From an uncultured Ectothiorhodospiraceae bacterium (GTDB taxonomy: Bacteria > Pseudomonadota > Gammaproteobacteria > UBA6429 > Thiohalophilaceae): a stretch of DNA of 57,127 bases. The first letter of the stretch is position 1. Every line of letters starts with the position of its first letter. The notes beneath the pieces were generated by a model. It worked only from the letters and a program-made list of their open reading frames with translations. It had not been told where the DNA came from and did not search any database. The translations under genes were made by a program, and so were the position numbers. Of the stretch, positions 1-57,127 are shown piece after piece. The stretch covers positions 1 to 57,127 of the forward strand of contig CAMYMU010000031.1 of NCBI GenBank assembly GCA_947259575.1, given 5' to 3'.

Positions 1-39
1 AATGATCCAGCGGTGATTGAAGTTTATCTAGGGCACTAA
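1..39 (+). CDS. urtD: C-terminal end of urea ABC transporter ATPase UrtD (partial)
   Basis: The first 39 bases read as twelve codons ending PAVIEVYLGH and a TAA stop. Livg-type ATPases of urea transporters characteristically end in a V-I-E-V-Y-L-G motif. The stop lies 25 bases before the start of urtE, matching the usual urtD-urtE order. Only the tail is visible, so the assignment rests on this motif and its neighbour. Confidence 0.75.
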   Translation, partial: NDPAVIEVYLGH

Positions 40-64
40 TCCATTATCCCAAGAGGAATATATT

Positions 65-754
65 ATGCTACAAGTTGATGATTTACATGTTAACTATGGT
101 CAAAGTGAAATTATTCACGGGCTTTCTTTTGATGCGAAACACAATGAAACCCTGGCTATTATGGGTAGAAATGGCATGGGTAAGACAACCTTGTTTAAAT
201 CGTTAATCGGAGTCATCCCCTCCGTCTCAGGAGAAGTTAAAGTCGACGAGACTATGGTCAGCGGTTTGCAAAGCTTTGAAAGAGTAAGTAATGGCATCGC
301 ATATGTACCTCAGGGAAGAATGATATTCCCAACTTTAACAGTAAAGGAAAATATTGAAACCGGTCTTGAAACGAGCAAGTCGAAAAAAATACCCGATGAT
401 ATCTATGATTTATTTCCGGTCTTGCTCGAAATGAGAAACAGAAAAGGTGGTAACCTATCGGGTGGTCAACAGCAACAACTGGCTATTGCGCGCGCGCTTG
501 TCTCAAATCCAAAGGTGTTATTGCTCGATGAACCTACCGAAGGCATTCAGCCCTCGATTATTAAAGATATTGCAAAAGTACTTAACGATATTCGAAAGCT
601 TCGGGATATTACGATTATCGTGTCAGAGCAAGTATTAAGTTTTACTCTTGAGATAGCGGACCGATTACTCGTGATAGAAAAAGGAAAATTTGTGCATGAG
701 GACTTAAGAGAAAATGTTGACGAGGCGAAAATTAGTAAATATTTATCGGTGTGA
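65..754 (+). CDS. urtE: Urea/short-amide ABC transporter ATP-binding protein UrtE
   Basis: This is a 229-residue LivF-type ATPase that would power the inner-membrane permease for urea or short amides, together with UrtD and a periplasmic binding protein. Walker A (GRNGMGKT) is at residues 34-41, the ABC signature (LSGGQ) at 131-135 and Walker B (VLLLDEP) at 151-157. The glutamine run after the signature and the TEGIQPSIIKDI stretch after Walker B are typical of UrtE and distinguish it from LivF. The ATG follows AGAGGA at a normal distance. It is the last gene of its operon, because the next gene converges on it with one base between the stops. Residues after Walker B are otherwise rather diverged, so substrate preference within the urea/amide group is not certain. 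Confidence 0.88.
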   Translation: MLQVDDLHVNYGQSEIIHGLSFDAKHNETLAIMGRNGMGKTTLFKSLIGVIPSVSGEVKVDETMVSGLQSFERVSNGIAYVPQGRMIFPTLTVKENIETGLETSKSKKIPDDIYDLFPVLLEMRNRKGGNLSGGQQQQLAIARALVSNPKVLLLDEPTEGIQPSIIKDIAKVLNDIRKLRDITIIVSEQVLSFTLEIADRLLVIEKGKFVHEDLRENVDEAKISKYLSV

Positions 755-755
755 T

Positions 756-2375
756 TCAGGCTTCGATATTTAGTTTACTGATACGGTAACGTAACTGCCG
801 GGTTGTCATCCCCAACATGCGCGCAGCAAGGGTTTTGTTACCATTGGCTAGTTTTAAAGTTGATAGGATTTTATCACCAAGGTTTTCATCGACCTTCATA
901 TAAGGGCGATAGTGAGCTTGCTCGCTCGGGTGACTGGTTACTTCCTCATATTCTTGTGTAGCTAATGATTTTTCGTCAAGGTTAGGTTCCTCTATTGGTG
1001 CATAACTTGTATCCATACCGGCTTCGTCATTGAGTATTTCATTGGTTCGCCCAACTGTGATCCAGGAACCGCTGGTTTGCAGCACCGCGCGCTCGACGAT
1101 GTTCTGCAGTTGTCGGATGTTGCCCGGCCAATCATAAGTTTGTAGCGTTTCAATACTGCCCGTCGTGAAACTTAACAGGCGGTCATATATTTCATTGTAT
1201 TTTTCTAAAAAGTATTGGGCGAGAAGTGGAATATCATCTACTCTATGGCGCAATGCGGGTAACGAGATGGGGACAACATTCAAACGATAGAACAAGTCCA
1301 GCCTAAAGTCTTTATTTTCTATCGATTTTTTCAAATTGACATGTGTTGCGGTAATGATCCGGAAATCGACTGTAATCGATTTGTTACTACCGATAGGCTC
1401 TATTCTTTTATCCTGCAAAACACGCAGCAATTTTACCTGTAAATCGGCTGGCATATCGCCTATCTCATCGAGGAATAACGTGCCCCCATCGGCAAGTTGC
1501 AACTTTCCCTTCTTGCTCTGATACGCCCCGGTAAAACTTCCTTTTTCATGGCCAAACAACTCAGACTCGAGTAAATGGTCAGGGATAGATGCACAGTTAA
1601 TTGTTATGTAAGGTCCTTGTTTGCGATTCCCTTCCTGGTGCAGCATACGAGCAAACATTTCCTTACCTGTACCAGACTCACCAAGTAACATAACTGGCGC
1701 ATCGCTGTTTTTTGCGTTTTCCAGTAGTTTAACCGCGGCCAATAACTCTTTACTCGAGCCGATGAGACCATGCTTTTCACACAGACGGACCAGTTTGGCA
1801 CTATCGCTATCAAGGTGCGCATGTGTGTGGGTAATGCCAAGGGCACTCTTTTGGATAATGAAAAGCTCCGGGGCAAGAATCGAGGCGATGATTCGCAACA
1901 TTTCAAGGTCATCATTGAAACGGCGAGAACCTGAACTTAAACGCTGGACGGATAGTACGCCAATCGGTTTGCCATAGACAATAATAGGCACGGAGATAAA
2001 CGATACATCGTCAAAAGAATCGTTCATGGGCTCAGCAATACGGTGCAGGAATTGTGGCTCTGATTTAATGTTTGTAACCAATGCCGTCTGGCCGCTACGC
2101 CAGACATAGCCCGTGATGCCGAGATTAAATGGCACGGTATATTTACCTGTTTCAACCAGTTTAGGATCGAGGCCACATTGGTAAGCAATGACGAGTGTGT
2201 TATCAGAATAATTAGGTAACAGCACTCGTCCATAGTGCAGGTCAGCCCACTTTGAGAGTAGATGTAAAACAGTCAGGATCTTACGTGCTGATGTCGCAGG
2301 CTTGGTCATCTGCTTAGTGACTTCTGAGATCAGCGACATCGTCGTGTTTCGTTCGATACAATTCTCAGCGAGCAT
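756..2375 (-). CDS. NifA-like sigma54-dependent transcriptional activator (GAF, AAA+, HTH)
   Basis: The 539-residue protein has three parts. A GAF sensor domain spans about residues 30-175. A central AAA+ domain carries Walker A (GESGTGKE, 232-239), the sigma54-contact loop (GSFTGA, 279-284) and Walker B (TLFLDEIGD, 299-307). A Fis-type helix-turn-helix lies near 500-535 (NKTLAARMLGMTTRQLRYRI), close to the NifA C-terminus. It should activate sigma54 promoters in response to a ligand or redox signal sensed by GAF. The contact loop has Ser where GAFTGA usually has Ala, a known tolerated variant. The start used here is the upstream ATG; an in-frame ATG 36 bases inside is also possible, and neither has a strong ribosome site. 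It converges on urtE, so control of nitrogen or urea uptake is a reasonable but unproven guess. Confidence 0.88.
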   Translation of the reverse strand: MLAENCIERNTTMSLISEVTKQMTKPATSARKILTVLHLLSKWADLHYGRVLLPNYSDNTLVIAYQCGLDPKLVETGKYTVPFNLGITGYVWRSGQTALVTNIKSEPQFLHRIAEPMNDSFDDVSFISVPIIVYGKPIGVLSVQRLSSGSRRFNDDLEMLRIIASILAPELFIIQKSALGITHTHAHLDSDSAKLVRLCEKHGLIGSSKELLAAVKLLENAKNSDAPVMLLGESGTGKEMFARMLHQEGNRKQGPYITINCASIPDHLLESELFGHEKGSFTGAYQSKKGKLQLADGGTLFLDEIGDMPADLQVKLLRVLQDKRIEPIGSNKSITVDFRIITATHVNLKKSIENKDFRLDLFYRLNVVPISLPALRHRVDDIPLLAQYFLEKYNEIYDRLLSFTTGSIETLQTYDWPGNIRQLQNIVERAVLQTSGSWITVGRTNEILNDEAGMDTSYAPIEEPNLDEKSLATQEYEEVTSHPSEQAHYRPYMKVDENLGDKILSTLKLANGNKTLAARMLGMTTRQLRYRISKLNIEA

Positions 2376-2724
2376 AGTAATTTATATCAGCAGGTCTGAC
2401 TGATATGTCTCCGTGTTTTACTGTGGACTGTGCCTAGACATTTATTTGCAATTGCTATGCCTTTTCCGTTGAGTAAACACTAAGTTTCTAATCTTGAAGG
2501 AATAATTGAGGCCGTTGGGATAGGTGATACAGAAAAAACCAAGCGAGAGTGTGACTTTATGGTGCAGCTTTTCGATTGGTGCTTTAAAGCTATGCAAGCT
2601 TATTAAGGAGAGGAGCTGGATATTTCATATTGCCTGTTTCGGTCTCAGGATTTGTGCAATATTAGAACGGAGTCAAGGTAAAAACTCATAATTATTTTAA
2701 AATTAACAACAACTTTACATGGGA
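2376..2724. other. Intergenic region with no convincing gene
   Basis: This gap separates the starts of the sigma54 activator and the stop of the exported-protein operon. A 41-codon open frame (2484-2606, plus strand) has protein-like composition but no usable start except an ATG at 2559 that would leave 15 residues. A purine-rich ribosome-site-like stretch (AAGGAGAGGAG) follows at about 2605-2615 with no ATG after it. I could not find a -24/-12 sigma54 promoter here by eye. Confidence 0.4.
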
Positions 2725-3333
2725 CTAAGGCGCGAAGGATAGGGTTGATATTGCTGCTTGAATAAGTGTTTTCGCATCAGAAGGTTTATTATAAAGAAAT
2801 ACTATATAGGCATCTGCCTGGCCATCTTTATGTATACCTATCAATAAAGCCTGGCTGTAAGTCTCAGAAAAGCCTGGATTGACATCAAATACGGCTGCTG
2901 AAGCCCAGCCAGCATTAAATAATTTTTTTGCCTGTGTCTGTGGATAGACTGAATTATGTGTGTTTCCGCCGCCACGTGATAACTCGCTTAGCAAAGACTC
3001 AAACAGCAATGGAAATAAATGGTTGGGTTCCGGCGATGCGTTGTGCGGATCATTGTACTCAATCGAGATACGTCCTAGCGGTCTAATTATCAGACGCATC
3101 TCTAGTTCACCCGAACGATGACGTAGCGCTTTCTCATAGTGCAACACTGGGTTCGCTTTTGGCTTGATTTCAATAAAATCCACTGGAGGCACATAAAGCA
3201 GACCAGATTCATCAATTAACTTTTTGAACAAGACTGATTGTGCACCATCTGATGACGTGGGCTCTGCTATTGTTAAGACAGGTACAAACATCAATATCAC
3301 TAATACACATTGTCTTGCGACTACTTCTATCAT
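2725..3333 (-). CDS. Exported protein of unknown function, third gene of cytochrome operon
   Basis: The 202-residue product begins with a clear Sec signal peptide (hydrophobic residues about 6-22, cleavage probably after IAEP). The mature part is soluble-looking, with mixed alpha/beta composition and no cysteine motif, so it does not bind haem c. I do not recognise the family. The start is only 5 bases after the stop of the TPR lipoprotein gene, which is itself 5 bases after the multihaem cytochrome gene, so the three are almost certainly co-transcribed. A periplasmic accessory or assembly role for the cytochrome is inferred from position alone. Confidence 0.75.
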   Translation of the reverse strand: MIEVVARQCVLVILMFVPVLTIAEPTSSDGAQSVLFKKLIDESGLLYVPPVDFIEIKPKANPVLHYEKALRHRSGELEMRLIIRPLGRISIEYNDPHNASPEPNHLFPLLFESLLSELSRGGGNTHNSVYPQTQAKKLFNAGWASAAVFDVNPGFSETYSQALLIGIHKDGQADAYIVFLYNKPSDAKTLIQAAISTLSFAP

Positions 3334-3338
3334 GAAGG

Positions 3339-4169
3339 CTAACCTTTTATGTCTGGCTTACTGCTACTTTCCCATTTATTCAACAATGCTTTTGCTGTTT
3401 CTTTCCATTGCTTTGATGTTGCAATATCTAAAAAATGTTTGAGATCAGCTATTGCTTGTTTGCGGTTACCCATCGCGTCATGCACCGAAGCGCGATTGAA
3501 GTAGGGTGCTGCTGCTTTTGGCTCCGCTATAATACAGGCATCGAAGTCGGTGAGTGCTTGAGAGAAATTACCAGCGTTAAAATTAAGCGAGCCTCGATTG
3601 AAACGTGCAGCAACAAAACCTCCATCCAGCTCTATAGCACTGTCTAAATCGGCCATCGCCTCTTCGGTGCGGCCAAAATGACGATAAGCCTGAGCTCTGT
3701 TAGTAAGAAATCCTGCGTCATGTGGGTCTAGCTCAACAGCTTTGTTTAGATCTGCTAATGCCGCTGCACTGCTTTTCTGTTCTAGATAGAGGCTGCCGCG
3801 AATCCCATATAATGCAGCACTGTTCGGATATTTTGCGATGGCCTGGTTAAGCGTATCTATGGCGACTGCGGGACGACCTTCAGCCCAGTGCTGCAAGGCA
3901 ACCTGGGCATGCTTGTCAGCAGGTAAATTTTCATGAGGGTCATGACGACTACCGTGTGGACCTTTAGGAGTGTTCACGGGAGGCGAAACTTGTTCTTGCG
4001 AGTTGGTATCAGGTTCTTCGCCTTGTGAGTCGATAGTTGGCTGATCAAAATGATTGTCGCAAGCAACTAAACCAACAGCTAAACCCATAGCGACGAACAT
4101 CGCCATGGGCTTAACTAGTCCCATAATACGTAAAACTTCAGCAGTATGTTTTATTAATGAATTACTCAC
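3339..4169 (-). CDS. TPR-repeat lipoprotein, second gene of cytochrome operon
   Basis: The product has 276 residues. Its N-terminal hydrophobic segment ends in a lipobox (GLVAC, Cys37), followed by a Gln/Pro/Ser-rich linker to about residue 85. Tetratricopeptide repeats then run to about 265, with alternating motifs such as ALYGIRGSLYLEQ and AYRHFGRTEEAMADLDSAIELD. TPR solenoids are protein-interaction scaffolds, so it may help assemble or dock the neighbouring cytochrome at a membrane. The start is a GTG overlapping no other gene, 5 bases downstream of the cytochrome stop. An ATG at 4124 would shorten the n-region of the signal and is a realistic alternative. Confidence 0.82.
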   Translation of the reverse strand: MSNSLIKHTAEVLRIMGLVKPMAMFVAMGLAVGLVACDNHFDQPTIDSQGEEPDTNSQEQVSPPVNTPKGPHGSRHDPHENLPADKHAQVALQHWAEGRPAVAIDTLNQAIAKYPNSAALYGIRGSLYLEQKSSAAALADLNKAVELDPHDAGFLTNRAQAYRHFGRTEEAMADLDSAIELDGGFVAARFNRGSLNFNAGNFSQALTDFDACIIAEPKAAAPYFNRASVHDAMGNRKQAIADLKHFLDIATSKQWKETAKALLNKWESSSKPDIKG

Positions 4170-4174
4170 ACTAC

Positions 4175-6556
4175 CTATTTCTTCGACTTACTATATTCCT
4201 GGAGCATTTTATTCATTAACTCAATATGCTCGGCGTCGTTCAGGCTGCCTTTGGTGGAGACCTTACCCCAGAGCTCTTCATTCGTCATCTCGCGATGGCA
4301 ACCCATGCACAGCCCGGTTCTATCCATGGCGTCACGCATTTCCTTAGGTAGCGCGCGTGATAGTGGCCAGTGCGTGCCTACAGTTTGTACCTGCTGGTCA
4401 TCTACGATGATGGTCGACCAGTCAAAGTCTAACGCCTCAATCTTGGGTATCTGAACCTGATAATTCTTGGGAATCACTTTTCCGGTCTTCTGGTCAATCA
4501 AGTCTTCAACGATGTCCACTGGATAGCGTAATTGGTAGACGCCACCGGAAATACCATAACCCTGTGCTTTAGGATTGTTATGGCAACTCTCGCAGGTACG
4601 CGCCTTACGTTGCGCCGAGTGCGGCTGTACTGGTGCCATGTCAATGGCCAATGGCGTCCGTTTCTGTCCCAGCTGTTTTTGCTCATCATAAGAATAGGCA
4701 ACCTGATCAAGGGCAATGGTTTTACCCTTGCGATCTCTAACCGTATAGACGATCTGGCAACCTGGCATCAGCGGTGTGACGCGGCCTTCACCATTGATAC
4801 CTAGTACAGGCTCTTCCCAACGCAGATAGGCGCGGGTTTCTTGAATCTTGCCTGGGCTCTGAATGCCTTTTACACCGAGGGGTGACTCGGCCGTTGAGCC
4901 ATCGGGATTACGTTTTGTACCAGAGGCTACCCAATCAGTAGCCTGATGAGGTTTACCGTTCTTGTCCTTGCCGTAATCAACGTTGACATGGCATCCGTAA
5001 CACTGAGGTACCCAGGAGGCATGGCAGGCATAACACTCCAAACTCTCGGCATGTTTCTCTACACTGCTCATGGCGACCATGGCATCTGGGCTCTTCCAGG
5101 CATTATCTATCTTCAACTGTTTGAGCAACGGAATTTCAAAGTCATTCCCGGTAGCAGAGTGCAGGATTACCTTTTTGCCGCTCTTGACAACGTTACCGAA
5201 GGGGTTACCGCGTGCTGTATTCAAATAACCATCTTTCTTGTCATAATACGTGGCATAGGCAGCGGTTTCCTTCAGAGTTTCAGTAGATAACCCGCGTGCT
5301 TTGCCTTTAAGAGGCTTGGCAAATTCCTCACCATGACCCAGTGGTAATTCCCATGGAAACTGTTCTGGTGTGCCATGGCAGTCCTGACATTCGATCTCTA
5401 CCTGTGCCAGTGTCGTGCCTGGGATATTGCCATCACCGTGCATATCGATTGAGGTATGACAGTCCTGACACAATAACCCACCCTCAGGATTTTCCGGGCG
5501 ACTCTTAATCTGATGGTGCAGATCGTCAGAAATAAACAGATACTGCTTAGTGTGCAGTTTAGGTTGTTTCTTACCTTCTTTATTAAACGGTGAGCCATAA
5601 GGGAACTCCATCAGACCCTGATAGGTCACGCCGATACGTTTGCCGCGATTATGGCAGGAGTTACAGGTCTCGACAGGAATACCCGAATACTCGATATCAC
5701 CATGCTTCACTTTGGCTTTGCGTGTTGACTGTATCTGGTGGGTCAACATGTGCCCTTTTTGTTTCTTGTTGATAGTCGGGTCATTACCTTCATAGATGCC
5801 TTCATTACCGTAAGGTATATGACATGATGAACAACCTTGCCCACGATAATCACCACGTTTCTCACGTCCTTTAACAGTAACGTGACAACGCTGGCATTCC
5901 TGACGCTGATAGGTGAAACCAGCGAGTTTGGGATCTTTTTCAATCTCTTCAACAGAAGGATTGGGTATTTGTTTTAGTTGGGTAGGAAACTGTTCCTTGT
6001 GCGCGGCGATCATATCTTTCATGTAGGCTTTATATTCTTTAGTTCCGACAGATGGCACAGGTCCGTCACCATCTTTGACATCATAATTTCCCCAGGGCAC
6101 CTTATGATTCTGAACCTCCTTAATACCCCAGGTATGAAGATTGCCCTGAATCTTACCCGCCTCGGTATTCATTAAGGATTTTTCCAGACGTTCGGCATAA
6201 CCCTTATGGCAGGCACTTTGTCCACAGCTAAACTTATTAATATCCATGGCACCAGGATCAGGATAAAAAGTTTGTGGGCCTTGTGCTGTTATAAGACCTT
6301 GTGGTGAACCTTTGTGAGCAGACTTGGCATCTTTCGCCTTTGGATTACCACCATGACAGATGACACAGCCTTCTTTATCTCCATGCGATGAACCCATTGC
6401 CTTGATAAGTGCCATCATCGCACTGTTATCATCACGTATTTGTGCGAGTCCATTATGACAACTCATACAGCCTTCTGTGGCAGCGATAGCTTGTATTGGT
6501 AATACGCAAAATAGGAAAAGCAAAGCAATGGTGACTGTCCTGGATAAGATGCTCAT
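4175..6556 (-). CDS. Large periplasmic multihaem c-type cytochrome (about 12 haems)
   Basis: This 793-residue protein has a Sec signal peptide (residues 1-26). It contains eleven CXXCH haem-attachment motifs, beginning at Cys 30, 64, 221, 242, 298, 363, 390, 508, 519, 655 and 750. A twelfth, unusual CX4CH motif is at 111-117. Spare histidines throughout fit bis-His ligation. The spacing is irregular and does not match NrfA, the octahaem hydroxylamine oxidoreductases or decahaem MtrA/MtrC. It probably carries or stores electrons in the periplasm, or reduces a terminal acceptor. It heads a three-gene operon and is divergent from an outer-membrane barrel across a promoter region with a perfect FNR box, suggesting anaerobic respiration. 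I cannot name the substrate. Confidence 0.9.
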   Translation of the reverse strand: MSILSRTVTIALLFLFCVLPIQAIAATEGCMSCHNGLAQIRDDNSAMMALIKAMGSSHGDKEGCVICHGGNPKAKDAKSAHKGSPQGLITAQGPQTFYPDPGAMDINKFSCGQSACHKGYAERLEKSLMNTEAGKIQGNLHTWGIKEVQNHKVPWGNYDVKDGDGPVPSVGTKEYKAYMKDMIAAHKEQFPTQLKQIPNPSVEEIEKDPKLAGFTYQRQECQRCHVTVKGREKRGDYRGQGCSSCHIPYGNEGIYEGNDPTINKKQKGHMLTHQIQSTRKAKVKHGDIEYSGIPVETCNSCHNRGKRIGVTYQGLMEFPYGSPFNKEGKKQPKLHTKQYLFISDDLHHQIKSRPENPEGGLLCQDCHTSIDMHGDGNIPGTTLAQVEIECQDCHGTPEQFPWELPLGHGEEFAKPLKGKARGLSTETLKETAAYATYYDKKDGYLNTARGNPFGNVVKSGKKVILHSATGNDFEIPLLKQLKIDNAWKSPDAMVAMSSVEKHAESLECYACHASWVPQCYGCHVNVDYGKDKNGKPHQATDWVASGTKRNPDGSTAESPLGVKGIQSPGKIQETRAYLRWEEPVLGINGEGRVTPLMPGCQIVYTVRDRKGKTIALDQVAYSYDEQKQLGQKRTPLAIDMAPVQPHSAQRKARTCESCHNNPKAQGYGISGGVYQLRYPVDIVEDLIDQKTGKVIPKNYQVQIPKIEALDFDWSTIIVDDQQVQTVGTHWPLSRALPKEMRDAMDRTGLCMGCHREMTNEELWGKVSTKGSLNDAEHIELMNKMLQEYSKSKK

Positions 6557-6720
6557 CGTCGTTCACCTCTATTTTTTATATTTCTTTGAAATATTAAGTT
6601 GCTTTAGTATCGAGCCACTTACAATTTGTAATGTAATTCTCCAGCATAAACAGATGTTGTACGAGTACACTGTTTAGAATAAACCATCCTGAATAATCTC
6701 AAGAACTAAATGTAGATACA

Positions 6721-6734
6721 TTGATGTAGATCAA
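6721..6734. promoter_or_regulatory. FNR/ANR-type binding site in divergent promoter region
   Basis: The sequence TTGATGTAGATCAA is a perfect match to the FNR/ANR consensus TTGAT-N4-ATCAA. It lies between the divergent cytochrome operon (start 165 bases away) and the porin gene (start about 90 bases away), so one dimer could control both. It indicates induction under low oxygen. No other gene explains the palindrome. Confidence 0.8.
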
Positions 6735-6825
6735 ATGTTATGTCATCAAGAGTGATTAAGATTCGCTGTTAATAACCGTTCGCAAACCACACCATGAACA
6801 CTATCCTTGATAAGGAGAGTTTCAC

Positions 6826-8040
6826 ATGAATATTACAACACTGCGTCAAGCTTTGAGTTTAGACATGAAAGTTTCATTTTGTAACACTCGACTTCACAAC
6901 AAACCCTTAGTATTAATCACATCACTTGTTGTAGGCTTCTGTAGTACAGGTTTAGCGCAGGCAAGCATGTTTGAAACAGCTAAGTTCAAAATCTCGGCAG
7001 ACTTTCGTCTTCGCGGTGAGCAGGATTTTAGTTCTCAAAACAGTAGTGGTGTCGCACGCGACGATCGTCTACGCGCCAGGATACGCACGCGTGTTTCTAT
7101 GAATTACAAAGCAAGTGATCATGTCTCCTGGGGACTACGCTTACGTTCTGGTTCCGATGACAGTCAACAGTCACCCCACATCACAATCCTTGATTTTGAT
7201 GACAATGATACTGGTGATGCCGATTTTAATTGGGATAAATGGTATCTAAAGGGACAAAAAAACTACACCGATGGCAAACTAACAGGCTGGGCAGGCCGTA
7301 ACAGTTTCCCATTCTGGAAACCCAATGAAATGTTTTGGGATGATGACGTTACACCAGCCGGGCTTGCCATTGGTTATAAATTTAATAATATTAATCTTGA
7401 CTTGAATGCTGCTTACTTGTCTTTACCAGCAGGCATGCAGGAATTTTCAGGTAACCTCGCTGGTGCCCAGCTAGTCTATAAAATTAAGCTGGCTCCACAA
7501 CATATTACCCTTGCACTGGGTTGTTACGATTTCGATGCTAATCCTACCGATCCAGATAATGGTATTTATTTACAAAACAATGGTACGCGTGATTACTTTA
7601 TCTGTGTAGCCAATTACAGGCATCAGCTTACCGCCTGGGGACAACCCCTGGTACTTGGCGTTGATTATATGGATAACAGTGAAAGCTATACGGCCGCGGA
7701 TATCGTGGGTACATCCTCTGGCGTGACGGTTAATGACACAAACGGTATTGTGTTATATGCAAAATGGGGACAATTGAATAATCCTGGTGACTGGCTACTT
7801 GCATGGCATTACGCTGAGATCGAGGAACTGGCTGTGAACAACTCTTTCTCACAAGATGACTGGGTGCGTTGGGGATCAGCCACCCAAACACGTGGCAGTA
7901 ATATTGAAGGCCACGAATTTAGAGTCGCCCATGCTTTTGCCAACGATGTTAATGTGGTAGGTCGTTTGTATGTCGTGGATGCCATTACCAATGTCGAAGA
8001 TGGCAATCGTTTCCGCGTCGATCTAAATTATAAATTCTAA
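6826..8040 (+). CDS. Outer-membrane porin-like beta-barrel
   Basis: The 404-residue product has a signal peptide with a long n-region (hydrophobic core about residues 26-45, cleavage after LAQA). The mature chain consists of alternating amphipathic strands rich in aromatic residues and ends in Asn-Tyr-Lys-Phe, the C-terminal Phe used by the Bam machinery. Sequence features such as ADFRLRGEQDF and the acidic turns fit the putative porins often found beside respiratory gene clusters. The start is supported by AAGGAG 9 bases upstream. It is divergent from the multihaem cytochrome operon and shares its FNR box. It could admit or export the substrate of that cytochrome; whether it also sheathes the cytochrome, as MtrB does, is unknown. 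Confidence 0.85.
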   Translation: MNITTLRQALSLDMKVSFCNTRLHNKPLVLITSLVVGFCSTGLAQASMFETAKFKISADFRLRGEQDFSSQNSSGVARDDRLRARIRTRVSMNYKASDHVSWGLRLRSGSDDSQQSPHITILDFDDNDTGDADFNWDKWYLKGQKNYTDGKLTGWAGRNSFPFWKPNEMFWDDDVTPAGLAIGYKFNNINLDLNAAYLSLPAGMQEFSGNLAGAQLVYKIKLAPQHITLALGCYDFDANPTDPDNGIYLQNNGTRDYFICVANYRHQLTAWGQPLVLGVDYMDNSESYTAADIVGTSSGVTVNDTNGIVLYAKWGQLNNPGDWLLAWHYAEIEELAVNNSFSQDDWVRWGSATQTRGSNIEGHEFRVAHAFANDVNVVGRLYVVDAITNVEDGNRFRVDLNYKF

Positions 8041-8100
8041 TTAAACTAACAATAGCTGATGCTCAACATTGCAGAGAACAGTTGTATAAGACAATCGGTA

Positions 8101-8157
8101 CAGAGAGCACTTCAGAATCCCTTCGGGCTTCCTTAAGTGCTCTCTGTCCTTTTCTTT
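8101..8157 (+). terminator. Rho-independent terminator after the porin gene
   Basis: A perfect 12-bp stem (CAGAGAGCACTT pairing with AAGTGCTCTCTG at 8135-8146) is followed by a T-rich tail. The loop itself contains a small CCCTTCGGG hairpin. Confidence 0.85.
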
Positions 8158-8193
8158 TCCGACTCCGTCTTTTCTTTTTTGTTAGGTTGATGC

Positions 8194-9900
8194 TTATCTC
8201 TCAACCTGAACGATTTTAGCAACTGATGGAATGCGGTTTTCGTCGAGGATAAACAACATGTACATCCCCGGTGGAGTGGCTAGGTTGTCAAAGAAGTTGA
8301 GTCCCCATACAGCGCCCGGTTCGGCATTGTGTGCGTAGACCTGAACACTGCGGGTATTTTGATCGAATGAGTGGGTCATCGATCCCAGGCCAATTAAAAC
8401 GATTTCGCTGATGGTTGTTGCATCATGATAGAGAATGGGAAACGGTTGTTGGTTTTTAATCACATCTGGTGCGTAGTCAATCACGGGTCGAGTTGCAGCT
8501 TCTAGATAAGGCGGTGAATAGATCTCCATCGTGGGTTGTTCGTCAACTGGACCAGTCACCCCACCAGTGCGACCACCCGCAACCAAGACCCGACCATCAG
8601 GTAATAGCAGCGATACGGTATGGTAACCGCGAGTGGTAGTCATTTGTCCCGACGAAGTCACGGAAAAGTTCTGTACGGGATCGATGAGCAGAGCGTTTTG
8701 TGGTTTCGGCAATAATGGGTTCTTGGGATGGCCGCCGACGACAAAAATCTTTCCATCGGGCAAGATCGTAGTCGACGGATGATGGCGTTCAGTGTCGAGC
8801 GCGATGCGCTGGGTCCATGCGCCTCCAGCAAAATCAAGCACGTCGGCTGACGCTAGTTGGCTCTCGCTACCACCACCGATCATCATAATTGCACCGGGTT
8901 GATACCCCCATGCCGCCGAATCCAGTCGCAAAGGCAACATCAAGCTCGAAGCGCCATTGCCGCCTTTTGCAGGACCGGGACGGGGGAGGTCGATTTCCCA
9001 AAAGTTGCCAGACAACGCACTATCAGCTTGCATTAACACCGGTTTCGCATCTTCACCGAGCACAACAATGTCTTGTCCGGAATCTGTAGCCCATGGTAGT
9101 TGAAAAACATGTGAATAATCGGGATTGAAGATCGCTGCCGGTGTCGCGCCGATGGCTGAAATTAATTCGCGTGTCCCAGTGGCAGGATCATAGATCTCGG
9201 TACTGATGTTGAGTTCAAATGCAGAGGGTACAGGATTGCCATCAAATGTCTTTTGTACGACGTCATAACCACCGGTGATCAGGATACGTCCATCGTGCAG
9301 TCGCGTACTTGTACCATACCATCGTCCATGCCCAAGCTTAGGCCCGGGGCCTTCTGAAACCAATATACCAGGTACTCTACTCCAAAGATCATGCTTGGAG
9401 TCGTAAGTCATGTTGTAGTTGAATCCCGATATTTCTGTTCCTGTTTGGCCAGTGGCAAGCTGATAGCTGGTATGTCTTGTCCCAGAAAGAGTGAAGAGTG
9501 TGCCATCCTCGAGTAGGGTGTGGCCTGAACAAAATAATAAGTCGATAGCACTGGCAACATTGCCAGCACCGTCATCAAAAACACAAACACCCGGAGTGCT
9601 GCACTCGAGTGGGGCGTTCTCCAAGTCGAGAGAAAGGGTTGTAGGGAAAGATGCTAAGTTGGGCGGAATCGTCAAAGCAGCTTCAAACGGCGGGCCGCCA
9701 GCGGTGGTACTACCATCGAGTCGTGTCGTACCAAAAAACATCACACGCCCATCGGGTAACAAAGTTCCATGTACCGGCGCCAAACCCAAGTCAGGTTGTA
9801 GGCTGTGTTTTAACGTTGTCAGTGAGGAGAAACCTTCAGAAAATACAGAAGTAGAGAATAATAATGAAGTACTGAATAACAAGTAATATAGGGCTCGCAT
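8194..9900 (-). CDS. Secreted copper-radical oxidase (galactose/glyoxal oxidase family, kelch fold)
   Basis: This is a 568-residue exported protein built from kelch beta-propeller repeats (recurrent D-G-R/K-hydrophobic-GG) and a C-terminal galactose-oxidase-like E-set domain (about 465-568). Numbered from the ATG, the copper-radical cofactor residues all appear to be present: the Cys of the Tyr-Cys crosslink (FCSGH, Cys124), its partner Tyr195 (RWYGT), the axial Tyr426 and ligand His427 (RGYHT), and the last ligand His510 (MTHSFD). Such enzymes oxidise primary alcohols or aldehydes with O2 to give H2O2. The substrate is unknown; bacterial relatives such as GlxA act on cell-surface glycans. 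I start it at 9900, where GGAGG lies upstream, rather than at a TTG 18 bases earlier. Confidence 0.87.
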   Translation of the reverse strand: MRALYYLLFSTSLLFSTSVFSEGFSSLTTLKHSLQPDLGLAPVHGTLLPDGRVMFFGTTRLDGSTTAGGPPFEAALTIPPNLASFPTTLSLDLENAPLECSTPGVCVFDDGAGNVASAIDLLFCSGHTLLEDGTLFTLSGTRHTSYQLATGQTGTEISGFNYNMTYDSKHDLWSRVPGILVSEGPGPKLGHGRWYGTSTRLHDGRILITGGYDVVQKTFDGNPVPSAFELNISTEIYDPATGTRELISAIGATPAAIFNPDYSHVFQLPWATDSGQDIVVLGEDAKPVLMQADSALSGNFWEIDLPRPGPAKGGNGASSLMLPLRLDSAAWGYQPGAIMMIGGGSESQLASADVLDFAGGAWTQRIALDTERHHPSTTILPDGKIFVVGGHPKNPLLPKPQNALLIDPVQNFSVTSSGQMTTTRGYHTVSLLLPDGRVLVAGGRTGGVTGPVDEQPTMEIYSPPYLEAATRPVIDYAPDVIKNQQPFPILYHDATTISEIVLIGLGSMTHSFDQNTRSVQVYAHNAEPGAVWGLNFFDNLATPPGMYMLFILDENRIPSVAKIVQVER

Positions 9901-9976
9901 AATAACCTCCGTGTGCAAAAGTGATAGGAATAATTTCTATATTCATAACAAGTTAGCAAAAGGAGATTTTAAAGAG

Positions 9977-10012
9977 GTAACATTGAGGTAACAAAAAGTA
10001 ACAAAAAGTAAC
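9977..10012 (-). promoter_or_regulatory. Four helically phased GTTAC direct repeats upstream of the copper-radical oxidase
   Basis: On the minus strand the pentamer GTTAC occurs four times in the same orientation (plus-strand GTAAC starts at 9977, 9988, 9998 and 10008), spaced 11, 10 and 10 bases apart. Same-face direct repeats at helical spacing are typical of OmpR/PhoB-family response regulators. The array is 76-112 bases upstream of the oxidase ATG, a plausible activator position. The regulator is not in the window. Confidence 0.5.
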
Positions 10013-10106
10013 TGATAGGAAAGAGAACGAAATTAACAAGGAGATGGGGGAAAATGTGTATAGAAACTGCCTTGAATAATTTCTTTATTCAGTGACTGGA
10101 TCAACA

Positions 10107-11105
10107 CTATTTAGCTTTTACTAGCAGATGCTTACCGTCTTCCGAGAGTACCAGATTTTCTTTATTTTTCTCCCACCACGTCACCCATTCCTCTGCTGTT
10201 TTATAACTAAGCCCCGTAACTCGCATCAGATTAAGTCGTTCATGTGAAAAATACTCTTCAAGGTATTTTGGGTAGCGTTTGAAATGACTAAAGTTGAAAC
10301 TGAGAAATTCCCGGTAACTATTCTCCTTCACCTTTCGATTTTCAAAATCACCACGTGAAATATAATAGTGTGCTCGTGAACCGCTTTTGCTCTTATAGTA
10401 GACACAGACCATATCATCATGTTTCTCCGACACATACATAAGGTCCTGAATGTAATAATTCCAGAATTCTTTAATGTGATAGGGTTCACGATTGCGACCA
10501 CATGCATTTTGATCAAGGGGTTTTTCTGGCTTTTTCGAAAAAGTAAATGTAAATCGTTGCTTATATTTATCATTTAGTGTGAGACGAAGCTTGTCAGACT
10601 CGAGCTCCTCCAGGTTTATTGCTGGATGTGATTGGTGGTACCAGAAAATGTATTCAGAATTGGTAGTGACACAAAAAGAACTCAGTTCATCACACTCTAT
10701 TTTTCTGTTGTATAACAATTCACCTTCAGTTGAGTAGACTACCAACTGATGTGAGTTCCTGGCGTAAATATCACTCAGGCCTACAACATACTTCTCATCA
10801 GGTGATAACCATAGATGCGTTAAGGCAGGGGGGGCTGTGCAATAAACCCGTTTATCGCCTTTGAATATTTGCAGAATTCCCTGATGGCCATTAGTGTGAT
10901 CACATTCGTCCAGATTTTTCGCTATCCCTCCATACCACACATGTAATCCTTTAGGTTTGGACTGTCGACTGTGCACATGCATAACATTATAAGTACGCCC
11001 CTCATCTTTCAGAAACACTTCACCGTCATAAGGTTGATCGGCAAACGCTACAGATATAAAGAGCGAAATAAATAACGCCAGAATAGAACGAGACAGCATA
11101 TTCAT
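10107..11105 (-). CDS. Exported protein of unknown function
   Basis: The product is a 332-residue protein with a strong signal peptide (MLSRSILALFISLFISVAFA, then DQPYDG). The mature chain is hydrophilic and rich in Tyr, His and Lys, with four or five cysteines (DECDH, YCTAPP, IECDELSSFC) that may form disulfides. Segments such as WLSPDEKYVVGLSDIYARNSHQ resemble a beta-propeller blade, but no named domain is evident. I chose the ATG at 11105 directly before the signal peptide; the open frame extends 48 bases further with no reason to use it. It stands alone between two gaps. Confidence 0.7.
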   Translation of the reverse strand: MNMLSRSILALFISLFISVAFADQPYDGEVFLKDEGRTYNVMHVHSRQSKPKGLHVWYGGIAKNLDECDHTNGHQGILQIFKGDKRVYCTAPPALTHLWLSPDEKYVVGLSDIYARNSHQLVVYSTEGELLYNRKIECDELSSFCVTTNSEYIFWYHQSHPAINLEELESDKLRLTLNDKYKQRFTFTFSKKPEKPLDQNACGRNREPYHIKEFWNYYIQDLMYVSEKHDDMVCVYYKSKSGSRAHYYISRGDFENRKVKENSYREFLSFNFSHFKRYPKYLEEYFSHERLNLMRVTGLSYKTAEEWVTWWEKNKENLVLSEDGKHLLVKAK

Positions 11106-11251
11106 CAAATAAATATAGCAAAAAATATAAGGGTTAGAGAGTGAAAAACACAATGACAGCCCAGCGTGATTTTTGGCAACCTGTACAACATATTAGAGCA
11201 CGCTGATAGTGTGCTGTGGTGCAGGAGGAAATAGTGATATGCACGATTTTT

Positions 11252-11587
11252 TCACGACAAACTATCTTCAATCACATCCTCTTGCAGATTGATTTTTTCA
11301 GTTGCTGGAGTTAACAAGTTTGTCGTCGCAGAAATATCAAATCCGTAAAAGTCTTTCAAAAACCGGTGTAAGTGTCTATTGTAATACTCTAAATGGGATT
11401 CAATATTTTCAATTGTTTGTCGTGCCAATTCACATGCTGCTTGCTCAGGCAAATTGATTGTGAAGGTATTTCTTATGTATAAAAAACCAACTTCTAGCAT
11501 ACTAGTCTTGATAAAATCCCATAATTCGTCACACACCACTTCTGAATTGTTTTCTCGATCCAGATTAATTACGATTGCATAAGCCAT
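11252..11587 (-). CDS. Small cytoplasmic protein of unknown function
   Basis: This 111-residue protein begins MAYAIVINLDRENN and has a central helical region with a conserved-looking HLEYYNRHLHRFLKDFYGFD segment. There is no signal peptide or membrane segment. The start at 11587 is fixed by GAGGAG six bases upstream; the longer open frame starting at 11728 has no ribosome site and would add an unlikely Lys/His-rich leader. I do not recognise the family. Confidence 0.65.
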   Translation of the reverse strand: MAYAIVINLDRENNSEVVCDELWDFIKTSMLEVGFLYIRNTFTINLPEQAACELARQTIENIESHLEYYNRHLHRFLKDFYGFDISATTNLLTPATEKINLQEDVIEDSLS

Positions 11588-11792
11588 TGCTGACTCCTCA
11601 TTATTTTTATAGGGGTGGCGCAATTCTAAGTGTGTGATTTTAAATTGTGAACATCGAGAGACATTTTGTAACATAATTAAAACATGGTTTTTATAGTTGG
11701 TTATATAGAAAACTGTGTGCAAATACAATTTTTAGATTAGTTTTTCATACTATCTATATAACTATTATTTCTATTTAGGGCTGAGCTAAAAA

Positions 11793-12260
11793 ATGATCAA
11801 ATTAAAATTAATATTTATAACGCTAGTTATTCAATTTTTAGTCGTGGTTAATGCTCATGCGGGTGACTTCGCCTGGTTGGATAAACTATCGATTGAGGCA
11901 CGTGCTGATGCCTCTGGATTTAAAGCCAGGATCGCTGCTCGTTTTCATATTGGCGATGCTAAGGTAAGCGCCATTATTCGTGATGTAGGTGGGCATGCAG
12001 ATGCCTATATGGTTTTGCGCCTGGCAGAAATGTCACATCTATCGATTGATACAGTAATAGGGCGTTATCATCGTAATAAGGGAAAAGGTTGGGGCGTATT
12101 GGCCAAATCTCTCGGCATCAAACCAGGTTCAAGTGAGTTTCATGCTCTTAAACGTGGTCATGATCTGAATGGTGGAGGTAGTGCAAAAAATAAGAAGCAT
12201 AAGCATAAAGAAAAGGGCAATGGAAAAGGCGGTAAAGACAAAGGAAAGGGTAAGAACTAA
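11793..12260 (+). CDS. Small secreted protein with Lys/Gly-rich tail
   Basis: The product has 155 residues, with a signal peptide cleaved after VNAHAG. A compact helical domain follows (about 30-125), including a KGWGxLAKSLGIKPGS motif found in a recurrent uncharacterised family of exported proteobacterial proteins. The last 30 residues are almost only Lys, Gly, His and Asn, giving a strongly basic tail that may bind nucleic acid, polyanions or the cell wall. Function unknown. It is convergent with the YdcH-family gene, with 20 bases between the stops. Confidence 0.72.
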   Translation: MIKLKLIFITLVIQFLVVVNAHAGDFAWLDKLSIEARADASGFKARIAARFHIGDAKVSAIIRDVGGHADAYMVLRLAEMSHLSIDTVIGRYHRNKGKGWGVLAKSLGIKPGSSEFHALKRGHDLNGGGSAKNKKHKHKEKGNGKGGKDKGKGKN

Positions 12261-12280
12261 TCTGGTTCCAATTTTTCACA

Positions 12281-12520
12281 TCATGCATTTTTTAATATTT
12301 CAAAGAGTTGATCTTTGAGGTTTAGCCGCAATTTCTTTCGTTCTTCCAGATATTCATCAGAAGTCGTCTCATTGCCTTCTTCAATTCGACGAACCTCGTG
12401 TTCAACCTCATGATATTCATCGAACAATTTGGCAAAATGGGGATCGCTATTCTTAAGCTCGTGAATCTTATCCTTGTATTCAGGAAGTTCATGAATTAAG
12501 TCGTGTTTTTCACCTAACAT
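12281..12520 (-). CDS. YdcH-family (DUF465) small helical protein
   Basis: The 79-residue, highly charged protein is predicted to form a helical hairpin. Its pattern (HDLIHELPEYKDKIHELKNSDPHFAKLFDEYHEVEHEVRRIE) is characteristic of the YdcH/DUF465 family, whose function is not established. There is no signal peptide. The length is normal for the family. Confidence 0.82.
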   Translation of the reverse strand: MLGEKHDLIHELPEYKDKIHELKNSDPHFAKLFDEYHEVEHEVRRIEEGNETTSDEYLEERKKLRLNLKDQLFEILKNA

Positions 12521-12768
12521 TTATATTACCTCGAAATTCAGAAAACCATTTACTCGCATAGTGTACCATTTTTGTACCCGTTCTACCCGGGTAGCCTGAT
12601 TATCCCGATAAGAGTTTTCGCATGCAAGCTACAAAATATTCAGCAACATTCTATGCTTTTTGTGCAGGCGTGATTCATCAATAATGAGGTAGTCATCAAC
12701 TTGTAAAGTTAAGCGTAGATACTGGGCTTTGGCGCTCGTATATAGAGCTATCTTTAAGTTAGAAACAA

Positions 12769-12782
12769 TTGATCAGCATCAA
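12769..12782 (+). promoter_or_regulatory. FNR/ANR-type binding site upstream of aldolase
   Basis: TTGATCAGCATCAA is a second perfect TTGAT-N4-ATCAA match. Its centre lies 59 bases before the aldolase ATG, a spacing that allows activation near a -41.5 position. The rest of the 314-base gap (12521-12834) contains no gene that I can see. Confidence 0.75.
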
Positions 12783-12834
12783 TGCGCTTGCAAGCCGGTA
12801 GCAAGAAAATGTATTTTCAATAGAGGAGATTGCC

Positions 12835-13884
12835 ATGATTGATATTGCAAACATTCTTGCCAGTGAAGCAGACTCAATCCTTGATCATACCTGCACGGGG
12901 ATACCAAAATCAGAAATTCACGCCCCGGGACCTGACTATATCGAGCGAATTGTCGCCCGCAAAAACCGTAAACCGGCAGTACTCAGAAATCTCAATGCCT
13001 TGTATAACCACGGTCGTCTGGCAGGGACAGGTTATATGTCACTGTTGCCTGTTGACCAGGGAGTGGAGCATTCGGCCGGGGCCTCTTTTGCACCGAATCG
13101 GGCATTCTTCGATCCTGAAAATATAATCAAGCTGGCCATAGAGGGCGGGTGCAATGGGGTGGCATCGACCCTCGGTGTGTTGAACAGCATTGCACGTGAC
13201 TATGTGCACAAAATACCGTTTATTGTAAAGATCAATCACAATGAATTGCTCACTTATCCTAATCAATATGATCAAACTCTGTTTGCCAGTGTCGATCAGG
13301 CCTTTGATATGGGCGCTGTCGCGGTGGGTGCCACCGTTTATTTTGGGTCGGAGCAATCACGTCGACAAATACTTGAAATCAGTGAAGCATTTGAGCATGC
13401 CCACTCACTGGGAATGGTCACCGTGTTGTGGGCCTATTTACGCAATAACGCTTTTAAGAAGGATGGAACGGATTATCACACTGCCGCTGATCTAACGGGA
13501 CAGGCCAATCACCTGGCTGCAACCATTGATGCGGATATTATCAAGCAAAAGCAAGCGCAGAATAACGGCGGTTTCAATGCGATTGAGTTTGGTAAAACCC
13601 ATCCAAAAGTCTATTCCGAGCTTACATCAGAGCATCCCGTTGATCTGGTTCGTTACCAGGTGGCAAATTGTTATATGGGACGTGTTGGTATGATCAATTC
13701 AGGTGGTGCATCGGGCGAGGACGATCTGCATCAGGCAGTACGGACTGCAGTGATCAATAAACGTGCTGGTGGCATGGGGTTGATATCTGGGCGCAAGGCC
13801 TTTCAGAAGCCGATGGAAGAGGGTATTACCTTACTAAATGCCATTCAGGATGTGTATTTATCTGACGCAGTGACAATTGCTTAA
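12835..13884 (+). CDS. fbaB: Class I fructose-bisphosphate aldolase (FbaB/DhnA type)
   Basis: This is a 349-residue cytosolic aldolase that cleaves or forms fructose 1,6-bisphosphate in glycolysis and gluconeogenesis through a lysine Schiff base rather than a metal. Family landmarks are [12 protein letters not shown] near residues 67-79, [10 protein letters not shown] near 127-136, VGATVYFGS near 164-172, and the IIKQK segment near 238-242, which probably holds the active lysine. The C-terminal half has the [13 protein letters not shown] phosphate-binding loop. An AGAGGAG ribosome site lies just upstream. The perfect FNR box in its promoter suggests increased expression when oxygen is low. 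Confidence 0.93.
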
Positions 13885-13958
13885 CCTACAAAATTGGTTC
13901 GTATTGTTCATTCTTGATTAGGGATTAATTTGTGCATACTTTGTGATGCATTGGTTAT

Positions 13959-13973
13959 ACTGTCAATGACAGT
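13959..13973. promoter_or_regulatory. Perfect palindrome upstream of AhpD-like gene
   Basis: ACTGTCA-A-TGACAGT is a perfect inverted repeat with a one-base centre, 56 bases before the start of the broken AhpD-like gene. Its core GTCAATGAC is identical to that of the palindrome at 23581-23601. It is probably an operator; the regulator is unknown. Confidence 0.45.
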
Positions 13974-14028
13974 AAGGTCTGTTATAACTATCGATAGCTT
14001 GATTTAATCCTTAGGCAGGAACTGCGTA

Positions 14029-14613
14029 ATGAGTATAAAAGTATTTCAGGACAAGGTGTTTCCGACGCATGTATCCGATTTAATGAATCTCATGCATATG
14101 GTGGTCTTTAATGGTACGGATGGTGAAGAGTAGTGGGAAACCTTCCTTAGCCTGAAACAAAAGGAATATGTAGCCCTCGGTTTGGCACAATACTATCAGT
14201 GTGATCACTGCATAGATTATCATCTTGCTTCACTCTGCCGACTGGCAAAATCAAGCAAAACAACACTATGTCAAAATGTAAATTCAATGGTTTTATTTCT
14301 GCGCATTGACACGAGAACAATTGGTAAGGCAGAAAAAGAGCACTGGGTACAGTCATGGCAACGATTTGCAAAAAAGGTTTCGTTAGCAAGCGATGATAAT
14401 CTTCTGCCTTATCTGATCGGCCTGGCTATCGGCATAGCTCGTAATGATGATTTTCTTATCGAATGTTCTGGTAGTGAACTACGTAAAGGATGTCAAGAAC
14501 AAGGTATAGATTTTAGGTCAGCAATCGGTGAACTGGAAGCGGTTGTTATTTTTATGAAGGCAGCCGTCTCAAAAAATAGAATTGTTGATAAAATCGATAA
14601 ATTGTTTGAATAA
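14029..14613 (+). pseudogene. AhpD-like (carboxymuconolactone decarboxylase fold) gene interrupted by one in-frame TAG
   Basis: From the ATG at 14029 (AGGA upstream) the frame reads normally for 34 codons. It meets TAG at 14131 and continues in the same frame for another 160 codons to TAA. The downstream part has the signature of AhpD-like peroxidase/decarboxylase proteins: EYVALGLAQYYQCDHCIDYHLASL, with the redox CXXC (CDHC) and the following His. Both sides read as one protein of normal family length (about 190 residues), so a single base change such as CAG or TGG to TAG is the simplest explanation. A translation restart at 14182 would still include the CXXC. A sequencing error, a recent pseudogene or amber read-through cannot be separated here. 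Confidence 0.7.
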
Positions 14614-14673
14614 TGATATTTTTATTCAAACCTAATCTATTTTAATCACTATTATAAAAAAGATGATTAAATC

Positions 14674-15444
14674 TTAGAATCTTATCAGAACCATACTAAT
14701 ACTGAGCCAGACGCCAACGGTGAAGTAAGAACTAATCCAGACAACTTCTTTTTTCCAGACTTTCCAGTCACTGGTTCTTACCCGGCGGCTTATTGCATCC
14801 TTAATACCTGCGCTAACCGAGAGAAATTGCCGTGATTTTTTTTGGCTCTTTTGTTTACGGGCTAAGTACATAGGAATATCCATAAACAGCATAATATAAG
14901 CACTGCCGATGCAGCTGATGACTCCAATCGCCATCAGTACCTGAAGGATACCGCTCAACATAAAGAAACCTGCTGTCATACAACCGCCCGCCAATAAAAT
15001 CATGATGACCCATGCGGATTCCTCAATACCATGCCAGAAATGATCCAGAGTTAATGCTGCATACCAGCAACTTATCTGTGCAAGTACAATAATCGGAACG
15101 ATGGTGTAGGCAACAAACATCATTATTGGTGAATTTACAAATACACCAAGATCATAAATAAGTAGCGCGCATTGGATGCTAAAACATACCTCAGCAACGG
15201 TCGCCAATGAACGACCCAGCATGACGGAGGAGAGTGGGTGATCAAACAGGCAGTAACGTTCTAAGTCTATCCGGGGTAAAAAAGAACGAAATGCGCAGAC
15301 AAAAACATAAATCCCAGACAAAATTGGCTGGGCATACGAGAAAGTTTGCATGTCAGAATTGAGGTAAATGGCCCACAGCCAGATACCGATGTTTATAACC
15401 GCAGTTACACACAGAAACTTCCACCAGAGATATGTCTTGTTCAA
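14674..15444 (-). CDS. Inner-membrane protein of unknown function
   Basis: The 256-residue product has about seven hydrophobic segments. Two are at the N-terminus, separated by a short loop. A charged loop follows (FLPRIDLERYCLFDHPLSS), then a cluster of four segments in the middle. A basic cytoplasmic stretch (RKQKSQKKSRQF) precedes the last segment at the C-terminus. No transporter or enzyme motif is evident. It is convergent with the broken AhpD-like gene and has no operon partner. Confidence 0.72.
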   Translation of the reverse strand: MNKTYLWWKFLCVTAVINIGIWLWAIYLNSDMQTFSYAQPILSGIYVFVCAFRSFLPRIDLERYCLFDHPLSSVMLGRSLATVAEVCFSIQCALLIYDLGVFVNSPIMMFVAYTIVPIIVLAQISCWYAALTLDHFWHGIEESAWVIMILLAGGCMTAGFFMLSGILQVLMAIGVISCIGSAYIMLFMDIPMYLARKQKSQKKSRQFLSVSAGIKDAISRRVRTSDWKVWKKEVVWISSYFTVGVWLSISMVLIRF

Positions 15445-15749
15445 GGCCTGATCCTTAACCCAGCTTTAAATGAGGGGTAACGGGTGTGCGCGAAAAGAAA
15501 GCTGTAACAGCTGTCACAAATAAAATATGGCTACGTAATAAATATGAAACATAAATGGTCTACTGTCCAGGTGATTTATGAAAAATTTACCCAGTTAGCT
15601 CACATTTTTCTGGACAAGCTCATGGAAAAGTGAAACCTGAGCCAGTTCCAACCTGCTTTAATACGTTATACGTAAATAAGCTGACACAAACGCCTCCTAT
15701 TATCTTTGTAACATCACTAACCGCCATGCCCAGGCAGGTAAAAAACACT

Positions 15750-16364
15750 ATGAATAGAACTCTGATAGCCATAATGCTGGTTGCTCTGATGAGTCCGCTA
15801 AAAGCGGGTGAATTACTGGAGTATTACGTCGATGAGATTGATGATCACTTTCTCCTGCATCTCGATATGCGGGTTGATGCTAACCACAACGAGATCAAAG
15901 CCGTCCTGATGGATTTTAGTAAAATGCCAGAGGTCAATAACACTGTTGTGGAGAGTCGCCTGATCGAGCGCGATGGTAACAAATATAAGATATTTTTCGT
16001 CAGTAAAGCTTGTGTCTGGATTTTTTGCGAAACCATCAAGCAGAACGCGATCGTGACGGAACTTGATCAGGGTTACATCATGTCAAATGCGATAGCGGAT
16101 AAAAGTGACCTGAAGTACGGCAGCACGCTATGGCAACTCATTGATGAAGGGGATACTACAAGAGTAATCTATAATGCAGATTATGTACCTGATTTCTGGG
16201 TGCCACCACTGATAGGGTCATCCATCGCGAAGAAAAAAATGCTAAGCGAAGGTACCAAGACGATTAATGGTCTGGAACGAGTTATCAAAACTAGCAGGGA
16301 AACCGCTACGCAAGAACTCTCACAAGAAAAAAGTGAAGTGAACCATCTTCAGTCATCTTTATAG
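15750..16364 (+). CDS. Exported SRPBCC (START-like) domain protein
   Basis: This 204-residue protein has a signal peptide (MNRTLIAIMLVALMSPLKAG). A helix-grip fold of the SRPBCC/polyketide-cyclase type follows: an early LDMRVDANHNEIKAVLMDFSKMPEVNN segment and a long C-terminal helix. Two Cys in the middle (ACVWIFCET) could form a disulfide. Such proteins bind lipids or hydrophobic ligands; periplasmic versions are common in gammaproteobacteria but have no assigned role. I chose the ATG at 15750 directly before the signal peptide. The frame is open 120 bases further upstream, where the coding signal is poor. Confidence 0.75.
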   Translation: MNRTLIAIMLVALMSPLKAGELLEYYVDEIDDHFLLHLDMRVDANHNEIKAVLMDFSKMPEVNNTVVESRLIERDGNKYKIFFVSKACVWIFCETIKQNAIVTELDQGYIMSNAIADKSDLKYGSTLWQLIDEGDTTRVIYNADYVPDFWVPPLIGSSIAKKKMLSEGTKTINGLERVIKTSRETATQELSQEKSEVNHLQSSL

Positions 16365-16393
16365 TGTTCTCTTATTAATTTAAACTTTACTTG

Positions 16394-17239
16394 TTAACTA
16401 TACCATCTTTGAATGCAATGGGTGGACTGTCTTAATCCATACTCATAGCCTGTACGCAATTTTTCAGCATTTCGGCAGAATCGACCGACAGAAAAACTAT
16501 CTGGAGGGCAAATTTCAATGATATCAATACCGATAGGAGGATTTCGTATTAATTGTATGGCATCTTCAAATCGTTTAATTCTCTCACGCATAGTTTTGAC
16601 TAAGTGAGTATGTTTTCTAAGTTTCCATCGTGTTAGACGGTGACCCGGTGTATCATTTTTTTTGTAGGATATATGGCGAGAACGTATAACCATGATTTTT
16701 CTTGCGCCGCGACGAATTGCCTCTGCAACTGGGATCCCATCAGCTATACCACCATCTGTCATCGGTCTGTTATTTGCAATAGGAAATTCACGATATACCA
16801 ATGGTAACGCTATTGATGCTTTGATACTGGCTTCCAGATTTTCCGGATTTGTATCGAGATAAACGGCTTGACCCGTTTCAATGTCAGTTGCACAAACGAT
16901 AAATGGCTTGTTGTGCTGATAGGTACGAGCCAGATCAGTCTGAGGTGGGAGTACCCCTTTTTTACTTAACCAGTCTAAATCAAGTAGATGACCGCCACGC
17001 AGAAAGCGCGAATAACTAATAAAATTCTTATCCTGAGATAATTCCAAAAATACCTGCAGGCTTTTACCTTGGCTTTCAGCAAGATAGGTGGTCAGGTTAT
17101 AGGCTCCTGCGGACACCCCTATATAAAAATCAAAAGGATTAAAATTATGTTCGAGAAATCCATCCAATAGCCCTGAGGAGAATACGCTGCGCATGGCACC
17201 ACCTTCGACAATTAGGGCATTTTTAGATAAGTCAGACAT
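16394..17239 (-). CDS. Patatin-like phospholipase/acyl hydrolase
   Basis: The 281-residue protein has the full patatin set: an oxyanion glycine loop (VEGGAMRS, 11-18), the nucleophile elbow GVSAG (Ser43) and the catalytic Asp in DGG (Asp163). It should hydrolyse acyl esters of lipids as a Ser-Asp dyad enzyme. Layout and length fit the cytoplasmic YjjU-type family. The C-terminal third is basic with several Arg/Lys helices, which could contact membrane. The ATG at 17239 is preferred to an upstream TTG at 17272. Confidence 0.87.
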   Translation of the reverse strand: MSDLSKNALIVEGGAMRSVFSSGLLDGFLEHNFNPFDFYIGVSAGAYNLTTYLAESQGKSLQVFLELSQDKNFISYSRFLRGGHLLDLDWLSKKGVLPPQTDLARTYQHNKPFIVCATDIETGQAVYLDTNPENLEASIKASIALPLVYREFPIANNRPMTDGGIADGIPVAEAIRRGARKIMVIRSRHISYKKNDTPGHRLTRWKLRKHTHLVKTMRERIKRFEDAIQLIRNPPIGIDIIEICPPDSFSVGRFCRNAEKLRTGYEYGLRQSTHCIQRWYS

Positions 17240-17339
17240 ATAATTAGCAAAACTGAAACAGTTATTAAGCAAAATGATCTTTGACGAGTATAATTTATAA
17301 ATATTTATCTAATATTTCACCTAGCCCCGGTTATTAATT

Positions 17340-18212
17340 ATGGACTGGTTTTATCTAGCTTTGATCTGCGCGCTAACGGTAGCGCTGGCCGATGCCTTTA
17401 CCAAAAAAGGCCTGTCGCAATGTTCGACTACCTCTATCATGCTCATCCGTTTTTCAGTGCCCGGGTTAATCTTAGTCCCGCTAAGCCTGTATTATGGTCT
17501 GCCAACGGTTCCCAATTCATTTTGGCTCTATTTCATACCCTGTGTGCCGCTCGAGTTGCTGACAATGTGGTTGTATATAACCGCCATTCGTAACGACCCG
17601 CTGCATCTGACGCTGCCCTTTCTAGCCTTTACCCCCGTATTTAATATCGTCACAGGCTATGTAGTGCTTGGCGAAGAGATCAAATTATTAGGATTTATGG
17701 GCATTCTATTAGTCGTTCTGGGGACTTATATTCTTAATATCGATCAATTAAAGCACTCATGGCGTGATGCTTTAGCGCCGTTCAAAGCCATCGTGCATGT
17801 ACGGGGCTCTGTATTGATGTTACTCGTAGCCGCTCTATATAGTATTACGTCAGTGCTAAGTAAGGGGGCTATGCAGTATACGACGCCTGAGAAATTTGGC
17901 GCGTTTTATTTTGTAGTGATTGGCCTGGTGGCGTTTGTACTTGCATTGCTCTTTAAGCCCAAAGCGATAGTCGGTGTATGGCAGCGACCGCAATATATGC
18001 TATTGGTTAGTGTATTTATGGCAATTATGGTGGTGACGCACTTCCTGGCGATAGCCAAAGTTGAAGTCGCTTATATGATTTCAGTAAAACGAACCAGCCT
18101 ATTGTTTGGTCTTTTGCTCGGTTACTGGATGTTTAAGGACGGTAAGCTGATCCAGCATTTTCCGGCCGCACTCATTATGGTACTCGGTGTAACACTTATA
18201 TTATTTAATTAA
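17340..18212 (+). CDS. EamA/DMT-superfamily transporter
   Basis: The 290-residue product has about ten transmembrane helices arranged as two EamA repeats (about 1-135 and 150-290). The second repeat opens with a VLMLLVAALYSITSVLSKGAM segment, as expected. Motifs such as ALADAFTKKGL and GEEIKLLGFMGILLVVLGTYIL mark the family. It probably exports a small metabolite, but the substrate cannot be read from the sequence. It stands alone, divergent from the patatin-like gene by 100 bases. Confidence 0.85.
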   Translation: MDWFYLALICALTVALADAFTKKGLSQCSTTSIMLIRFSVPGLILVPLSLYYGLPTVPNSFWLYFIPCVPLELLTMWLYITAIRNDPLHLTLPFLAFTPVFNIVTGYVVLGEEIKLLGFMGILLVVLGTYILNIDQLKHSWRDALAPFKAIVHVRGSVLMLLVAALYSITSVLSKGAMQYTTPEKFGAFYFVVIGLVAFVLALLFKPKAIVGVWQRPQYMLLVSVFMAIMVVTHFLAIAKVEVAYMISVKRTSLLFGLLLGYWMFKDGKLIQHFPAALIMVLGVTLILFN

Positions 18213-18269
18213 CAGTGAGGTCGAACCCAGGCAAGATATGAAAAACTATTACGCGCTAAATATTCCTAA

Positions 18270-18977
18270 TCATGGTTGTGTATCATTGCCTTTCACAAAC
18301 CAGAGGAAATAATTTTCCTTAAGTAGGTTAGACTCAGATTCGAATTGAAATCCAGCCTGTTCTATTTCCTTGATGACGGTTTGCTTGTCAGATCGTACAT
18401 GTGTCATAACCCACTCAGAACTGACATTGGCCTGTTTTCGAAAATCGATAATGACGAGTTTTCCGCCTGGCCGTACTGCACGGCGAATGGAGGCGAGCAT
18501 CGTTTGCGGATATTCAAAGTGATGATAGGTGGCACAGACAAAAGCGAGATCGATGGAACCAGGTGCAAGTAGGGTATCTTTTTGGTGGTTAAGCACACCA
18601 TGGATATTTTTCAGGTTCTGTTCGCGTGCACGACGATTAATATTGAAAATAAAGTCTTCGGTGATATCCACTGCAAACACGTTTCCGGTACCACCGACTG
18701 CTTTTGCAAATAACAGACTGTAAAAACCTGTACCGGCCCCGATATCCGCAATGTCCATACCTGGTTGAAGTTGCAAGGCTTGCACCACTGCATGCCGTTG
18801 GTCAAACACTTCTCGCCCGGCCCGCTCGAAAACCCCGACCCAGTTTTCAAATTCGGCACCTTGATAATGACGATTAATCTCGGGATTGACGTTTTGCTCA
18901 TCAATATTCGCAAATGCGAATTCTACTGATAGTATATCTATCAGGACAAACACCAGGGTAAATAGTAAACGTTTCAT
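18270..18977 (-). CDS. Class I SAM-dependent methyltransferase with signal peptide
   Basis: This 235-residue protein has motif I of the Rossmann methyltransferase fold (IADIGAGTGFYS) and a VRPGGKLVIIDF segment for strand 5. The acidic end of strand 2 (VFAVDIT) is also present. The N-terminus is a convincing Sec signal peptide (MKRLLFTLVFVLIDILSVEFAFA), so the enzyme appears to be exported or membrane-tethered. That is odd because S-adenosylmethionine is cytoplasmic. Similar exported methyltransferases occur in other proteobacteria, with unknown substrate. An uncleaved N-terminal anchor facing the cytoplasm is the main alternative. Confidence 0.8.
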   Translation of the reverse strand: MKRLLFTLVFVLIDILSVEFAFANIDEQNVNPEINRHYQGAEFENWVGVFERAGREVFDQRHAVVQALQLQPGMDIADIGAGTGFYSLLFAKAVGGTGNVFAVDITEDFIFNINRRAREQNLKNIHGVLNHQKDTLLAPGSIDLAFVCATYHHFEYPQTMLASIRRAVRPGGKLVIIDFRKQANVSSEWVMTHVRSDKQTVIKEIEQAGFQFESESNLLKENYFLWFVKGNDTQP

Positions 18978-19163
18978 CTCTTAAGTTTAGTTGAAATATT
19001 GGAGGAGACGATATATGGAGATAATAAATTACAGCTATTTATTGCGTATTTCCTATAAATAGAGAATGTTATTTTCTTCACAATTTCCTTCGAACTAAAG
19101 TATAAGTTCTGTGTCAGAGACTGATACGCGCGGCATATTTTCACTATTCTGGGAAGAGGTATA

Positions 19164-19817
19164 ATGAATATTTATAAGTTCAGCCTAATTCCACTTTTAC
19201 TATCTCTGTCATCAGGCTGTTCCCTGTTGTTCCCTACAGAAGCGGGCGATGACCTCAGTCATTTTAAGCAGGAAGCACCCAAGGTCGGTTCAACGGCCCC
19301 CGATTTCGAATTACAGGATGTTGACGGAAATATAGTCTCCCTCAAGGATCTGATTGGCAAAAAACCGATTGTGCTCCAAATGGGTAGTCATTCTTGCCCG
19401 GTTTACCGTTATCGGCGCTTCGATATGAATGACCTGCATGCAGAATTCAAGCATGATGTTAACTTTCTTATTGTTTACACCATCGAAGCACACCCTAAAG
19501 GTACTAATAGTCCGTATTCCGATGAAGAGTGGGTACATTTTGTTAATGAGTTAACATCCACCTATGTAGAACAACCTGACTCACAACAACAGCGCGTTAA
19601 GCTTGCGCATGATTCAACAAAGGGGCTAGATATCAAATATGCGCCGGTCCTGGTTGATACGATTTCAAATCAGGTATGGAAAAAATATGGCCGCGCACCA
19701 TCCGCCGCCTATGTTATCGACCAACAGGGAAAAATTGCGGTACGCCAGGCCTGGATCGATCCACCGGCACTAAAAATTGCACTTGATAAGTTGTTGGGAC
19801 GAACGCCGACAAATTAA
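19164..19817 (+). CDS. Redoxin lipoprotein related to iodothyronine deiodinases
   Basis: The 217-residue product has a lipobox (LSSGC, Cys19) and a thioredoxin-fold domain from about residue 42. The active segment IVLQMGSHSCPVYRYR (Cys78) aligns with the GSCTUPPF region of deiodinases, with Cys where the animal enzymes have selenocysteine. The following IEAHPKG stretch also fits that family (EAHAxDGW in animals). There is only one active-site Cys. It is probably a membrane-tethered peroxidase or reductase rather than a hormone enzyme. It lies 162 bases upstream of bcp, also a redoxin. Confidence 0.78.
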   Translation: MNIYKFSLIPLLLSLSSGCSLLFPTEAGDDLSHFKQEAPKVGSTAPDFELQDVDGNIVSLKDLIGKKPIVLQMGSHSCPVYRYRRFDMNDLHAEFKHDVNFLIVYTIEAHPKGTNSPYSDEEWVHFVNELTSTYVEQPDSQQQRVKLAHDSTKGLDIKYAPVLVDTISNQVWKKYGRAPSAAYVIDQQGKIAVRQAWIDPPALKIALDKLLGRTPTN

Positions 19818-19979
19818 TATTTAGTTATAGAATCTTGTCAGCTATCACTCAATTGGTACCAATGAAAATTATGACCGAATCAAGCTAAACCCGCATAGTT
19901 TGTCTATTGATTATGTGCTTTTCAAAGAGTAGTGTCAGAGTATATCTTTTACAAAGAAAGCTAATCACGGTGAAATGTA

Positions 19980-20450
19980 ATGCTTGAAAAAAACCAATCT
20001 GCTCCGCTATTTACAACTCCCAATCAAGATGGTGACAGTATTAGTCTTGCAGACTACCAGGGTAGTAAAAATGTTGTTCTCTATTTTTATCCTAAAGATG
20101 ACACCCCAGGCTGTACGATTGAAGCCAACCAATTTACAGAACTTGCCGAAGATTTCGCTAAGGTGGATACCGTTGTCTTGGGGGTAAGTAAAGATAGCTG
20201 TGAAAGCCATCAGGCATTTATTGATAAATTTAATCTTAAAGTAGGCCTGCTCGCTGACACCAGCGGTGAGTTATGTGATGCCTACGGGGTCTGGCAGGAA
20301 AAGGAAAAAAACGGCATTAAGAAAATGGGCATTGTACGCTCCACTTTTGTCATTGATAAACAAGGAAAGTTAGCTGAGGTTATATATGGTGTGACGCCCG
20401 ATGGTCATGCTCAGTCGATGCTGGAATTGGCGAGTAAATTAGCAAAATAA
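19980..20450 (+). CDS. bcp: Thioredoxin-dependent peroxiredoxin Bcp (PrxQ)
   Basis: This is a 156-residue cytoplasmic peroxiredoxin that reduces H2O2 and organic hydroperoxides. The peroxidatic site is YPKDDTPGCTIEA (Cys45), and the resolving position five residues later is Asn50 rather than Cys. It is therefore a one-Cys type, or uses another resolving Cys such as Cys76 (DSCESH) or Cys99. The C-terminus (GVTPDGHAQSMLEL) is typical. The length is normal. Confidence 0.92.
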   Translation: MLEKNQSAPLFTTPNQDGDSISLADYQGSKNVVLYFYPKDDTPGCTIEANQFTELAEDFAKVDTVVLGVSKDSCESHQAFIDKFNLKVGLLADTSGELCDAYGVWQEKEKNGIKKMGIVRSTFVIDKQGKLAEVIYGVTPDGHAQSMLELASKLAK

Positions 20451-20557
20451 AGACAAAAAACGGACCAGCAATATCGTAGTCTAAGGGAAATATTCCCAGA
20501 TCTTGGATATAATTACTCTCAGGCCTTAGCCTTACTAGCTTTTCAACTGGAGCAATA

Positions 20558-21085
20558 GTGTCAATTTCCTTAACCGCGGAAGAGAAAGAAGAGCGCTTAG
20601 CCGCGAAAAATAAATTAGCCAGGGCGACAGTTCTCATCCTCATCGAGGATAAGTTTGTGCGTTTATACGTTAGAAGGATTTTTCGAGAGATTCTCGAGAT
20701 ACAGAATACAGTTGAGTGCACAACACCCGGTGAAGCAAAAAAATACCTGGATGCACGTGCTGGAAAAAATTTGTCATGTGTCGTCAGTGGTATGCGTTTT
20801 GTAGATGGCTCGACAGGGGAAGAATTCCTAAGGTTTGCAAGAAGTACCTACAGGTCAGTGGTGGCGCCTTTTGTCCTGATTGGGGACAATACGGATGCAT
20901 CAGTTCAATATGCATTCTTAGTTACGCATTTTGCTGGTCATATCAGTCAGCCATTTACTCCTTCAGAGTTTGTTCATATGCTGCTAGAAGTATTTATGGT
21001 AAGAGATCGAAGGCGTGAACAACGCGAGCTTGCTAACAGTGAAAGGGATAATCGCCCTTTTAACAGATTGTATGAAGGCGATTAA
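20558..21085 (+). CDS. Degenerate response-regulator receiver protein
   Basis: The 175-residue product has a receiver-like alpha/beta core from about residues 22-150, flanked by charged helices. Aligned to FixJ-type receivers (CVVSDVRMP), the phospho-acceptor Asp is replaced by Gly78 in CVVSGMRF, and the usual KPF lysine is Gln (SQPFTP). It therefore should not be phosphorylated in the normal way and may be a pseudo-receiver that acts through protein contacts. There is no output domain. It starts at GTG with GGAG five bases upstream, and the hemerythrin gene follows 130 bases later. Confidence 0.7.
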   Translation: MSISLTAEEKEERLAAKNKLARATVLILIEDKFVRLYVRRIFREILEIQNTVECTTPGEAKKYLDARAGKNLSCVVSGMRFVDGSTGEEFLRFARSTYRSVVAPFVLIGDNTDASVQYAFLVTHFAGHISQPFTPSEFVHMLLEVFMVRDRRREQRELANSERDNRPFNRLYEGD

Positions 21086-21217
21086 AATGGCTTGTGAGAA
21101 TATGAATCAGGAGCTATATAGAATCACTATATTGAACACCACAGGTGATCCTGATCAAGTTGGGCTAATATGGCCTATGCTAGTATTTTTTACCTGATAT
21201 TGGTTGAGGATGTATTA

Positions 21218-21640
21218 ATGTACACACTGGATGAACTAGAAAGGCAAAATAACGAAATCACTGAATTATGTGATGTGTTATGTGCCATATTGAAAGATTC
21301 GTCTCTTCATAACAATTCGATTGCCATCGAATTGATGGATCGCTTTAAAGAAAAAGTTTGGATGCACCTGATTTTTGAAGACAACACGATTTATTCCGAA
21401 TTAGTACAGCATCCTGATGATGAGGTTAGTCAAGCAGTGGGTGAGTTTCACCAAAGCGGCCGGACTATTAAAAAGCGATTTTCAAATTTTATCCGTAATT
21501 GGAAAAAGTATGCAGAAAGTGGCGAGGGGCACGATTCTGTTCATAGCGATTGTAGTGATATATTTTCATTGATTCGAGATCGTGTTCGATATGAAAATGA
21601 CACAATATTCCCACTTGTTAAACGGTTACAAACAGCATAA
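21218..21640 (+). CDS. Hemerythrin-like (HHE) diiron domain protein
   Basis: The protein is 140 residues of helical bundle. Candidate iron ligands follow the HHE pattern: MHLIFEDNTIYSEL (His then Glu four residues later), FHQSGRTIKKRF, and RYENDTIFPLV near the C-terminus. Such proteins bind O2, NO or iron in the cytoplasm. The ATG at 21218 has GAGG upstream. It follows the pseudo-receiver gene and may work with it, for example as an oxygen or NO sensor. Confidence 0.75.
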   Translation: MYTLDELERQNNEITELCDVLCAILKDSSLHNNSIAIELMDRFKEKVWMHLIFEDNTIYSELVQHPDDEVSQAVGEFHQSGRTIKKRFSNFIRNWKKYAESGEGHDSVHSDCSDIFSLIRDRVRYENDTIFPLVKRLQTA

Positions 21641-21663
21641 ACAATATCATTCCAGAGTGATGA

Positions 21664-21870
21664 AGTGATTTTTCTTTATACAGCCATTCGCAACTTGGCG
21701 ATAATAAAGTCATCCTACCTTTTTTTAATGCACTTCTATTAATTCTTATATTGGCGGTTAGTTCATACCAAACTGTTGATGTCAGGGATGCAGATTCTCC
21801 TTTTTATAGTGTTGCTGCTGGTGCAACCCTCACGCTTAATCAGGATTTAATTTTTACCGAAATAAGGTAA
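21664..21870 (+). pseudogene. Open fragment without a start codon, possible gene remnant
   Basis: A 68-codon open stretch reads as a basic leader, a hydrophobic segment (FFNALLLILILAVSS) and a short exported-protein-like tail ending LTLNQDLIFTEIR before TAA. There is no in-frame ATG, GTG or TTG with a ribosome site at the beginning. It looks like the end or a decayed copy of a small membrane or exported protein, but chance cannot be excluded. Confidence 0.3.
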
Positions 21871-21897
21871 GAAAATATATTCAATAACCAAAAATGG

Positions 21898-21942
21898 TCC
21901 CCGATCAAGAGATCCCCAACCAAGAGGCCCCCGATCGAGAGA
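21898..21942. repeat. Three imperfect 15-bp tandem repeats inside a 28-codon open frame
   Basis: Three consecutive 15-base units (consensus YCCCCGATCAAGAGA) lie at 21898, 21913 and 21928. In the frame of the ATG at 21894 they encode PDQEI, PNQEA and PDREI, followed by a charged helix and TGA at 21978. The open frame has no clear ribosome site. The remainder of the 430-base gap before the TAXI gene shows no other gene. Confidence 0.45.
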
Positions 21943-22070
21943 TAAAAGAGAAGGAAGTGGATGCACTGAGAGCCTATTGAGGTCAGTTTATTATTTTTTT
22001 GCTAATATCTAACTAACAATATACTCCTACTATATACAACTATGATCTCCTAACCGATAAGGAGTGGGTG

Positions 22071-23036
22071 ATGAATAAAATAATTAATCAGCTTGCCGCT
22101 GTGATTATTATACCTTTTATATTATTCCTTCATGGAGTTACATCGGCCAGCCCGAGTAACCAGACGATTGAACTCGGTACAGCAACCAAAGGCGGGGGCT
22201 TCGAATTGTTTGGTAAAACGCTGACTACGGTTGTTAATTCGCTGGAGTCGCCAGTTAAGCTCAAGCCGATCCATACCAAAGGTAGCAAACAAAATCTCAA
22301 ATTTCTGGCAAAAAGTAAAATTGTAGTAGGGCTTGTAGAAGGGAATGCCGCACGACAGGCCCTGGAAGGTATTGGGCGCAAAAAGTTTGATTTGAAAGTG
22401 CTCTCGGTGATGTATCCCAATCCAGGTATGTTTGTAGTGCGGGCAGACAGTAGTTATAAAACTATTGAGGATCTTAAAGGCAAACCAATTGCATTTGGGA
22501 CCAAGGCATCTGGACTGCGTATCTTAGTCAATGATGTGTTAAATGGGCTCGGTTTAAAACCCGACAAGGATTTTCAACAAATCATTCTCAATAAGGCATC
22601 AGAAGGTCCGAAGCTTGTCCTCGAAAAGAAGGCCGAGGCACTTTGGGGGGCCGGAATTGGCTGGCCCGGTTTTGTTAAAGTCGCTAACTCAACTGTTGGG
22701 GCACGATTTATCCCGCCGACGGAATCACAAATCAACAAGATTCTGAAAAAGCACCCGCACTTAACAAGAATGACCATACCTGCTGGAACATATAAAGGAC
22801 AAGATAAAGATATTGATTCGATTGGTTTGTGGTCGCTGATTTTGATCAGCCCAACGGTCTCTGAAGCTACAGCATACCAACTGGTAAAGGCGATCCATCA
22901 GGGTGAATCAATGATGGCAAGCAAGCTAAAGCAAGGTGGATTTACAACCATAAAAAACACGCTTAGCAACGTTGATATGAAATTACTGCACCCTGGTGTC
23001 ATCAAATATTATCGTGAACAAAAACTCATTCAGTAA
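22071..23036 (+). CDS. TAXI-family TRAP transporter solute-binding protein (orphan)
   Basis: The 321-residue protein has a signal peptide cleaved after VTSASP. A two-lobe periplasmic binding fold of the TAXI class follows: TIELGTATKGGGFELFG at the start, then SYKTIEDLKGKPIAFGTKASG and the LWGAGIGWPGF region. TAXI proteins capture organic acids or glutamate-like ligands for a TRAP permease. No DctQ/DctM-type membrane subunit lies nearby, so its transporter must be elsewhere or it acts as a sensor. AGGAG lies six bases before the ATG at 22071. Confidence 0.87.
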   Translation: MNKIINQLAAVIIIPFILFLHGVTSASPSNQTIELGTATKGGGFELFGKTLTTVVNSLESPVKLKPIHTKGSKQNLKFLAKSKIVVGLVEGNAARQALEGIGRKKFDLKVLSVMYPNPGMFVVRADSSYKTIEDLKGKPIAFGTKASGLRILVNDVLNGLGLKPDKDFQQIILNKASEGPKLVLEKKAEALWGAGIGWPGFVKVANSTVGARFIPPTESQINKILKKHPHLTRMTIPAGTYKGQDKDIDSIGLWSLILISPTVSEATAYQLVKAIHQGESMMASKLKQGGFTTIKNTLSNVDMKLLHPGVIKYYREQKLIQ

Positions 23037-23101
23037 CCGTTTTAGTAAATTGAAATGCGGATGTGCTAAGATCCTGCGTAACTTTCCTTACGCCTAATGA
23101 C

Positions 23102-23320
23102 ATGATTATCCCTTATACCGAATTATCAAAAGAAGCACTACACGCGCTGATTGAAGACTTTGTCACTCGTGATGGTACTGATTATGGTTGGGATGAAATG
23201 AGTCGACAGGATAAAGCTACGCACCTGTTAGAGTTACTAAAATCGGGTGATCTGTTGATTAGTTATAATGAAGACACAGAAACGTGCGGGCTTTTGACCA
23301 AGGAAGAATCTGCACAATAA
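23102..23320 (+). CDS. YheU-family protein
   Basis: The 72-residue acidic cytoplasmic protein begins MIIPYTELSKEALHALIEDFVTRDGTDYG, the diagnostic start of the YheU (UPF0270) family, which is largely restricted to Gammaproteobacteria. Its function is unknown. The start codon is the ATG matching the family start; the open frame upstream is probably untranslated. Confidence 0.85.
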   Translation: MIIPYTELSKEALHALIEDFVTRDGTDYGWDEMSRQDKATHLLELLKSGDLLISYNEDTETCGLLTKEESAQ

Positions 23321-23633
23321 TTCTGTAAATATCGGGGTCAGAATAAGCTTCTTTGACCGCTTTATTTAAAACGCGCCTGAACACGACCCTGCCTATCTTA
23401 CCTGCACCCCCACTTATTGAATCTCGGTTTGGATGGTTCGCCGATGCTGCTATTCCAGGCTCTTAAATTATCATTCTGGAAATACATAAGTCATTGTTTC
23501 TTATGTGTCTTTCAGATTTTTTGTTCCGCGATTATCGGTTTGGAAGTCGACATAAGCACCGCTACCTAAGCTGTCACCTGAAACACGTCAATGACGTGTT
23601 TGTGAGCAAACATATTATTACCAGGAGGTAGCG
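23321..23633. other. Gap with GGGGTCAGAATAAG element
   Basis: No gene is visible in this 313-base gap. Shortly after the YheU stop is the sequence GGGGTCAGAATAAG (about 23334-23347), ending in a nearby TTGACC that can pair with GGTCA. Similar GGGGTCAG-containing stretches are scattered in many gammaproteobacterial genomes as small repeated elements. A related but different stem is at 25375-25414. Confidence 0.35.
23581..23601. promoter_or_regulatory. 21-bp perfect palindrome upstream of the epimerase gene
   Basis: AAACACGTCA-A-TGACGTGTTT is perfect over ten bases on each side. It ends 32 bases before the epimerase ATG, so it lies in the promoter or leader and is probably an operator. The core GTCAATGAC is shared with the palindrome at 13959-13973. 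Confidence 0.6.
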
Positions 23634-24596
23634 ATGCACCAAACACAACAACAAACGGTTCTTATAGGTGGCGGTAGTGGTTTTGTTGGCCGTTTTTTAA
23701 AACGTCACCTCGAACGCCAGGGTTTTATAGTTTTAATCCTGTCTCGCTCAGTACAGCGTGGCGATCTGACCTGGCAGCAGATTAAAGAGCAGGGCTTGCC
23801 AGAGTGTCATGCGGTGATCAACCTGGCCGGTAAGCATATTCTTGATTTACGCAGACGCTGGAATGAGGCCTATAAGAATGAAGTTCTGAGCAGCCGCATC
23901 GAAACAACACGCCTGCTTGTCGATGCTATCAATAATTCCCCTAAGCCTCCAGCCGTATTTATCAGTGCCTCTGGGAAATGCTTTTATGGCACAAGTAATA
24001 GCAAGTCTTTTGTAGAAACGGCTGGTCCGGGCCATGATTTTCCAGGACAGCTTTGTCATCAGTGGGAAAATGCTGCGAGCTGTATTGATACATCAAGAAT
24101 ACGTCATGTACATATTCGACTTGGTATAGTGTTGGGGCCAATGAAAGATAAGTTATCCAACACTGGCATTGTACCATTATTGCGTTTACCTTTTTTGTTT
24201 GGATTCGGTGCCAAGTTTGGTACCGGAAAACAATTTTTTCCTTGGGTACACATCGATGATGTCTGTAGTTTGTTTATCAAATCCATATTTGATAACGAAA
24301 TGCAAGGTGTCTACAACGCAGTATCACCCAATATCGTTAGCCAGAAAATATTTATGCAGCAATTTGCAAAGACGTTGCATCGTCCTGTTTTCTTCCGAAT
24401 ACCAGAATCATTAGTCCGCTTTGTGGTGAGTGAAGATCGCATGCCGGTACTGACACAGGGTCAGCATGTAGTCCCGGATCGAACTTTACAGAGTGGATTT
24501 AAATTTAACCATGCGCATCTTGACGATGCATTAGAGCACTTACTGCACTATCACAACGCAATAGAGGAGAAATACAATGACTGCTACGATCAATAA
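23634..24596 (+). CDS. TIGR01777-type SDR epimerase (YfcH-like)
   Basis: The 320-residue extended short-chain dehydrogenase begins with the NAD(P)-binding loop (IGGGSGFVGRFL, residues 11-22). It continues with the family landmarks NLAGKHI, SSRIETTRLL, ISASGKCFYG (altered from the usual SAVGYYG, so the canonical Tyr is shifted) and WVHIDDVCSLF. The C-terminal DUF1731-type segment (RIPESLVRFVVSEDRMPVLTQGQHVVPDRTLQSGF) is complete. Its substrate is unknown. It overlaps the methyltransferase gene by 20 bases, so the two are translationally coupled. Confidence 0.87.
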   Translation: MHQTQQQTVLIGGGSGFVGRFLKRHLERQGFIVLILSRSVQRGDLTWQQIKEQGLPECHAVINLAGKHILDLRRRWNEAYKNEVLSSRIETTRLLVDAINNSPKPPAVFISASGKCFYGTSNSKSFVETAGPGHDFPGQLCHQWENAASCIDTSRIRHVHIRLGIVLGPMKDKLSNTGIVPLLRLPFLFGFGAKFGTGKQFFPWVHIDDVCSLFIKSIFDNEMQGVYNAVSPNIVSQKIFMQQFAKTLHRPVFFRIPESLVRFVVSEDRMPVLTQGQHVVPDRTLQSGFKFNHAHLDDALEHLLHYHNAIEEKYNDCYDQ

Positions 24597-25359
24597 TTTG
24601 GTATATGACGAGCACTCTGATCAATGGCGAAATCAAGATTCTTTTTTAAATCTGCTTGATTCGGTGGTTCAGCCAGTTCGGTTTGAGTATTTGCAGAAAT
24701 GCATACAAAAACAAGAAATGAAGCAAAATGCCAAAGTACTGGATATTGGATGTGGTGGTGGATTCATGAGTGAATCACTTGCGCAACGTGGATTTTCCGT
24801 TGCAGGTATTGATCAATCACAGGCCACGCTGGAATATGCTCAATCGCATGCTGAGAAACAAGGATTAGACATTGATTATTGCCACGCGCCTGCAGAGTCT
24901 TTACCGTATTCTGATGAGGTGTTTGACTTAGTATGTGCCTGTGATGTGCTTGAGCATGTTACGGATCTAGAGTTAACCATTAAAGAAGCCAGCCGCGTAC
25001 TAAAGCCAGGAGGAATATTCTTTTTTGATACAGTAAACCGTACGTTGAAAAGTCGTATCGCTTTAATTGATATTGCGCAGAATATTTCCTTCACTGCTTT
25101 TATGCCCAGGGATGTGCATGTCTGGTCACATTTTATTAAACCAAAAGAGCTGGCATCCAGTTTTCGGAATAATCAGATGATGGTGTTTGACCTAAAAGGG
25201 ATTGGTCCGAAAACAAACCCGTTGGCTATGGTCTACAAATTGTTTATGCATAAATTACGAAATGCGCCTTATCCAGAGATAGCTTCGATCATACAAATGA
25301 AGGCAACCAGCGATATTTCAATGCATTACATGGGATATGCAAAAAAAAAGAGTAAATAA
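24577..25359 (+). CDS. UbiG-like class I methyltransferase
   Basis: This is a 260-residue SAM-dependent methyltransferase with motif I VLDIGCGGGFMSESLA (49-64) and the DLVCACDVLEHV motif. The HVWSHFIKPKEL region and a C-terminal YMGYAKK ending are both close to UbiG, the quinone O-methyltransferase. It differs from standard UbiG in its N-terminus and in being coupled to an SDR epimerase. A related small-molecule or quinone O-methylation is likely, but ubiquinone itself is not certain. AGAGGAG precedes the ATG, inside the end of the epimerase gene. Confidence 0.82.
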   Translation: MTATINNLVYDEHSDQWRNQDSFLNLLDSVVQPVRFEYLQKCIQKQEMKQNAKVLDIGCGGGFMSESLAQRGFSVAGIDQSQATLEYAQSHAEKQGLDIDYCHAPAESLPYSDEVFDLVCACDVLEHVTDLELTIKEASRVLKPGGIFFFDTVNRTLKSRIALIDIAQNISFTAFMPRDVHVWSHFIKPKELASSFRNNQMMVFDLKGIGPKTNPLAMVYKLFMHKLRNAPYPEIASIIQMKATSDISMHYMGYAKKKSK

Positions 25360-25374
25360 GAAAATCAGGTGAGG

Positions 25375-25414
25375 TCAAGGGGCAGTAAAAGTGACACTAA
25401 GTCTGGCCCCTTGA
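25375..25414. repeat. Stem-loop TCAAGGGGC / GCCCCTTGA
   Basis: A nine-base perfect inverted repeat with a 22-base loop lies just after the methyltransferase stop. It has no T-run, so it is not a standard terminator. It may be a weak terminator, an mRNA 3' stabiliser or a small repeated palindromic element. Confidence 0.5.
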
Positions 25415-25514
25415 TCATGATGTGGTATTTTATTCAAATAATTGTAAAAAAGACAATCTAAAACACTGGCAAATGATGGTTTTAAATCGTCAGTTCTGAG
25501 GATATACTGGATTG

Positions 25515-26531
25515 ATGACCTACGTGAGCATTCTCAGTATTGGTTTTTCCGTATTTAGTGCAATCCTACTGTTTGGTGCATATTTATTTTTTCTGAATAA
25601 TGTAAACAAGTCCTGGTTTGCCATAGCCTCCTGCTTTGGTGTTTTAACCTGTCTAATAATTTTACAACTGGGGCATCTAGATTACTTTTTAAATGGCACA
25701 GAAGTATTAGAAACGCGTTGGTATCGTGCCTGGTTATTGTTGGCTCCGACTATGTTTTTTTACTTTAGCCGCGCCACCTTGCTACCTGAAGCCAAACTCA
25801 GCCCGATTTTATTGCTGTTCTTCTTCCCCTCTACTTTAAACTTTATCGAACGTACGGAAATCGTGGTGCCGCTGAATTTTCTAATTGGTATGGGATATGC
25901 TCTGTGGTTGGCTATGCTTATTTATGGTTTGCGTTCTCAGCGCCGCCGTTTTAAAGCGGAAATGTTTTTCTTTTCATTGTTTACTGTAATAGCATTACTC
26001 GTATTGATTGTAGGTATCGCCACCCCCTATATTGATTATAAATATCTTTATTTCGTTTATACCCATGGTATTGCTGTCTCTTTCTTTTTAATTGTTGCAG
26101 TGTTAATTATTTACCCTGAACTTCTGAATGAACTAGCCGAAGCAGTGAAGATGAGTTATGCCTCATCAACCCTGGCGGATGTTGATGTCGAAGAGAAGAT
26201 CAAAAAACTCGAAAATTTAATGATAGTTGATAAAATGTATCAGAATGAAAACTTGAACCTGGCCATGGTGGCAGAAGAATTGGAGTTAACACCACATCAA
26301 TTATCTGAATTGGTTAATGTTAAATTCGGTATGAATTTCTCACGCTATATCCGAGAACAACGTGTAGTCGCTGCGAAAAAATTACTTGTGAATGAACCCG
26401 AGGCTTCCGTACTTGCGATTGGATTAGAAACTGGATTCAAATCTCAATCAAATTTTTATGCCGCATTCAAAGAAATCACCAATGTGTCACCAGGCTCATA
26501 TCGAAAAAGCGCCTCAAATAATATTGATTAG
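25515..26531 (+). CDS. AraC-family regulator with N-terminal membrane domain
   Basis: The 338-residue protein has about seven hydrophobic segments from 1 to 205, then a cytoplasmic AraC/XylS DNA-binding domain (about 230-338). The domain has two helix-turn-helix units (LNLAMVAEELELTPHQLSELVN and VLAIGLETGFKSQSNFYAAFK) and ends in the usual SPGSYR. A membrane-bound AraC regulator should respond to a membrane or extracellular signal. It lies upstream of the repeat lipoprotein gene in the same direction, 173 bases away, so that gene is a candidate target. ATG 25515 is preferred to the TTG one codon earlier. Confidence 0.87.
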   Translation: MTYVSILSIGFSVFSAILLFGAYLFFLNNVNKSWFAIASCFGVLTCLIILQLGHLDYFLNGTEVLETRWYRAWLLLAPTMFFYFSRATLLPEAKLSPILLLFFFPSTLNFIERTEIVVPLNFLIGMGYALWLAMLIYGLRSQRRRFKAEMFFFSLFTVIALLVLIVGIATPYIDYKYLYFVYTHGIAVSFFLIVAVLIIYPELLNELAEAVKMSYASSTLADVDVEEKIKKLENLMIVDKMYQNENLNLAMVAEELELTPHQLSELVNVKFGMNFSRYIREQRVVAAKKLLVNEPEASVLAIGLETGFKSQSNFYAAFKEITNVSPGSYRKSASNNID

Positions 26532-26704
26532 TCCATTTATACTGGCCTGGAATATACCCTTAAGACTAGATAGGTCCCTGATCTCATACTTTTCGAAAAA
26601 ATTTCCGAAATTATCTAAAAATCCCCATTTTCGTTCGTCCTCTTGATTGAGTTCGCGCATAAGCGCATTAGCAGCCAACAATAAATGGACAAAGGGGAAT
26701 GAAA

Positions 26705-29700
26705 ATGAAACGAACTATCCTGGTACGGCTTCGTACCCTGGTTACAGGCTTAACCGTATTTAGTTTAGCGGCCTGTGGGGGCGGTGGCGATACCGATCTG
26801 CCCAACTCGAATCCTGAAATTAATACTTTAACTGCCTCACCGAATCCTACCGACACATCGACGGAAACAACCATTAGCTGGAACGTCTCCGATGACGATG
26901 GTGACGCGGTTTCCTGCTCATTGGATGTCGATAACGATAGTGTCACGGATTACACAATCGCAGATTGTATTAGTACGACATCGCTAAATCATACCTATAA
27001 CACCGAGAATACCTATATGGCGCGCTTAACAGCCGATGATGGTAATGGCGGAAGCGCACAACGGGATGTCACTATCGTGGTCGACAATGATCTATCCATT
27101 TCGCCAGTCATCAGTTCATTTACGGTCAATCCCAATCGGGGTTACATAAATTCAGCCGTGTTGTTTAGCTGGAATGTTAGCGATGCAAATCTTGATACGC
27201 TGACGTGTTCGCTTGATGTAGACAATGATGGTACCACGGATTACACCATTAACGATTGTGCCAACAATACTTCGCGCTCACACACGTATACCATGGCGGG
27301 TAATTATAGTGCTGTGTTGAGCGTGGATGATGGCGGTAATGGCGGAAGTGACCAGGCATCAATCACTTCGATCACACAACTTGAGCCGATTAATGTTGAA
27401 GTGAGTGTGGATACGGTAAAAGTGGTAGCTGGTGAACGTATACATTACTCTATCACTGTCGCTAATGCCGGTGGGATCCCGGTCGATGGTGTTAACGTTC
27501 GAATGAATGTACCCACCGGAATAAGTTTCCATCAGGTCTTTAATACTGAACCCACGGCGAGTTCTGGTTGTGGTTCAAGTTGTTCTGCAGGCTCAGCGCC
27601 AAACTGGATCATTGGCTCGATTGATGCTGGTGGTAGTGTCACAATAGATATTGATGCTCTGGTTTCCACTTCAGTGCTTGATGGCACGGTCATTACGGCA
27701 CCCATCACCATCAGTGCTACGAACTTTAATGATGTCATCATTAACAAAGATGTACAGGTAGAGAACACTCCACTAGCTGAGATGAACCTGAGTGCCTCGA
27801 CTGATCCAATCATTCCTGGCCAGACGTTTACCTATCATGTCGATGTCGGAAACATTAGTCCGGGGACATTGACCAGCTTGCAAATGCAGACCCTCTTACC
27901 CGCTGGATTGAGCGTAACATCTATCAGTGATGGAGGTAGTGAAGTCAATCCTGGTGAAGTCGTTTGGGATGTCGCTAGCTTGAATGTGCAAAGTGGTTTG
28001 CGCCGAAGTGTGACGGTGATGGCTGATAGCAATTTATTAGCCGGTCAGGTGCTAACCGCGCAAACTGATTTAACGCATTCTGGTGGTACTTCAGAAAATA
28101 CAGCAGAATATGCCTTGACGGTTGTTAACAACAGCATTCCTTTGAGTGTTGATCTCGCCGTTGTTGAAGGTCCGGTGGCGGCAGGGGAACGTCTGCAATA
28201 CAACTTAACCTTGAGTAATCCATCCAACTTACCGGTGGATGGGATCAGTTTGGTATTACGCGTGCCTGAGGAAATCAATTTCCACCAGGCCTTCAATGCA
28301 GAACCAAATGCCAACAGTGGCTGTGGTTCAAGTTGTTTACCCAGAAGTGAAGCGCGTTGGAACATCGGTACTATACAGGAAGGTGGAAGTCGTACTATTA
28401 CGGTGGATGCGCTGGTGGCTACATCCGTGCCTGAAGGTAGCCTGATTGCTACACCGATCCGTGTTGAAGCTGCGAACTTGAATGATACTATTGAATTACT
28501 TAAGGTCACTCAGGTTGGTACACCGTCAACGGAAGTAGTCTTCAGTGCCTCGACTGATCCTGTCGTGCCTGGTGAGACCTTCAATTATACTGTTGATATC
28601 GGCAACATCAGTACTGGCACACTAACTAACATGCAGGTGCGAACTTTATTACCTGCTGGCGTCAGTGTTGCATCGATTAGTCATGGTGGTAGTGAAATCA
28701 ATCCCGGAGAAGTTGTCTGGGACATCGCTAGCCTGAATGTACAGAGTGGTGTGCAACGCAGTGTTAGTGTTGTCGCGGATAGCAACTTAGTCGCGGGCCA
28801 GACCCTGGCAGCAAAAACGGAATTGCGTCATGACGGTGGTATGGAAGTGGATAACGTAGCGGATCATGCACTCACGGTTGTTGCCACAGCGATCCCCTTA
28901 AACGTAGAACTAGCGGTTGCACAAGCGCATGTCGAAGCGGGTAAACGTTTGCGCTATAACGTGACTTTGAGTAATCCATCAAGTCTGCCTGTGGATGGAA
29001 TCAGTATGGTGATGCGAGTCCCTGAGGAGATCAGTTTCCATCAGGTCTTCAATGCGGAACCGACAGCCAATATGGGATGCGGTTCAAGTTGTTTACCCAG
29101 AAGCGAGGCGCGTTGGGATGTCGGTACCTTGCAGGAAGGTGAGAGTCGTACCATCACCGTGGATGCACTGGTCGCAACAAGCGTTCCTGAAGGTAGCCTG
29201 ATTGCTATGCCGGTGCGGATTGAGGCGACTAATCAGAACGACACCATTGATTTGTTCAAGGTTAACCTGGTAGCGGAGACTTTTGCCGAAGTCGCCATGA
29301 GTGCCTCGACCGATCCAGTGGTGCCTGGTGAGACCTTCACTTACAGCGTCGATGTCGGCAACATCAGTACTGGCACCCTGACTAACCTGGAGGTACGTAC
29401 CTTTTTGCCAGCAGGGGTTAGTGTCGCATCGATTGATAATGGAGGTGTTGAAGTTGCGCCAGGTGAGATCGTCTGGTCGCTGGGGTCGTTAAATGTCGTT
29501 AGTACCACACAGTTCAACGTCGATGTCATCGCATCACCCGGTTTGAATGGTGGTGAAGCTCTCAAGGCGAAAACCGAGTTACGTCACAATGGTGGTCAAG
29601 CTATTGATAACGTCGCAGAACACACCGTTAATGTGGTCGCAACCGCTTCACCGTTAACAGTCTCTTTCAGTGCCAATCCAAATCCAGTGGTGGTAGGTGG

Positions 29701-30034
29701 TGCCTCGTTTTATACGATCATGATCACTAACACCTCGGCCTTACCTGCCGATGCGGTTGAAATGGTGTTCCGGGTACCTGAAGAACTGAATTTCCATCAG
29801 GTGTTTGATGCCGAGCCGAATGCCAATGCAGGTTGTGGTTCATCATGTTTACCTACCAATGAAGCTCGCTTTAGTCTGGGAACGATTCCGGCTGGTATGA
29901 CACAGACGATTCTGATCGATATGAATATCGCGACGACCGCAACCGCAGGTGGTCTAATCGTATCACCCATTCGGGTGACCAGCTCTGCGCTGGAAAACAC
30001 CATCGATCGTGAATTTGTGGTGCCAATCCAGTAA
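26705..30034 (+). CDS. Giant repeat lipoprotein (PKD-like plus DUF11-like domains)
   Basis: The 1109-residue product has a lipobox (SLAAC, Cys24, then GGGG) and is therefore anchored in a membrane, probably the outer one. Two Ca-binding-like PKD modules follow (about 38-125 and 128-220), each with an SCSLDVDND...DYTIxDC signature. Next come three and a half copies of a unit of about 252 residues made of two DUF11-like immunoglobulin folds. Each copy has a GCGSSC pair that may form a disulfide. DUF11 repeats occur in bacterial surface and adhesion proteins. The ATG at 26705 has the better ribosome-site spacing. A strong terminator follows directly, so it is transcribed apart from the sigma-factor genes. 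Confidence 0.87.
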   Translation: MKRTILVRLRTLVTGLTVFSLAACGGGGDTDLPNSNPEINTLTASPNPTDTSTETTISWNVSDDDGDAVSCSLDVDNDSVTDYTIADCISTTSLNHTYNTENTYMARLTADDGNGGSAQRDVTIVVDNDLSISPVISSFTVNPNRGYINSAVLFSWNVSDANLDTLTCSLDVDNDGTTDYTINDCANNTSRSHTYTMAGNYSAVLSVDDGGNGGSDQASITSITQLEPINVEVSVDTVKVVAGERIHYSITVANAGGIPVDGVNVRMNVPTGISFHQVFNTEPTASSGCGSSCSAGSAPNWIIGSIDAGGSVTIDIDALVSTSVLDGTVITAPITISATNFNDVIINKDVQVENTPLAEMNLSASTDPIIPGQTFTYHVDVGNISPGTLTSLQMQTLLPAGLSVTSISDGGSEVNPGEVVWDVASLNVQSGLRRSVTVMADSNLLAGQVLTAQTDLTHSGGTSENTAEYALTVVNNSIPLSVDLAVVEGPVAAGERLQYNLTLSNPSNLPVDGISLVLRVPEEINFHQAFNAEPNANSGCGSSCLPRSEARWNIGTIQEGGSRTITVDALVATSVPEGSLIATPIRVEAANLNDTIELLKVTQVGTPSTEVVFSASTDPVVPGETFNYTVDIGNISTGTLTNMQVRTLLPAGVSVASISHGGSEINPGEVVWDIASLNVQSGVQRSVSVVADSNLVAGQTLAAKTELRHDGGMEVDNVADHALTVVATAIPLNVELAVAQAHVEAGKRLRYNVTLSNPSSLPVDGISMVMRVPEEISFHQVFNAEPTANMGCGSSCLPRSEARWDVGTLQEGESRTITVDALVATSVPEGSLIAMPVRIEATNQNDTIDLFKVNLVAETFAEVAMSASTDPVVPGETFTYSVDVGNISTGTLTNLEVRTFLPAGVSVASIDNGGVEVAPGEIVWSLGSLNVVSTTQFNVDVIASPGLNGGEALKAKTELRHNGGQAIDNVAEHTVNVVATASPLTVSFSANPNPVVVGGASFYTIMITNTSALPADAVEMVFRVPEELNFHQVFDAEPNANAGCGSSCLPTNEARFSLGTIPAGMTQTILIDMNIATTATAGGLIVSPIRVTSSALENTIDREFVVPIQ
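27388..30031 (+). repeat. Tandem protein-coding repeats of about 755 bp
   Basis: Within the giant lipoprotein, units begin at about 27388, 28139, 28897 and 29651; the last is only half a unit. Units two and three are the most alike. The repeated peptides include SLPVDGISMVMRVPEEISFHQ-type and GNISTGTLTN-type segments. Spacing and similarity indicate tandem duplication, which can change copy number by recombination. Confidence 0.85.
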
Positions 30035-30058
30035 TTAAAATTACAGCAGTATCATTTA

Positions 30059-30090
30059 GCCGAAGACGTCCGTTCGTCTTCGGCTTTTTT
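30059..30090 (+). terminator. Rho-independent terminator after the repeat lipoprotein
   Basis: GCCGAAGACG pairs perfectly with CGTCTTCGGC across a six-base loop and is followed by six T. It separates the repeat lipoprotein from the sigma-factor operon. Confidence 0.92.
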
Positions 30091-30206
30091 ATTCCTCATG
30101 GAATGAATTCAGAGGCATCCTGGTGATTGTTTGGCTTTCCTGCTTCGGTCATAATGTTCTGACTAAGACATATAATAACTATATATAGGGAACGAGTCAG
30201 CTAGCC

Positions 30207-30998
30207 ATGTGGAATGAGTGGCGAATAATCTATGAGGATGCCTGGACTATCGAGTTCAGTGCCATCGTTCGTAAACGCATACCTTATTCCAAGGATAGTG
30301 CGCAGGAAGTTATGGACGAGGTTCGTCAGGAACTGGCGATAAAACTGCATACACTCGAAAATGTTCCCAATTCAGTGAATGCTTATTTACGCACTGCATT
30401 TCGTAACACCCTGGAAGATTATTTACGCAAAAAAGAGGGCTACCCCCGACCGCCTGAATGGATTAAACGCTTAGGCGCTGCCTACGAACGGATCTATAAG
30501 TTGTTGTGTCTCGAGAATCGGGCTGTCAATGATATCCATGCGATGCTGGAGAGCCTCTACCAGTATACCTTTGAATTCGTTGAACAAGTTATTTCGGAAG
30601 TTCGCGCCGGGGTGGTCAATTGTGGTTCATGGCGGCATAGCGTGTCGATAGACGCGGCCGTCTCTGAGGTTGAGAGTGCAGGCATGCATAGTCAAGTAAA
30701 CCAAAGCCCGGAATCTATTTTAGAGGAGATGGATAGTTCCGCGGTCTTTGCCACGATTTTAGGACAGCAGGCATCAGGTCATTCTGAAAAGATTCACCAA
30801 ATTTTAAGCTTACTTGGCCAATGCCAGATAAACGATGACGAAAGAATATTGTTGCGTATGGTATACGCCGATGGTCATTCGATTTCAGAAGCGGCACGCC
30901 AGATTAAAATCAAAGATGCTGACGCGCGCAAGCGATTAAAGTCTGTCTATCAACGCCTAAAACAGGTTTTAACCGATGCCGGGATCACAGAATTATGA
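30207..30998 (+). CDS. Sigma70-family (ECF-like) RNA polymerase sigma factor
   Basis: The 263-residue product has a region-2-like N-terminus (about 15-90, including VNAYLRTAFRNTLEDYLRKKEG) and a clear region 4 helix-turn-helix near 210-255 (ERILLRMVYADGHSISEAARQIKIKDADARKRLKSVYQRL). The segment between them is about 120 residues, much longer than the 20-50 usual in ECF factors, and may hold a regulatory helix bundle. It is followed by a membrane anti-sigma-like gene and the TPR-CHAT protease gene. The start has only a weak GAG ribosome site. Confidence 0.78.
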   Translation: MWNEWRIIYEDAWTIEFSAIVRKRIPYSKDSAQEVMDEVRQELAIKLHTLENVPNSVNAYLRTAFRNTLEDYLRKKEGYPRPPEWIKRLGAAYERIYKLLCLENRAVNDIHAMLESLYQYTFEFVEQVISEVRAGVVNCGSWRHSVSIDAAVSEVESAGMHSQVNQSPESILEEMDSSAVFATILGQQASGHSEKIHQILSLLGQCQINDDERILLRMVYADGHSISEAARQIKIKDADARKRLKSVYQRLKQVLTDAGITEL

Positions 30999-31097
30999 TT
31001 AAAAATCGCTTAAATAGTGCGTCTGAATATTATGAGCAAGAGGAATTGACTCAAGTACAGGGTATCCTTTGCTATAACAATTTAACGAGTGATATTG

Positions 31098-32000
31098 ATG
31101 ACCGATAAGCACGACAACAATAATAGAGACGACAAGGCCTCGCCTGAAGAACGGTTGCTGGGTTTGGTTCGCCTGTTGTCGGATCAGGAACCACCAGCAG
31201 GGCCCGCCCCAACATTACAGGAAATTCAGGACTGGCATTTAGGTAAGTTGGATGCAAAAAGGGCGCAGCAAGTTAAAACACATGTTGCCCGCGATCCAGC
31301 CTGTTACCAATTATGGCGTGATTTAATCGCTGCTGAGAAAGAGGCGGAATTGGTAACAGAAAAACCGGTCTCAATCGTTTCAAAACTGTTAAATCTTTTC
31401 AAACAGTGGTGGACAACTCCCACCAGATCCTGGGCGGGTACTGGGATGGTGACGGCCATGCTGGTCGTAGTGGTTGCCGTGTTAATGCCCTATTTTGGCA
31501 GCTGGTCGCCGCTGGATGATCCTATACAGGCCGAACTTGAATATGACTGGCCTTATGCAGGGATGTCGATAACACGCGGAGGCGATCTCGATTATCGACA
31601 GAAGGTTGCGATCCAGGTCGGTCTGCGCAGTGCCATACAAACAACAACCCTGGCAAAACAGGGTTGGGCCGAAGCACTACAGAGCCTGCCAGAAAAAACC
31701 TTGCCCTGTGACAAGGCAACGGATGTGCAGGTTTGTCAGCAATCCACGAAAATATTATCGAACGTAGGCCTGCATACTGGCGTACAGTTCCTGGCCTGTC
31801 TGGATTATGAGAGACATCAGCAAACTTATTATAGTGATGAATATTGGCAAAACTTAACCAGGGCCTGGAGGGTGATCGCTAAGGAGTTAAAGCCGCTTAA
31901 CGTAGCAGTATTACAGGAAAAAATTGATCAGCTCAGTACGTCTAATAGTAAGGGACAACAATGTGGGTTAGTACGTGATGTTATATACATGTCATATTAA
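31098..32000 (+). CDS. One-pass membrane anti-sigma-like protein
   Basis: The 300-residue product has a cytoplasmic N-terminal domain of about 105 residues. It includes EIQDWHLGKLDAKRAQQV and HVARDPACYQLW, which resemble the degenerate zinc-finger anti-sigma fold but keep only the first His and one Cys of the H-x3-C-x2-C motif. One transmembrane helix follows (about 113-133). The remaining 165 residues would be periplasmic, contain several Cys and match no family I know. Position between a sigma factor and a CHAT protease supports an anti-sigma role. It begins 100 bases after the sigma gene and its last 23 bases overlap the protease gene. Confidence 0.7.
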   Translation: MTDKHDNNNRDDKASPEERLLGLVRLLSDQEPPAGPAPTLQEIQDWHLGKLDAKRAQQVKTHVARDPACYQLWRDLIAAEKEAELVTEKPVSIVSKLLNLFKQWWTTPTRSWAGTGMVTAMLVVVVAVLMPYFGSWSPLDDPIQAELEYDWPYAGMSITRGGDLDYRQKVAIQVGLRSAIQTTTLAKQGWAEALQSLPEKTLPCDKATDVQVCQQSTKILSNVGLHTGVQFLACLDYERHQQTYYSDEYWQNLTRAWRVIAKELKPLNVAVLQEKIDQLSTSNSKGQQCGLVRDVIYMSY

Positions 32001-35000
32001 ATATAGAGCTTTTAGTTTATTCATTTTTTTCCTATTCATGCTCATGCTTGGTTATTCCGTACCAAGCGCTGCAGAAGATGGTGAACCATTATTTCTTGCA
32101 CCTAATGTCAAACCATTAATTCAATCAGCATACAATTACGCGGCACAGCGAGATCGCCGCTCCTTAAAATCAATGCGTGATAAGGCAATCAAACCCTTAA
32201 ACAAAATCGCCGAACGATCAGTGCAAAATGAAAACTATGGGCAGGCGATTTATATCTACAAGGAACTGCACCAACTATATATACAGGTCCATGGTGAAAA
32301 ACACCGCACTACCTTAAACATGTACAGCCGCCTGGCGAATACGTATCAGTTAGCCGAAAAATTTACTGAGCAGATCAAAATATTACAATACCTGGTTAAA
32401 CATTATGAAACCCAGTTTGGTAGTAACTATCTTTCAACCAGAAGATACCTGGAAAACCTGGCTATTGCCTATAAGCAAAACAAGGCCTATGTTAAGTCGG
32501 CTGACACATATGCGCGACTGTTGAAAATATTTAAAGACAACGGTATTGGTAGGAACCGAAAAAAATACAAGTTAATACTTGGGCGAGTTGCAGATTTATA
32601 TATACAACAAGGCGATTATCACAGGGCTGCGCCATATTTTATGGAGTCAGTGGGAATTACGCCTGGTGCGAAGATTAACCTGACTGTCATGAACATGACG
32701 AAATACTATAACTACGGACAAATGTTACAGATCACTGGTAAATATGCCGAGGCAGAAGATCTGTATAAACAAATGCTGGCATTCAGCAAGAGCCAGTCCA
32801 AGTCTATGTCGGTGCAGATGCCTTTTGAAAACATCTATGCACATCTGGGCACATTATATCATCAGATCGGCGCCTATGATAAGGCGCTGGGATATAAACA
32901 ACAGGCCTACAAAGGTTATGCAAATAAATTCGGTAATAAATCGGTCCTTACCGCTTATATGCTAAACAATTTGGCTGAAACCCAGCTGGCATTAAAACAG
33001 TATGACAAAGCATTAAGTTCGATGAAGATCGTCGAGTTAGTATTAACCCCCCAGATCAAGAAAAAGAATGCATTATATATAGATAAGAATTTTGCGATGC
33101 CAACCCTTGCCCTGGCGTACTCTAAAGTAGGGCAATATAAAAAGGCAGAAGAGATATTTATCACGGCACTTGATGAACTCAGTAAAGAATATTCACCCAG
33201 GCATGTTCTGGTAACCTATGCAAAAAGTAATCTGGCTGAAATCTATTATCTGCAAAATCGCCTGGATGAGGCTGAGAAAATAGCGTTTGAGGCATTGAGT
33301 GCTGCAACTGTCAAAAAAGCACCTTTGTTAACGTCCAGAATTTATTTTGTCCTGGCCCGAATTCGTCATAAGCAATCATTTAGCTCTGAGGCTATCTTTT
33401 ATGGCAAGCAGGGGATTAATCACATACAAAGTTTGCGCAGTGGCCTGGTTAGCAGAGATGAATCACTGCAAAGAAGTTTTGTTGATAGTCAACAGGAAAA
33501 CTATGAGGTACTGGCCGGTTGGCTAATTGATGCCGGGCGCTTGTCCGAGGCAGAACAGGTACTGGCGATGTTAAAAGAAGAAGAGTACTTCAACTTTATT
33601 CGTCGCAATGATGCGAATAACCCCAAGGCCACTTTGGCTAAGCTAACGGCAATCGAGGCCGAGCAACGCCAGAATCTGATAAAGAGTAGTACCTCATTAA
33701 TTAAGTATGCACAAAAGCTGGATGAGTTAGAGAAGCTCGATCCTGAAATTCGTTCTGAACAAGATAAAAGGCAGATCAAGAAATATAAAAAGTTACTCAA
33801 GGTTGCAAGAAATAATTTTGAGCAGACCCTGCAGCTCATTCGTGCGGTCTTAGCTAAACGATCGACTGAGAACTTAACAGCACAACTTGATACGGGGTCT
33901 TATCAGGCATTGTTAGAAAAGTTAGGCGACGATGTGGCGCTGGTGCATATCTTACCGCTTGAGAAGGATTTACGAATCCTGTTGCGGACAACCAAGGGTA
34001 ATTTTGCAAAAAAACTGGCTGTTGATAAAAAGACGTTTAATAAAAAGATCAATACATATAAACAGTTGGTAAAGCGTCCAGACAAACCTGTAACTGAGTT
34101 AGTGAAATCCTCGCGTGAAATTCATAACTGGATCATTGGCCCAATAGCAAAGGAATTGTCACAGGCTAAGATTAAGACGCTTATGTTTTATAAAAATGGC
34201 GTATTGCGTTACATCCCTCTGGCAACTTTACATGATGGAAAAGCCTACTTAATCGAGAAATATGCGATTAGCAATTATACCGCCGCGGCGAAAGAATCAT
34301 TTGATCATGCTGCACAGAAACAATGGCAGGTGGCCGGTCTGGGCGTGAGTAAGCAACATGGTAATTTTTCTCCATTGCGGATGGTGCCTTATGAACTGGA
34401 CAGCATCGTAAAATCTTCAAGTACTGATCCCAATGGTATTTTTTCAGGTCAGGTTTATTTGGATGAAACCTTTACCAAAAGCCTGTTTAAAAAATCTTTA
34501 ACTGGAAATTATAATGTCAGTCACATTGCAACACACTATAAATTTATGCCCGGTACCGAATCCGATTCTTTTTTGTTGATGGGTGACGGTAGTCACCTGA
34601 GCCTGGCAACACTGCGATCGGCTAATTATGATTTCAAGTCCATTGATCTACTAACCTTGTCTGCCTGTGAGACTGCGGTAAGTGATACCGCAGCGGATGG
34701 TCGCGAAGTCGAAGGACTGGCGACCCTAGTACAAAAGCAGGGTGCCCGAGGCGTCATCGCGACCCTGTGGCCTGTTGCAGACTGCAGTACCGGCCAGTTT
34801 ATGAAACGTTTTTATCAAAACCGTAACCTGGGGATGAGTAAGGCCGAGGCCTTGCGCAAGACCCAGATGGCTTTCCTCTCAAATAAAGTACCGGTACGAA
34901 CGGCGGTCGCTAGTGATCCTGTAAAAGGCTGTCAGATAGCCTCCAACAGTCGGGCAACGTATCGGCATCCGTATTTCTGGGCCCCATTTATTCTGATGGG

Positions 35001-35013
35001 TAACTGGAATTAG
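31978..35013 (+). CDS. Exported TPR-CHAT caspase-like protease
   Basis: The 1011-residue protein starts with a signal peptide (FSLFIFFLFMLMLGYSVPSAA, ending near residue 32). A long array of tetratricopeptide-type helices follows (about 45-550), with KYAEAEDLYKQ, DKALGYKQQAYKGY and RLDEAEKIAFEAL units. Next is a linker helix pair (560-630) and a C-terminal CHAT domain (about 690-1011). The caspase-like dyad is intact: His853 (HIATHYK) and Cys897 (LTLSACETA). Domain ends such as GARGVIATLWPVAD and YFWAPFILMGNW are typical. The TPR array would sense or hold a substrate. Export suggests that it works outside the cytoplasm, next to the periplasmic part of the overlapping anti-sigma-like protein. 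ATG 31978 is preferred to GTG 31975. Confidence 0.88.
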   Translation: MLYTCHIKYRAFSLFIFFLFMLMLGYSVPSAAEDGEPLFLAPNVKPLIQSAYNYAAQRDRRSLKSMRDKAIKPLNKIAERSVQNENYGQAIYIYKELHQLYIQVHGEKHRTTLNMYSRLANTYQLAEKFTEQIKILQYLVKHYETQFGSNYLSTRRYLENLAIAYKQNKAYVKSADTYARLLKIFKDNGIGRNRKKYKLILGRVADLYIQQGDYHRAAPYFMESVGITPGAKINLTVMNMTKYYNYGQMLQITGKYAEAEDLYKQMLAFSKSQSKSMSVQMPFENIYAHLGTLYHQIGAYDKALGYKQQAYKGYANKFGNKSVLTAYMLNNLAETQLALKQYDKALSSMKIVELVLTPQIKKKNALYIDKNFAMPTLALAYSKVGQYKKAEEIFITALDELSKEYSPRHVLVTYAKSNLAEIYYLQNRLDEAEKIAFEALSAATVKKAPLLTSRIYFVLARIRHKQSFSSEAIFYGKQGINHIQSLRSGLVSRDESLQRSFVDSQQENYEVLAGWLIDAGRLSEAEQVLAMLKEEEYFNFIRRNDANNPKATLAKLTAIEAEQRQNLIKSSTSLIKYAQKLDELEKLDPEIRSEQDKRQIKKYKKLLKVARNNFEQTLQLIRAVLAKRSTENLTAQLDTGSYQALLEKLGDDVALVHILPLEKDLRILLRTTKGNFAKKLAVDKKTFNKKINTYKQLVKRPDKPVTELVKSSREIHNWIIGPIAKELSQAKIKTLMFYKNGVLRYIPLATLHDGKAYLIEKYAISNYTAAAKESFDHAAQKQWQVAGLGVSKQHGNFSPLRMVPYELDSIVKSSSTDPNGIFSGQVYLDETFTKSLFKKSLTGNYNVSHIATHYKFMPGTESDSFLLMGDGSHLSLATLRSANYDFKSIDLLTLSACETAVSDTAADGREVEGLATLVQKQGARGVIATLWPVADCSTGQFMKRFYQNRNLGMSKAEALRKTQMAFLSNKVPVRTAVASDPVKGCQIASNSRATYRHPYFWAPFILMGNWN

Positions 35014-35147
35014 TCTCAAAATCTTACTAATGCATTATTTTTAATTAAATTCATAAAAAGTCCCAAGCTTGTTCGTCTATATAGTTACAAATTCGTGACA
35101 TATTGGCACGATAGAATCGATTAAAATGTAAGCAGGAGAGGGTTAAG

Positions 35148-35273
35148 ATGGTATATGAATTAGTAACTTGGCTGAACATATCGTTTAGTTCGCACAGCGT
35201 TGGTGCATGTTCTATGCGAATAGTCCGGATTTTTCGTTTTGGCAAATTGTTGTACAATATGGACAAAAAATAA
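35148..35273 (+). CDS. Possible 41-residue small protein between the CHAT and CsgG-like genes
   Basis: The ATG at 35148 is preceded by a strong ribosome site (AGGAGAGG, six-base gap). The frame encodes 41 residues (MVYELVTWLNISFSSHSVGA at the start, a basic RIVRIFRFGK stretch after it) and ends in TAA. It has no known relatives that I recognise. It lies in the 447-base gap between the protease and CsgG-like genes, which otherwise shows no gene. The strong ribosome site is the only positive evidence. Confidence 0.35.
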   Translation: MVYELVTWLNISFSSHSVGACSMRIVRIFRFGKLLYNMDKK

Positions 35274-35460
35274 GGTGGCAAAATAAGAAGGTCACTAAAT
35301 ACAAATTTTTGGGGGGCCATGATTAGCTATAAAACTACCCTGATATTTCATTGAGCTTCTGACTCAGTCAGGAACCAATATTGGGCATGGTAGTTAGCAA
35401 TCCAAGCGGCTAAGTAGGATGGTCTTAAGCGCTATAAAAAATTATTAAAGAGGATTTATT

Positions 35461-36789
35461 ATGAATTATTTACGTTCTGTAAAATATATATCCATATCTG
35501 CACTGGCTGTATTTATGTCGGGTTGTGTTAGCACAATGCCGATCCTGGGTGGCGGCTCGGGCAGTTCCGTTTCAGGTGGGGCAGCAGGCGCAACCAGCGC
35601 CAATAAAAACGAGAGCCTGGAATCCTGTGATAAAACATTAGGTACAGTGTCTATATTTGAGGATCAAAGCCTTCCCTGGTGGAACTACTACTATCGCCAT
35701 TACAGAAGTCTAGGATCAACCGTACCAGTAATTCGTACCATGGTCCAACAGTCAAACTGTTTCGTTATTGTCGAACGCGGTGCTGCCATGAAAGCCATGC
35801 AGCGAGAACGTCAACTGATGAATTCCGGCGAACTGCGTGACAACAGTAATTTCGGTAAGGGTCAGATTGCCGCAGCGGATTACACCTTAAGTCCATCGGT
35901 TAATTTCAAAGAAAGCAGTATGGGAAGTATTTCAGGGGCTGCGAGACGCCTCTTGCCTGGTAGCCTGTTTGGTGGTGGATCGGTTGGTGCCAAGAACAAT
36001 CAAGCGGAAACGACTTTATTACTAATTGATAATCGTTCGAGTGTGCAGGTATCCTCATCGATCGGTAGCGCCCAGAATTACGATTTTAGCTTCAGGGGCT
36101 ATTCCTGGGGCGGTAATGGCTGGGGTGGGGCCAGCGGTTATGCAAAGTCAGCCGAAGGTAAAGTGATCATTGCCGCTTTTGTTGACTCATATAATCAGAT
36201 GGTCAAGGCTTTACGTAATTACAAACCGCAACGCGTCAAAGGTGGTCTAGGTACAGGCGGAGCACTTGAAGTGGATGGGCAGAAGAAGGCGAAACCACAA
36301 CCAAAACCACAGTCGCGCAGACAGACATCAACACAAACTGTTGCCGTCTCAAGTGGAGGAAATGTAAACGTACGTGGTAACCGCTCGGTAAATGTCCAGG
36401 TTGATGCCTACGATGAGCAGGCATTAAACGATTATTACCGGGCATTGAAAAAGGCGGTTGAACATCTATCAAAATATTCATCCATGACCCCACAGCAGGT
36501 CAATGCCATTAGCCAACAGTCTGGGATGGGTATCGATCTCTGGACCCTGTTATGGTCACCTAGCTTTGCCGGCGATTTTGAGACATCTAAGATTGAGCTT
36601 GAATCATGGCCGCTAGCGGCAAGGCAAGAGGGATGGAATATCCTGGGTAAAAAAATCAAAAAATACAACAAGCTTTTTTATAAGCACCGCAAGACTCTTT
36701 TAGCAAGCGATGAACTTCGAAAAGATGTCAGGCAGCGACTGAATGATATTGAATTGGTTACCGAAAAAAGTCTCTTTGCAGAAAATTAA
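35461..36789 (+). CDS. CsgG-like outer-membrane lipoprotein
   Basis: The 442-residue product has a lipobox (FMSGC, Cys22) and a low-complexity Gly/Ser linker to about 48. A CsgG-type domain follows (about 55-260), with an opening GTVSIFEDQSL strand, a CFVIVERGAAMKAMQRERQL helix and an AADYTLSPSVNFKES strand. A Lys/Gln/Pro-rich spacer (about 275-300) and a C-terminal helical domain follow. CsgG forms an outer-membrane export pore for curli; this protein is longer and has no curli genes beside it. AAAGAGGA precedes the ATG. It is the last gene of the sigma/CHAT cluster and could be a secretion pore or envelope sensor for it. Confidence 0.82.
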   Translation: MNYLRSVKYISISALAVFMSGCVSTMPILGGGSGSSVSGGAAGATSANKNESLESCDKTLGTVSIFEDQSLPWWNYYYRHYRSLGSTVPVIRTMVQQSNCFVIVERGAAMKAMQRERQLMNSGELRDNSNFGKGQIAAADYTLSPSVNFKESSMGSISGAARRLLPGSLFGGGSVGAKNNQAETTLLLIDNRSSVQVSSSIGSAQNYDFSFRGYSWGGNGWGGASGYAKSAEGKVIIAAFVDSYNQMVKALRNYKPQRVKGGLGTGGALEVDGQKKAKPQPKPQSRRQTSTQTVAVSSGGNVNVRGNRSVNVQVDAYDEQALNDYYRALKKAVEHLSKYSSMTPQQVNAISQQSGMGIDLWTLLWSPSFAGDFETSKIELESWPLAARQEGWNILGKKIKKYNKLFYKHRKTLLASDELRKDVRQRLNDIELVTEKSLFAEN

Positions 36790-36811
36790 GCTCATATTTT
36801 TGTAACTTTTA

Positions 36812-36840
36812 AAAAGGCCAGTGATTTTCACTGGCCTTTT
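36812..36840 (+). terminator. Rho-independent terminator after the CsgG-like gene
   Basis: AAAAGGCCAGTGA pairs with TCACTGGCCTTTT over 13 bases with a three-base loop. It ends the sigma/CHAT/CsgG cluster and, being nearly symmetrical, could also work on the opposite strand. Confidence 0.85.
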
Positions 36841-36948
36841 ACGTTTCAGTGAACGCATTCGAGTTTGATCCAGTTAACACTTTCCTATCTTGATACGTTT
36901 TAGCATTGATTCCGGTGTGGATTCAGCCATCAAAGTAAAATCTCTTAC

Positions 36949-37149
36949 TTAGTCATCACTATCATTACTCGTCAGGCTTTCGCTTGGTGTAACTTCAGTC
37001 GTCATCGATACTTGAGCCTGCACATCATTGTCATCGGTGTTCTCAGGTAAGACAATTGCTGTGGTGGTGGCGCCAATCAGCAAGATAATCATGCTGATAC
37101 CTAGATCAAAGAAACCACGCTGTTTCTGTTCATGGGTTAGTTTTTTCAT
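36949..37149 (-). CDS. Small single-pass membrane protein
   Basis: This is a 66-residue protein with a basic N-terminus (MKKLTHEQKQRGFFDLG), one transmembrane helix (about 18-35) and an acidic Ser/Thr/Asp-rich tail. AGGAGAGGG six bases upstream fixes the start at 37149. Family unknown. Confidence 0.65.
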   Translation of the reverse strand: MKKLTHEQKQRGFFDLGISMIILLIGATTTAIVLPENTDDNDVQAQVSMTTEVTPSESLTSNDSDD

Positions 37150-37331
37150 GCTCCCTCTCCTTTGTTGATGTACAGCGATCGTACTTAGGAGAGGCTTATG
37201 AGATCTGTGTAAAATTACCGTGATTTTGGTGAACAATACCCTAAAATTCGAGTCAGCAAATAGAGTTAGAGTCATACTAGGGGATAACGCTAAAATGCCC
37301 TAATTATAATAATGTTGATGGATACAGGCCT

Positions 37332-38273
37332 ATGAAAAATCAATACAATCAGTCCCGCCGTCGCTTTATGCAGTTTCTTGCCCTGGGTATGAGCGGGAGT
37401 GTAGGTGGGTTGTTCAATCCACGGTTTTCTCAGGCCAACTCTACCTTGATAAGCAAACCCATTCCTTCCAGTAATGAGCCAATTCCAGTTATCGGGCTGG
37501 GGAGTTCACGAACATTCAATGTGGGTGATGACCCCGTCGCATTGGATAATGTGGCCAAGGTTATGCAGCACTTTTTCAATGCCGGCGGCAGAATGATTGA
37601 TTCATCTCCCATGTACGGCTCATCACAACCCGCCATTGGATATGGTCTTAATAAAATAGCCAAAACTAAAGATGTATTTGCAGTAGATAAAGTCTGGACC
37701 TGGGATGCAGAGATGGGCACGGAGCAGATGGAACAATCAAGACAGTACTGGAATATTGATGCCTTCGATTTGATGCAGGTACATAACCTGGTTGAGTGGG
37801 AACATCACCTGGAAACCCTGTATGAGATGAAACAGCAAGGGAAGATACGCTATGTTGGCATTACCACTTCCCATGGTCGTCGCCATGATGAACTTGAAGA
37901 CATCATGAAAACGGAACCACTCGATTTTGTGCAGTTTAGTTACAATATTGTTGACCGTGAGGCCGAGCGTAGATTATTGACTCTTGCAAAAAAACGCGGC
38001 ATCGCCGTGATCATAAACCGGCCATTCCAACGCGGGGATTTAATCGATGAACTGGAAGGCAAACCCCTGCCTAAATGGGCTAAAGATATCGATTGTAAAA
38101 ACTGGCCACAATTTTTACTAAAGTTTGTCGTCTCGCATCCAGCGGTCACATGTGCTATTCCTGCCACCTCACAGCTTGAACATGTTAAAGAAAACATGGC
38201 GGCCTGTTATGGTGCCTTACCAGATAAGGCAATGCGAACGCGCATGATTGACTATGTCGAAAAAATTATTTGA
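37332..38273 (+). CDS. Tat-exported aldo/keto reductase
   Basis: The 313-residue protein begins with a twin-arginine signal (SRRRFMQFLALG, residues 8-19), implying export in folded form with bound cofactor. The aldo/keto reductase barrel follows: IDSSPMYGSSQ (Asp and Tyr of the catalytic set), DKVWTW, LMQVHN and VGITTSHGRR. The usual active-site Lys (YATK in many members) corresponds to the DKVW segment. Several related Tat-dependent reductases are known in proteobacteria, with unknown substrates. It is followed 36 bases later by the DUF6064-like membrane gene. Confidence 0.85.
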   Translation: MKNQYNQSRRRFMQFLALGMSGSVGGLFNPRFSQANSTLISKPIPSSNEPIPVIGLGSSRTFNVGDDPVALDNVAKVMQHFFNAGGRMIDSSPMYGSSQPAIGYGLNKIAKTKDVFAVDKVWTWDAEMGTEQMEQSRQYWNIDAFDLMQVHNLVEWEHHLETLYEMKQQGKIRYVGITTSHGRRHDELEDIMKTEPLDFVQFSYNIVDREAERRLLTLAKKRGIAVIINRPFQRGDLIDELEGKPLPKWAKDIDCKNWPQFLLKFVVSHPAVTCAIPATSQLEHVKENMAACYGALPDKAMRTRMIDYVEKII

Positions 38274-38308
38274 TCTAGATTGATGTTAATGAGAGCGACA
38301 GAATTATA

Positions 38309-38893
38309 ATGGGTGAAATGACAAGCTATCGTCTCTCCGATTTTATTCTGTTCTCGCAAGCAACCTATTTTCGACAATTCGAGCTTTATAACCAGGCGAT
38401 CTGGCCACTACATTTAGTCGCAATATTATTCTCGTGTGTGATTATTTTTGCACTTTGGAAAAAACCAGCCTGGGCGGGTCGAATTATTGCAGGCTTACTG
38501 GTGGTGAGCTGGTGTTGGGTAGCTTGGGCCTTTTTATATGAACGTTTTTATAAAATTCACCTCGTGGCTAACTGGTACGCAATGGGTTTTATTCTGCAAG
38601 CAGGATTGCTCACTTGGTATGGTGTTATAAAAAACCAGCTAAATACTTTCGTAACAAGCCAGTCAAAAACCTTTATTGGCTCAGGCTTATTATTTATCAC
38701 ATTCATACTTTACCCGCTTATCCCTTTTATGAGTGGACGTAGTTGGCTGCAATTTGAAATGTTTAGTCTTGCGCCTGACCCAACTGCTTTAGCGACACTT
38801 GCTATTCTATTTATATATAAATCTCCTAAACTGTTATATGTCGTTCCGCTCATATGGGTTTTGATAAGTGGTGTAACGTTATTGAGCATGTGA
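38309..38893 (+). CDS. DUF6064-like membrane protein
   Basis: The 194-residue protein has about six transmembrane segments. It shows the landmarks ALWKKPAWAGRIIAGLLVVSWCW, YERFYKIH and SGRSWLQFEMFSLAPDPTALATLAIL, which are characteristic of the DUF6064 family. Function unknown. It probably forms an operon with the preceding aldo/keto reductase. Confidence 0.8.
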   Translation: MGEMTSYRLSDFILFSQATYFRQFELYNQAIWPLHLVAILFSCVIIFALWKKPAWAGRIIAGLLVVSWCWVAWAFLYERFYKIHLVANWYAMGFILQAGLLTWYGVIKNQLNTFVTSQSKTFIGSGLLFITFILYPLIPFMSGRSWLQFEMFSLAPDPTALATLAILFIYKSPKLLYVVPLIWVLISGVTLLSM

Positions 38894-39026
38894 ACGTCGC
38901 TGTGGCCTATCAACCTTACAAGTTTAAAAGACGTGACTGGGCCTCGTGGGCTCTGTGGATGTCTAGTCTTCCACTGTAATACATATTAAGCGTCAGTAAA
39001 AAATTACTGACAAGCTTATATTTTCA

Positions 39027-39067
39027 AAAAGCCGGTCTTTCAAATCTATTGAAAGGTCGGCTTTTCT
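39027..39067. terminator. Bidirectional rho-independent terminator
   Basis: AAAAGCCGGTCTTTCAA pairs, with two mismatches or G-U pairs, with TTGAAAGGTCGGCTTTT. A-runs and T-runs flank both sides. It serves the plus-strand membrane gene and the converging PilU-like gene. Confidence 0.8.
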
Positions 39068-39076
39068 ATTTGGTGT

Positions 39077-40582
39077 CTACCCAAAATCAACGCCAGTTGA
39101 ACTGAATCCGCCACTATCACCACCAAGGTTAACCTTGAGTTTGAAGTGGTCGGGTTCATCTGCATGATTAAGCGCTTCTTGCATAGTGATCTTATTGGCC
39201 TTGAATAAGCGCAACATGTCATTGTCGAAAGAATGCAGAGGGCTTTCTGGTGGTGCTTTTTCTAGAACTTCTTTGAGTTTGTGTGTAGTGCCGTCATGAA
39301 TGATTTTTTTCACTTGAGGTTCACTCATTAATACTTCCGTCGCGGGTACCCGTTTTTTGTTGACATCAATCAGCAGACGTTGGCAGACAATCGCACGCAG
39401 GTTCATAGAGAGATCCTGTAGTAGTTGGTCGCGATTGTTTTCCGGGTACATATTAATGATACGTTCCATACACTGAATGGTGTTGGTTGCATGTAAGGTA
39501 GCAATACAAAGGTGGCCGGTATCTGCATAAGAGAGGGCTTGTTGCATCGTTTCCACATCACGGATCTCACCAATCATAATAACATCGGGTGCTTCACGCA
39601 TAGCACGACGCAGTGCTTCCTTGAATGATTTGGTGTCCAGGCCGACTTCTCGCTGATTCACAATCGACTTCTTGTGATCGTGGATAAATTCGATGGGATC
39701 TTCGATTGTGAGGATGTGCCCGGATCGTCTCGAATTACGGTAATCAATCATCGATGCCACGGTGGTAGATTTACCCGTTCCCGTTGCACCGGCGATGATG
39801 ATCAGTCCTCGTGGTTCCATGATTAAACTTTCGATCGATGAGGGGAGTTGAAGATCGGAAACTGTCGGAATTTGCGCCTTGATTTGGCGAATAACGATAG
39901 CCACTTCTCCACGTTGGCGGAACACGTTGATTCGGAAACGACCGACGTTGTCCAGGGTAAATGCAGTATCGAGTTCCATTTCCTCTTCAAATTCTGCCAC
40001 TTGTTTTTCGTTGAGAATGCCTGGCAAAATGTCATTGACCGCACCCTTTGGCAGCACGTTGTTGCCGATACTCAGAGTAATACCTTCGATTTTGATCTGT
40101 ACCTTGGCACCGCAGGTAAAATACATATCTGAGCCATCACGTTCTACCATCAATTTGAGGTAAGGGGTGATATCGATAAATGGGCGTGTTGCAGGTTTTG
40201 TTGGTTCTGCTGATTGAGCCAGGGAATTTGTTGAGTCCTGTGCTGGAATCGGCCCCTTTGAAGCAGCTGTGGGCAATTCTGTGGGCTGGGCCGTGTCCTG
40301 CGGTTGGGGAGCCATCATGGTTTCCTGATTAGCCGGACTATTTTCAGGTCCCTCTGCGCCTGAAACTTGTGCACTCGATATTTGCTCTGGCACAGGTGGG
40401 GCATCTGATTCACTCGATTCTGGTGAATTATCTATGGTTTCGGCCTCAGGCTCAGGGGAGGCTGACTCAGTTTGCGGGCCTATATTAGCGGCCACTGCTT
40501 CTGGATTATCGGTTTCTGCCATGCTCGACTCTTCAATTGTTGTTATATCGGCCGCTGCTTTATTTGTATCTGGACTCATCAT
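39077..40582 (-). CDS. PilU-like type IV pilus retraction ATPase with long acidic N-terminal extension
   Basis: The 501-residue product has a normal PilT/PilU core from about residue 137 onward: an N2-type domain (GSDMYFTCGAKVQIKIEG), Walker A (GATGTGKST), an Asp box (TIEDPIEFIH), Walker B with RRAMREAPDVIMIGEIRD, and a His box (CIATLHATNT). The C-terminus lacks the PilT AIRNLI motif and fits PilU. The first 135 residues are a low-complexity Glu/Pro/Ser/Gln-rich extension absent from standard PilU (about 370-380 residues). No pilT or other pilus gene is nearby. An ATG at 40579 is equally possible. Confidence 0.87.
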   Translation of the reverse strand: MMSPDTNKAAADITTIEESSMAETDNPEAVAANIGPQTESASPEPEAETIDNSPESSESDAPPVPEQISSAQVSGAEGPENSPANQETMMAPQPQDTAQPTELPTAASKGPIPAQDSTNSLAQSAEPTKPATRPFIDITPYLKLMVERDGSDMYFTCGAKVQIKIEGITLSIGNNVLPKGAVNDILPGILNEKQVAEFEEEMELDTAFTLDNVGRFRINVFRQRGEVAIVIRQIKAQIPTVSDLQLPSSIESLIMEPRGLIIIAGATGTGKSTTVASMIDYRNSRRSGHILTIEDPIEFIHDHKKSIVNQREVGLDTKSFKEALRRAMREAPDVIMIGEIRDVETMQQALSYADTGHLCIATLHATNTIQCMERIINMYPENNRDQLLQDLSMNLRAIVCQRLLIDVNKKRVPATEVLMSEPQVKKIIHDGTTHKLKEVLEKAPPESPLHSFDNDMLRLFKANKITMQEALNHADEPDHFKLKVNLGGDSGGFSSTGVDFG

Positions 40583-41172
40583 AATAACCACGCGTTAGGC
40601 TTGACCAGCGAATTTTGGGGAAAATGTGAAATTCACCGCATCTATATATTAATAGGTTGTACCGTTTGTATCGGCAGATAGCCCAGGGTTCTAGACCTGT
40701 AATCGTGACTTGGATCGCATATAACGTACCTAGTCTAGCCATCGATTTAGTGCTACGCATATCCCAGGATCTTCTGACCCAGTAACCGCGATATTGTTGA
40801 CTTACTGGTTGTATTTTACAGCTATGGCATGTGTGTCTGATGGTGAGGATTATTTCTGTCCAGCCAATTTTAGACAATCGATTTCTGATTATGCAGGTGT
40901 AAGTGAAACGCTTAAATGATATGTAGGTTAGAAGAGGCTGTCTGAAATCGAGTATATATATTAAATTTTTCGAGGAATTGTAGTGGGTTTAGATTTGTTG
41001 CCTCAACTAAACACATATCTCAAATAAGCGAACAAAGATGCGAAGTCCTGATTAAAGGTGATTAATATTTAACCGATAATCATCTATGTAATAGGTTATT
41101 AATCATGCATACTAAAAAGCGATAATCGAAAATTAAAATATTAATCTTGTTACAGGCACAAAAGGACACACT
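40583..41172. other. 590-base region without a recognisable gene
   Basis: Neither strand has a protein-like frame with a good start. The region contains short imperfect inverted repeats (for example GATTAAT at 41060 and ATTAATC at 41098) and is AT-rich toward the downstream lipoprotein pseudogene, as a promoter would be. I see no tRNA or known RNA structure. Confidence 0.4.
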
Positions 41173-41751
41173 ATGCGTTTTCTAATTTTTCTTACAATTA
41201 TGATAATGATGACTTCCGGTTGCACGACTTTCCGCAATATAGAAGATTAGGTCTCAACACTGAAAGCTGACATGATTGGCGGTGGTGATTACGAAGGAAA
41301 GAAAGTTAAAGTCAAATATGTCAACTCTGCTGTATTTGATAAGACGCTTGCCATGCTAGCGTTAAAAAATGCTGGGGTAGTTGATGTTGAGATCAGTAAG
41401 GGCATGTCAATTAACGAAATACCTAAACGACTGGATGATATCTTTGTAGCAGCAGTTGATAATGGTGCTGACTTTAACCTGATAGATGAAAGAGATGAAG
41501 AAAAGTCGTGAGGCATAGGTGCGATCATGGCTCTGGTTAGCATCTATTCAAACTACCGAAAGGTTAGAGATACCTATCGCAATTATATTGATGACCGTGC
41601 CCAAGCGAAGTTAGGTAATTACATTATTGACGTTTTTTACAATGATGAAAGTGGTGACATTTCTCATATTAAATTCTCTCACCGACTATTAAGTGAACGA
41701 GACCAGGATTCTGCACAAAATGAGAATGTAAATAACCCAGCAGACTCTTAA
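41173..41751 (+). pseudogene. Lipoprotein gene interrupted by in-frame TAG and TGA
   Basis: The ATG at 41173 (AAAGGA upstream) encodes a lipoprotein signal with a TSGC lipobox. TAG interrupts it at 41248, and the same frame then continues 86 codons to TGA at 41509. Without any shift it continues through an ATG at 41527 to TAA at 41749-41751. The three open pieces together give about 190 residues, with a cytosine-poor but protein-like composition (KVKVKYVNSAVF, LGNYIIDVFYNDE). The simplest reading is a decayed lipoprotein gene with two nonsense mutations. The alternative is three genuine small genes starting at 41173, 41272 and 41527; only the first has a good ribosome site. Confidence 0.6.
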
Positions 41752-41965
41752 CTAGTCAACTAGAAAGCAAGTTGATTTAAAAAGATAAAAATGGAAGCAG
41801 AGAACACTCTGATCTGTTGCTCGATATAAATGTCCTCTGAATCTCATCTTCTCCGGGGATACGCTTGATACGGGTGCGAAATTAATGGCCAGATGACCTG
41901 GGTTTCATCTAGCTACATAAAGCTTTTTACGTAATGCAAAAATCCTATAGCGATAGATTAAATAG

Positions 41966-42000
41966 TAAAACAGGGGGAGCAAGCCGCTGACCCTGTTTTA
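41966..42000. terminator. Inverted repeat, probable bidirectional terminator
   Basis: TAAAACAGGG pairs perfectly with CCCTGTTTTA across a 15-base loop. It lies just beyond the stop of the minus-strand basic protein gene and may also stop transcription from the left. Confidence 0.65.
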
Positions 42001-42017
42001 GTCCTTAGCATAAAGTA

Positions 42018-42422
42018 TTAATAATGATGGCGAGCATATTGAACGCGATTATTATGCTTTAATCGATAAATACGTTGGCTAGCGCGGTTTAGTTTGTTTT
42101 TTAGCTCGCTGAACTCATAGCGATCAAGATAACCATCATACATAAAACTGCGTGCGAGACGTGAAATACGTCGCTGTTGTTTACGTAATCGTTTTGCTTC
42201 TTTTCGTGTCAGCTCTCCACTGGCAATACCATCGCGGATGCGAAAACGTTGATTTACAAGACGTTGTTCTATGCGATTGGCACGATTGCGGAATTGTTTA
42301 TTCCCCTGATAGTGTTCTATGCGATCAGCTCGACTGTATTCATGTGTGTCATGATCGGCTTGTGCTGGCACCGAGATTACGCCTAGGGTAGCTATTGATA
42401 ATAGCGCTATTGTCTTTTTCAT
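42018..42422 (-). CDS. Small basic periplasmic protein
   Basis: The product has 134 residues, with a signal peptide cleaved after VPAQAD. A helical, Arg-rich chain follows, with RANRIEQRLVNQRFRIRDGIASGELTRKEAKRLRKQQ. This pattern (NxRIxxGxxSGxLTxxEAxRL) occurs in a widespread family of small exported proteobacterial proteins with unknown function. An EF-hand-like DGYLDRYEFSEL lies near residue 100. GAGGAA supports the ATG at 42422. Confidence 0.75.
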   Translation of the reverse strand: MKKTIALLSIATLGVISVPAQADHDTHEYSRADRIEHYQGNKQFRNRANRIEQRLVNQRFRIRDGIASGELTRKEAKRLRKQQRRISRLARSFMYDGYLDRYEFSELKNKLNRASQRIYRLKHNNRVQYARHHY

Positions 42423-42577
42423 GTCGGTTTCCTCTTGTTGCTTATGAAATTGTGTCTTCTTGAGCACAAATATATGCGAGGTAGGCTGAATCTATGCTGA
42501 ATTCACACTGAATGTAAACTGAACAAAACGATCTGAAGTTAGTTGGTGAATATTTTGGGTGCGAGAGTTTTAACAAA

Positions 42578-42605
42578 AAAAAGGGTCAGCAAGCTGACCC
42601 TTTTT
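42578..42605. terminator. Rho-independent terminator
   Basis: AAAAAAGGGTCAG and CTGACCCTTTTT form a strong stem around a CAAG loop with A and T runs on the two sides. It lies 25 bases beyond the stop of the minus-strand lipoprotein gene. Confidence 0.85.
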
Positions 42606-42629
42606 GGTTTGAGTGTTTCTTTAAGCGTG

Positions 42630-43229
42630 CTACTTAGAGACTCCATCTTCTGGGTTTAAAGTGCGCTCTGCAATTTGCTCAGGTGTTTTAGTCTGAAAGC
42701 GCGCCCAGTACTCTTTATATACTTCCTCAAGCTCTGGCTTTTTTTCTGCAAACCAGGAAGCGGTGTCCGGACCGGGGATTACTAAGTCAGTATCACTGAC
42801 CCATTCTTTAAATTCAGGCATTGCCATATTGTATTTACTGGTGCTATGACGTACCGGGGTAGGAGCGAAGCCACCTGTGCCCCAATTAGGGCGGACAATC
42901 ACATAATAAGTTTTACCGGCTTCTACATTGGCCAGCATGAAATCAGCCGCTATGCCATAGGCCATAAACTCTTTTTTGCCTGGAGTCGTTTCATAAGCAA
43001 TTTTGTCGCCCATCGCCAGGTTGCCAACGAATTTTAAATCGCCTTTTGTGGTCTCAAGCATTTCAACACCAATCGCGCCGGCAACAAATGAAGTGCGCAT
43101 AAATACGATGGTGGCCTTACCGCTAGACGGTGGTTTAATCTGTTGTGTAGGGGCCTTCATCATCGTACCCCCACAAGCCCCAAGCCCAAGTGTGACAAGA
43201 ACTAAAAATAGTAATTTAACCTTTCTCAT
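42630..43229 (-). CDS. DUF2846-like lipoprotein
   Basis: This is a 199-residue lipoprotein (lipobox LGAC, Cys19) with a beta-rich central region: ATIVFMRTSFVAGAIGVEM, then a GDKIAYETTPGKKEFMAYG strand pair and GKTYYVIVRPN. This matches the general pattern of DUF2846/peptidase-regulatory-like lipoproteins of unknown function. A helical tail follows. No operon partner. Confidence 0.72.
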   Translation of the reverse strand: MRKVKLLFLVLVTLGLGACGGTMMKAPTQQIKPPSSGKATIVFMRTSFVAGAIGVEMLETTKGDLKFVGNLAMGDKIAYETTPGKKEFMAYGIAADFMLANVEAGKTYYVIVRPNWGTGGFAPTPVRHSTSKYNMAMPEFKEWVSDTDLVIPGPDTASWFAEKKPELEEVYKEYWARFQTKTPEQIAERTLNPEDGVSK

Positions 43230-43369
43230 TATAATAACTCCGATAATGTTTGTTGTAGATTGGTAGTATTATCGTCATAAACTTGGTCTTGGGTCTAATT
43301 ATTTTTTATTCGGATGTGACCTGGTTATTCTTATACTATGTTAAGTAGTCTTACTAAAAAGGGGAAAGT

Positions 43370-43831
43370 ATGAGCACATTAGGGAATATCCTCTGGTTTA
43401 TATTAGGTGGGTTCGTGATGGGATTAAGCTGGTGGCTGGTCAGTTTAATCTGTTTTATTACAATTATTGGGATCCCATGGGGGCGTGCCTGTTTTGTTAT
43501 AGGCAAATTTTCATTTTTCCCTTTCGGCCAGGAAGCCATCGAACGGTCCCTGATTAGTGACGAAAAAGACGTTGGTACGGGGGCGTTTGGTACTATTGGC
43601 AATATCATCTGGTTCATCTTTGCTGGCCTGGAATTGGCTCTTATTCATATTTTTCTAGCAGTGTCATTATTCGTGACCATCATCGGTATACCGTTTGCCA
43701 TCCAGCACGCCAAGCTTGCCGGTGTTGCGATTATGCCGATTGGGAAAGCGATCGTACCTAAAGATGTTGCGGCAGCGGCAAGACAAGCTCATGCCCAAAA
43801 AGTGGCAGCGAAAGCGCAGGACAAAGCTTAG
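43370..43831 (+). CDS. YccF-family inner-membrane protein
   Basis: The 153-residue protein has two copies of the YccF domain (DUF307), at about 3-58 and 72-127, each ending in a TIIGIPW/TIIGIPF motif. This is the normal layout of the family. The C-terminal tail is Ala/Gln/Lys-rich. Function unknown. Confidence 0.88.
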   Translation: MSTLGNILWFILGGFVMGLSWWLVSLICFITIIGIPWGRACFVIGKFSFFPFGQEAIERSLISDEKDVGTGAFGTIGNIIWFIFAGLELALIHIFLAVSLFVTIIGIPFAIQHAKLAGVAIMPIGKAIVPKDVAAAARQAHAQKVAAKAQDKA

Positions 43832-43930
43832 AAAAGCGTCAATAAACTTGGCATGTTGGTCATTTTATGGCAGATTTTACTTATACAAATGAGTTCGAAA
43901 TACTGAATTGTTGAACAGGAGACGCCCCTT

Positions 43931-45346
43931 GTGAGTAAGCCAAAGAAGCTAATTATCCCCCTATGGTTCGTAATGATTGTGGTCATGTTGGCAGGCTGTA
44001 CCAGTCTCAGGAAAGCTGAACTCTCCGCCGGTAATGACCCGGAAAAAGCTATTGCTGAACTAACAGAGATCATGAAAATGGCTCAGCAGGATCAAATTGA
44101 TGTGTTGGCCGATGAGGAGTTTATGCAAGGGTCAATTTACCTGTCTGATGCTAAGCGTGGTATTAAAGAAGGTGATTTAAACGAAACCATTATCAACAAT
44201 GCAGCAGTTGCTAAGGCCTTTTTCGAGGACGCGAGAAAAACAGCAGAACCTAGAAAGGCATCGGCCCGTCGCATTCTGGAGGCCAGAGCCTCTGCACTTG
44301 GAGCCGGTGTTAGAAAAAGTCCAGCTTTGGTTGAGAATATGATGGTGATCGATGAAGACTTAAAAAATGCAACAAAACGCTTTAGTCGTAGACTTCCTGC
44401 TAAAAAATTCTCTGAGTTTCAAAAAAAATATCTCATTCTAGAAACCAACGCTGTTCAATTCAGCGAGCTCAATAGTGCCAAGCAAGCGATCAAACAGGCC
44501 TTTAATGATAATGCAGATGATCTGGCGCCTAAATCGTTGCAGACTGCACAACTAGATTACGAAGCAGCTATGAATATGATTGCTCAGAGTCCACGTAGCC
44601 CAGATCTATATAAGAAAAGTGTTGATAGTGCACTGGCGAGTGCCACGCAATTGTATGATGTAATGAATATTATTATGGATGCAAAAGGTACTCCTGAGAA
44701 TATTGCGGTACAAATTGTTAAACAGAAGCGTAAGCTGGGCGAGTTGAGTAGCAATGTTGGCAAGCTTGAACAAAACCTTAAGTCAGCCGAACAGACACTT
44801 CAGGAAAAGGAAGGTGCGCTGAAGCAGAAGGACAGTGTGCTTAAAGAAAAAGATAGCGAATTAAAAAAGAAAGAAGACGTACTTAAGTCACACGAAGAAC
44901 AGTTAGCCAGAGCATCGACGCAGGTCAGATTCCAGCAGGCTATGGATGATGCCAGGCAAATGATTCCAGCGAGCGATGCATTGGTTTATCAGCAGGGGAA
45001 TAAATTAGTCTTCAGACTTAAGCGCATGAACTTCCGGACAGGTACTTCGATTATTCCTGAGTTTTCAAAACTATTGCTTGATAAGGTTGACTCTATCATT
45101 AAAAAGCTTGATGCAGAAAAAGTAACGGTGCAAGGACATACCGACTCCGTTGGCTCTGAACTCGTGAATAAACGGCTCTCACAAGAGCGCGCCTTGTCTG
45201 TGGCAAATTATCTTTATGCACTTAAAGGTGGTTATAAAATTCAGTATGCAGGTTTCGGTGAGGCGCACCCTATCGCGTCAAATGAAACATCTGATGGGCG
45301 TGCTACTAATCGACGCGTGGATCTGGTTGTGTCAGTAAAACAGTAA
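43931..45346 (+). CDS. OmpA-family lipoprotein with DUF4398-like and coiled-coil regions
   Basis: The 471-residue lipoprotein (lipobox MLAGC, Cys23) has a helical DUF4398-like domain, then a coiled coil near 275-325 with tandem heptads (LKQKDSVLKEKDSELKKKEDVLKS). A C-terminal OmpA peptidoglycan-binding domain follows (about 345-470), with VQGHTDSVGSELVNKRLSQERA and NRRVDL. It should link the outer membrane to the cell wall. It starts at GTG with AGGAG upstream. The lipoprotein gene after it, 41 bases later, probably shares its transcript. Confidence 0.88.
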   Translation: MSKPKKLIIPLWFVMIVVMLAGCTSLRKAELSAGNDPEKAIAELTEIMKMAQQDQIDVLADEEFMQGSIYLSDAKRGIKEGDLNETIINNAAVAKAFFEDARKTAEPRKASARRILEARASALGAGVRKSPALVENMMVIDEDLKNATKRFSRRLPAKKFSEFQKKYLILETNAVQFSELNSAKQAIKQAFNDNADDLAPKSLQTAQLDYEAAMNMIAQSPRSPDLYKKSVDSALASATQLYDVMNIIMDAKGTPENIAVQIVKQKRKLGELSSNVGKLEQNLKSAEQTLQEKEGALKQKDSVLKEKDSELKKKEDVLKSHEEQLARASTQVRFQQAMDDARQMIPASDALVYQQGNKLVFRLKRMNFRTGTSIIPEFSKLLLDKVDSIIKKLDAEKVTVQGHTDSVGSELVNKRLSQERALSVANYLYALKGGYKIQYAGFGEAHPIASNETSDGRATNRRVDLVVSVKQ

Positions 45347-45387
45347 ATATCATAGAACAAAGCCCATAAAATAGTGGGAGGAAGATT

Positions 45388-45873
45388 ATGTTAAAAAAAG
45401 GGACTTTTGTAAAAATTATAAAGCATTCAATCATGCTGACTACAATCTTGGCAATATCGGCGTGCGGTAAAGATGAGCCCATTAAGTTACCGGTTGAACA
45501 TAAGAATTTATATGGTGTGTGGGAAAAAACGGTAAGCTCTGACAATGGACTCAGCGTTGACAATGCACTGTTCGTATTTCACGAGGATGATACTGTAACT
45601 TACATACGCTGTTTCAAGAAGCCAGGTAAAAGTTTCTCGCAGTCGTTACCGAATTTTGATATTACTAAATTCGAAAAGTCGGACTTACAGATTCAGGTAG
45701 GATGGGGGCCATTCTCCTGGACAGAAGATTTTGTTATTAATAAATTCCCTTATACTGAGCAGAATCAGATGTATGTCGAGATTGATGAACACCGTTTACG
45801 CAAACTCAAAAGCAATGAGAATAGCTCATATCAGACATGGCCATGCAGTCAAGATAAGGACAAGGATGATTAG
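45388..45873 (+). CDS. Small lipoprotein of unknown function
   Basis: The 161-residue lipoprotein (lipobox LAISAC, Cys26) has a Lys-rich n-region. The mature part is mostly beta, with the LYGVWEKTVSSDNG strand pattern of small lipocalin-like periplasmic domains and a Cys pair (YIRCFKK and WPCSQ) that could bond. It follows the OmpA-family lipoprotein gene. Confidence 0.7.
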   Translation: MLKKGTFVKIIKHSIMLTTILAISACGKDEPIKLPVEHKNLYGVWEKTVSSDNGLSVDNALFVFHEDDTVTYIRCFKKPGKSFSQSLPNFDITKFEKSDLQIQVGWGPFSWTEDFVINKFPYTEQNQMYVEIDEHRLRKLKSNENSSYQTWPCSQDKDKDD

Positions 45874-45889
45874 GCTATTGCACTTTCAG

Positions 45890-46759
45890 TTAAGGCTTAT
45901 CTTTAGATAATTCAATAATGCGTTCGTTGCTTGAAATTATCGTTCTGGCCATATCCGTTATCAATTTCTGAACTATATCGGGGCGTGTTGAGAGAATGCT
46001 GCGAAAGTTTTCGCTTTCGGCAACCAGGGTATCACAATCCGATGTGGCAATAATAGTTGCGGTACGTTTTGTATGTGTTAATGCGGCTAGGGCGCCGAAG
46101 ATTTCGTCTTTCTGGATTTCTCCCACTTCTTCATCATCACTCATCACTTTTGCACTACCGCGTAACAGGGTAAAGACTTCATCCCCCTCTGTGCCTTCTT
46201 CTATAATGACATCACCCTCTTTGTATTGGCGAGTCTCAGGGAGGTACTCAGTATCTTGCCGACTAAAGTGGCACATGAGTGCTTGATAGCTTTGACTCAG
46301 GCATGACAGGTACTGACTCCATACTTCTGATTTGGCTTTATCAGCGGTTACGTTGTCTAAAAGTTCCTGCCCGTCATATTCATTAACAGTGGCTGGAAAG
46401 TCTGTTCCATAGGCGCTCATTTTAGAGTGTGACAGTGCATCGGCATTGACCAGGTCACCTTTTTCGTGAATGACGATCAATTGCCCATCATATGCCTCAT
46501 AGATTTCACCTTGGGTAATAAGATAAATCGACTTGGATTGGGAAGAGATGGGGTTTTCAGCATCGATGATTACACCGTATGCTTTTGTCGAGCATTCTTT
46601 TAACAGTTCAGGGACGAGTGACTGACATTCCTGCCACAGGCTTTCACACAATTTGGGCACTTCAAGATTATGATACATACTATTATACTCTAGTGAATTT
46701 ATTTGCAAATTAAAGCAAATTACGGGGCTGGAGTACACCTCAGAATTCGCATAATTCAT
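45890..46759 (-). CDS. Cyclic-nucleotide-binding domain protein (no HTH)
   Basis: The 289-residue protein has a cNMP-binding jelly roll near 175-275 (EEGTEGDEVFTLLRGSAKVM, GEIFGALAALTHTKRTATIIA). The phosphate-binding Arg/Glu pattern is weak. An earlier half-domain at 65-110 looks like a second, degenerate copy. There is no DNA-binding domain, so it is not a CRP-type regulator. It is likely a soluble sensor for a nucleotide or partner protein. AGGAAG supports the ATG at 46759. Confidence 0.78.
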   Translation of the reverse strand: MNYANSEVYSSPVICFNLQINSLEYNSMYHNLEVPKLCESLWQECQSLVPELLKECSTKAYGVIIDAENPISSQSKSIYLITQGEIYEAYDGQLIVIHEKGDLVNADALSHSKMSAYGTDFPATVNEYDGQELLDNVTADKAKSEVWSQYLSCLSQSYQALMCHFSRQDTEYLPETRQYKEGDVIIEEGTEGDEVFTLLRGSAKVMSDDEEVGEIQKDEIFGALAALTHTKRTATIIATSDCDTLVAESENFRSILSTRPDIVQKLITDMARTIISSNERIIELSKDKP

Positions 46760-46814
46760 TATTATCACTTCCTAATACGATTTTGCTATGATGAAGAAAA
46801 GGGAGACTAGCCAC

Positions 46815-47018
46815 ATGAGTAAAGTTGAAATACAGGCCAGTAATATTAAGTGCGGTGGATGTGTAAGTTCCATTCAGGATGGATTGAAGGAGTTGGATGG
46901 CATCTCTGCGGTAAGTGTCGATATAGAGAGTAATAAGGTCTCAGTAGAAGGCTCTAATCTTGAAAGCAAAGTCATCGAGAAAAAATTAGCAGAGTTGGGT
47001 TACCCGATTGAGGAATAG
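46815..47018 (+). CDS. Heavy-metal-associated (HMA) domain metallochaperone
   Basis: The 67-residue protein has a ferredoxin-like HMA fold with the metal motif in IKCGGCVSS (CXXC), similar to copper chaperones such as CopZ. A Met before the first Cys is replaced by Ile-Lys. GGGAG before the ATG at 46815 supports this start. It probably carries Cu or another thiophilic metal. No P-type ATPase is nearby. Confidence 0.85.
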   Translation: MSKVEIQASNIKCGGCVSSIQDGLKELDGISAVSVDIESNKVSVEGSNLESKVIEKKLAELGYPIEE

Positions 47019-47060
47019 TGAAATAACGTTAGTGTAGTGATTTTATAAAGGGGATAGATC

Positions 47061-47540
47061 ATGGACAATCAATATGAACCACCTCACTCAGATGTCGAAA
47101 ATGCAAGTGTGGCGAATGCCGCCGGGATCAGTAATGCGATGATTGAGGCCATGCGTGGTACAAAGCCTTGGGTATTGTTAATCGGAATTGTACTGATCAT
47201 ATCTTCTGTATTTATGGTCATTGCCACTGTCGGCATGATTATCGCGACAACGATTGGTATGGGAGTAAACGGGCCGGAGACAGCTCCCTTTATTGGGGTT
47301 GCTATTATGTATGGCGTGTTTAGCATTATCTACATAATGATGGGTGTCTATTTATTTAAATATAGTTCTGCCATAGGGCGTTTACTCTACTCAGGTAGTA
47401 TCGCTAATATGGAAGATGCTCTGCATTCTCAGCGAAAGTTCTGGAAAATGGCAGGGATCATCACAGCCATCATGTTGATACTAATGGTACTCGGTTTTGT
47501 TGCGGCCATGGCTATTCCATTTTTATCGATGGGTAGCTAA
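47061..47540 (+). CDS. DUF5362-like small membrane protein
   Basis: The 159-residue product has an acidic N-terminus (MDNQYEPPHSDVE) and four hydrophobic segments. The central WVLLIGIVLIISSVFMVIATVGM and the C-terminal WKMAGIITAIMLILMVLGFVAAM fit the DUF5362 family. Function unknown. It lies 42 bases after the HMA gene, in the same direction, and may be co-transcribed. Confidence 0.72.
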   Translation: MDNQYEPPHSDVENASVANAAGISNAMIEAMRGTKPWVLLIGIVLIISSVFMVIATVGMIIATTIGMGVNGPETAPFIGVAIMYGVFSIIYIMMGVYLFKYSSAIGRLLYSGSIANMEDALHSQRKFWKMAGIITAIMLILMVLGFVAAMAIPFLSMGS

Positions 47541-47580
47541 CTAAGCCAATATGCTTGCTCCCTCGAGGTTGCACCTGGGT

Positions 47581-48882
47581 CTATTTAATAGTGTAGAGTT
47601 GATAGTCAATGTTGACCTGTTGTAAAAACTGATAATTTGGTTTTTGCGTAGTTATTTGGTTTTCAGTCTCTCGAACCAGAAACATCCATCGCTGCCAGAC
47701 TAGTTTGAGTGGGATGTCCATTTGTTTTAAAGCATGTCGGTGGTCAATGCTAACCATAATCGCCGCTGCATAAGTGACTATCCGCCATATCAGTCTGAAA
47801 AATATCCCTGGCAGAGTGCCCTGAGTGTATAGTCGTAAAAAATCACTGTGAAATTTAAGATGGGCTTCCTCATCTTTTGCCAGCTCATCTAGTAAATCCC
47901 TTACTTGCCCCTCGGGTAGTCGCATGGCGAGAAGTTTGTAATAGCAGATGCCAACAACTTCTGCGGCGAGCAGGACCAGGACTTTAAGGCGCAAACCCAT
48001 TAAGCGACGACCAAATACGAATAATTTCGCGGTCCAGTTATGTTTAATGCATTGTCCACCTAAAGATTTTACACAGCAGGCAAGGATATCGGCATGCCGG
48101 TGTTCTTCATCGACAAACCATTCTACTGATTTACAGTAGGCCGGACTAATGCCATGCAATGGACTGCTGTTTGCCTGATCTATAACTGTGCCACCACCAG
48201 ATTCGCCCAGTTGAAAAATGGCCAGGGATCTAGCCAGGGCCGCTGACCAGGGGTAATGGGATGAATCTTCAAGCGTTTGTGGCATAGGACGAACGCGCCG
48301 CGCAGCAAACAATATTGCCCAGCGTGTCCAGTTAACGGATACGTTATTTCTTTTATATAGCCATGTGCGGACTCTGCGTTTACCCAGGATATTCATAAAC
48401 AAGGTTAAAATTATTATTTTACTATCCAGCAAGAATGATTGGTTTTTGAGATAGGTTTTATCATAGAGCCAGGAGTGATGGACGCTACGTCCGGCGTAAA
48501 GCTGCGCCAGGCCTGTGATTCCCGGTTTGATATGCCAGCGAGCAATGTAATAGCGTTTATCCCAACCTATTCGTTGGATATCATCATGGGTTAATGGGCG
48601 AGGGCCGACCACACTCATATCACCTTTAAGGATATTAACGATTTGAGGTAATTCATCCAGTCCAGATGTTCGTAACCATTGACCAGCCCTTGTGATCTTA
48701 CCGTCTTGCATAGTACGAAATTTATTAATCAGGAATGGCCTTTTATATTTTCCCAGGCGGTATTGCTTGAAAATAATTGGACCGCCATCATCAAGTTTTA
48801 TTATTAGTGCAATGAGTATAAAGACGGGGCTTAATAAAAAAAGCCCTGCTACGGCTAACAATATATCGACTCGACGTTTCAT
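47581..48882 (-). CDS. Fusion: polyprenyl-phosphate sugar-1-phosphate transferase plus ferritin-like diiron domain
   Basis: The product has 433 residues. The N-terminal half (about 1-185) is a bacterial sugar transferase: one hydrophobic segment, then DGGPIIFKQYRLG, NKFRTM, LDELPQIVNILKGDMSVVGPRP and HIKPGITGLAQL. These enzymes start exopolysaccharide or O-antigen units on undecaprenyl phosphate. The C-terminal half (about 215-400) has the four-helix diiron pattern: Glu227, Glu260-x-x-His263, Glu308 and Glu338-x-x-His341. The Coq7/ferritin-like family uses such sites for hydroxylation. I do not know a described protein with this pair. AGGAG seven bases upstream fixes the start at 48882. No other polysaccharide gene is adjacent. 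Confidence 0.85.
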   Translation of the reverse strand: MKRRVDILLAVAGLFLLSPVFILIALIIKLDDGGPIIFKQYRLGKYKRPFLINKFRTMQDGKITRAGQWLRTSGLDELPQIVNILKGDMSVVGPRPLTHDDIQRIGWDKRYYIARWHIKPGITGLAQLYAGRSVHHSWLYDKTYLKNQSFLLDSKIIILTLFMNILGKRRVRTWLYKRNNVSVNWTRWAILFAARRVRPMPQTLEDSSHYPWSAALARSLAIFQLGESGGGTVIDQANSSPLHGISPAYCKSVEWFVDEEHRHADILACCVKSLGGQCIKHNWTAKLFVFGRRLMGLRLKVLVLLAAEVVGICYYKLLAMRLPEGQVRDLLDELAKDEEAHLKFHSDFLRLYTQGTLPGIFFRLIWRIVTYAAAIMVSIDHRHALKQMDIPLKLVWQRWMFLVRETENQITTQKPNYQFLQQVNIDYQLYTIK

Positions 48883-49011
48883 TAAGCCACTCCTGTTGTG
48901 ATTAATCAGAAGAAGCTTAATAAACAATAATGGTTAATTTCGGGTTAAATTATGATGAAATATGATATGTCGATTTTGGTGGTATCGAAATTGTAATAGG
49001 TGTTCTATATA

Positions 49012-49506
49012 TCAGTATCTAATTTGTTTGCTCATAAGCCTGCTTTGGCAATATACACTATCTTGGTAGTTCTTTTTTGTTAGAGCGATGCCGGTGATGA
49101 CCACATGGTTAGATAGGTCATTCCAGTCGATACGTAGGGTATAAGGAGTGCCTTCATGCTGAAAATACTTATAGATATTTGAGACTTTCTTTTTTCCAAA
49201 CGGTTTTAGAAATATCTTTTTTGTACTGTTTATTATTTTTTTACATTGAGATTTAGTCGCTTTTTTTACTGGTTTACTTACTTTGATGTCGATCGTGCGC
49301 TTTTTCGCGTTATAGGATGCGTTTAGTGTGGCGCCACGTAGACCTGGCATTTTTTGCCTGCTTAGACTCGAATTGAGCCTCAAAATACCAAGATCCATCA
49401 TTGTGACAGGTTCATTAATGATTATTTTGAGCGTGGATTTATTCGCGGCGCTCGTGGTAACAGGTAATAGGGCCATGAGGATGATAAGCGAAGTGAATAT
49501 TTTCAT
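49012..49506 (-). CDS. Exported protein of unknown function
   Basis: The 164-residue protein has a clear signal peptide (MKIFTSLIILMALLPVTTSAA) and a basic mature part. Two Cys (SQCKK and VYCQS) may pair. A LRIDWNDLSNHVVITGIAL strand sits near the end. No family recognised. Confidence 0.68.
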   Translation of the reverse strand: MKIFTSLIILMALLPVTTSAANKSTLKIIINEPVTMMDLGILRLNSSLSRQKMPGLRGATLNASYNAKKRTIDIKVSKPVKKATKSQCKKIINSTKKIFLKPFGKKKVSNIYKYFQHEGTPYTLRIDWNDLSNHVVITGIALTKKNYQDSVYCQSRLMSKQIRY

Positions 49507-49648
49507 TATGAGAGTTGTCTTTTCTATAATTTCCTTAATTTACTATAGCCACTGAATCGGAAAATTTCTTGTCAAAAAATACGATATTTGCTTATAGTCT
49601 ATTATAATTTCAATATGACCTAGTGAACAACATAGCAAGGGGGACACT

Positions 49649-50146
49649 ATGCATTCTCATCAGCAATTGTTGTATAAGATACTCTTATTTATCTCATTTT
49701 TACTTTTTTTGACATCCTGCACGGCGGGCAGTGATCAGTTTTCATCAGCTGATGGTGATGGCCCAGCAGGTTTTTGGTATGGCCTGTGGCATGGTGCAAT
49801 CGCAGTCATAACACTTATCATACATTTGTTTAATGACACAGTGATGGTCTATGAAAAGAATAATACTGGTGGTTGGTATGATTTTGGCTTCCTGTTGGGC
49901 GTTATTATTATCTGGGGTGGCGGCTGCCATGCTAAGTGTAAAACAAAACAGCGCAAACAGCGTGACAAGGAATGGGAAGAAATAGGTGACAAAGTAGAAG
50001 TAAAAGTTATGCGAAAATTAAAAAACTGGGCAGAACAAGATGAGAGTGATGATGGTCCTCAGAGCAAAGCTGAGTGGGATGAGGTTTGTGACAAGGTGGA
50101 GAGCAAGTTAAAACGTAAATTGCGTGAGTGGGCTGAGAAAGATTAG
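49649..50146 (+). CDS. Lipoprotein with membrane region and duplicated charged helix
   Basis: The 165-residue product has a lipobox (LTSC, Cys24), then a GPAGFWYGLWHGAIAVITLIIHLFNDTV region and a second hydrophobic segment (WYDFGFLLGVIIIWGGG). This order occurs in a recurrent uncharacterised family. The C-terminus holds two related charged helices (EWEEIGDKVEVKVMRKLKNWAE and EWDEVCDKVESKLKRKLREWAEKD) that arose by internal duplication. Function unknown. Confidence 0.7.
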   Translation: MHSHQQLLYKILLFISFLLFLTSCTAGSDQFSSADGDGPAGFWYGLWHGAIAVITLIIHLFNDTVMVYEKNNTGGWYDFGFLLGVIIIWGGGCHAKCKTKQRKQRDKEWEEIGDKVEVKVMRKLKNWAEQDESDDGPQSKAEWDEVCDKVESKLKRKLREWAEKD

Positions 50147-50179
50147 CAGTCAAACCATATTGAAAAATAGATTTCGCAT

Positions 50180-50227
50180 GTAAATATTGTGTAAATAAAT
50201 GTGCAGATACATTTACATATTCTTTAC
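50180..50227. promoter_or_regulatory. Paired GTAAA-N6-GTAAA boxes upstream of the amidase gene
   Basis: GTAAA occurs at 50180 and 50191, and TTTAC (its complement) at 50212 and 50223, each pair separated by six bases. The arrangement is mirror-symmetrical and ends 34 bases before the amidase ATG. The half-site resembles CpxR-type sites (GTAAA-N5-GTAAA in E. coli). CpxR regulates amidases in E. coli. Confidence 0.4.
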
Positions 50228-50260
50228 GCGTTCATTTGTGAAATACTTTACGATTGAAAT

Positions 50261-50854
50261 ATGAAATCACTTAATCTATTCAAATATAGCCTGCTTATTA
50301 TCAGTACCATTCTGCTGGCTCAGAATGTTGCTGCTAAGTCATCAGCGCCTGTAGAGTACCCCTGGTACAATTATAATGACTGGTATTACAAAAAGTCTGA
50401 TAGCTATAAGGGCTGGAAGTATATCGTTATTCACCATTCTGCTACCAATGCCGGTTCAGTGAATGCATTTAATAAATTTCATACCAAACAAGGGTATGGT
50501 GGTATCGCCTACCATTTTGTTATTGGTAATGGTAACGGCATGAAGGATGGTGAAGTTCAGGCGACTTTTCGTTGGAAGCAGCAAATGTCCGGTACCCATG
50601 TCTCTGTTAACTCATGGGATTACAATGTATTCGGAATTGGTATTTGCCTGGTAGGAAACCTGGAAAAAAAACTACCAACCAAAGCGCAACTAAAGGCTTT
50701 AAAGAAACTGGTCTCACAACTCAAAAGTAAACATGGGATTAAGGGTAAAAATATCTCGGGTCACAAACATGTGATGCACGATGATGCCTCTGGGAGAAGA
50801 GAACAAACGGCTTGTCCGGGGAAAAAATTGAATTTAAAGGAACTTAAAAACTAG
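50261..50854 (+). CDS. Exported N-acetylmuramoyl-L-alanine amidase (Amidase_2/PGRP type)
   Basis: The 197-residue protein has a signal peptide (cleaved near AAKSSAP) and an Amidase_2 domain from about 50 to 190. Zinc-ligand candidates are the His in VIHHSA (about 58-59), His168 in GHKH and Cys185 in TACPG, the classic pattern. It should cleave the amide between muramic acid and the stem peptide, acting in the periplasm in wall turnover or recycling. The gene is monocistronic by spacing, with the paired GTAAA boxes upstream. Confidence 0.9.
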   Translation: MKSLNLFKYSLLIISTILLAQNVAAKSSAPVEYPWYNYNDWYYKKSDSYKGWKYIVIHHSATNAGSVNAFNKFHTKQGYGGIAYHFVIGNGNGMKDGEVQATFRWKQQMSGTHVSVNSWDYNVFGIGICLVGNLEKKLPTKAQLKALKKLVSQLKSKHGIKGKNISGHKHVMHDDASGRREQTACPGKKLNLKELKN

Positions 50855-50874
50855 GGAAAGATAGTCATCTAGAC

Positions 50875-51486
50875 TTATGGGCGCAAACTATTCAGGTAAT
50901 GTGTAATTTGTTTGCGACAGATGATGAAGTTATCCATATTCTGTGTAGCCTTTGCCAGGCCAACGCAACCTTCAAAAGACGCGACTAAGAACATGCCGGC
51001 CTCTTGTGCGTCGATATCGTTTCGAACGGTACCGGCCTGCTGGCCACGCTCAAAGGCGCGGGCGATTAAATTAATCCACTGGCTAAACAATTCTTCGATA
51101 CGCTGGCGAAAGGCAACATCTTGTGCCGACATTTCCATAGCCAGGTTATTTAAGGGACAGCCAAGGAATACCCCATCATTGCCAGTTTCTGACTCGACGA
51201 TGAGATCCATAACTTGTTCGAGGGCGGGGATGGGGTCCTCTGTCTCACCCAGTGCATCCATCCAGCGTTGGCCCATTTCACCATTTATGATCTCATCGAC
51301 CACGGCACACCCCAGGGCATGTTTACTTGTAAAGTGGTGATAAAAGGCACCTTTGCCTAAGCCCGTGCGCTTTAAAACGTCATCGACGCGCATGCCCTGG
51401 TAGCCATGCTGATAAATCTCTGTAAATGCGGCTTCTAGTAAGCGCTGGCGGGTGACATCGGGGTTACGGACGGTTGCTGTAGTCAT
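50875..51486 (-). CDS. TetR-family repressor
   Basis: The 203-residue protein has an N-terminal TetR helix-turn-helix (about 14-60; MRVDDVLKRTGLGKGAFYHHF) and an effector-binding C-terminal bundle of the TetR_C_6/AcuR-like type. It is divergent from the RND/LolA/barrel operon, and two operator-like palindromes lie between the genes. It most likely represses that operon and itself until a toxic ligand binds. ATG 51486 is preferred to a GTG five codons earlier. Confidence 0.88.
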   Translation of the reverse strand: MTTATVRNPDVTRQRLLEAAFTEIYQHGYQGMRVDDVLKRTGLGKGAFYHHFTSKHALGCAVVDEIINGEMGQRWMDALGETEDPIPALEQVMDLIVESETGNDGVFLGCPLNNLAMEMSAQDVAFRQRIEELFSQWINLIARAFERGQQAGTVRNDIDAQEAGMFLVASFEGCVGLAKATQNMDNFIICRKQITHYLNSLRP

Positions 51487-51540
51487 TTCTCTTTGTACCA
51501 CTGTGTTGAATTTATCTCAATTTTCTTCGTTTTAAGTATA

Positions 51541-51560
51541 GACAAACTAGTTGGTCTGTT
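51541..51560. promoter_or_regulatory. TetR operator copy 1
   Basis: GACAAACTAGTTGGTCTGTT is a degenerate copy of the operator at 51572. Its right arm and centre are identical, while the left arm differs at two positions. It is 55 bases upstream of the repressor gene. Confidence 0.65.
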
Positions 51561-51571
51561 CTACTGTTACA

Positions 51572-51591
51572 AACAGACTAGTTGGTCTGTT
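51572..51591. promoter_or_regulatory. TetR operator copy 2
   Basis: AACAGACTAGTTGGTCTGTT has arms AACAGAC and GTCTGTT (perfect seven-base inverted repeat) around a TAGTTG centre. Its start is 31 bases (about three helical turns) from that of copy 1, so two dimers could bind the same face of the DNA. It lies 49 bases before the exporter start. Confidence 0.75.
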
Positions 51592-51640
51592 ATCGAAAAT
51601 CAAGTTAAGCCAAGAAAAAACAACCTGGAGGGTTATAAAA

Positions 51641-53998
51641 ATGGGTGAACGTCTCGAGCAATGGATTTTGCGTTATGCCAACTGGGTCATACGCTATCGC
51701 TGGTGGGTCATCGTACTGACCATGCTGGCCGTCATTGGCGCCGCCAGTGGGGGGCAATATCTAGGGTTTTCAAACAATTATCGTGTTTTCTTCAGTCAGG
51801 AAAACCCTGAGTTACAAGCCTTTGATCGCTTCCAGAGCACATATACCAAAAACGACAACATTCTCTTTGTTCTACAGCCTTCTGACGGAAAGGTATTTAG
51901 CCCTCAAATGGCCGAAGCCATCGAAAACCTTACGGCAGAGGCCTGGAAAATCCCCTATGCCATCCGCGTTGACTCTATAACTAATTTTCAGCACAGCTGG
52001 GCGAACGGAGATGAGCTGACTGTGGAGGATTTAGTAAGTGAAGGCGGCTCTCTAAGTGAAGCAGAATTGGCTCAGAAGCAGGTAATTGCCCTGGCTGAGC
52101 CTTTATTACGCAGCAGCCTGATCTCTACCACCGCTGCGACTACAGGTATCAATGTCACGGTTCAGTACCCAGAGATCGATAATATGAAAGAAGTGCCTGA
52201 GGCAGTTAACTATGCCCGGCAACTTCGAGAGCAACTCCAGGCGCAGAATCCCGATCTCAAGATTGCGCTGACAGGTTTGTCGATGCTGAACAACGCCTTT
52301 GCCGAATCGGGGCAGACTGATGCACAGACCCTGGTGCCATTAATGTACCTGGTGTTGATCGTTATGCTGACGATTGGCTTGCGCAGTATTAGTGGCACGA
52401 TCGTCACCGTAGTGGTGATTGGTGTGTCGACGGCTACAGCGATGGGACTTGCCGGTTTCTTTGGGATTAAGCTCACACCCGTATCGGTGACAGCGCCAAC
52501 CGTAATCATGACCCTGGCGATTGCTGATAGCGTACACGTATTGGTTAGTATGTTCAGTTCCATGCGTGAAGGGCATGATAAGTTAAGTGCCTTAAAAGAA
52601 AGCTTACGGATTAATTTCACCCCCGTGAGTGTAACCAGTTTAACCACAATCGTCGGTTTTTTGAGTTTGAATTTTTCCGATGCTCCTCCTTTTTGGCACT
52701 TAGGTAATATTACCGCCATGGGGATTGCCGCGGCATGGGTATTCTCACTAATGTTGTTACCTGCGCTTGTGAGTGTGTTACCGATGAAGCGTCAGCAAAA
52801 AACGAATCGTACTGGTCTGATCGAACGGCAGTTAATGCGTCTGGCTGAACTTGTTATCGGTCAACGTAAAAAGGTTATGGTGATAACCACTATTGTATTT
52901 GTTGGGTTAATCGCATTATTACCGTCACTGCAACTCAACGATCAGTTTGTCCGTTACTTTGATCATCGTGTTGAGTTTCGCAATGATACAGATTTTACTG
53001 TAAAAAACTTGAATGGTATTTATGTTGTTGAATATTCGGTGCCTGCAAATGACAAAGGTGGTATCAGTGAACCAGAGTATTTGGCGCATCTCTCCGATTT
53101 CACAAACTGGTTGCGTAATCAAGATGAAGTAACGCATGTATACAGTTACAGCGATATTATAAAGCGCTTGAATAAAAACATGCATGCTGATGATACAAGC
53201 TGGCATCGTGTTCCTGAACGACGTGATCTGGCTGCACAGTATTTATTATTGTACGAGCTTTCCTTGCCCTTTGGTCTGGACCTGAACGATCGTGTCAATA
53301 TTGATAAGTCTGCGACACGGGTGAGTGTTAGCTTGCAAGAGATCGGTACTAATGAGACACGTGATTTTGTTGATCGCTCACGTAACTGGCTGGCTGCGAA
53401 TGCCCCTGCTTATATGAAAACGACACCGACAGGTGCCAGTGTCATGTTCTCACATATTTCACAGCGGAATATTGAAAGTATGTTACGCGGTAATGCTGTG
53501 GCAATTATATTAATTGCCGTGATCATGATGATCGCATTGCGGTCTATAGGTATGGGTACGCTGAGTTTAATCCCAAATGCATTACCTATATTAGCCACCT
53601 TTGGTTTGTGGGCCTTGTTGGTCGGTGAGGTTGGCATGGCGGCTGCGACGGTTACGGCGACATCATTAGGTATTGTGGTCGATGATAGTGTGCATTTCCT
53701 AAGTAAATATCTTCGTGCACGCAGAGAAAAGGCCCTGGATCAGGCTGACGCCGTACGCTATGCCTTTCGTACTGTTGGTACGGCAATAGTCTTAACTACG
53801 ATTGTATTGGTCATCGGCTTTAGCGTGTTGGCCTCATCTACATTTTTAATTAATTCGCAACTGGGTCTATTAACGGCACTCGCTGTGCTCCTGGCTCTGG
53901 TAGCGGATTTTCTATTACTGCCAACATTATTACTGATTGGATATAAACAGAAACAGGAGGAAGGTTATGAACTACAACAAAGCACACAAACAGCTTAA
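51641..53998 (+). CDS. RND/MMPL-type exporter
   Basis: The 785-residue membrane protein has the RND/MMPL layout: one N-terminal helix, a large periplasmic loop (about 60-215), a block of five or six helices with sterol-sensing-like segments, and then the same arrangement repeated (about 415-785). It contains the MTLAIADSVHVLVSM and SLGIVVDDSVHFLSKYLRAR motifs, whose acidic pair is used for proton coupling. It should move a lipid or hydrophobic molecule with the LolA-like and barrel proteins of the same operon. GGAGGG supports ATG 51641; the preceding open frame covers the operator. Confidence 0.92.
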   Translation: MGERLEQWILRYANWVIRYRWWVIVLTMLAVIGAASGGQYLGFSNNYRVFFSQENPELQAFDRFQSTYTKNDNILFVLQPSDGKVFSPQMAEAIENLTAEAWKIPYAIRVDSITNFQHSWANGDELTVEDLVSEGGSLSEAELAQKQVIALAEPLLRSSLISTTAATTGINVTVQYPEIDNMKEVPEAVNYARQLREQLQAQNPDLKIALTGLSMLNNAFAESGQTDAQTLVPLMYLVLIVMLTIGLRSISGTIVTVVVIGVSTATAMGLAGFFGIKLTPVSVTAPTVIMTLAIADSVHVLVSMFSSMREGHDKLSALKESLRINFTPVSVTSLTTIVGFLSLNFSDAPPFWHLGNITAMGIAAAWVFSLMLLPALVSVLPMKRQQKTNRTGLIERQLMRLAELVIGQRKKVMVITTIVFVGLIALLPSLQLNDQFVRYFDHRVEFRNDTDFTVKNLNGIYVVEYSVPANDKGGISEPEYLAHLSDFTNWLRNQDEVTHVYSYSDIIKRLNKNMHADDTSWHRVPERRDLAAQYLLLYELSLPFGLDLNDRVNIDKSATRVSVSLQEIGTNETRDFVDRSRNWLAANAPAYMKTTPTGASVMFSHISQRNIESMLRGNAVAIILIAVIMMIALRSIGMGTLSLIPNALPILATFGLWALLVGEVGMAAATVTATSLGIVVDDSVHFLSKYLRARREKALDQADAVRYAFRTVGTAIVLTTIVLVIGFSVLASSTFLINSQLGLLTALAVLLALVADFLLLPTLLLIGYKQKQEEGYELQQSTQTA

Positions 53999-54815
53999 AG
54001 GATTGAAACTATCCAATAGTGTGGCAGCCAGGTTTTTCAGCAGTCTGATATGTCTGTTTTTCATTGTGCCACTGGCAATTGCAGAAACTGATTTAGAAAA
54101 AAAAGGTTTCGAAATTGCCGCACGTAGTGATCGCAGTGACCTTGGTTTTGCTGATTCTACCGTGAAGTTAAACATGGTGCTGTATAACGCTGCGGGTGAA
54201 AAGACCCAGCGGACCTTATCCTTGCGCACTCTGGAGAAGGAGAATGAGCAGGTAGGGGATAAGAGCTTAATCATTTTTGATAGTCCTGCGGATATTAATG
54301 GCACGGCCCTGTTATCGCATGCCAAAATATTAGATGCTGATAATCAGTGGTTGTTTTTACCTGCACTTAAACGCACCAAGCGGATCTCTTCGGTTAATAA
54401 GTCTGGTCCTTTTGTAGGTAGTGAGTTTGCCTTCGAGGATTTTACATCACAGGAATTAAACAAGTTTAGTTATCGGTATTTGCGTAGTGAGGCTTGTGGC
54501 GATCTGGTGTGTGATGTGGTTGAGCGTACTCCGCGTTATGAGCACTCTGGTTATACTCGGCAGGTTAGCTGGATAGATCAAAAAGTTTATCAGGTAAGAC
54601 GCGTGGAGTTTTACGATCGACGCGGTGCGAAACTTAAAATCCTAACCCTAGATGATTATCGCCTGTACAACAATAAGTACTGGCGGGCACAAAAAATGAC
54701 AATGAACAATTTAGTCACCAAGAAGCGCACGGTATTAGACTACTCCGATTACCAGTTTACCAATGGCTTCAAGAAACGGGACTTTCAAAAGACAGTATTA
54801 AAGCGTATCCGTTAA
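53967..54815 (+). CDS. LolA-like outer-membrane lipoprotein-sorting protein
   Basis: The 282-residue protein has a signal peptide (ending IAETD) and a LolA_like half-barrel domain, with DKSLIIFDSPADINGTALLSH and QWLFLPALKRTKRI as family markers. It would carry a hydrophobic cargo across the periplasm between the exporter and the outer membrane. AGGAGG supports the ATG at 53967, which overlaps the exporter gene by 32 bases, so translation is coupled. Confidence 0.88.
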   Translation: MNYNKAHKQLKGLKLSNSVAARFFSSLICLFFIVPLAIAETDLEKKGFEIAARSDRSDLGFADSTVKLNMVLYNAAGEKTQRTLSLRTLEKENEQVGDKSLIIFDSPADINGTALLSHAKILDADNQWLFLPALKRTKRISSVNKSGPFVGSEFAFEDFTSQELNKFSYRYLRSEACGDLVCDVVERTPRYEHSGYTRQVSWIDQKVYQVRRVEFYDRRGAKLKILTLDDYRLYNNKYWRAQKMTMNNLVTKKRTVLDYSDYQFTNGFKKRDFQKTVLKRIR

Positions 54816-54829
54816 CTGGGAGGCCCTCG

Positions 54830-56002
54830 ATGCGTTGGTTAAGCTTGTTACTTATTCTATTTACATCGGCGCTGCATGCTGAGACCAACGTGTCGGGTTC
54901 GGTTTCGACACAATTACGATATTTTCACCAGGACCCACAGTGGCCTGGACAATTTTCTGGTCGACAAGCCTCGGTTGCCATAGAGTCAGAATTTCGCGCC
55001 AAAGTAGGTGAGGGTAAATTTAGCTTTATTCCATTTTATCGTCATGATGAACATGATGATGAACGTTCACACTTTGATATACGCGAGTTGCATTGGCAAA
55101 CACAGTTTGATGACTGGGATGTATTAATAGGTATTAATAGCCTGTTTTGGGGAGTAACTGAGTCGCGCCATTTAGTTGATATCATTAACCAAACTGACTT
55201 TGTTGAGAACCTCGACAATGAGGATAAACTCGGACAGCCGATGATCCAGTTTAGTTGGTTGCAAGACTGGGGCGTGCTTAATTTTGTCGTTTTGCCCGGG
55301 TTCCGTGAACGCACTTTTCCAGCTGTTGAGGGGCGTTTGCGTACGCCACTTCCTGTCGATACGAATAATGCTCAATATGAGTCCGGAGCAGAAGATAGGC
55401 ATATCGATTTTGCACTACGCTTTACACACGTTATCGATGACTGGGACCTTGGTGCCTACTATTTCTATGGGACATCGAGAGAGCCTCGTTTGTTGCTGAA
55501 TAATTCTGGTACAGCTTTAATTCCTTATTATGATCTCATTAACCAGGTTGGGCTTGATCTTCAACTCACCCAGGAAGCATGGCTATGGAAGCTTGAGGCA
55601 ATCGGACGCGAGGGCCAGGGTAAGACCTTTGTTGCCATGGTTGCTGGTTTTGAATATACGTTTTATCAACTTGCCAACAGTAGCACTGATCTTGGTGTTT
55701 TGTTTGAATACTTATATGATGATCGGGATGCGAGTGCGCCACAGACATTTAGCGACGATGATATATTTGCTGGACTTCGACTTGCCTTAAACGATGTTGA
55801 TGATACGAGTGTCTTGACAGGTATGATCCTCGATCGTCACACAGAGGAAAAATTGATTACCTTTGAGGCCGAGACGCGCCTTTCAGAGCATTGGACATTG
55901 GATGCTGAAGCACGTTGGTTTGTTGATATAGATAAAAATGGTTTGTTAAATAGTTTTGCAAGCGACGATTATGTCCAGGTAGAAGTGGCATATCACTTTT
56001 AA
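54830..56002 (+). CDS. Outer-membrane beta-barrel, third gene of the RND operon
   Basis: The 390-residue protein has a signal peptide (MRWLSLLLILFTSALHAE). The mature chain is a beta-barrel rich in aromatic residues and ends in Tyr-His-Phe, a Bam-recognised C-terminus. It resembles the DUF1302-type barrels that accompany LolA-like and MMPL genes. It probably acts as the outer-membrane partner of the exporter. A strong terminator follows. Confidence 0.8.
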   Translation: MRWLSLLLILFTSALHAETNVSGSVSTQLRYFHQDPQWPGQFSGRQASVAIESEFRAKVGEGKFSFIPFYRHDEHDDERSHFDIRELHWQTQFDDWDVLIGINSLFWGVTESRHLVDIINQTDFVENLDNEDKLGQPMIQFSWLQDWGVLNFVVLPGFRERTFPAVEGRLRTPLPVDTNNAQYESGAEDRHIDFALRFTHVIDDWDLGAYYFYGTSREPRLLLNNSGTALIPYYDLINQVGLDLQLTQEAWLWKLEAIGREGQGKTFVAMVAGFEYTFYQLANSSTDLGVLFEYLYDDRDASAPQTFSDDDIFAGLRLALNDVDDTSVLTGMILDRHTEEKLITFEAETRLSEHWTLDAEARWFVDIDKNGLLNSFASDDYVQVEVAYHF

Positions 56003-56027
56003 CAAACATACGAATTACTAAAATAAC

Positions 56028-56062
56028 GAGAGTAACTAGCGTTTCGGCTGCTAGTTACTCTC
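56028..56062 (+). terminator. Rho-independent terminator of the RND operon
   Basis: GAGAGTAACTAGC pairs perfectly over 13 bases with GCTAGTTACTCTC across a nine-base loop, followed by TACTTTTAT. Confidence 0.88.
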
Positions 56063-56097
56063 TACTTTTATAGACTCTGCATAAATCCCATTACTTC

Positions 56098-56676
56098 CTA
56101 TTGCTTACTCCCTAATGTACTTTGATTGTTCTTGGGAAGTTCTTCTGTGAATGCATTCATCTTCATCTCTGGCGGAGTGGCCTTTGGCGACGGTTTAGCA
56201 TCAGTCAGTTGGGCGCTCTGAGTATAAGCAGAGGCGTCAATTGGTTTGACCGCAGCCACCGAATTGAATGCATAGACAGGTTGGGTCGGTGCCTCCGTCC
56301 AGGCGAGGTCAGATTCAGGGCCATAGATGTCAATGTAATAGCCGTTGTTTGAAACCAAGGCTGTAATGACTTCGTTATCTATCGACCATACATAATAGAC
56401 TGCGCCAACAATGAAACCATCGATATAAAAATAGCCGAAATCATCGACCCAGGCATTGGTATAGGTCGTATTACCGAAGTGCAAATAGCCTGAGCCAGTC
56501 TCAAATTCGAAGGCATCATCGGTGGCATCAATCACTAGTGTGCCATTGGCGCTACCTGACCAATAAATATAGTCAGGCTCATAATAGTAATCATCATAAG
56601 GGTCACTAGAGCCACCACCACAGGCAGAGAGCAGTAAAAAGGGTATAACTAACAAAATTACTCTATTAATTCTCAT
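56098..56676 (-). CDS. Lipoprotein of unknown function
   Basis: The 192-residue lipoprotein (lipobox LLSAC, Cys19, then GGGS) has a Tyr/Asp-rich beta region. It contains repeated YIYWSG/YFYIDG-type strands and a Ser/Ala/Thr/Pro tail that is probably disordered. No family recognised. GAGG before the ATG at 56676 supports the start. Confidence 0.7.
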   Translation of the reverse strand: MRINRVILLVIPFLLLSACGGGSSDPYDDYYYEPDYIYWSGSANGTLVIDATDDAFEFETGSGYLHFGNTTYTNAWVDDFGYFYIDGFIVGAVYYVWSIDNEVITALVSNNGYYIDIYGPESDLAWTEAPTQPVYAFNSVAAVKPIDASAYTQSAQLTDAKPSPKATPPEMKMNAFTEELPKNNQSTLGSKQ

Positions 56677-57013
56677 GATAGACCTCGTCAATTATTCATA
56701 TTTTGACAAAGTTTACCTCTGGTTAGATTAACCAAGGATGAACAAAAGTAGAGCCCGAACTCGGGACAATGGGCCTGAGAGTAGGATAGAGCTGGGGTTT
56801 AGTCAGAAAAACAGCTGTTTTAGGTACTGTGAGTAGCGGTGAAGGGCATAGTATTGTGGATACTAAGCTTACCCGCGAGTGTTCCCAGTTTGAGCTACTT
56901 TATAAATTATTTTCAGGTTTAGCCCAGCTTGATTTTAGTCCAGGAGTTGATCATGATTGTGGACTTAGCTTGTTGGGTAATAACATAATTTATATAGGCC
57001 AAAGGAGAAGGTT
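56677..57013. other. Intergenic region
   Basis: I see no gene in this 337-base gap. The sequence TTGATCATGATTG near 56945 is only a partial FNR-like match. An AAGGAGAAGG ribosome site lies directly before the mscS-like start. Confidence 0.4.
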
Positions 57014-57127
57014 ATGGAGACAGATATTGCTGAATATCAAAAATTAATAGAAACATATGCGATTCCCTGGGGTATCAAAATTATTGCTGCGATTGCGATT
57101 TTCGTCATTGGTCGCATGATTGCCAAG
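57014..57127 (+). CDS. Start of an mscS-like small-conductance mechanosensitive channel (partial)
   Basis: Only the first 38 codons are in the window. They give an acidic N-terminus, IETYAIPWGIKIIAA and the start of the first transmembrane helix (IAIFVIGRMIAK). This resembles the N-terminus of MscS-type channels, which begin with a similar short amphipathic stretch and helix. AAGGAG precedes the ATG. The rest of the gene lies beyond the end. Confidence 0.75.
   Translation, partial: METDIAEYQKLIETYAIPWGIKIIAAIAIFVIGRMIAK

Follow-up and report, generated by a model that had tools for sequence, protein, structure and literature searches.

In the type III-E CRISPR system Craspase, the TPR-CHAT protease Csx29 is encoded with a sigma inhibitor, Csx30, and an ECF sigma factor, CASP-sigma, and cleavage of the inhibitor has been shown; the protease is cytoplasmic and RNA-guided via Cas7-11, and the inhibitor is a 565-aa protein for which the available part of the description mentions no membrane anchor (PMC10028731). 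In the CalpL/CalpT/CalpS circuit of type III CRISPR, too, an ECF sigma has an anti-sigma that a dedicated protease cuts; this protease, CalpL, is of the Lon type with a SAVED domain and is activated by cyclic tetra-adenylate (PMC11417357, in part). In the regulated proteolysis of DegS/RseA/sigma-E and of RsiW, the extracytoplasmic part of a membrane anti-sigma is cut first (PMC10028731, in part). The first protease there is a general one, DegS, and is not known to be exchanged among CHAT, C14 and M48 families beside the anti-sigma gene. In ECF54, CHAT, subtilase and carboxypeptidase domains are conserved beside the ECF sigma, and proteolytic control has been proposed for this group, which the portion of the source at hand describes as having no anti-sigma (PMC8999054). 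EACC2/caspase systems bring a caspase-like peptidase, a TPR protein and an ECF sigma into one neighbourhood, as conflict systems with effector-associated domains; the term 'anti-sigma' has 0 occurrences in the accessible portion of their description (PMC8195603). Our literature search returned no description of a membrane anti-sigma adjoined by an exported CHAT, C14 or M48 protease, and no substrate described for exported CHAT proteases.

The locus described here lies in a stretch of 57,127 nt (the window), which is wider than the cluster of four genes under study. Read along the + strand, the ORF coordinates give the order sigma factor, membrane anti-sigma, exported TPR-CHAT protein and CsgG-like lipoprotein (Table 1), bearing out the four co-directional genes and the 23-base overlap between the anti-sigma and CHAT genes (31978-32000) reported in the first-pass annotation. 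The lipoprotein gene starts 447 bases past the end of CHAT and is thus not tightly coupled to it. The kinds of parts are those of Craspase, but the CHAT protein carries a signal peptide, its neighbour is a membrane-anchored inhibitor of class I-like type and no CRISPR component was noticed at the locus. We treat the link to type III-E CRISPR as analogy only. The CHAT protein, which may act on the anti-sigma as CalpL does on its own target, is unlike CalpL in kind, and the presence of an adjacent membrane anti-sigma-like gene sets the locus apart from ECF54 by description and from EACC2. Our preferred reading, to which we assign a probability of roughly 0.45, is an envelope-facing switch in which the exported CHAT protein is the dedicated regulator of the membrane anti-sigma and frees the sigma factor.

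Table 1. Features of the cluster, in window coordinates unless given as residues (aa)
Feature	Position	Strand	Details
ECF-like sigma factor	30207-30998	+	263 aa; TIGR02937 match, AlphaFold model
Candidate motif DAAAAW-N14-CGTCWR	31000..31025	+	before anti-sigma gene; low to moderate confidence
Membrane anti-sigma	31098-32000	+	300 aa from ATG; alternative GTG at 31089 possible
Third motif match	31919..31944	+	inside anti-sigma gene; probably chance
Exported TPR-CHAT protein	31978-35013	+	1011 aa from ATG; Pfam CHAT, TPR_12
Signal peptide of CHAT protein	~aa 1-32		by eye and home-made hydropathy rule, no trained predictor
CHAT domain	34105-35004	+	Pfam CHAT E=3.7e-55
His853	34534-34536	+	predicted CHAT dyad
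Cys897	34666-34668	+	predicted CHAT dyad
Same candidate motif	35054..35079	+	after CHAT, 381 bases ahead of lipoprotein start
CsgG/LpoB-superfamily lipoprotein	35461-36789	+	442 aa; Pfam CsgG; associated but separable

The sigma factor is predicted to be of the ECF type, with sigma2 and sigma4 folds and a long insert (region 2, ~aa 1-78; insert, ~aa 79-190; region 4, ~aa 192-260). It scores barely over the cut-off of TIGR02937 sigma70-ECF (43.1 versus 42.9 bits) and under the cut-offs of the Pfam sigma models. In its AlphaFold model (mean pLDDT 77.8), aa 1-78 superpose on sigma2 of 5uxx_C (Z 7.9, rmsd 2.3 over 70) and aa 194-260 on sigma4 of 2h27_D (Z 8.7, rmsd 2.0 over 67), and a Foldseek search with the model gave nothing at E 0.001. 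Heading the structure matches was an unrelated helical protein, 9n73_LY (Z 9.5).

The second gene product comprises an anti-sigma domain (aa 36-80), a membrane helix (~aa 114-132), a linker (aa 133-165) and a helical periplasmic part (aa 166-300), in agreement with the periplasmic portion claimed for it earlier, with the topology judged by eye from the charges on either side of the helix. Its motif is H62-x3-D66-x2-C69, of which H62 and C69 are invariant across a 13-protein family alignment (A6); the zinc-type H-x3-C-x2-C was ruled out for this protein and is present in relatives from G415, G517 and others. Of the class I anti-sigma factors, 44% do not have H-x3-C-x2-C, so the motif is common but not required (PMC7406223, in the part available). 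No curated model scored over cut-off (NF052375 gave 15.3 bits against a cut-off of 100), and relatives of the protein match zf-HC2 below cut-off. The AlphaFold model (pLDDT 74.3) places aa 36-95 on RslA 3hug_H as a weak match (Z 4.9, rmsd 6.0 over 58; Foldseek E 5.9); Foldseek with the model found nothing at E 0.001, and a fold search with the periplasmic part returned only general four-helix bundles. The protein is class I-like, with a predicted cytoplasmic anti-sigma domain, and its binding of the sigma factor is putative. The linker is modelled with low confidence and predicted to be disordered, but its sequence is well kept: among the three f1 anti-sigma proteins, 13 of 33 linker positions and 34 of 135 positions of the helical part are invariant.

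The third gene encodes a predicted protease with a CHAT domain, TPR repeats (Pfam TPR_12, 6.6e-36) and both catalytic residues, which occupy the positions given for the dyad in the first-pass annotation and fall in columns that are invariant among eight aligned CHAT domains. The signal peptide attributed to it was also recovered, as a Sec-type one. With CHAT predicted to be exported and the anti-sigma to have a periplasmic part, an encounter between them beyond the inner membrane is possible. A search of PDB sequences with the full-length protein gave TPR proteins only, and the CHAT profile reached 8rot (4e-4) and the TPR-CHAT structure 7zoq (6e-4). The latter match and the shared set of parts (TPR-CHAT, sigma inhibitor and ECF sigma; PMC10028731, in part) would fit a relative of the type III-E protease/sigma circuit, or another phage defence, but we regard this origin as exceedingly improbable: the protease is exported and the inhibitor membrane-bound, the III-E sigma model NF041236 gives the window's sigma 17.5 bits where its cut-off is 100, and PADLOC at E 0.1 gives nothing for CHAT, the anti-sigma or the lipoprotein (the sigma has three weak matches, E 0.0023 to 0.028). 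The description of the module as CRISPR-free is supported within the window, which contains no CRISPR-like array.

The fourth gene product is a CsgG-domain lipoprotein that matches Pfam CsgG over a partial profile (47-197 of 210; 24.6 bits, cut-off 20.8) and resembles LpoB below cut-off; a lipobox, MSGC, was recognized by eye. A lipoprotein 69% identical to it stands beside the same sigma/anti-sigma/CHAT block in G016. G027 has the lipoprotein without the block, and the corresponding site there is empty of it, indicating that the three genes are gained or lost together and that the lipoprotein is separable. This occurrence weakens the case for the lipoprotein as a core member, and the pore or envelope-sensor role once suggested for it was not supported.

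The neighbourhood is conserved in relatives: the sigma, anti-sigma and CHAT genes are contiguous and in the same order in the window and two other genomes, G016, which holds the complete arrangement, and G031, in which the three genes run as far as the contig end. A broader pattern appeared in the family of the window's sigma, in which a CHAT, M48 or C14 match lies within 5 kb at 16 of 19 loci, compared with 2 of 20 control loci (one-sided Fisher, 3e-6); the controls were other sigma loci hand-picked from 10 of 18 genomes, the search models were built from other loci, and the 16 include a CHAT remnant and a decayed C14. By locus, the proteases are CHAT (3) and, in the same position beside more distant relatives of the pair, M48 (9, one family), C14 (2 intact and 1 decayed) and the CHAT remnant (1); because a single M48 family accounts for nine of the 16, the count by family is 6/8. 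All neighbour proteases whose start is visible have signal-like starts by eye. No CHAT, M48 or C14 was within reach at G437:C47 or G323, both with complete surroundings, and G323 also has no detectable anti-sigma; a third protease-less locus, G202, is cut by the contig end. That a sigma/anti-sigma pair and a protease are neighbours without functional reason is a very improbable account. It has in its favour that the window's arrangement occurs in two close relatives only and its sigma in 3 of 40 family genomes, but the difference from control loci, the exchange of protease families beside the pair and a separate ECF/anti-sigma/M48/CHAT set within the same family all argue against it. A plasmid search for the window's sigma did not find it. 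The existence of a dedicated exported-protease/sigma module is well supported.

Surveys centred on CHAT delimit the association. CHAT was found in 10 of 40 genomes of the window's family, and all six exported CHAT proteins there have a sigma neighbour, including those of G003, G028 and G005, which adjoin the different ECF/anti-sigma/M48 set; around the remaining four, non-exported by eye, no sigma was seen in the fetched stretches with a limited ECF model. For the class, 82 of the 107 matches were covered by a sample of 80 stretches; CHAT was re-found in 62 of these, and the other 18 were dropped. Among these sampled Gammaproteobacteria, CHAT was exported-like in 49 of 62 stretches, and an ECF-like sigma lay beside it in 9 of the 49 versus 0 of 13 others, a group in which at least three have no protein start. 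The rule that every exported CHAT has a sigma is therefore not general, and the ECF sigmas beside this minority are unrelated to the window's sigma. By eye, the sigma has a membrane-gene neighbour in seven of the nine cases; when five such genes, including L114, were searched with Pfam, only L114 matched, to zf-HC2 and below cut-off.

Two-partner secretion genes occur in 14 of the 49 exported-like stretches and also in G003, which would fit a usual role of CHAT in the processing of secreted proteins. The proteases at the sigma loci may likewise be outputs: the sigma/anti-sigma pair would sense the envelope by other means and induce an exported CHAT, C14 or M48 that processes or removes secreted or surface proteins, while ordinary site-1 proteases cut the anti-sigma. 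ECF operons commonly contain their own targets, and the protease family would be easily swapped if the protease never touches the homologous anti-sigma, whose periplasmic part retains shared positions in the family alignment although the neighbouring protease family changes, a pattern that fits protease-as-output equally well. A candidate promoter between the sigma and anti-sigma genes in three genomes is in line with this account. We nonetheless consider it rather unlikely, as the CHAT/anti-sigma gene overlap and the fusion of a CHAT remnant to an anti-sigma in G537 suggest a closer tie; of the neighbours scanned around the block in the window and in G016, lipoprotein genes were the only ones recognized as encoding a possible secreted substrate.

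That promoter, DAAAAW-N14-CGTCWR, is a low-confidence candidate lead only. Both G016 and G031 also have the motif ahead of their anti-sigma gene, and a second match in G016 precedes a 352-aa ORF that sits before the lipoprotein gene; no counterpart of the third match was seen before CHAT in G016 or G031. Exact matches in the window number 3, all in the cluster, against 0.24 expected, with the pattern drawn from these very sites; allowing one mismatch gives 8 against 4.96 expected. Genome-wide, the motif was not enriched over its reversed pattern (18 versus 26 in the window's genome, 18 versus 45 in G016 and 19 versus 27 in G031).

Alternatively, the protease may act indirectly or without catalysis. 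It would process a third envelope protein, such as the lipoprotein or the DUF11-repeat protein, or bind it by way of the TPR repeats, and that protein would then touch the anti-sigma. TPR repeats bind partners, the lipoprotein is beside the block in both the window and G016, and an OmpA-family gene lies between the anti-sigma and C14 in G228. In G537 a single protein joins the anti-sigma, a membrane helix and CHAT pieces that lack the domain's catalytic middle (the best stretch covers Pfam profile 3-61), as expected of a sensing domain, but this is one MAG contig and the gene may be decayed. With the lipoprotein also found without the block, and the catalytic His and Cys invariant in the eight aligned domains, we judge such indirect action quite improbable.

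In the envelope-facing switch that we favour, the membrane anti-sigma would hold the ECF-like sigma at the inner membrane face, and the TPR-CHAT protein, translated together with it, would be exported to the periplasm as its dedicated regulator. A signal or partner met by the TPR part would trigger the protease, which would most likely cut the anti-sigma in the conserved, flexible stretch (aa 133-165) that follows the membrane helix on the periplasmic side; general proteases would then complete the breakdown of the anti-sigma, and the freed sigma would switch on the operon and a set of envelope genes. A wider version is put forward tentatively, as a family of switches with the input protease as an exchangeable cassette: the same insert-bearing sigma and membrane anti-sigma would be coupled, according to lineage, to an exported protease of the CHAT, C14 or M48-TPR kind, with Csx29-Csx30-CASP-sigma as the cytoplasmic counterpart within a broader caspase-to-sigma theme.

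The sigma/anti-sigma pair beside exchangeable exported proteases suggests a route from outside the cytoplasm to gene activation, and the membrane-bound transcription inhibitor that is their conserved neighbour offers a concrete candidate substrate for exported CHAT. If cleavage does occur, caspase-like proteases would be seen to control gene expression from beyond the cytoplasm with no CRISPR system involved, and the replacement of one protease family by another (CHAT, C14, M48) would illustrate the evolutionary rewiring of the input to a sigma switch.

The four genes of the cluster run in one direction, as the first-pass annotation had described, and the 23-base overlap of the anti-sigma and CHAT genes that it had noted is confirmed by their coordinates. 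The histidine–cysteine dyad that it had called intact in the CHAT domain is likewise present (H853 and C897) and invariant across eight aligned CHAT domains. By sequence, the anti-sigma has a short N-terminal domain with H-x3-D-x2-C and a single hydrophobic helix, preceded by positive charges and followed by about 165 residues.

Genes of the cluster and the evidence for each assignment
Gene	Coordinates	Strand	Evidence
Sigma	30207-30998	+	TIGR02937, 43.1 bits (cut-off 42.9)
Anti-sigma	31098-32000	+	Sequence features; no match to a curated model names the protein
TPR-CHAT	31978-35013	+	Pfam CHAT 3.7e-55, plus TPR repeats
Lipoprotein	35461-36789	+	Pfam CsgG, 24.6 bits (cut-off 20.8)

In the predicted sigma structure (mean pLDDT 77.8), residues 1-78 superposed on sigma region 2 of 5uxx_C (Z 7.9, rmsd 2.3 over 70) and residues 194-260 on region 4 of 2h27_D (Z 8.7, rmsd 2.0 over 67), with an insert separating the two regions; Foldseek returned no match to this model at E 0.001, and the top row in VIA was a helical chain of an unrelated protein. 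The anti-sigma model (pLDDT 74.3) matched the anti-sigma RslA weakly over residues 36-95 (Z 4.9, rmsd 6.0 over 58; Foldseek E 5.9), and its outer part is a predicted helical bundle for which no specific structural match was found. Just outside the membrane, residues 129-159 are predicted to be disordered (pLDDT below 50); among the three closest anti-sigmas, 13 of 33 positions are invariant in the linker (residues 133-165) versus 34 of 135 across the helical portion. Directly 5' of the sigma gene, positions 26699-30034 encode a lipoprotein-like protein of 1111 aa that contains PKD domains and seven DUF11 stretches, and this gene ends in a terminator-like hairpin (about 30059-30091).

Within the family, the window's sigma occurs in 3 of 40 genomes; a fourth match (E 5.5e-5), in the genome G003, is an ordinary ECF sigma. 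Conservation of the neighbourhood, on which the first-pass annotation had made its proposal depend, is seen in two relatives. G016 carries all four genes (identities to the window: sigma 60%, anti-sigma 39%, CHAT 44%, lipoprotein 69%) plus a 352-aa ORF between CHAT and lipoprotein, and G031 carries the first three, its CHAT gene running off the contig before the catalytic residues are reached. The chromosomal setting differs: the block follows truD in G016 and tilS in G031, and lies in yet another context in the window. G016 lacks the 1111-aa gene at the matching position and has truD 5' of its sigma gene. In G027, which is congeneric with G016, truD is followed by the lipoprotein gene without any of the sigma–anti-sigma–CHAT block. 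The flanks of this site align with those of G016, so the block and the 352-aa ORF are gained or lost together, and the lipoprotein gene is separable from them, standing alone in G027. The G016 ORF (stretch L007, 13501-14559) is lipoprotein-like, belongs to no family and is preceded by a candidate promoter motif.

The sigma profile had matches in 12 phylum genomes (398 searched), 5 class genomes (369 searched) and 11 genomes from a second class (48 searched), and we examined 19 sigma loci, the window among them. Their anti-sigmas are alignable from the anti-sigma domain to the outer part, with H62, C69, G224 and C234 invariant and C289 nearly so (n=13); the G228 anti-sigma matched the 13-protein profile at 1.8e-19. 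The third gene encodes CHAT at three loci (window, G016, G031), an M48 protease with TPR at nine loci of one family (G517, G494, G440, G477, G458, G491, G541, G505 and G437:C46; assigned by Pfam for the G517 protein, 2.5e-10, and by model match and reading for the others) and a C14 caspase at two: G415, where two C14 genes flank the anti-sigma and the sigma is divergent, and G228, where an OmpA-family gene lies between anti-sigma and C14. In G073 the locus is decayed and retains a fragment of C14, and in G537 the anti-sigma is joined to CHAT pieces (CHAT match 6.5e-16). No CHAT, M48 or C14 third gene was found at the sigma loci of G437:C47 and G323; the G202 locus is ended by its contig end. 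By eye, the M48 and C14 proteins have signal-like N-terminal stretches.

Several of these loci have further features. In G537 (L039, G537:C139, 422-1558), one contig of one MAG, the anti-sigma and its membrane helix are fused to both ends of the CHAT domain, whose catalytic middle is missing. At the G228 locus (L062, G228:C27), beside the sigma, anti-sigma and OmpA-family genes, Pfam confirmed three genes as C14 caspases, one of them also a weak CHAT match; a fourth ORF (11919-13586) weakly matched the C14 model. The decayed sigma, anti-sigma and C14 pieces of G073 (L061, G073:C1:2424000-2443000) lie in a single-contig genome. In G323 (L060, G323:C602, 11018-11836) the insert-bearing sigma is alone, an anti-sigma having been looked for and not found, and lies near genes that by eye resemble type I secretion and calcium-binding-repeat genes.

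A co-occurrence comparison found a protease match (CHAT, M48 or C14 within 5 kb) beside 16/19 sigma-family loci, the fused G537 remnant and the decayed G073 fragment counted, versus 2/20 other sigma genes, both weak M48 matches (one-sided Fisher 3e-6). Search models for each locus were built from other loci, three contigs among the tested loci were short, and the controls were hand-picked from 48 matches and come from 10 genomes within that set of 18. Since nine of the 16 loci are one family, the score by family is 6/8. In a tree of 18 sigmas the nine M48 rows group (91/95), as do the three CHAT rows (98/98), and the G228 and G323 sigmas are on long branches.

CHAT itself occurs in 10 of the 40 family genomes, one copy each. 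In G003 (which shares the window's genus), G028 and G005 its neighbours are two-partner secretion genes, an M48 protease, a zf-HC2 anti-sigma and a standard ECF sigma. Pfam checks covered all six in G003, the sigma, anti-sigma and M48 of G028 and the G005 anti-sigma; similarity and gene order identified the remainder. The M48 found here and the one at the distant loci are relatives (27.7% over 405 aa, E 4e-41). In these stretches (L065, L063 and L064, respectively), both M48-TPR and TPR-CHAT look exported. The other four family CHATs look non-exported, and a limited ECF model found no sigma in the stretches fetched. Across the class, 54 of 369 genomes gave 107 CHAT matches; 80 fetched stretches covered 82 of them, and the model re-found CHAT in 62. 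Forty-nine of these look exported, with a sigma in 9 and two-partner secretion genes in 14; the 13 that look non-exported, at least three without a protein start, had a sigma in 0/13. On reading, seven of the nine sigma-bearing stretches showed a membrane gene next to the sigma, and five such genes run through Pfam gave one match, below cut-off. One stretch from a near-closed genome (L126, G384:C4), with an ECF sigma, a 140-aa membrane gene and an exported 1007-aa TPR-CHAT with overlapping ends, is a possible target for laboratory work.

The association of CHAT with two-partner secretion genes suggests that the protease could be a product of the sigma switch rather than a regulator of the anti-sigma, as does an anti-sigma outer part that stays recognisable although the adjoining protease changes family; we consider this the less probable direction. 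Release of ECF sigmas by proteolysis is an established mechanism. We tentatively favour direct cleavage of the anti-sigma by the exported protease, which would free the sigma (probability about 0.45). The anti-sigma/CHAT gene overlap, the G537 fusion and a linker predicted to be disordered yet conserved argue for such cleavage, as do cytoplasmic parallels, in which Csx29 cuts Csx30 (PMC10028731) and CalpL cuts CalpT (PMC11417357). Caspase/ECF/TPR neighbourhoods are in print (PMC8195603), as are CHAT neighbours of ECF54 sigmas, which, as far as that source describes them, lack an anti-sigma (PMC8999054), whereas in the window a membrane anti-sigma adjoins CHAT. The open-access papers searched yielded no account of a membrane anti-sigma neighboured by an exported CHAT, C14 or M48. 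The direction of the link is not well supported; a dedicated link between the membrane anti-sigma and the exported protease is.
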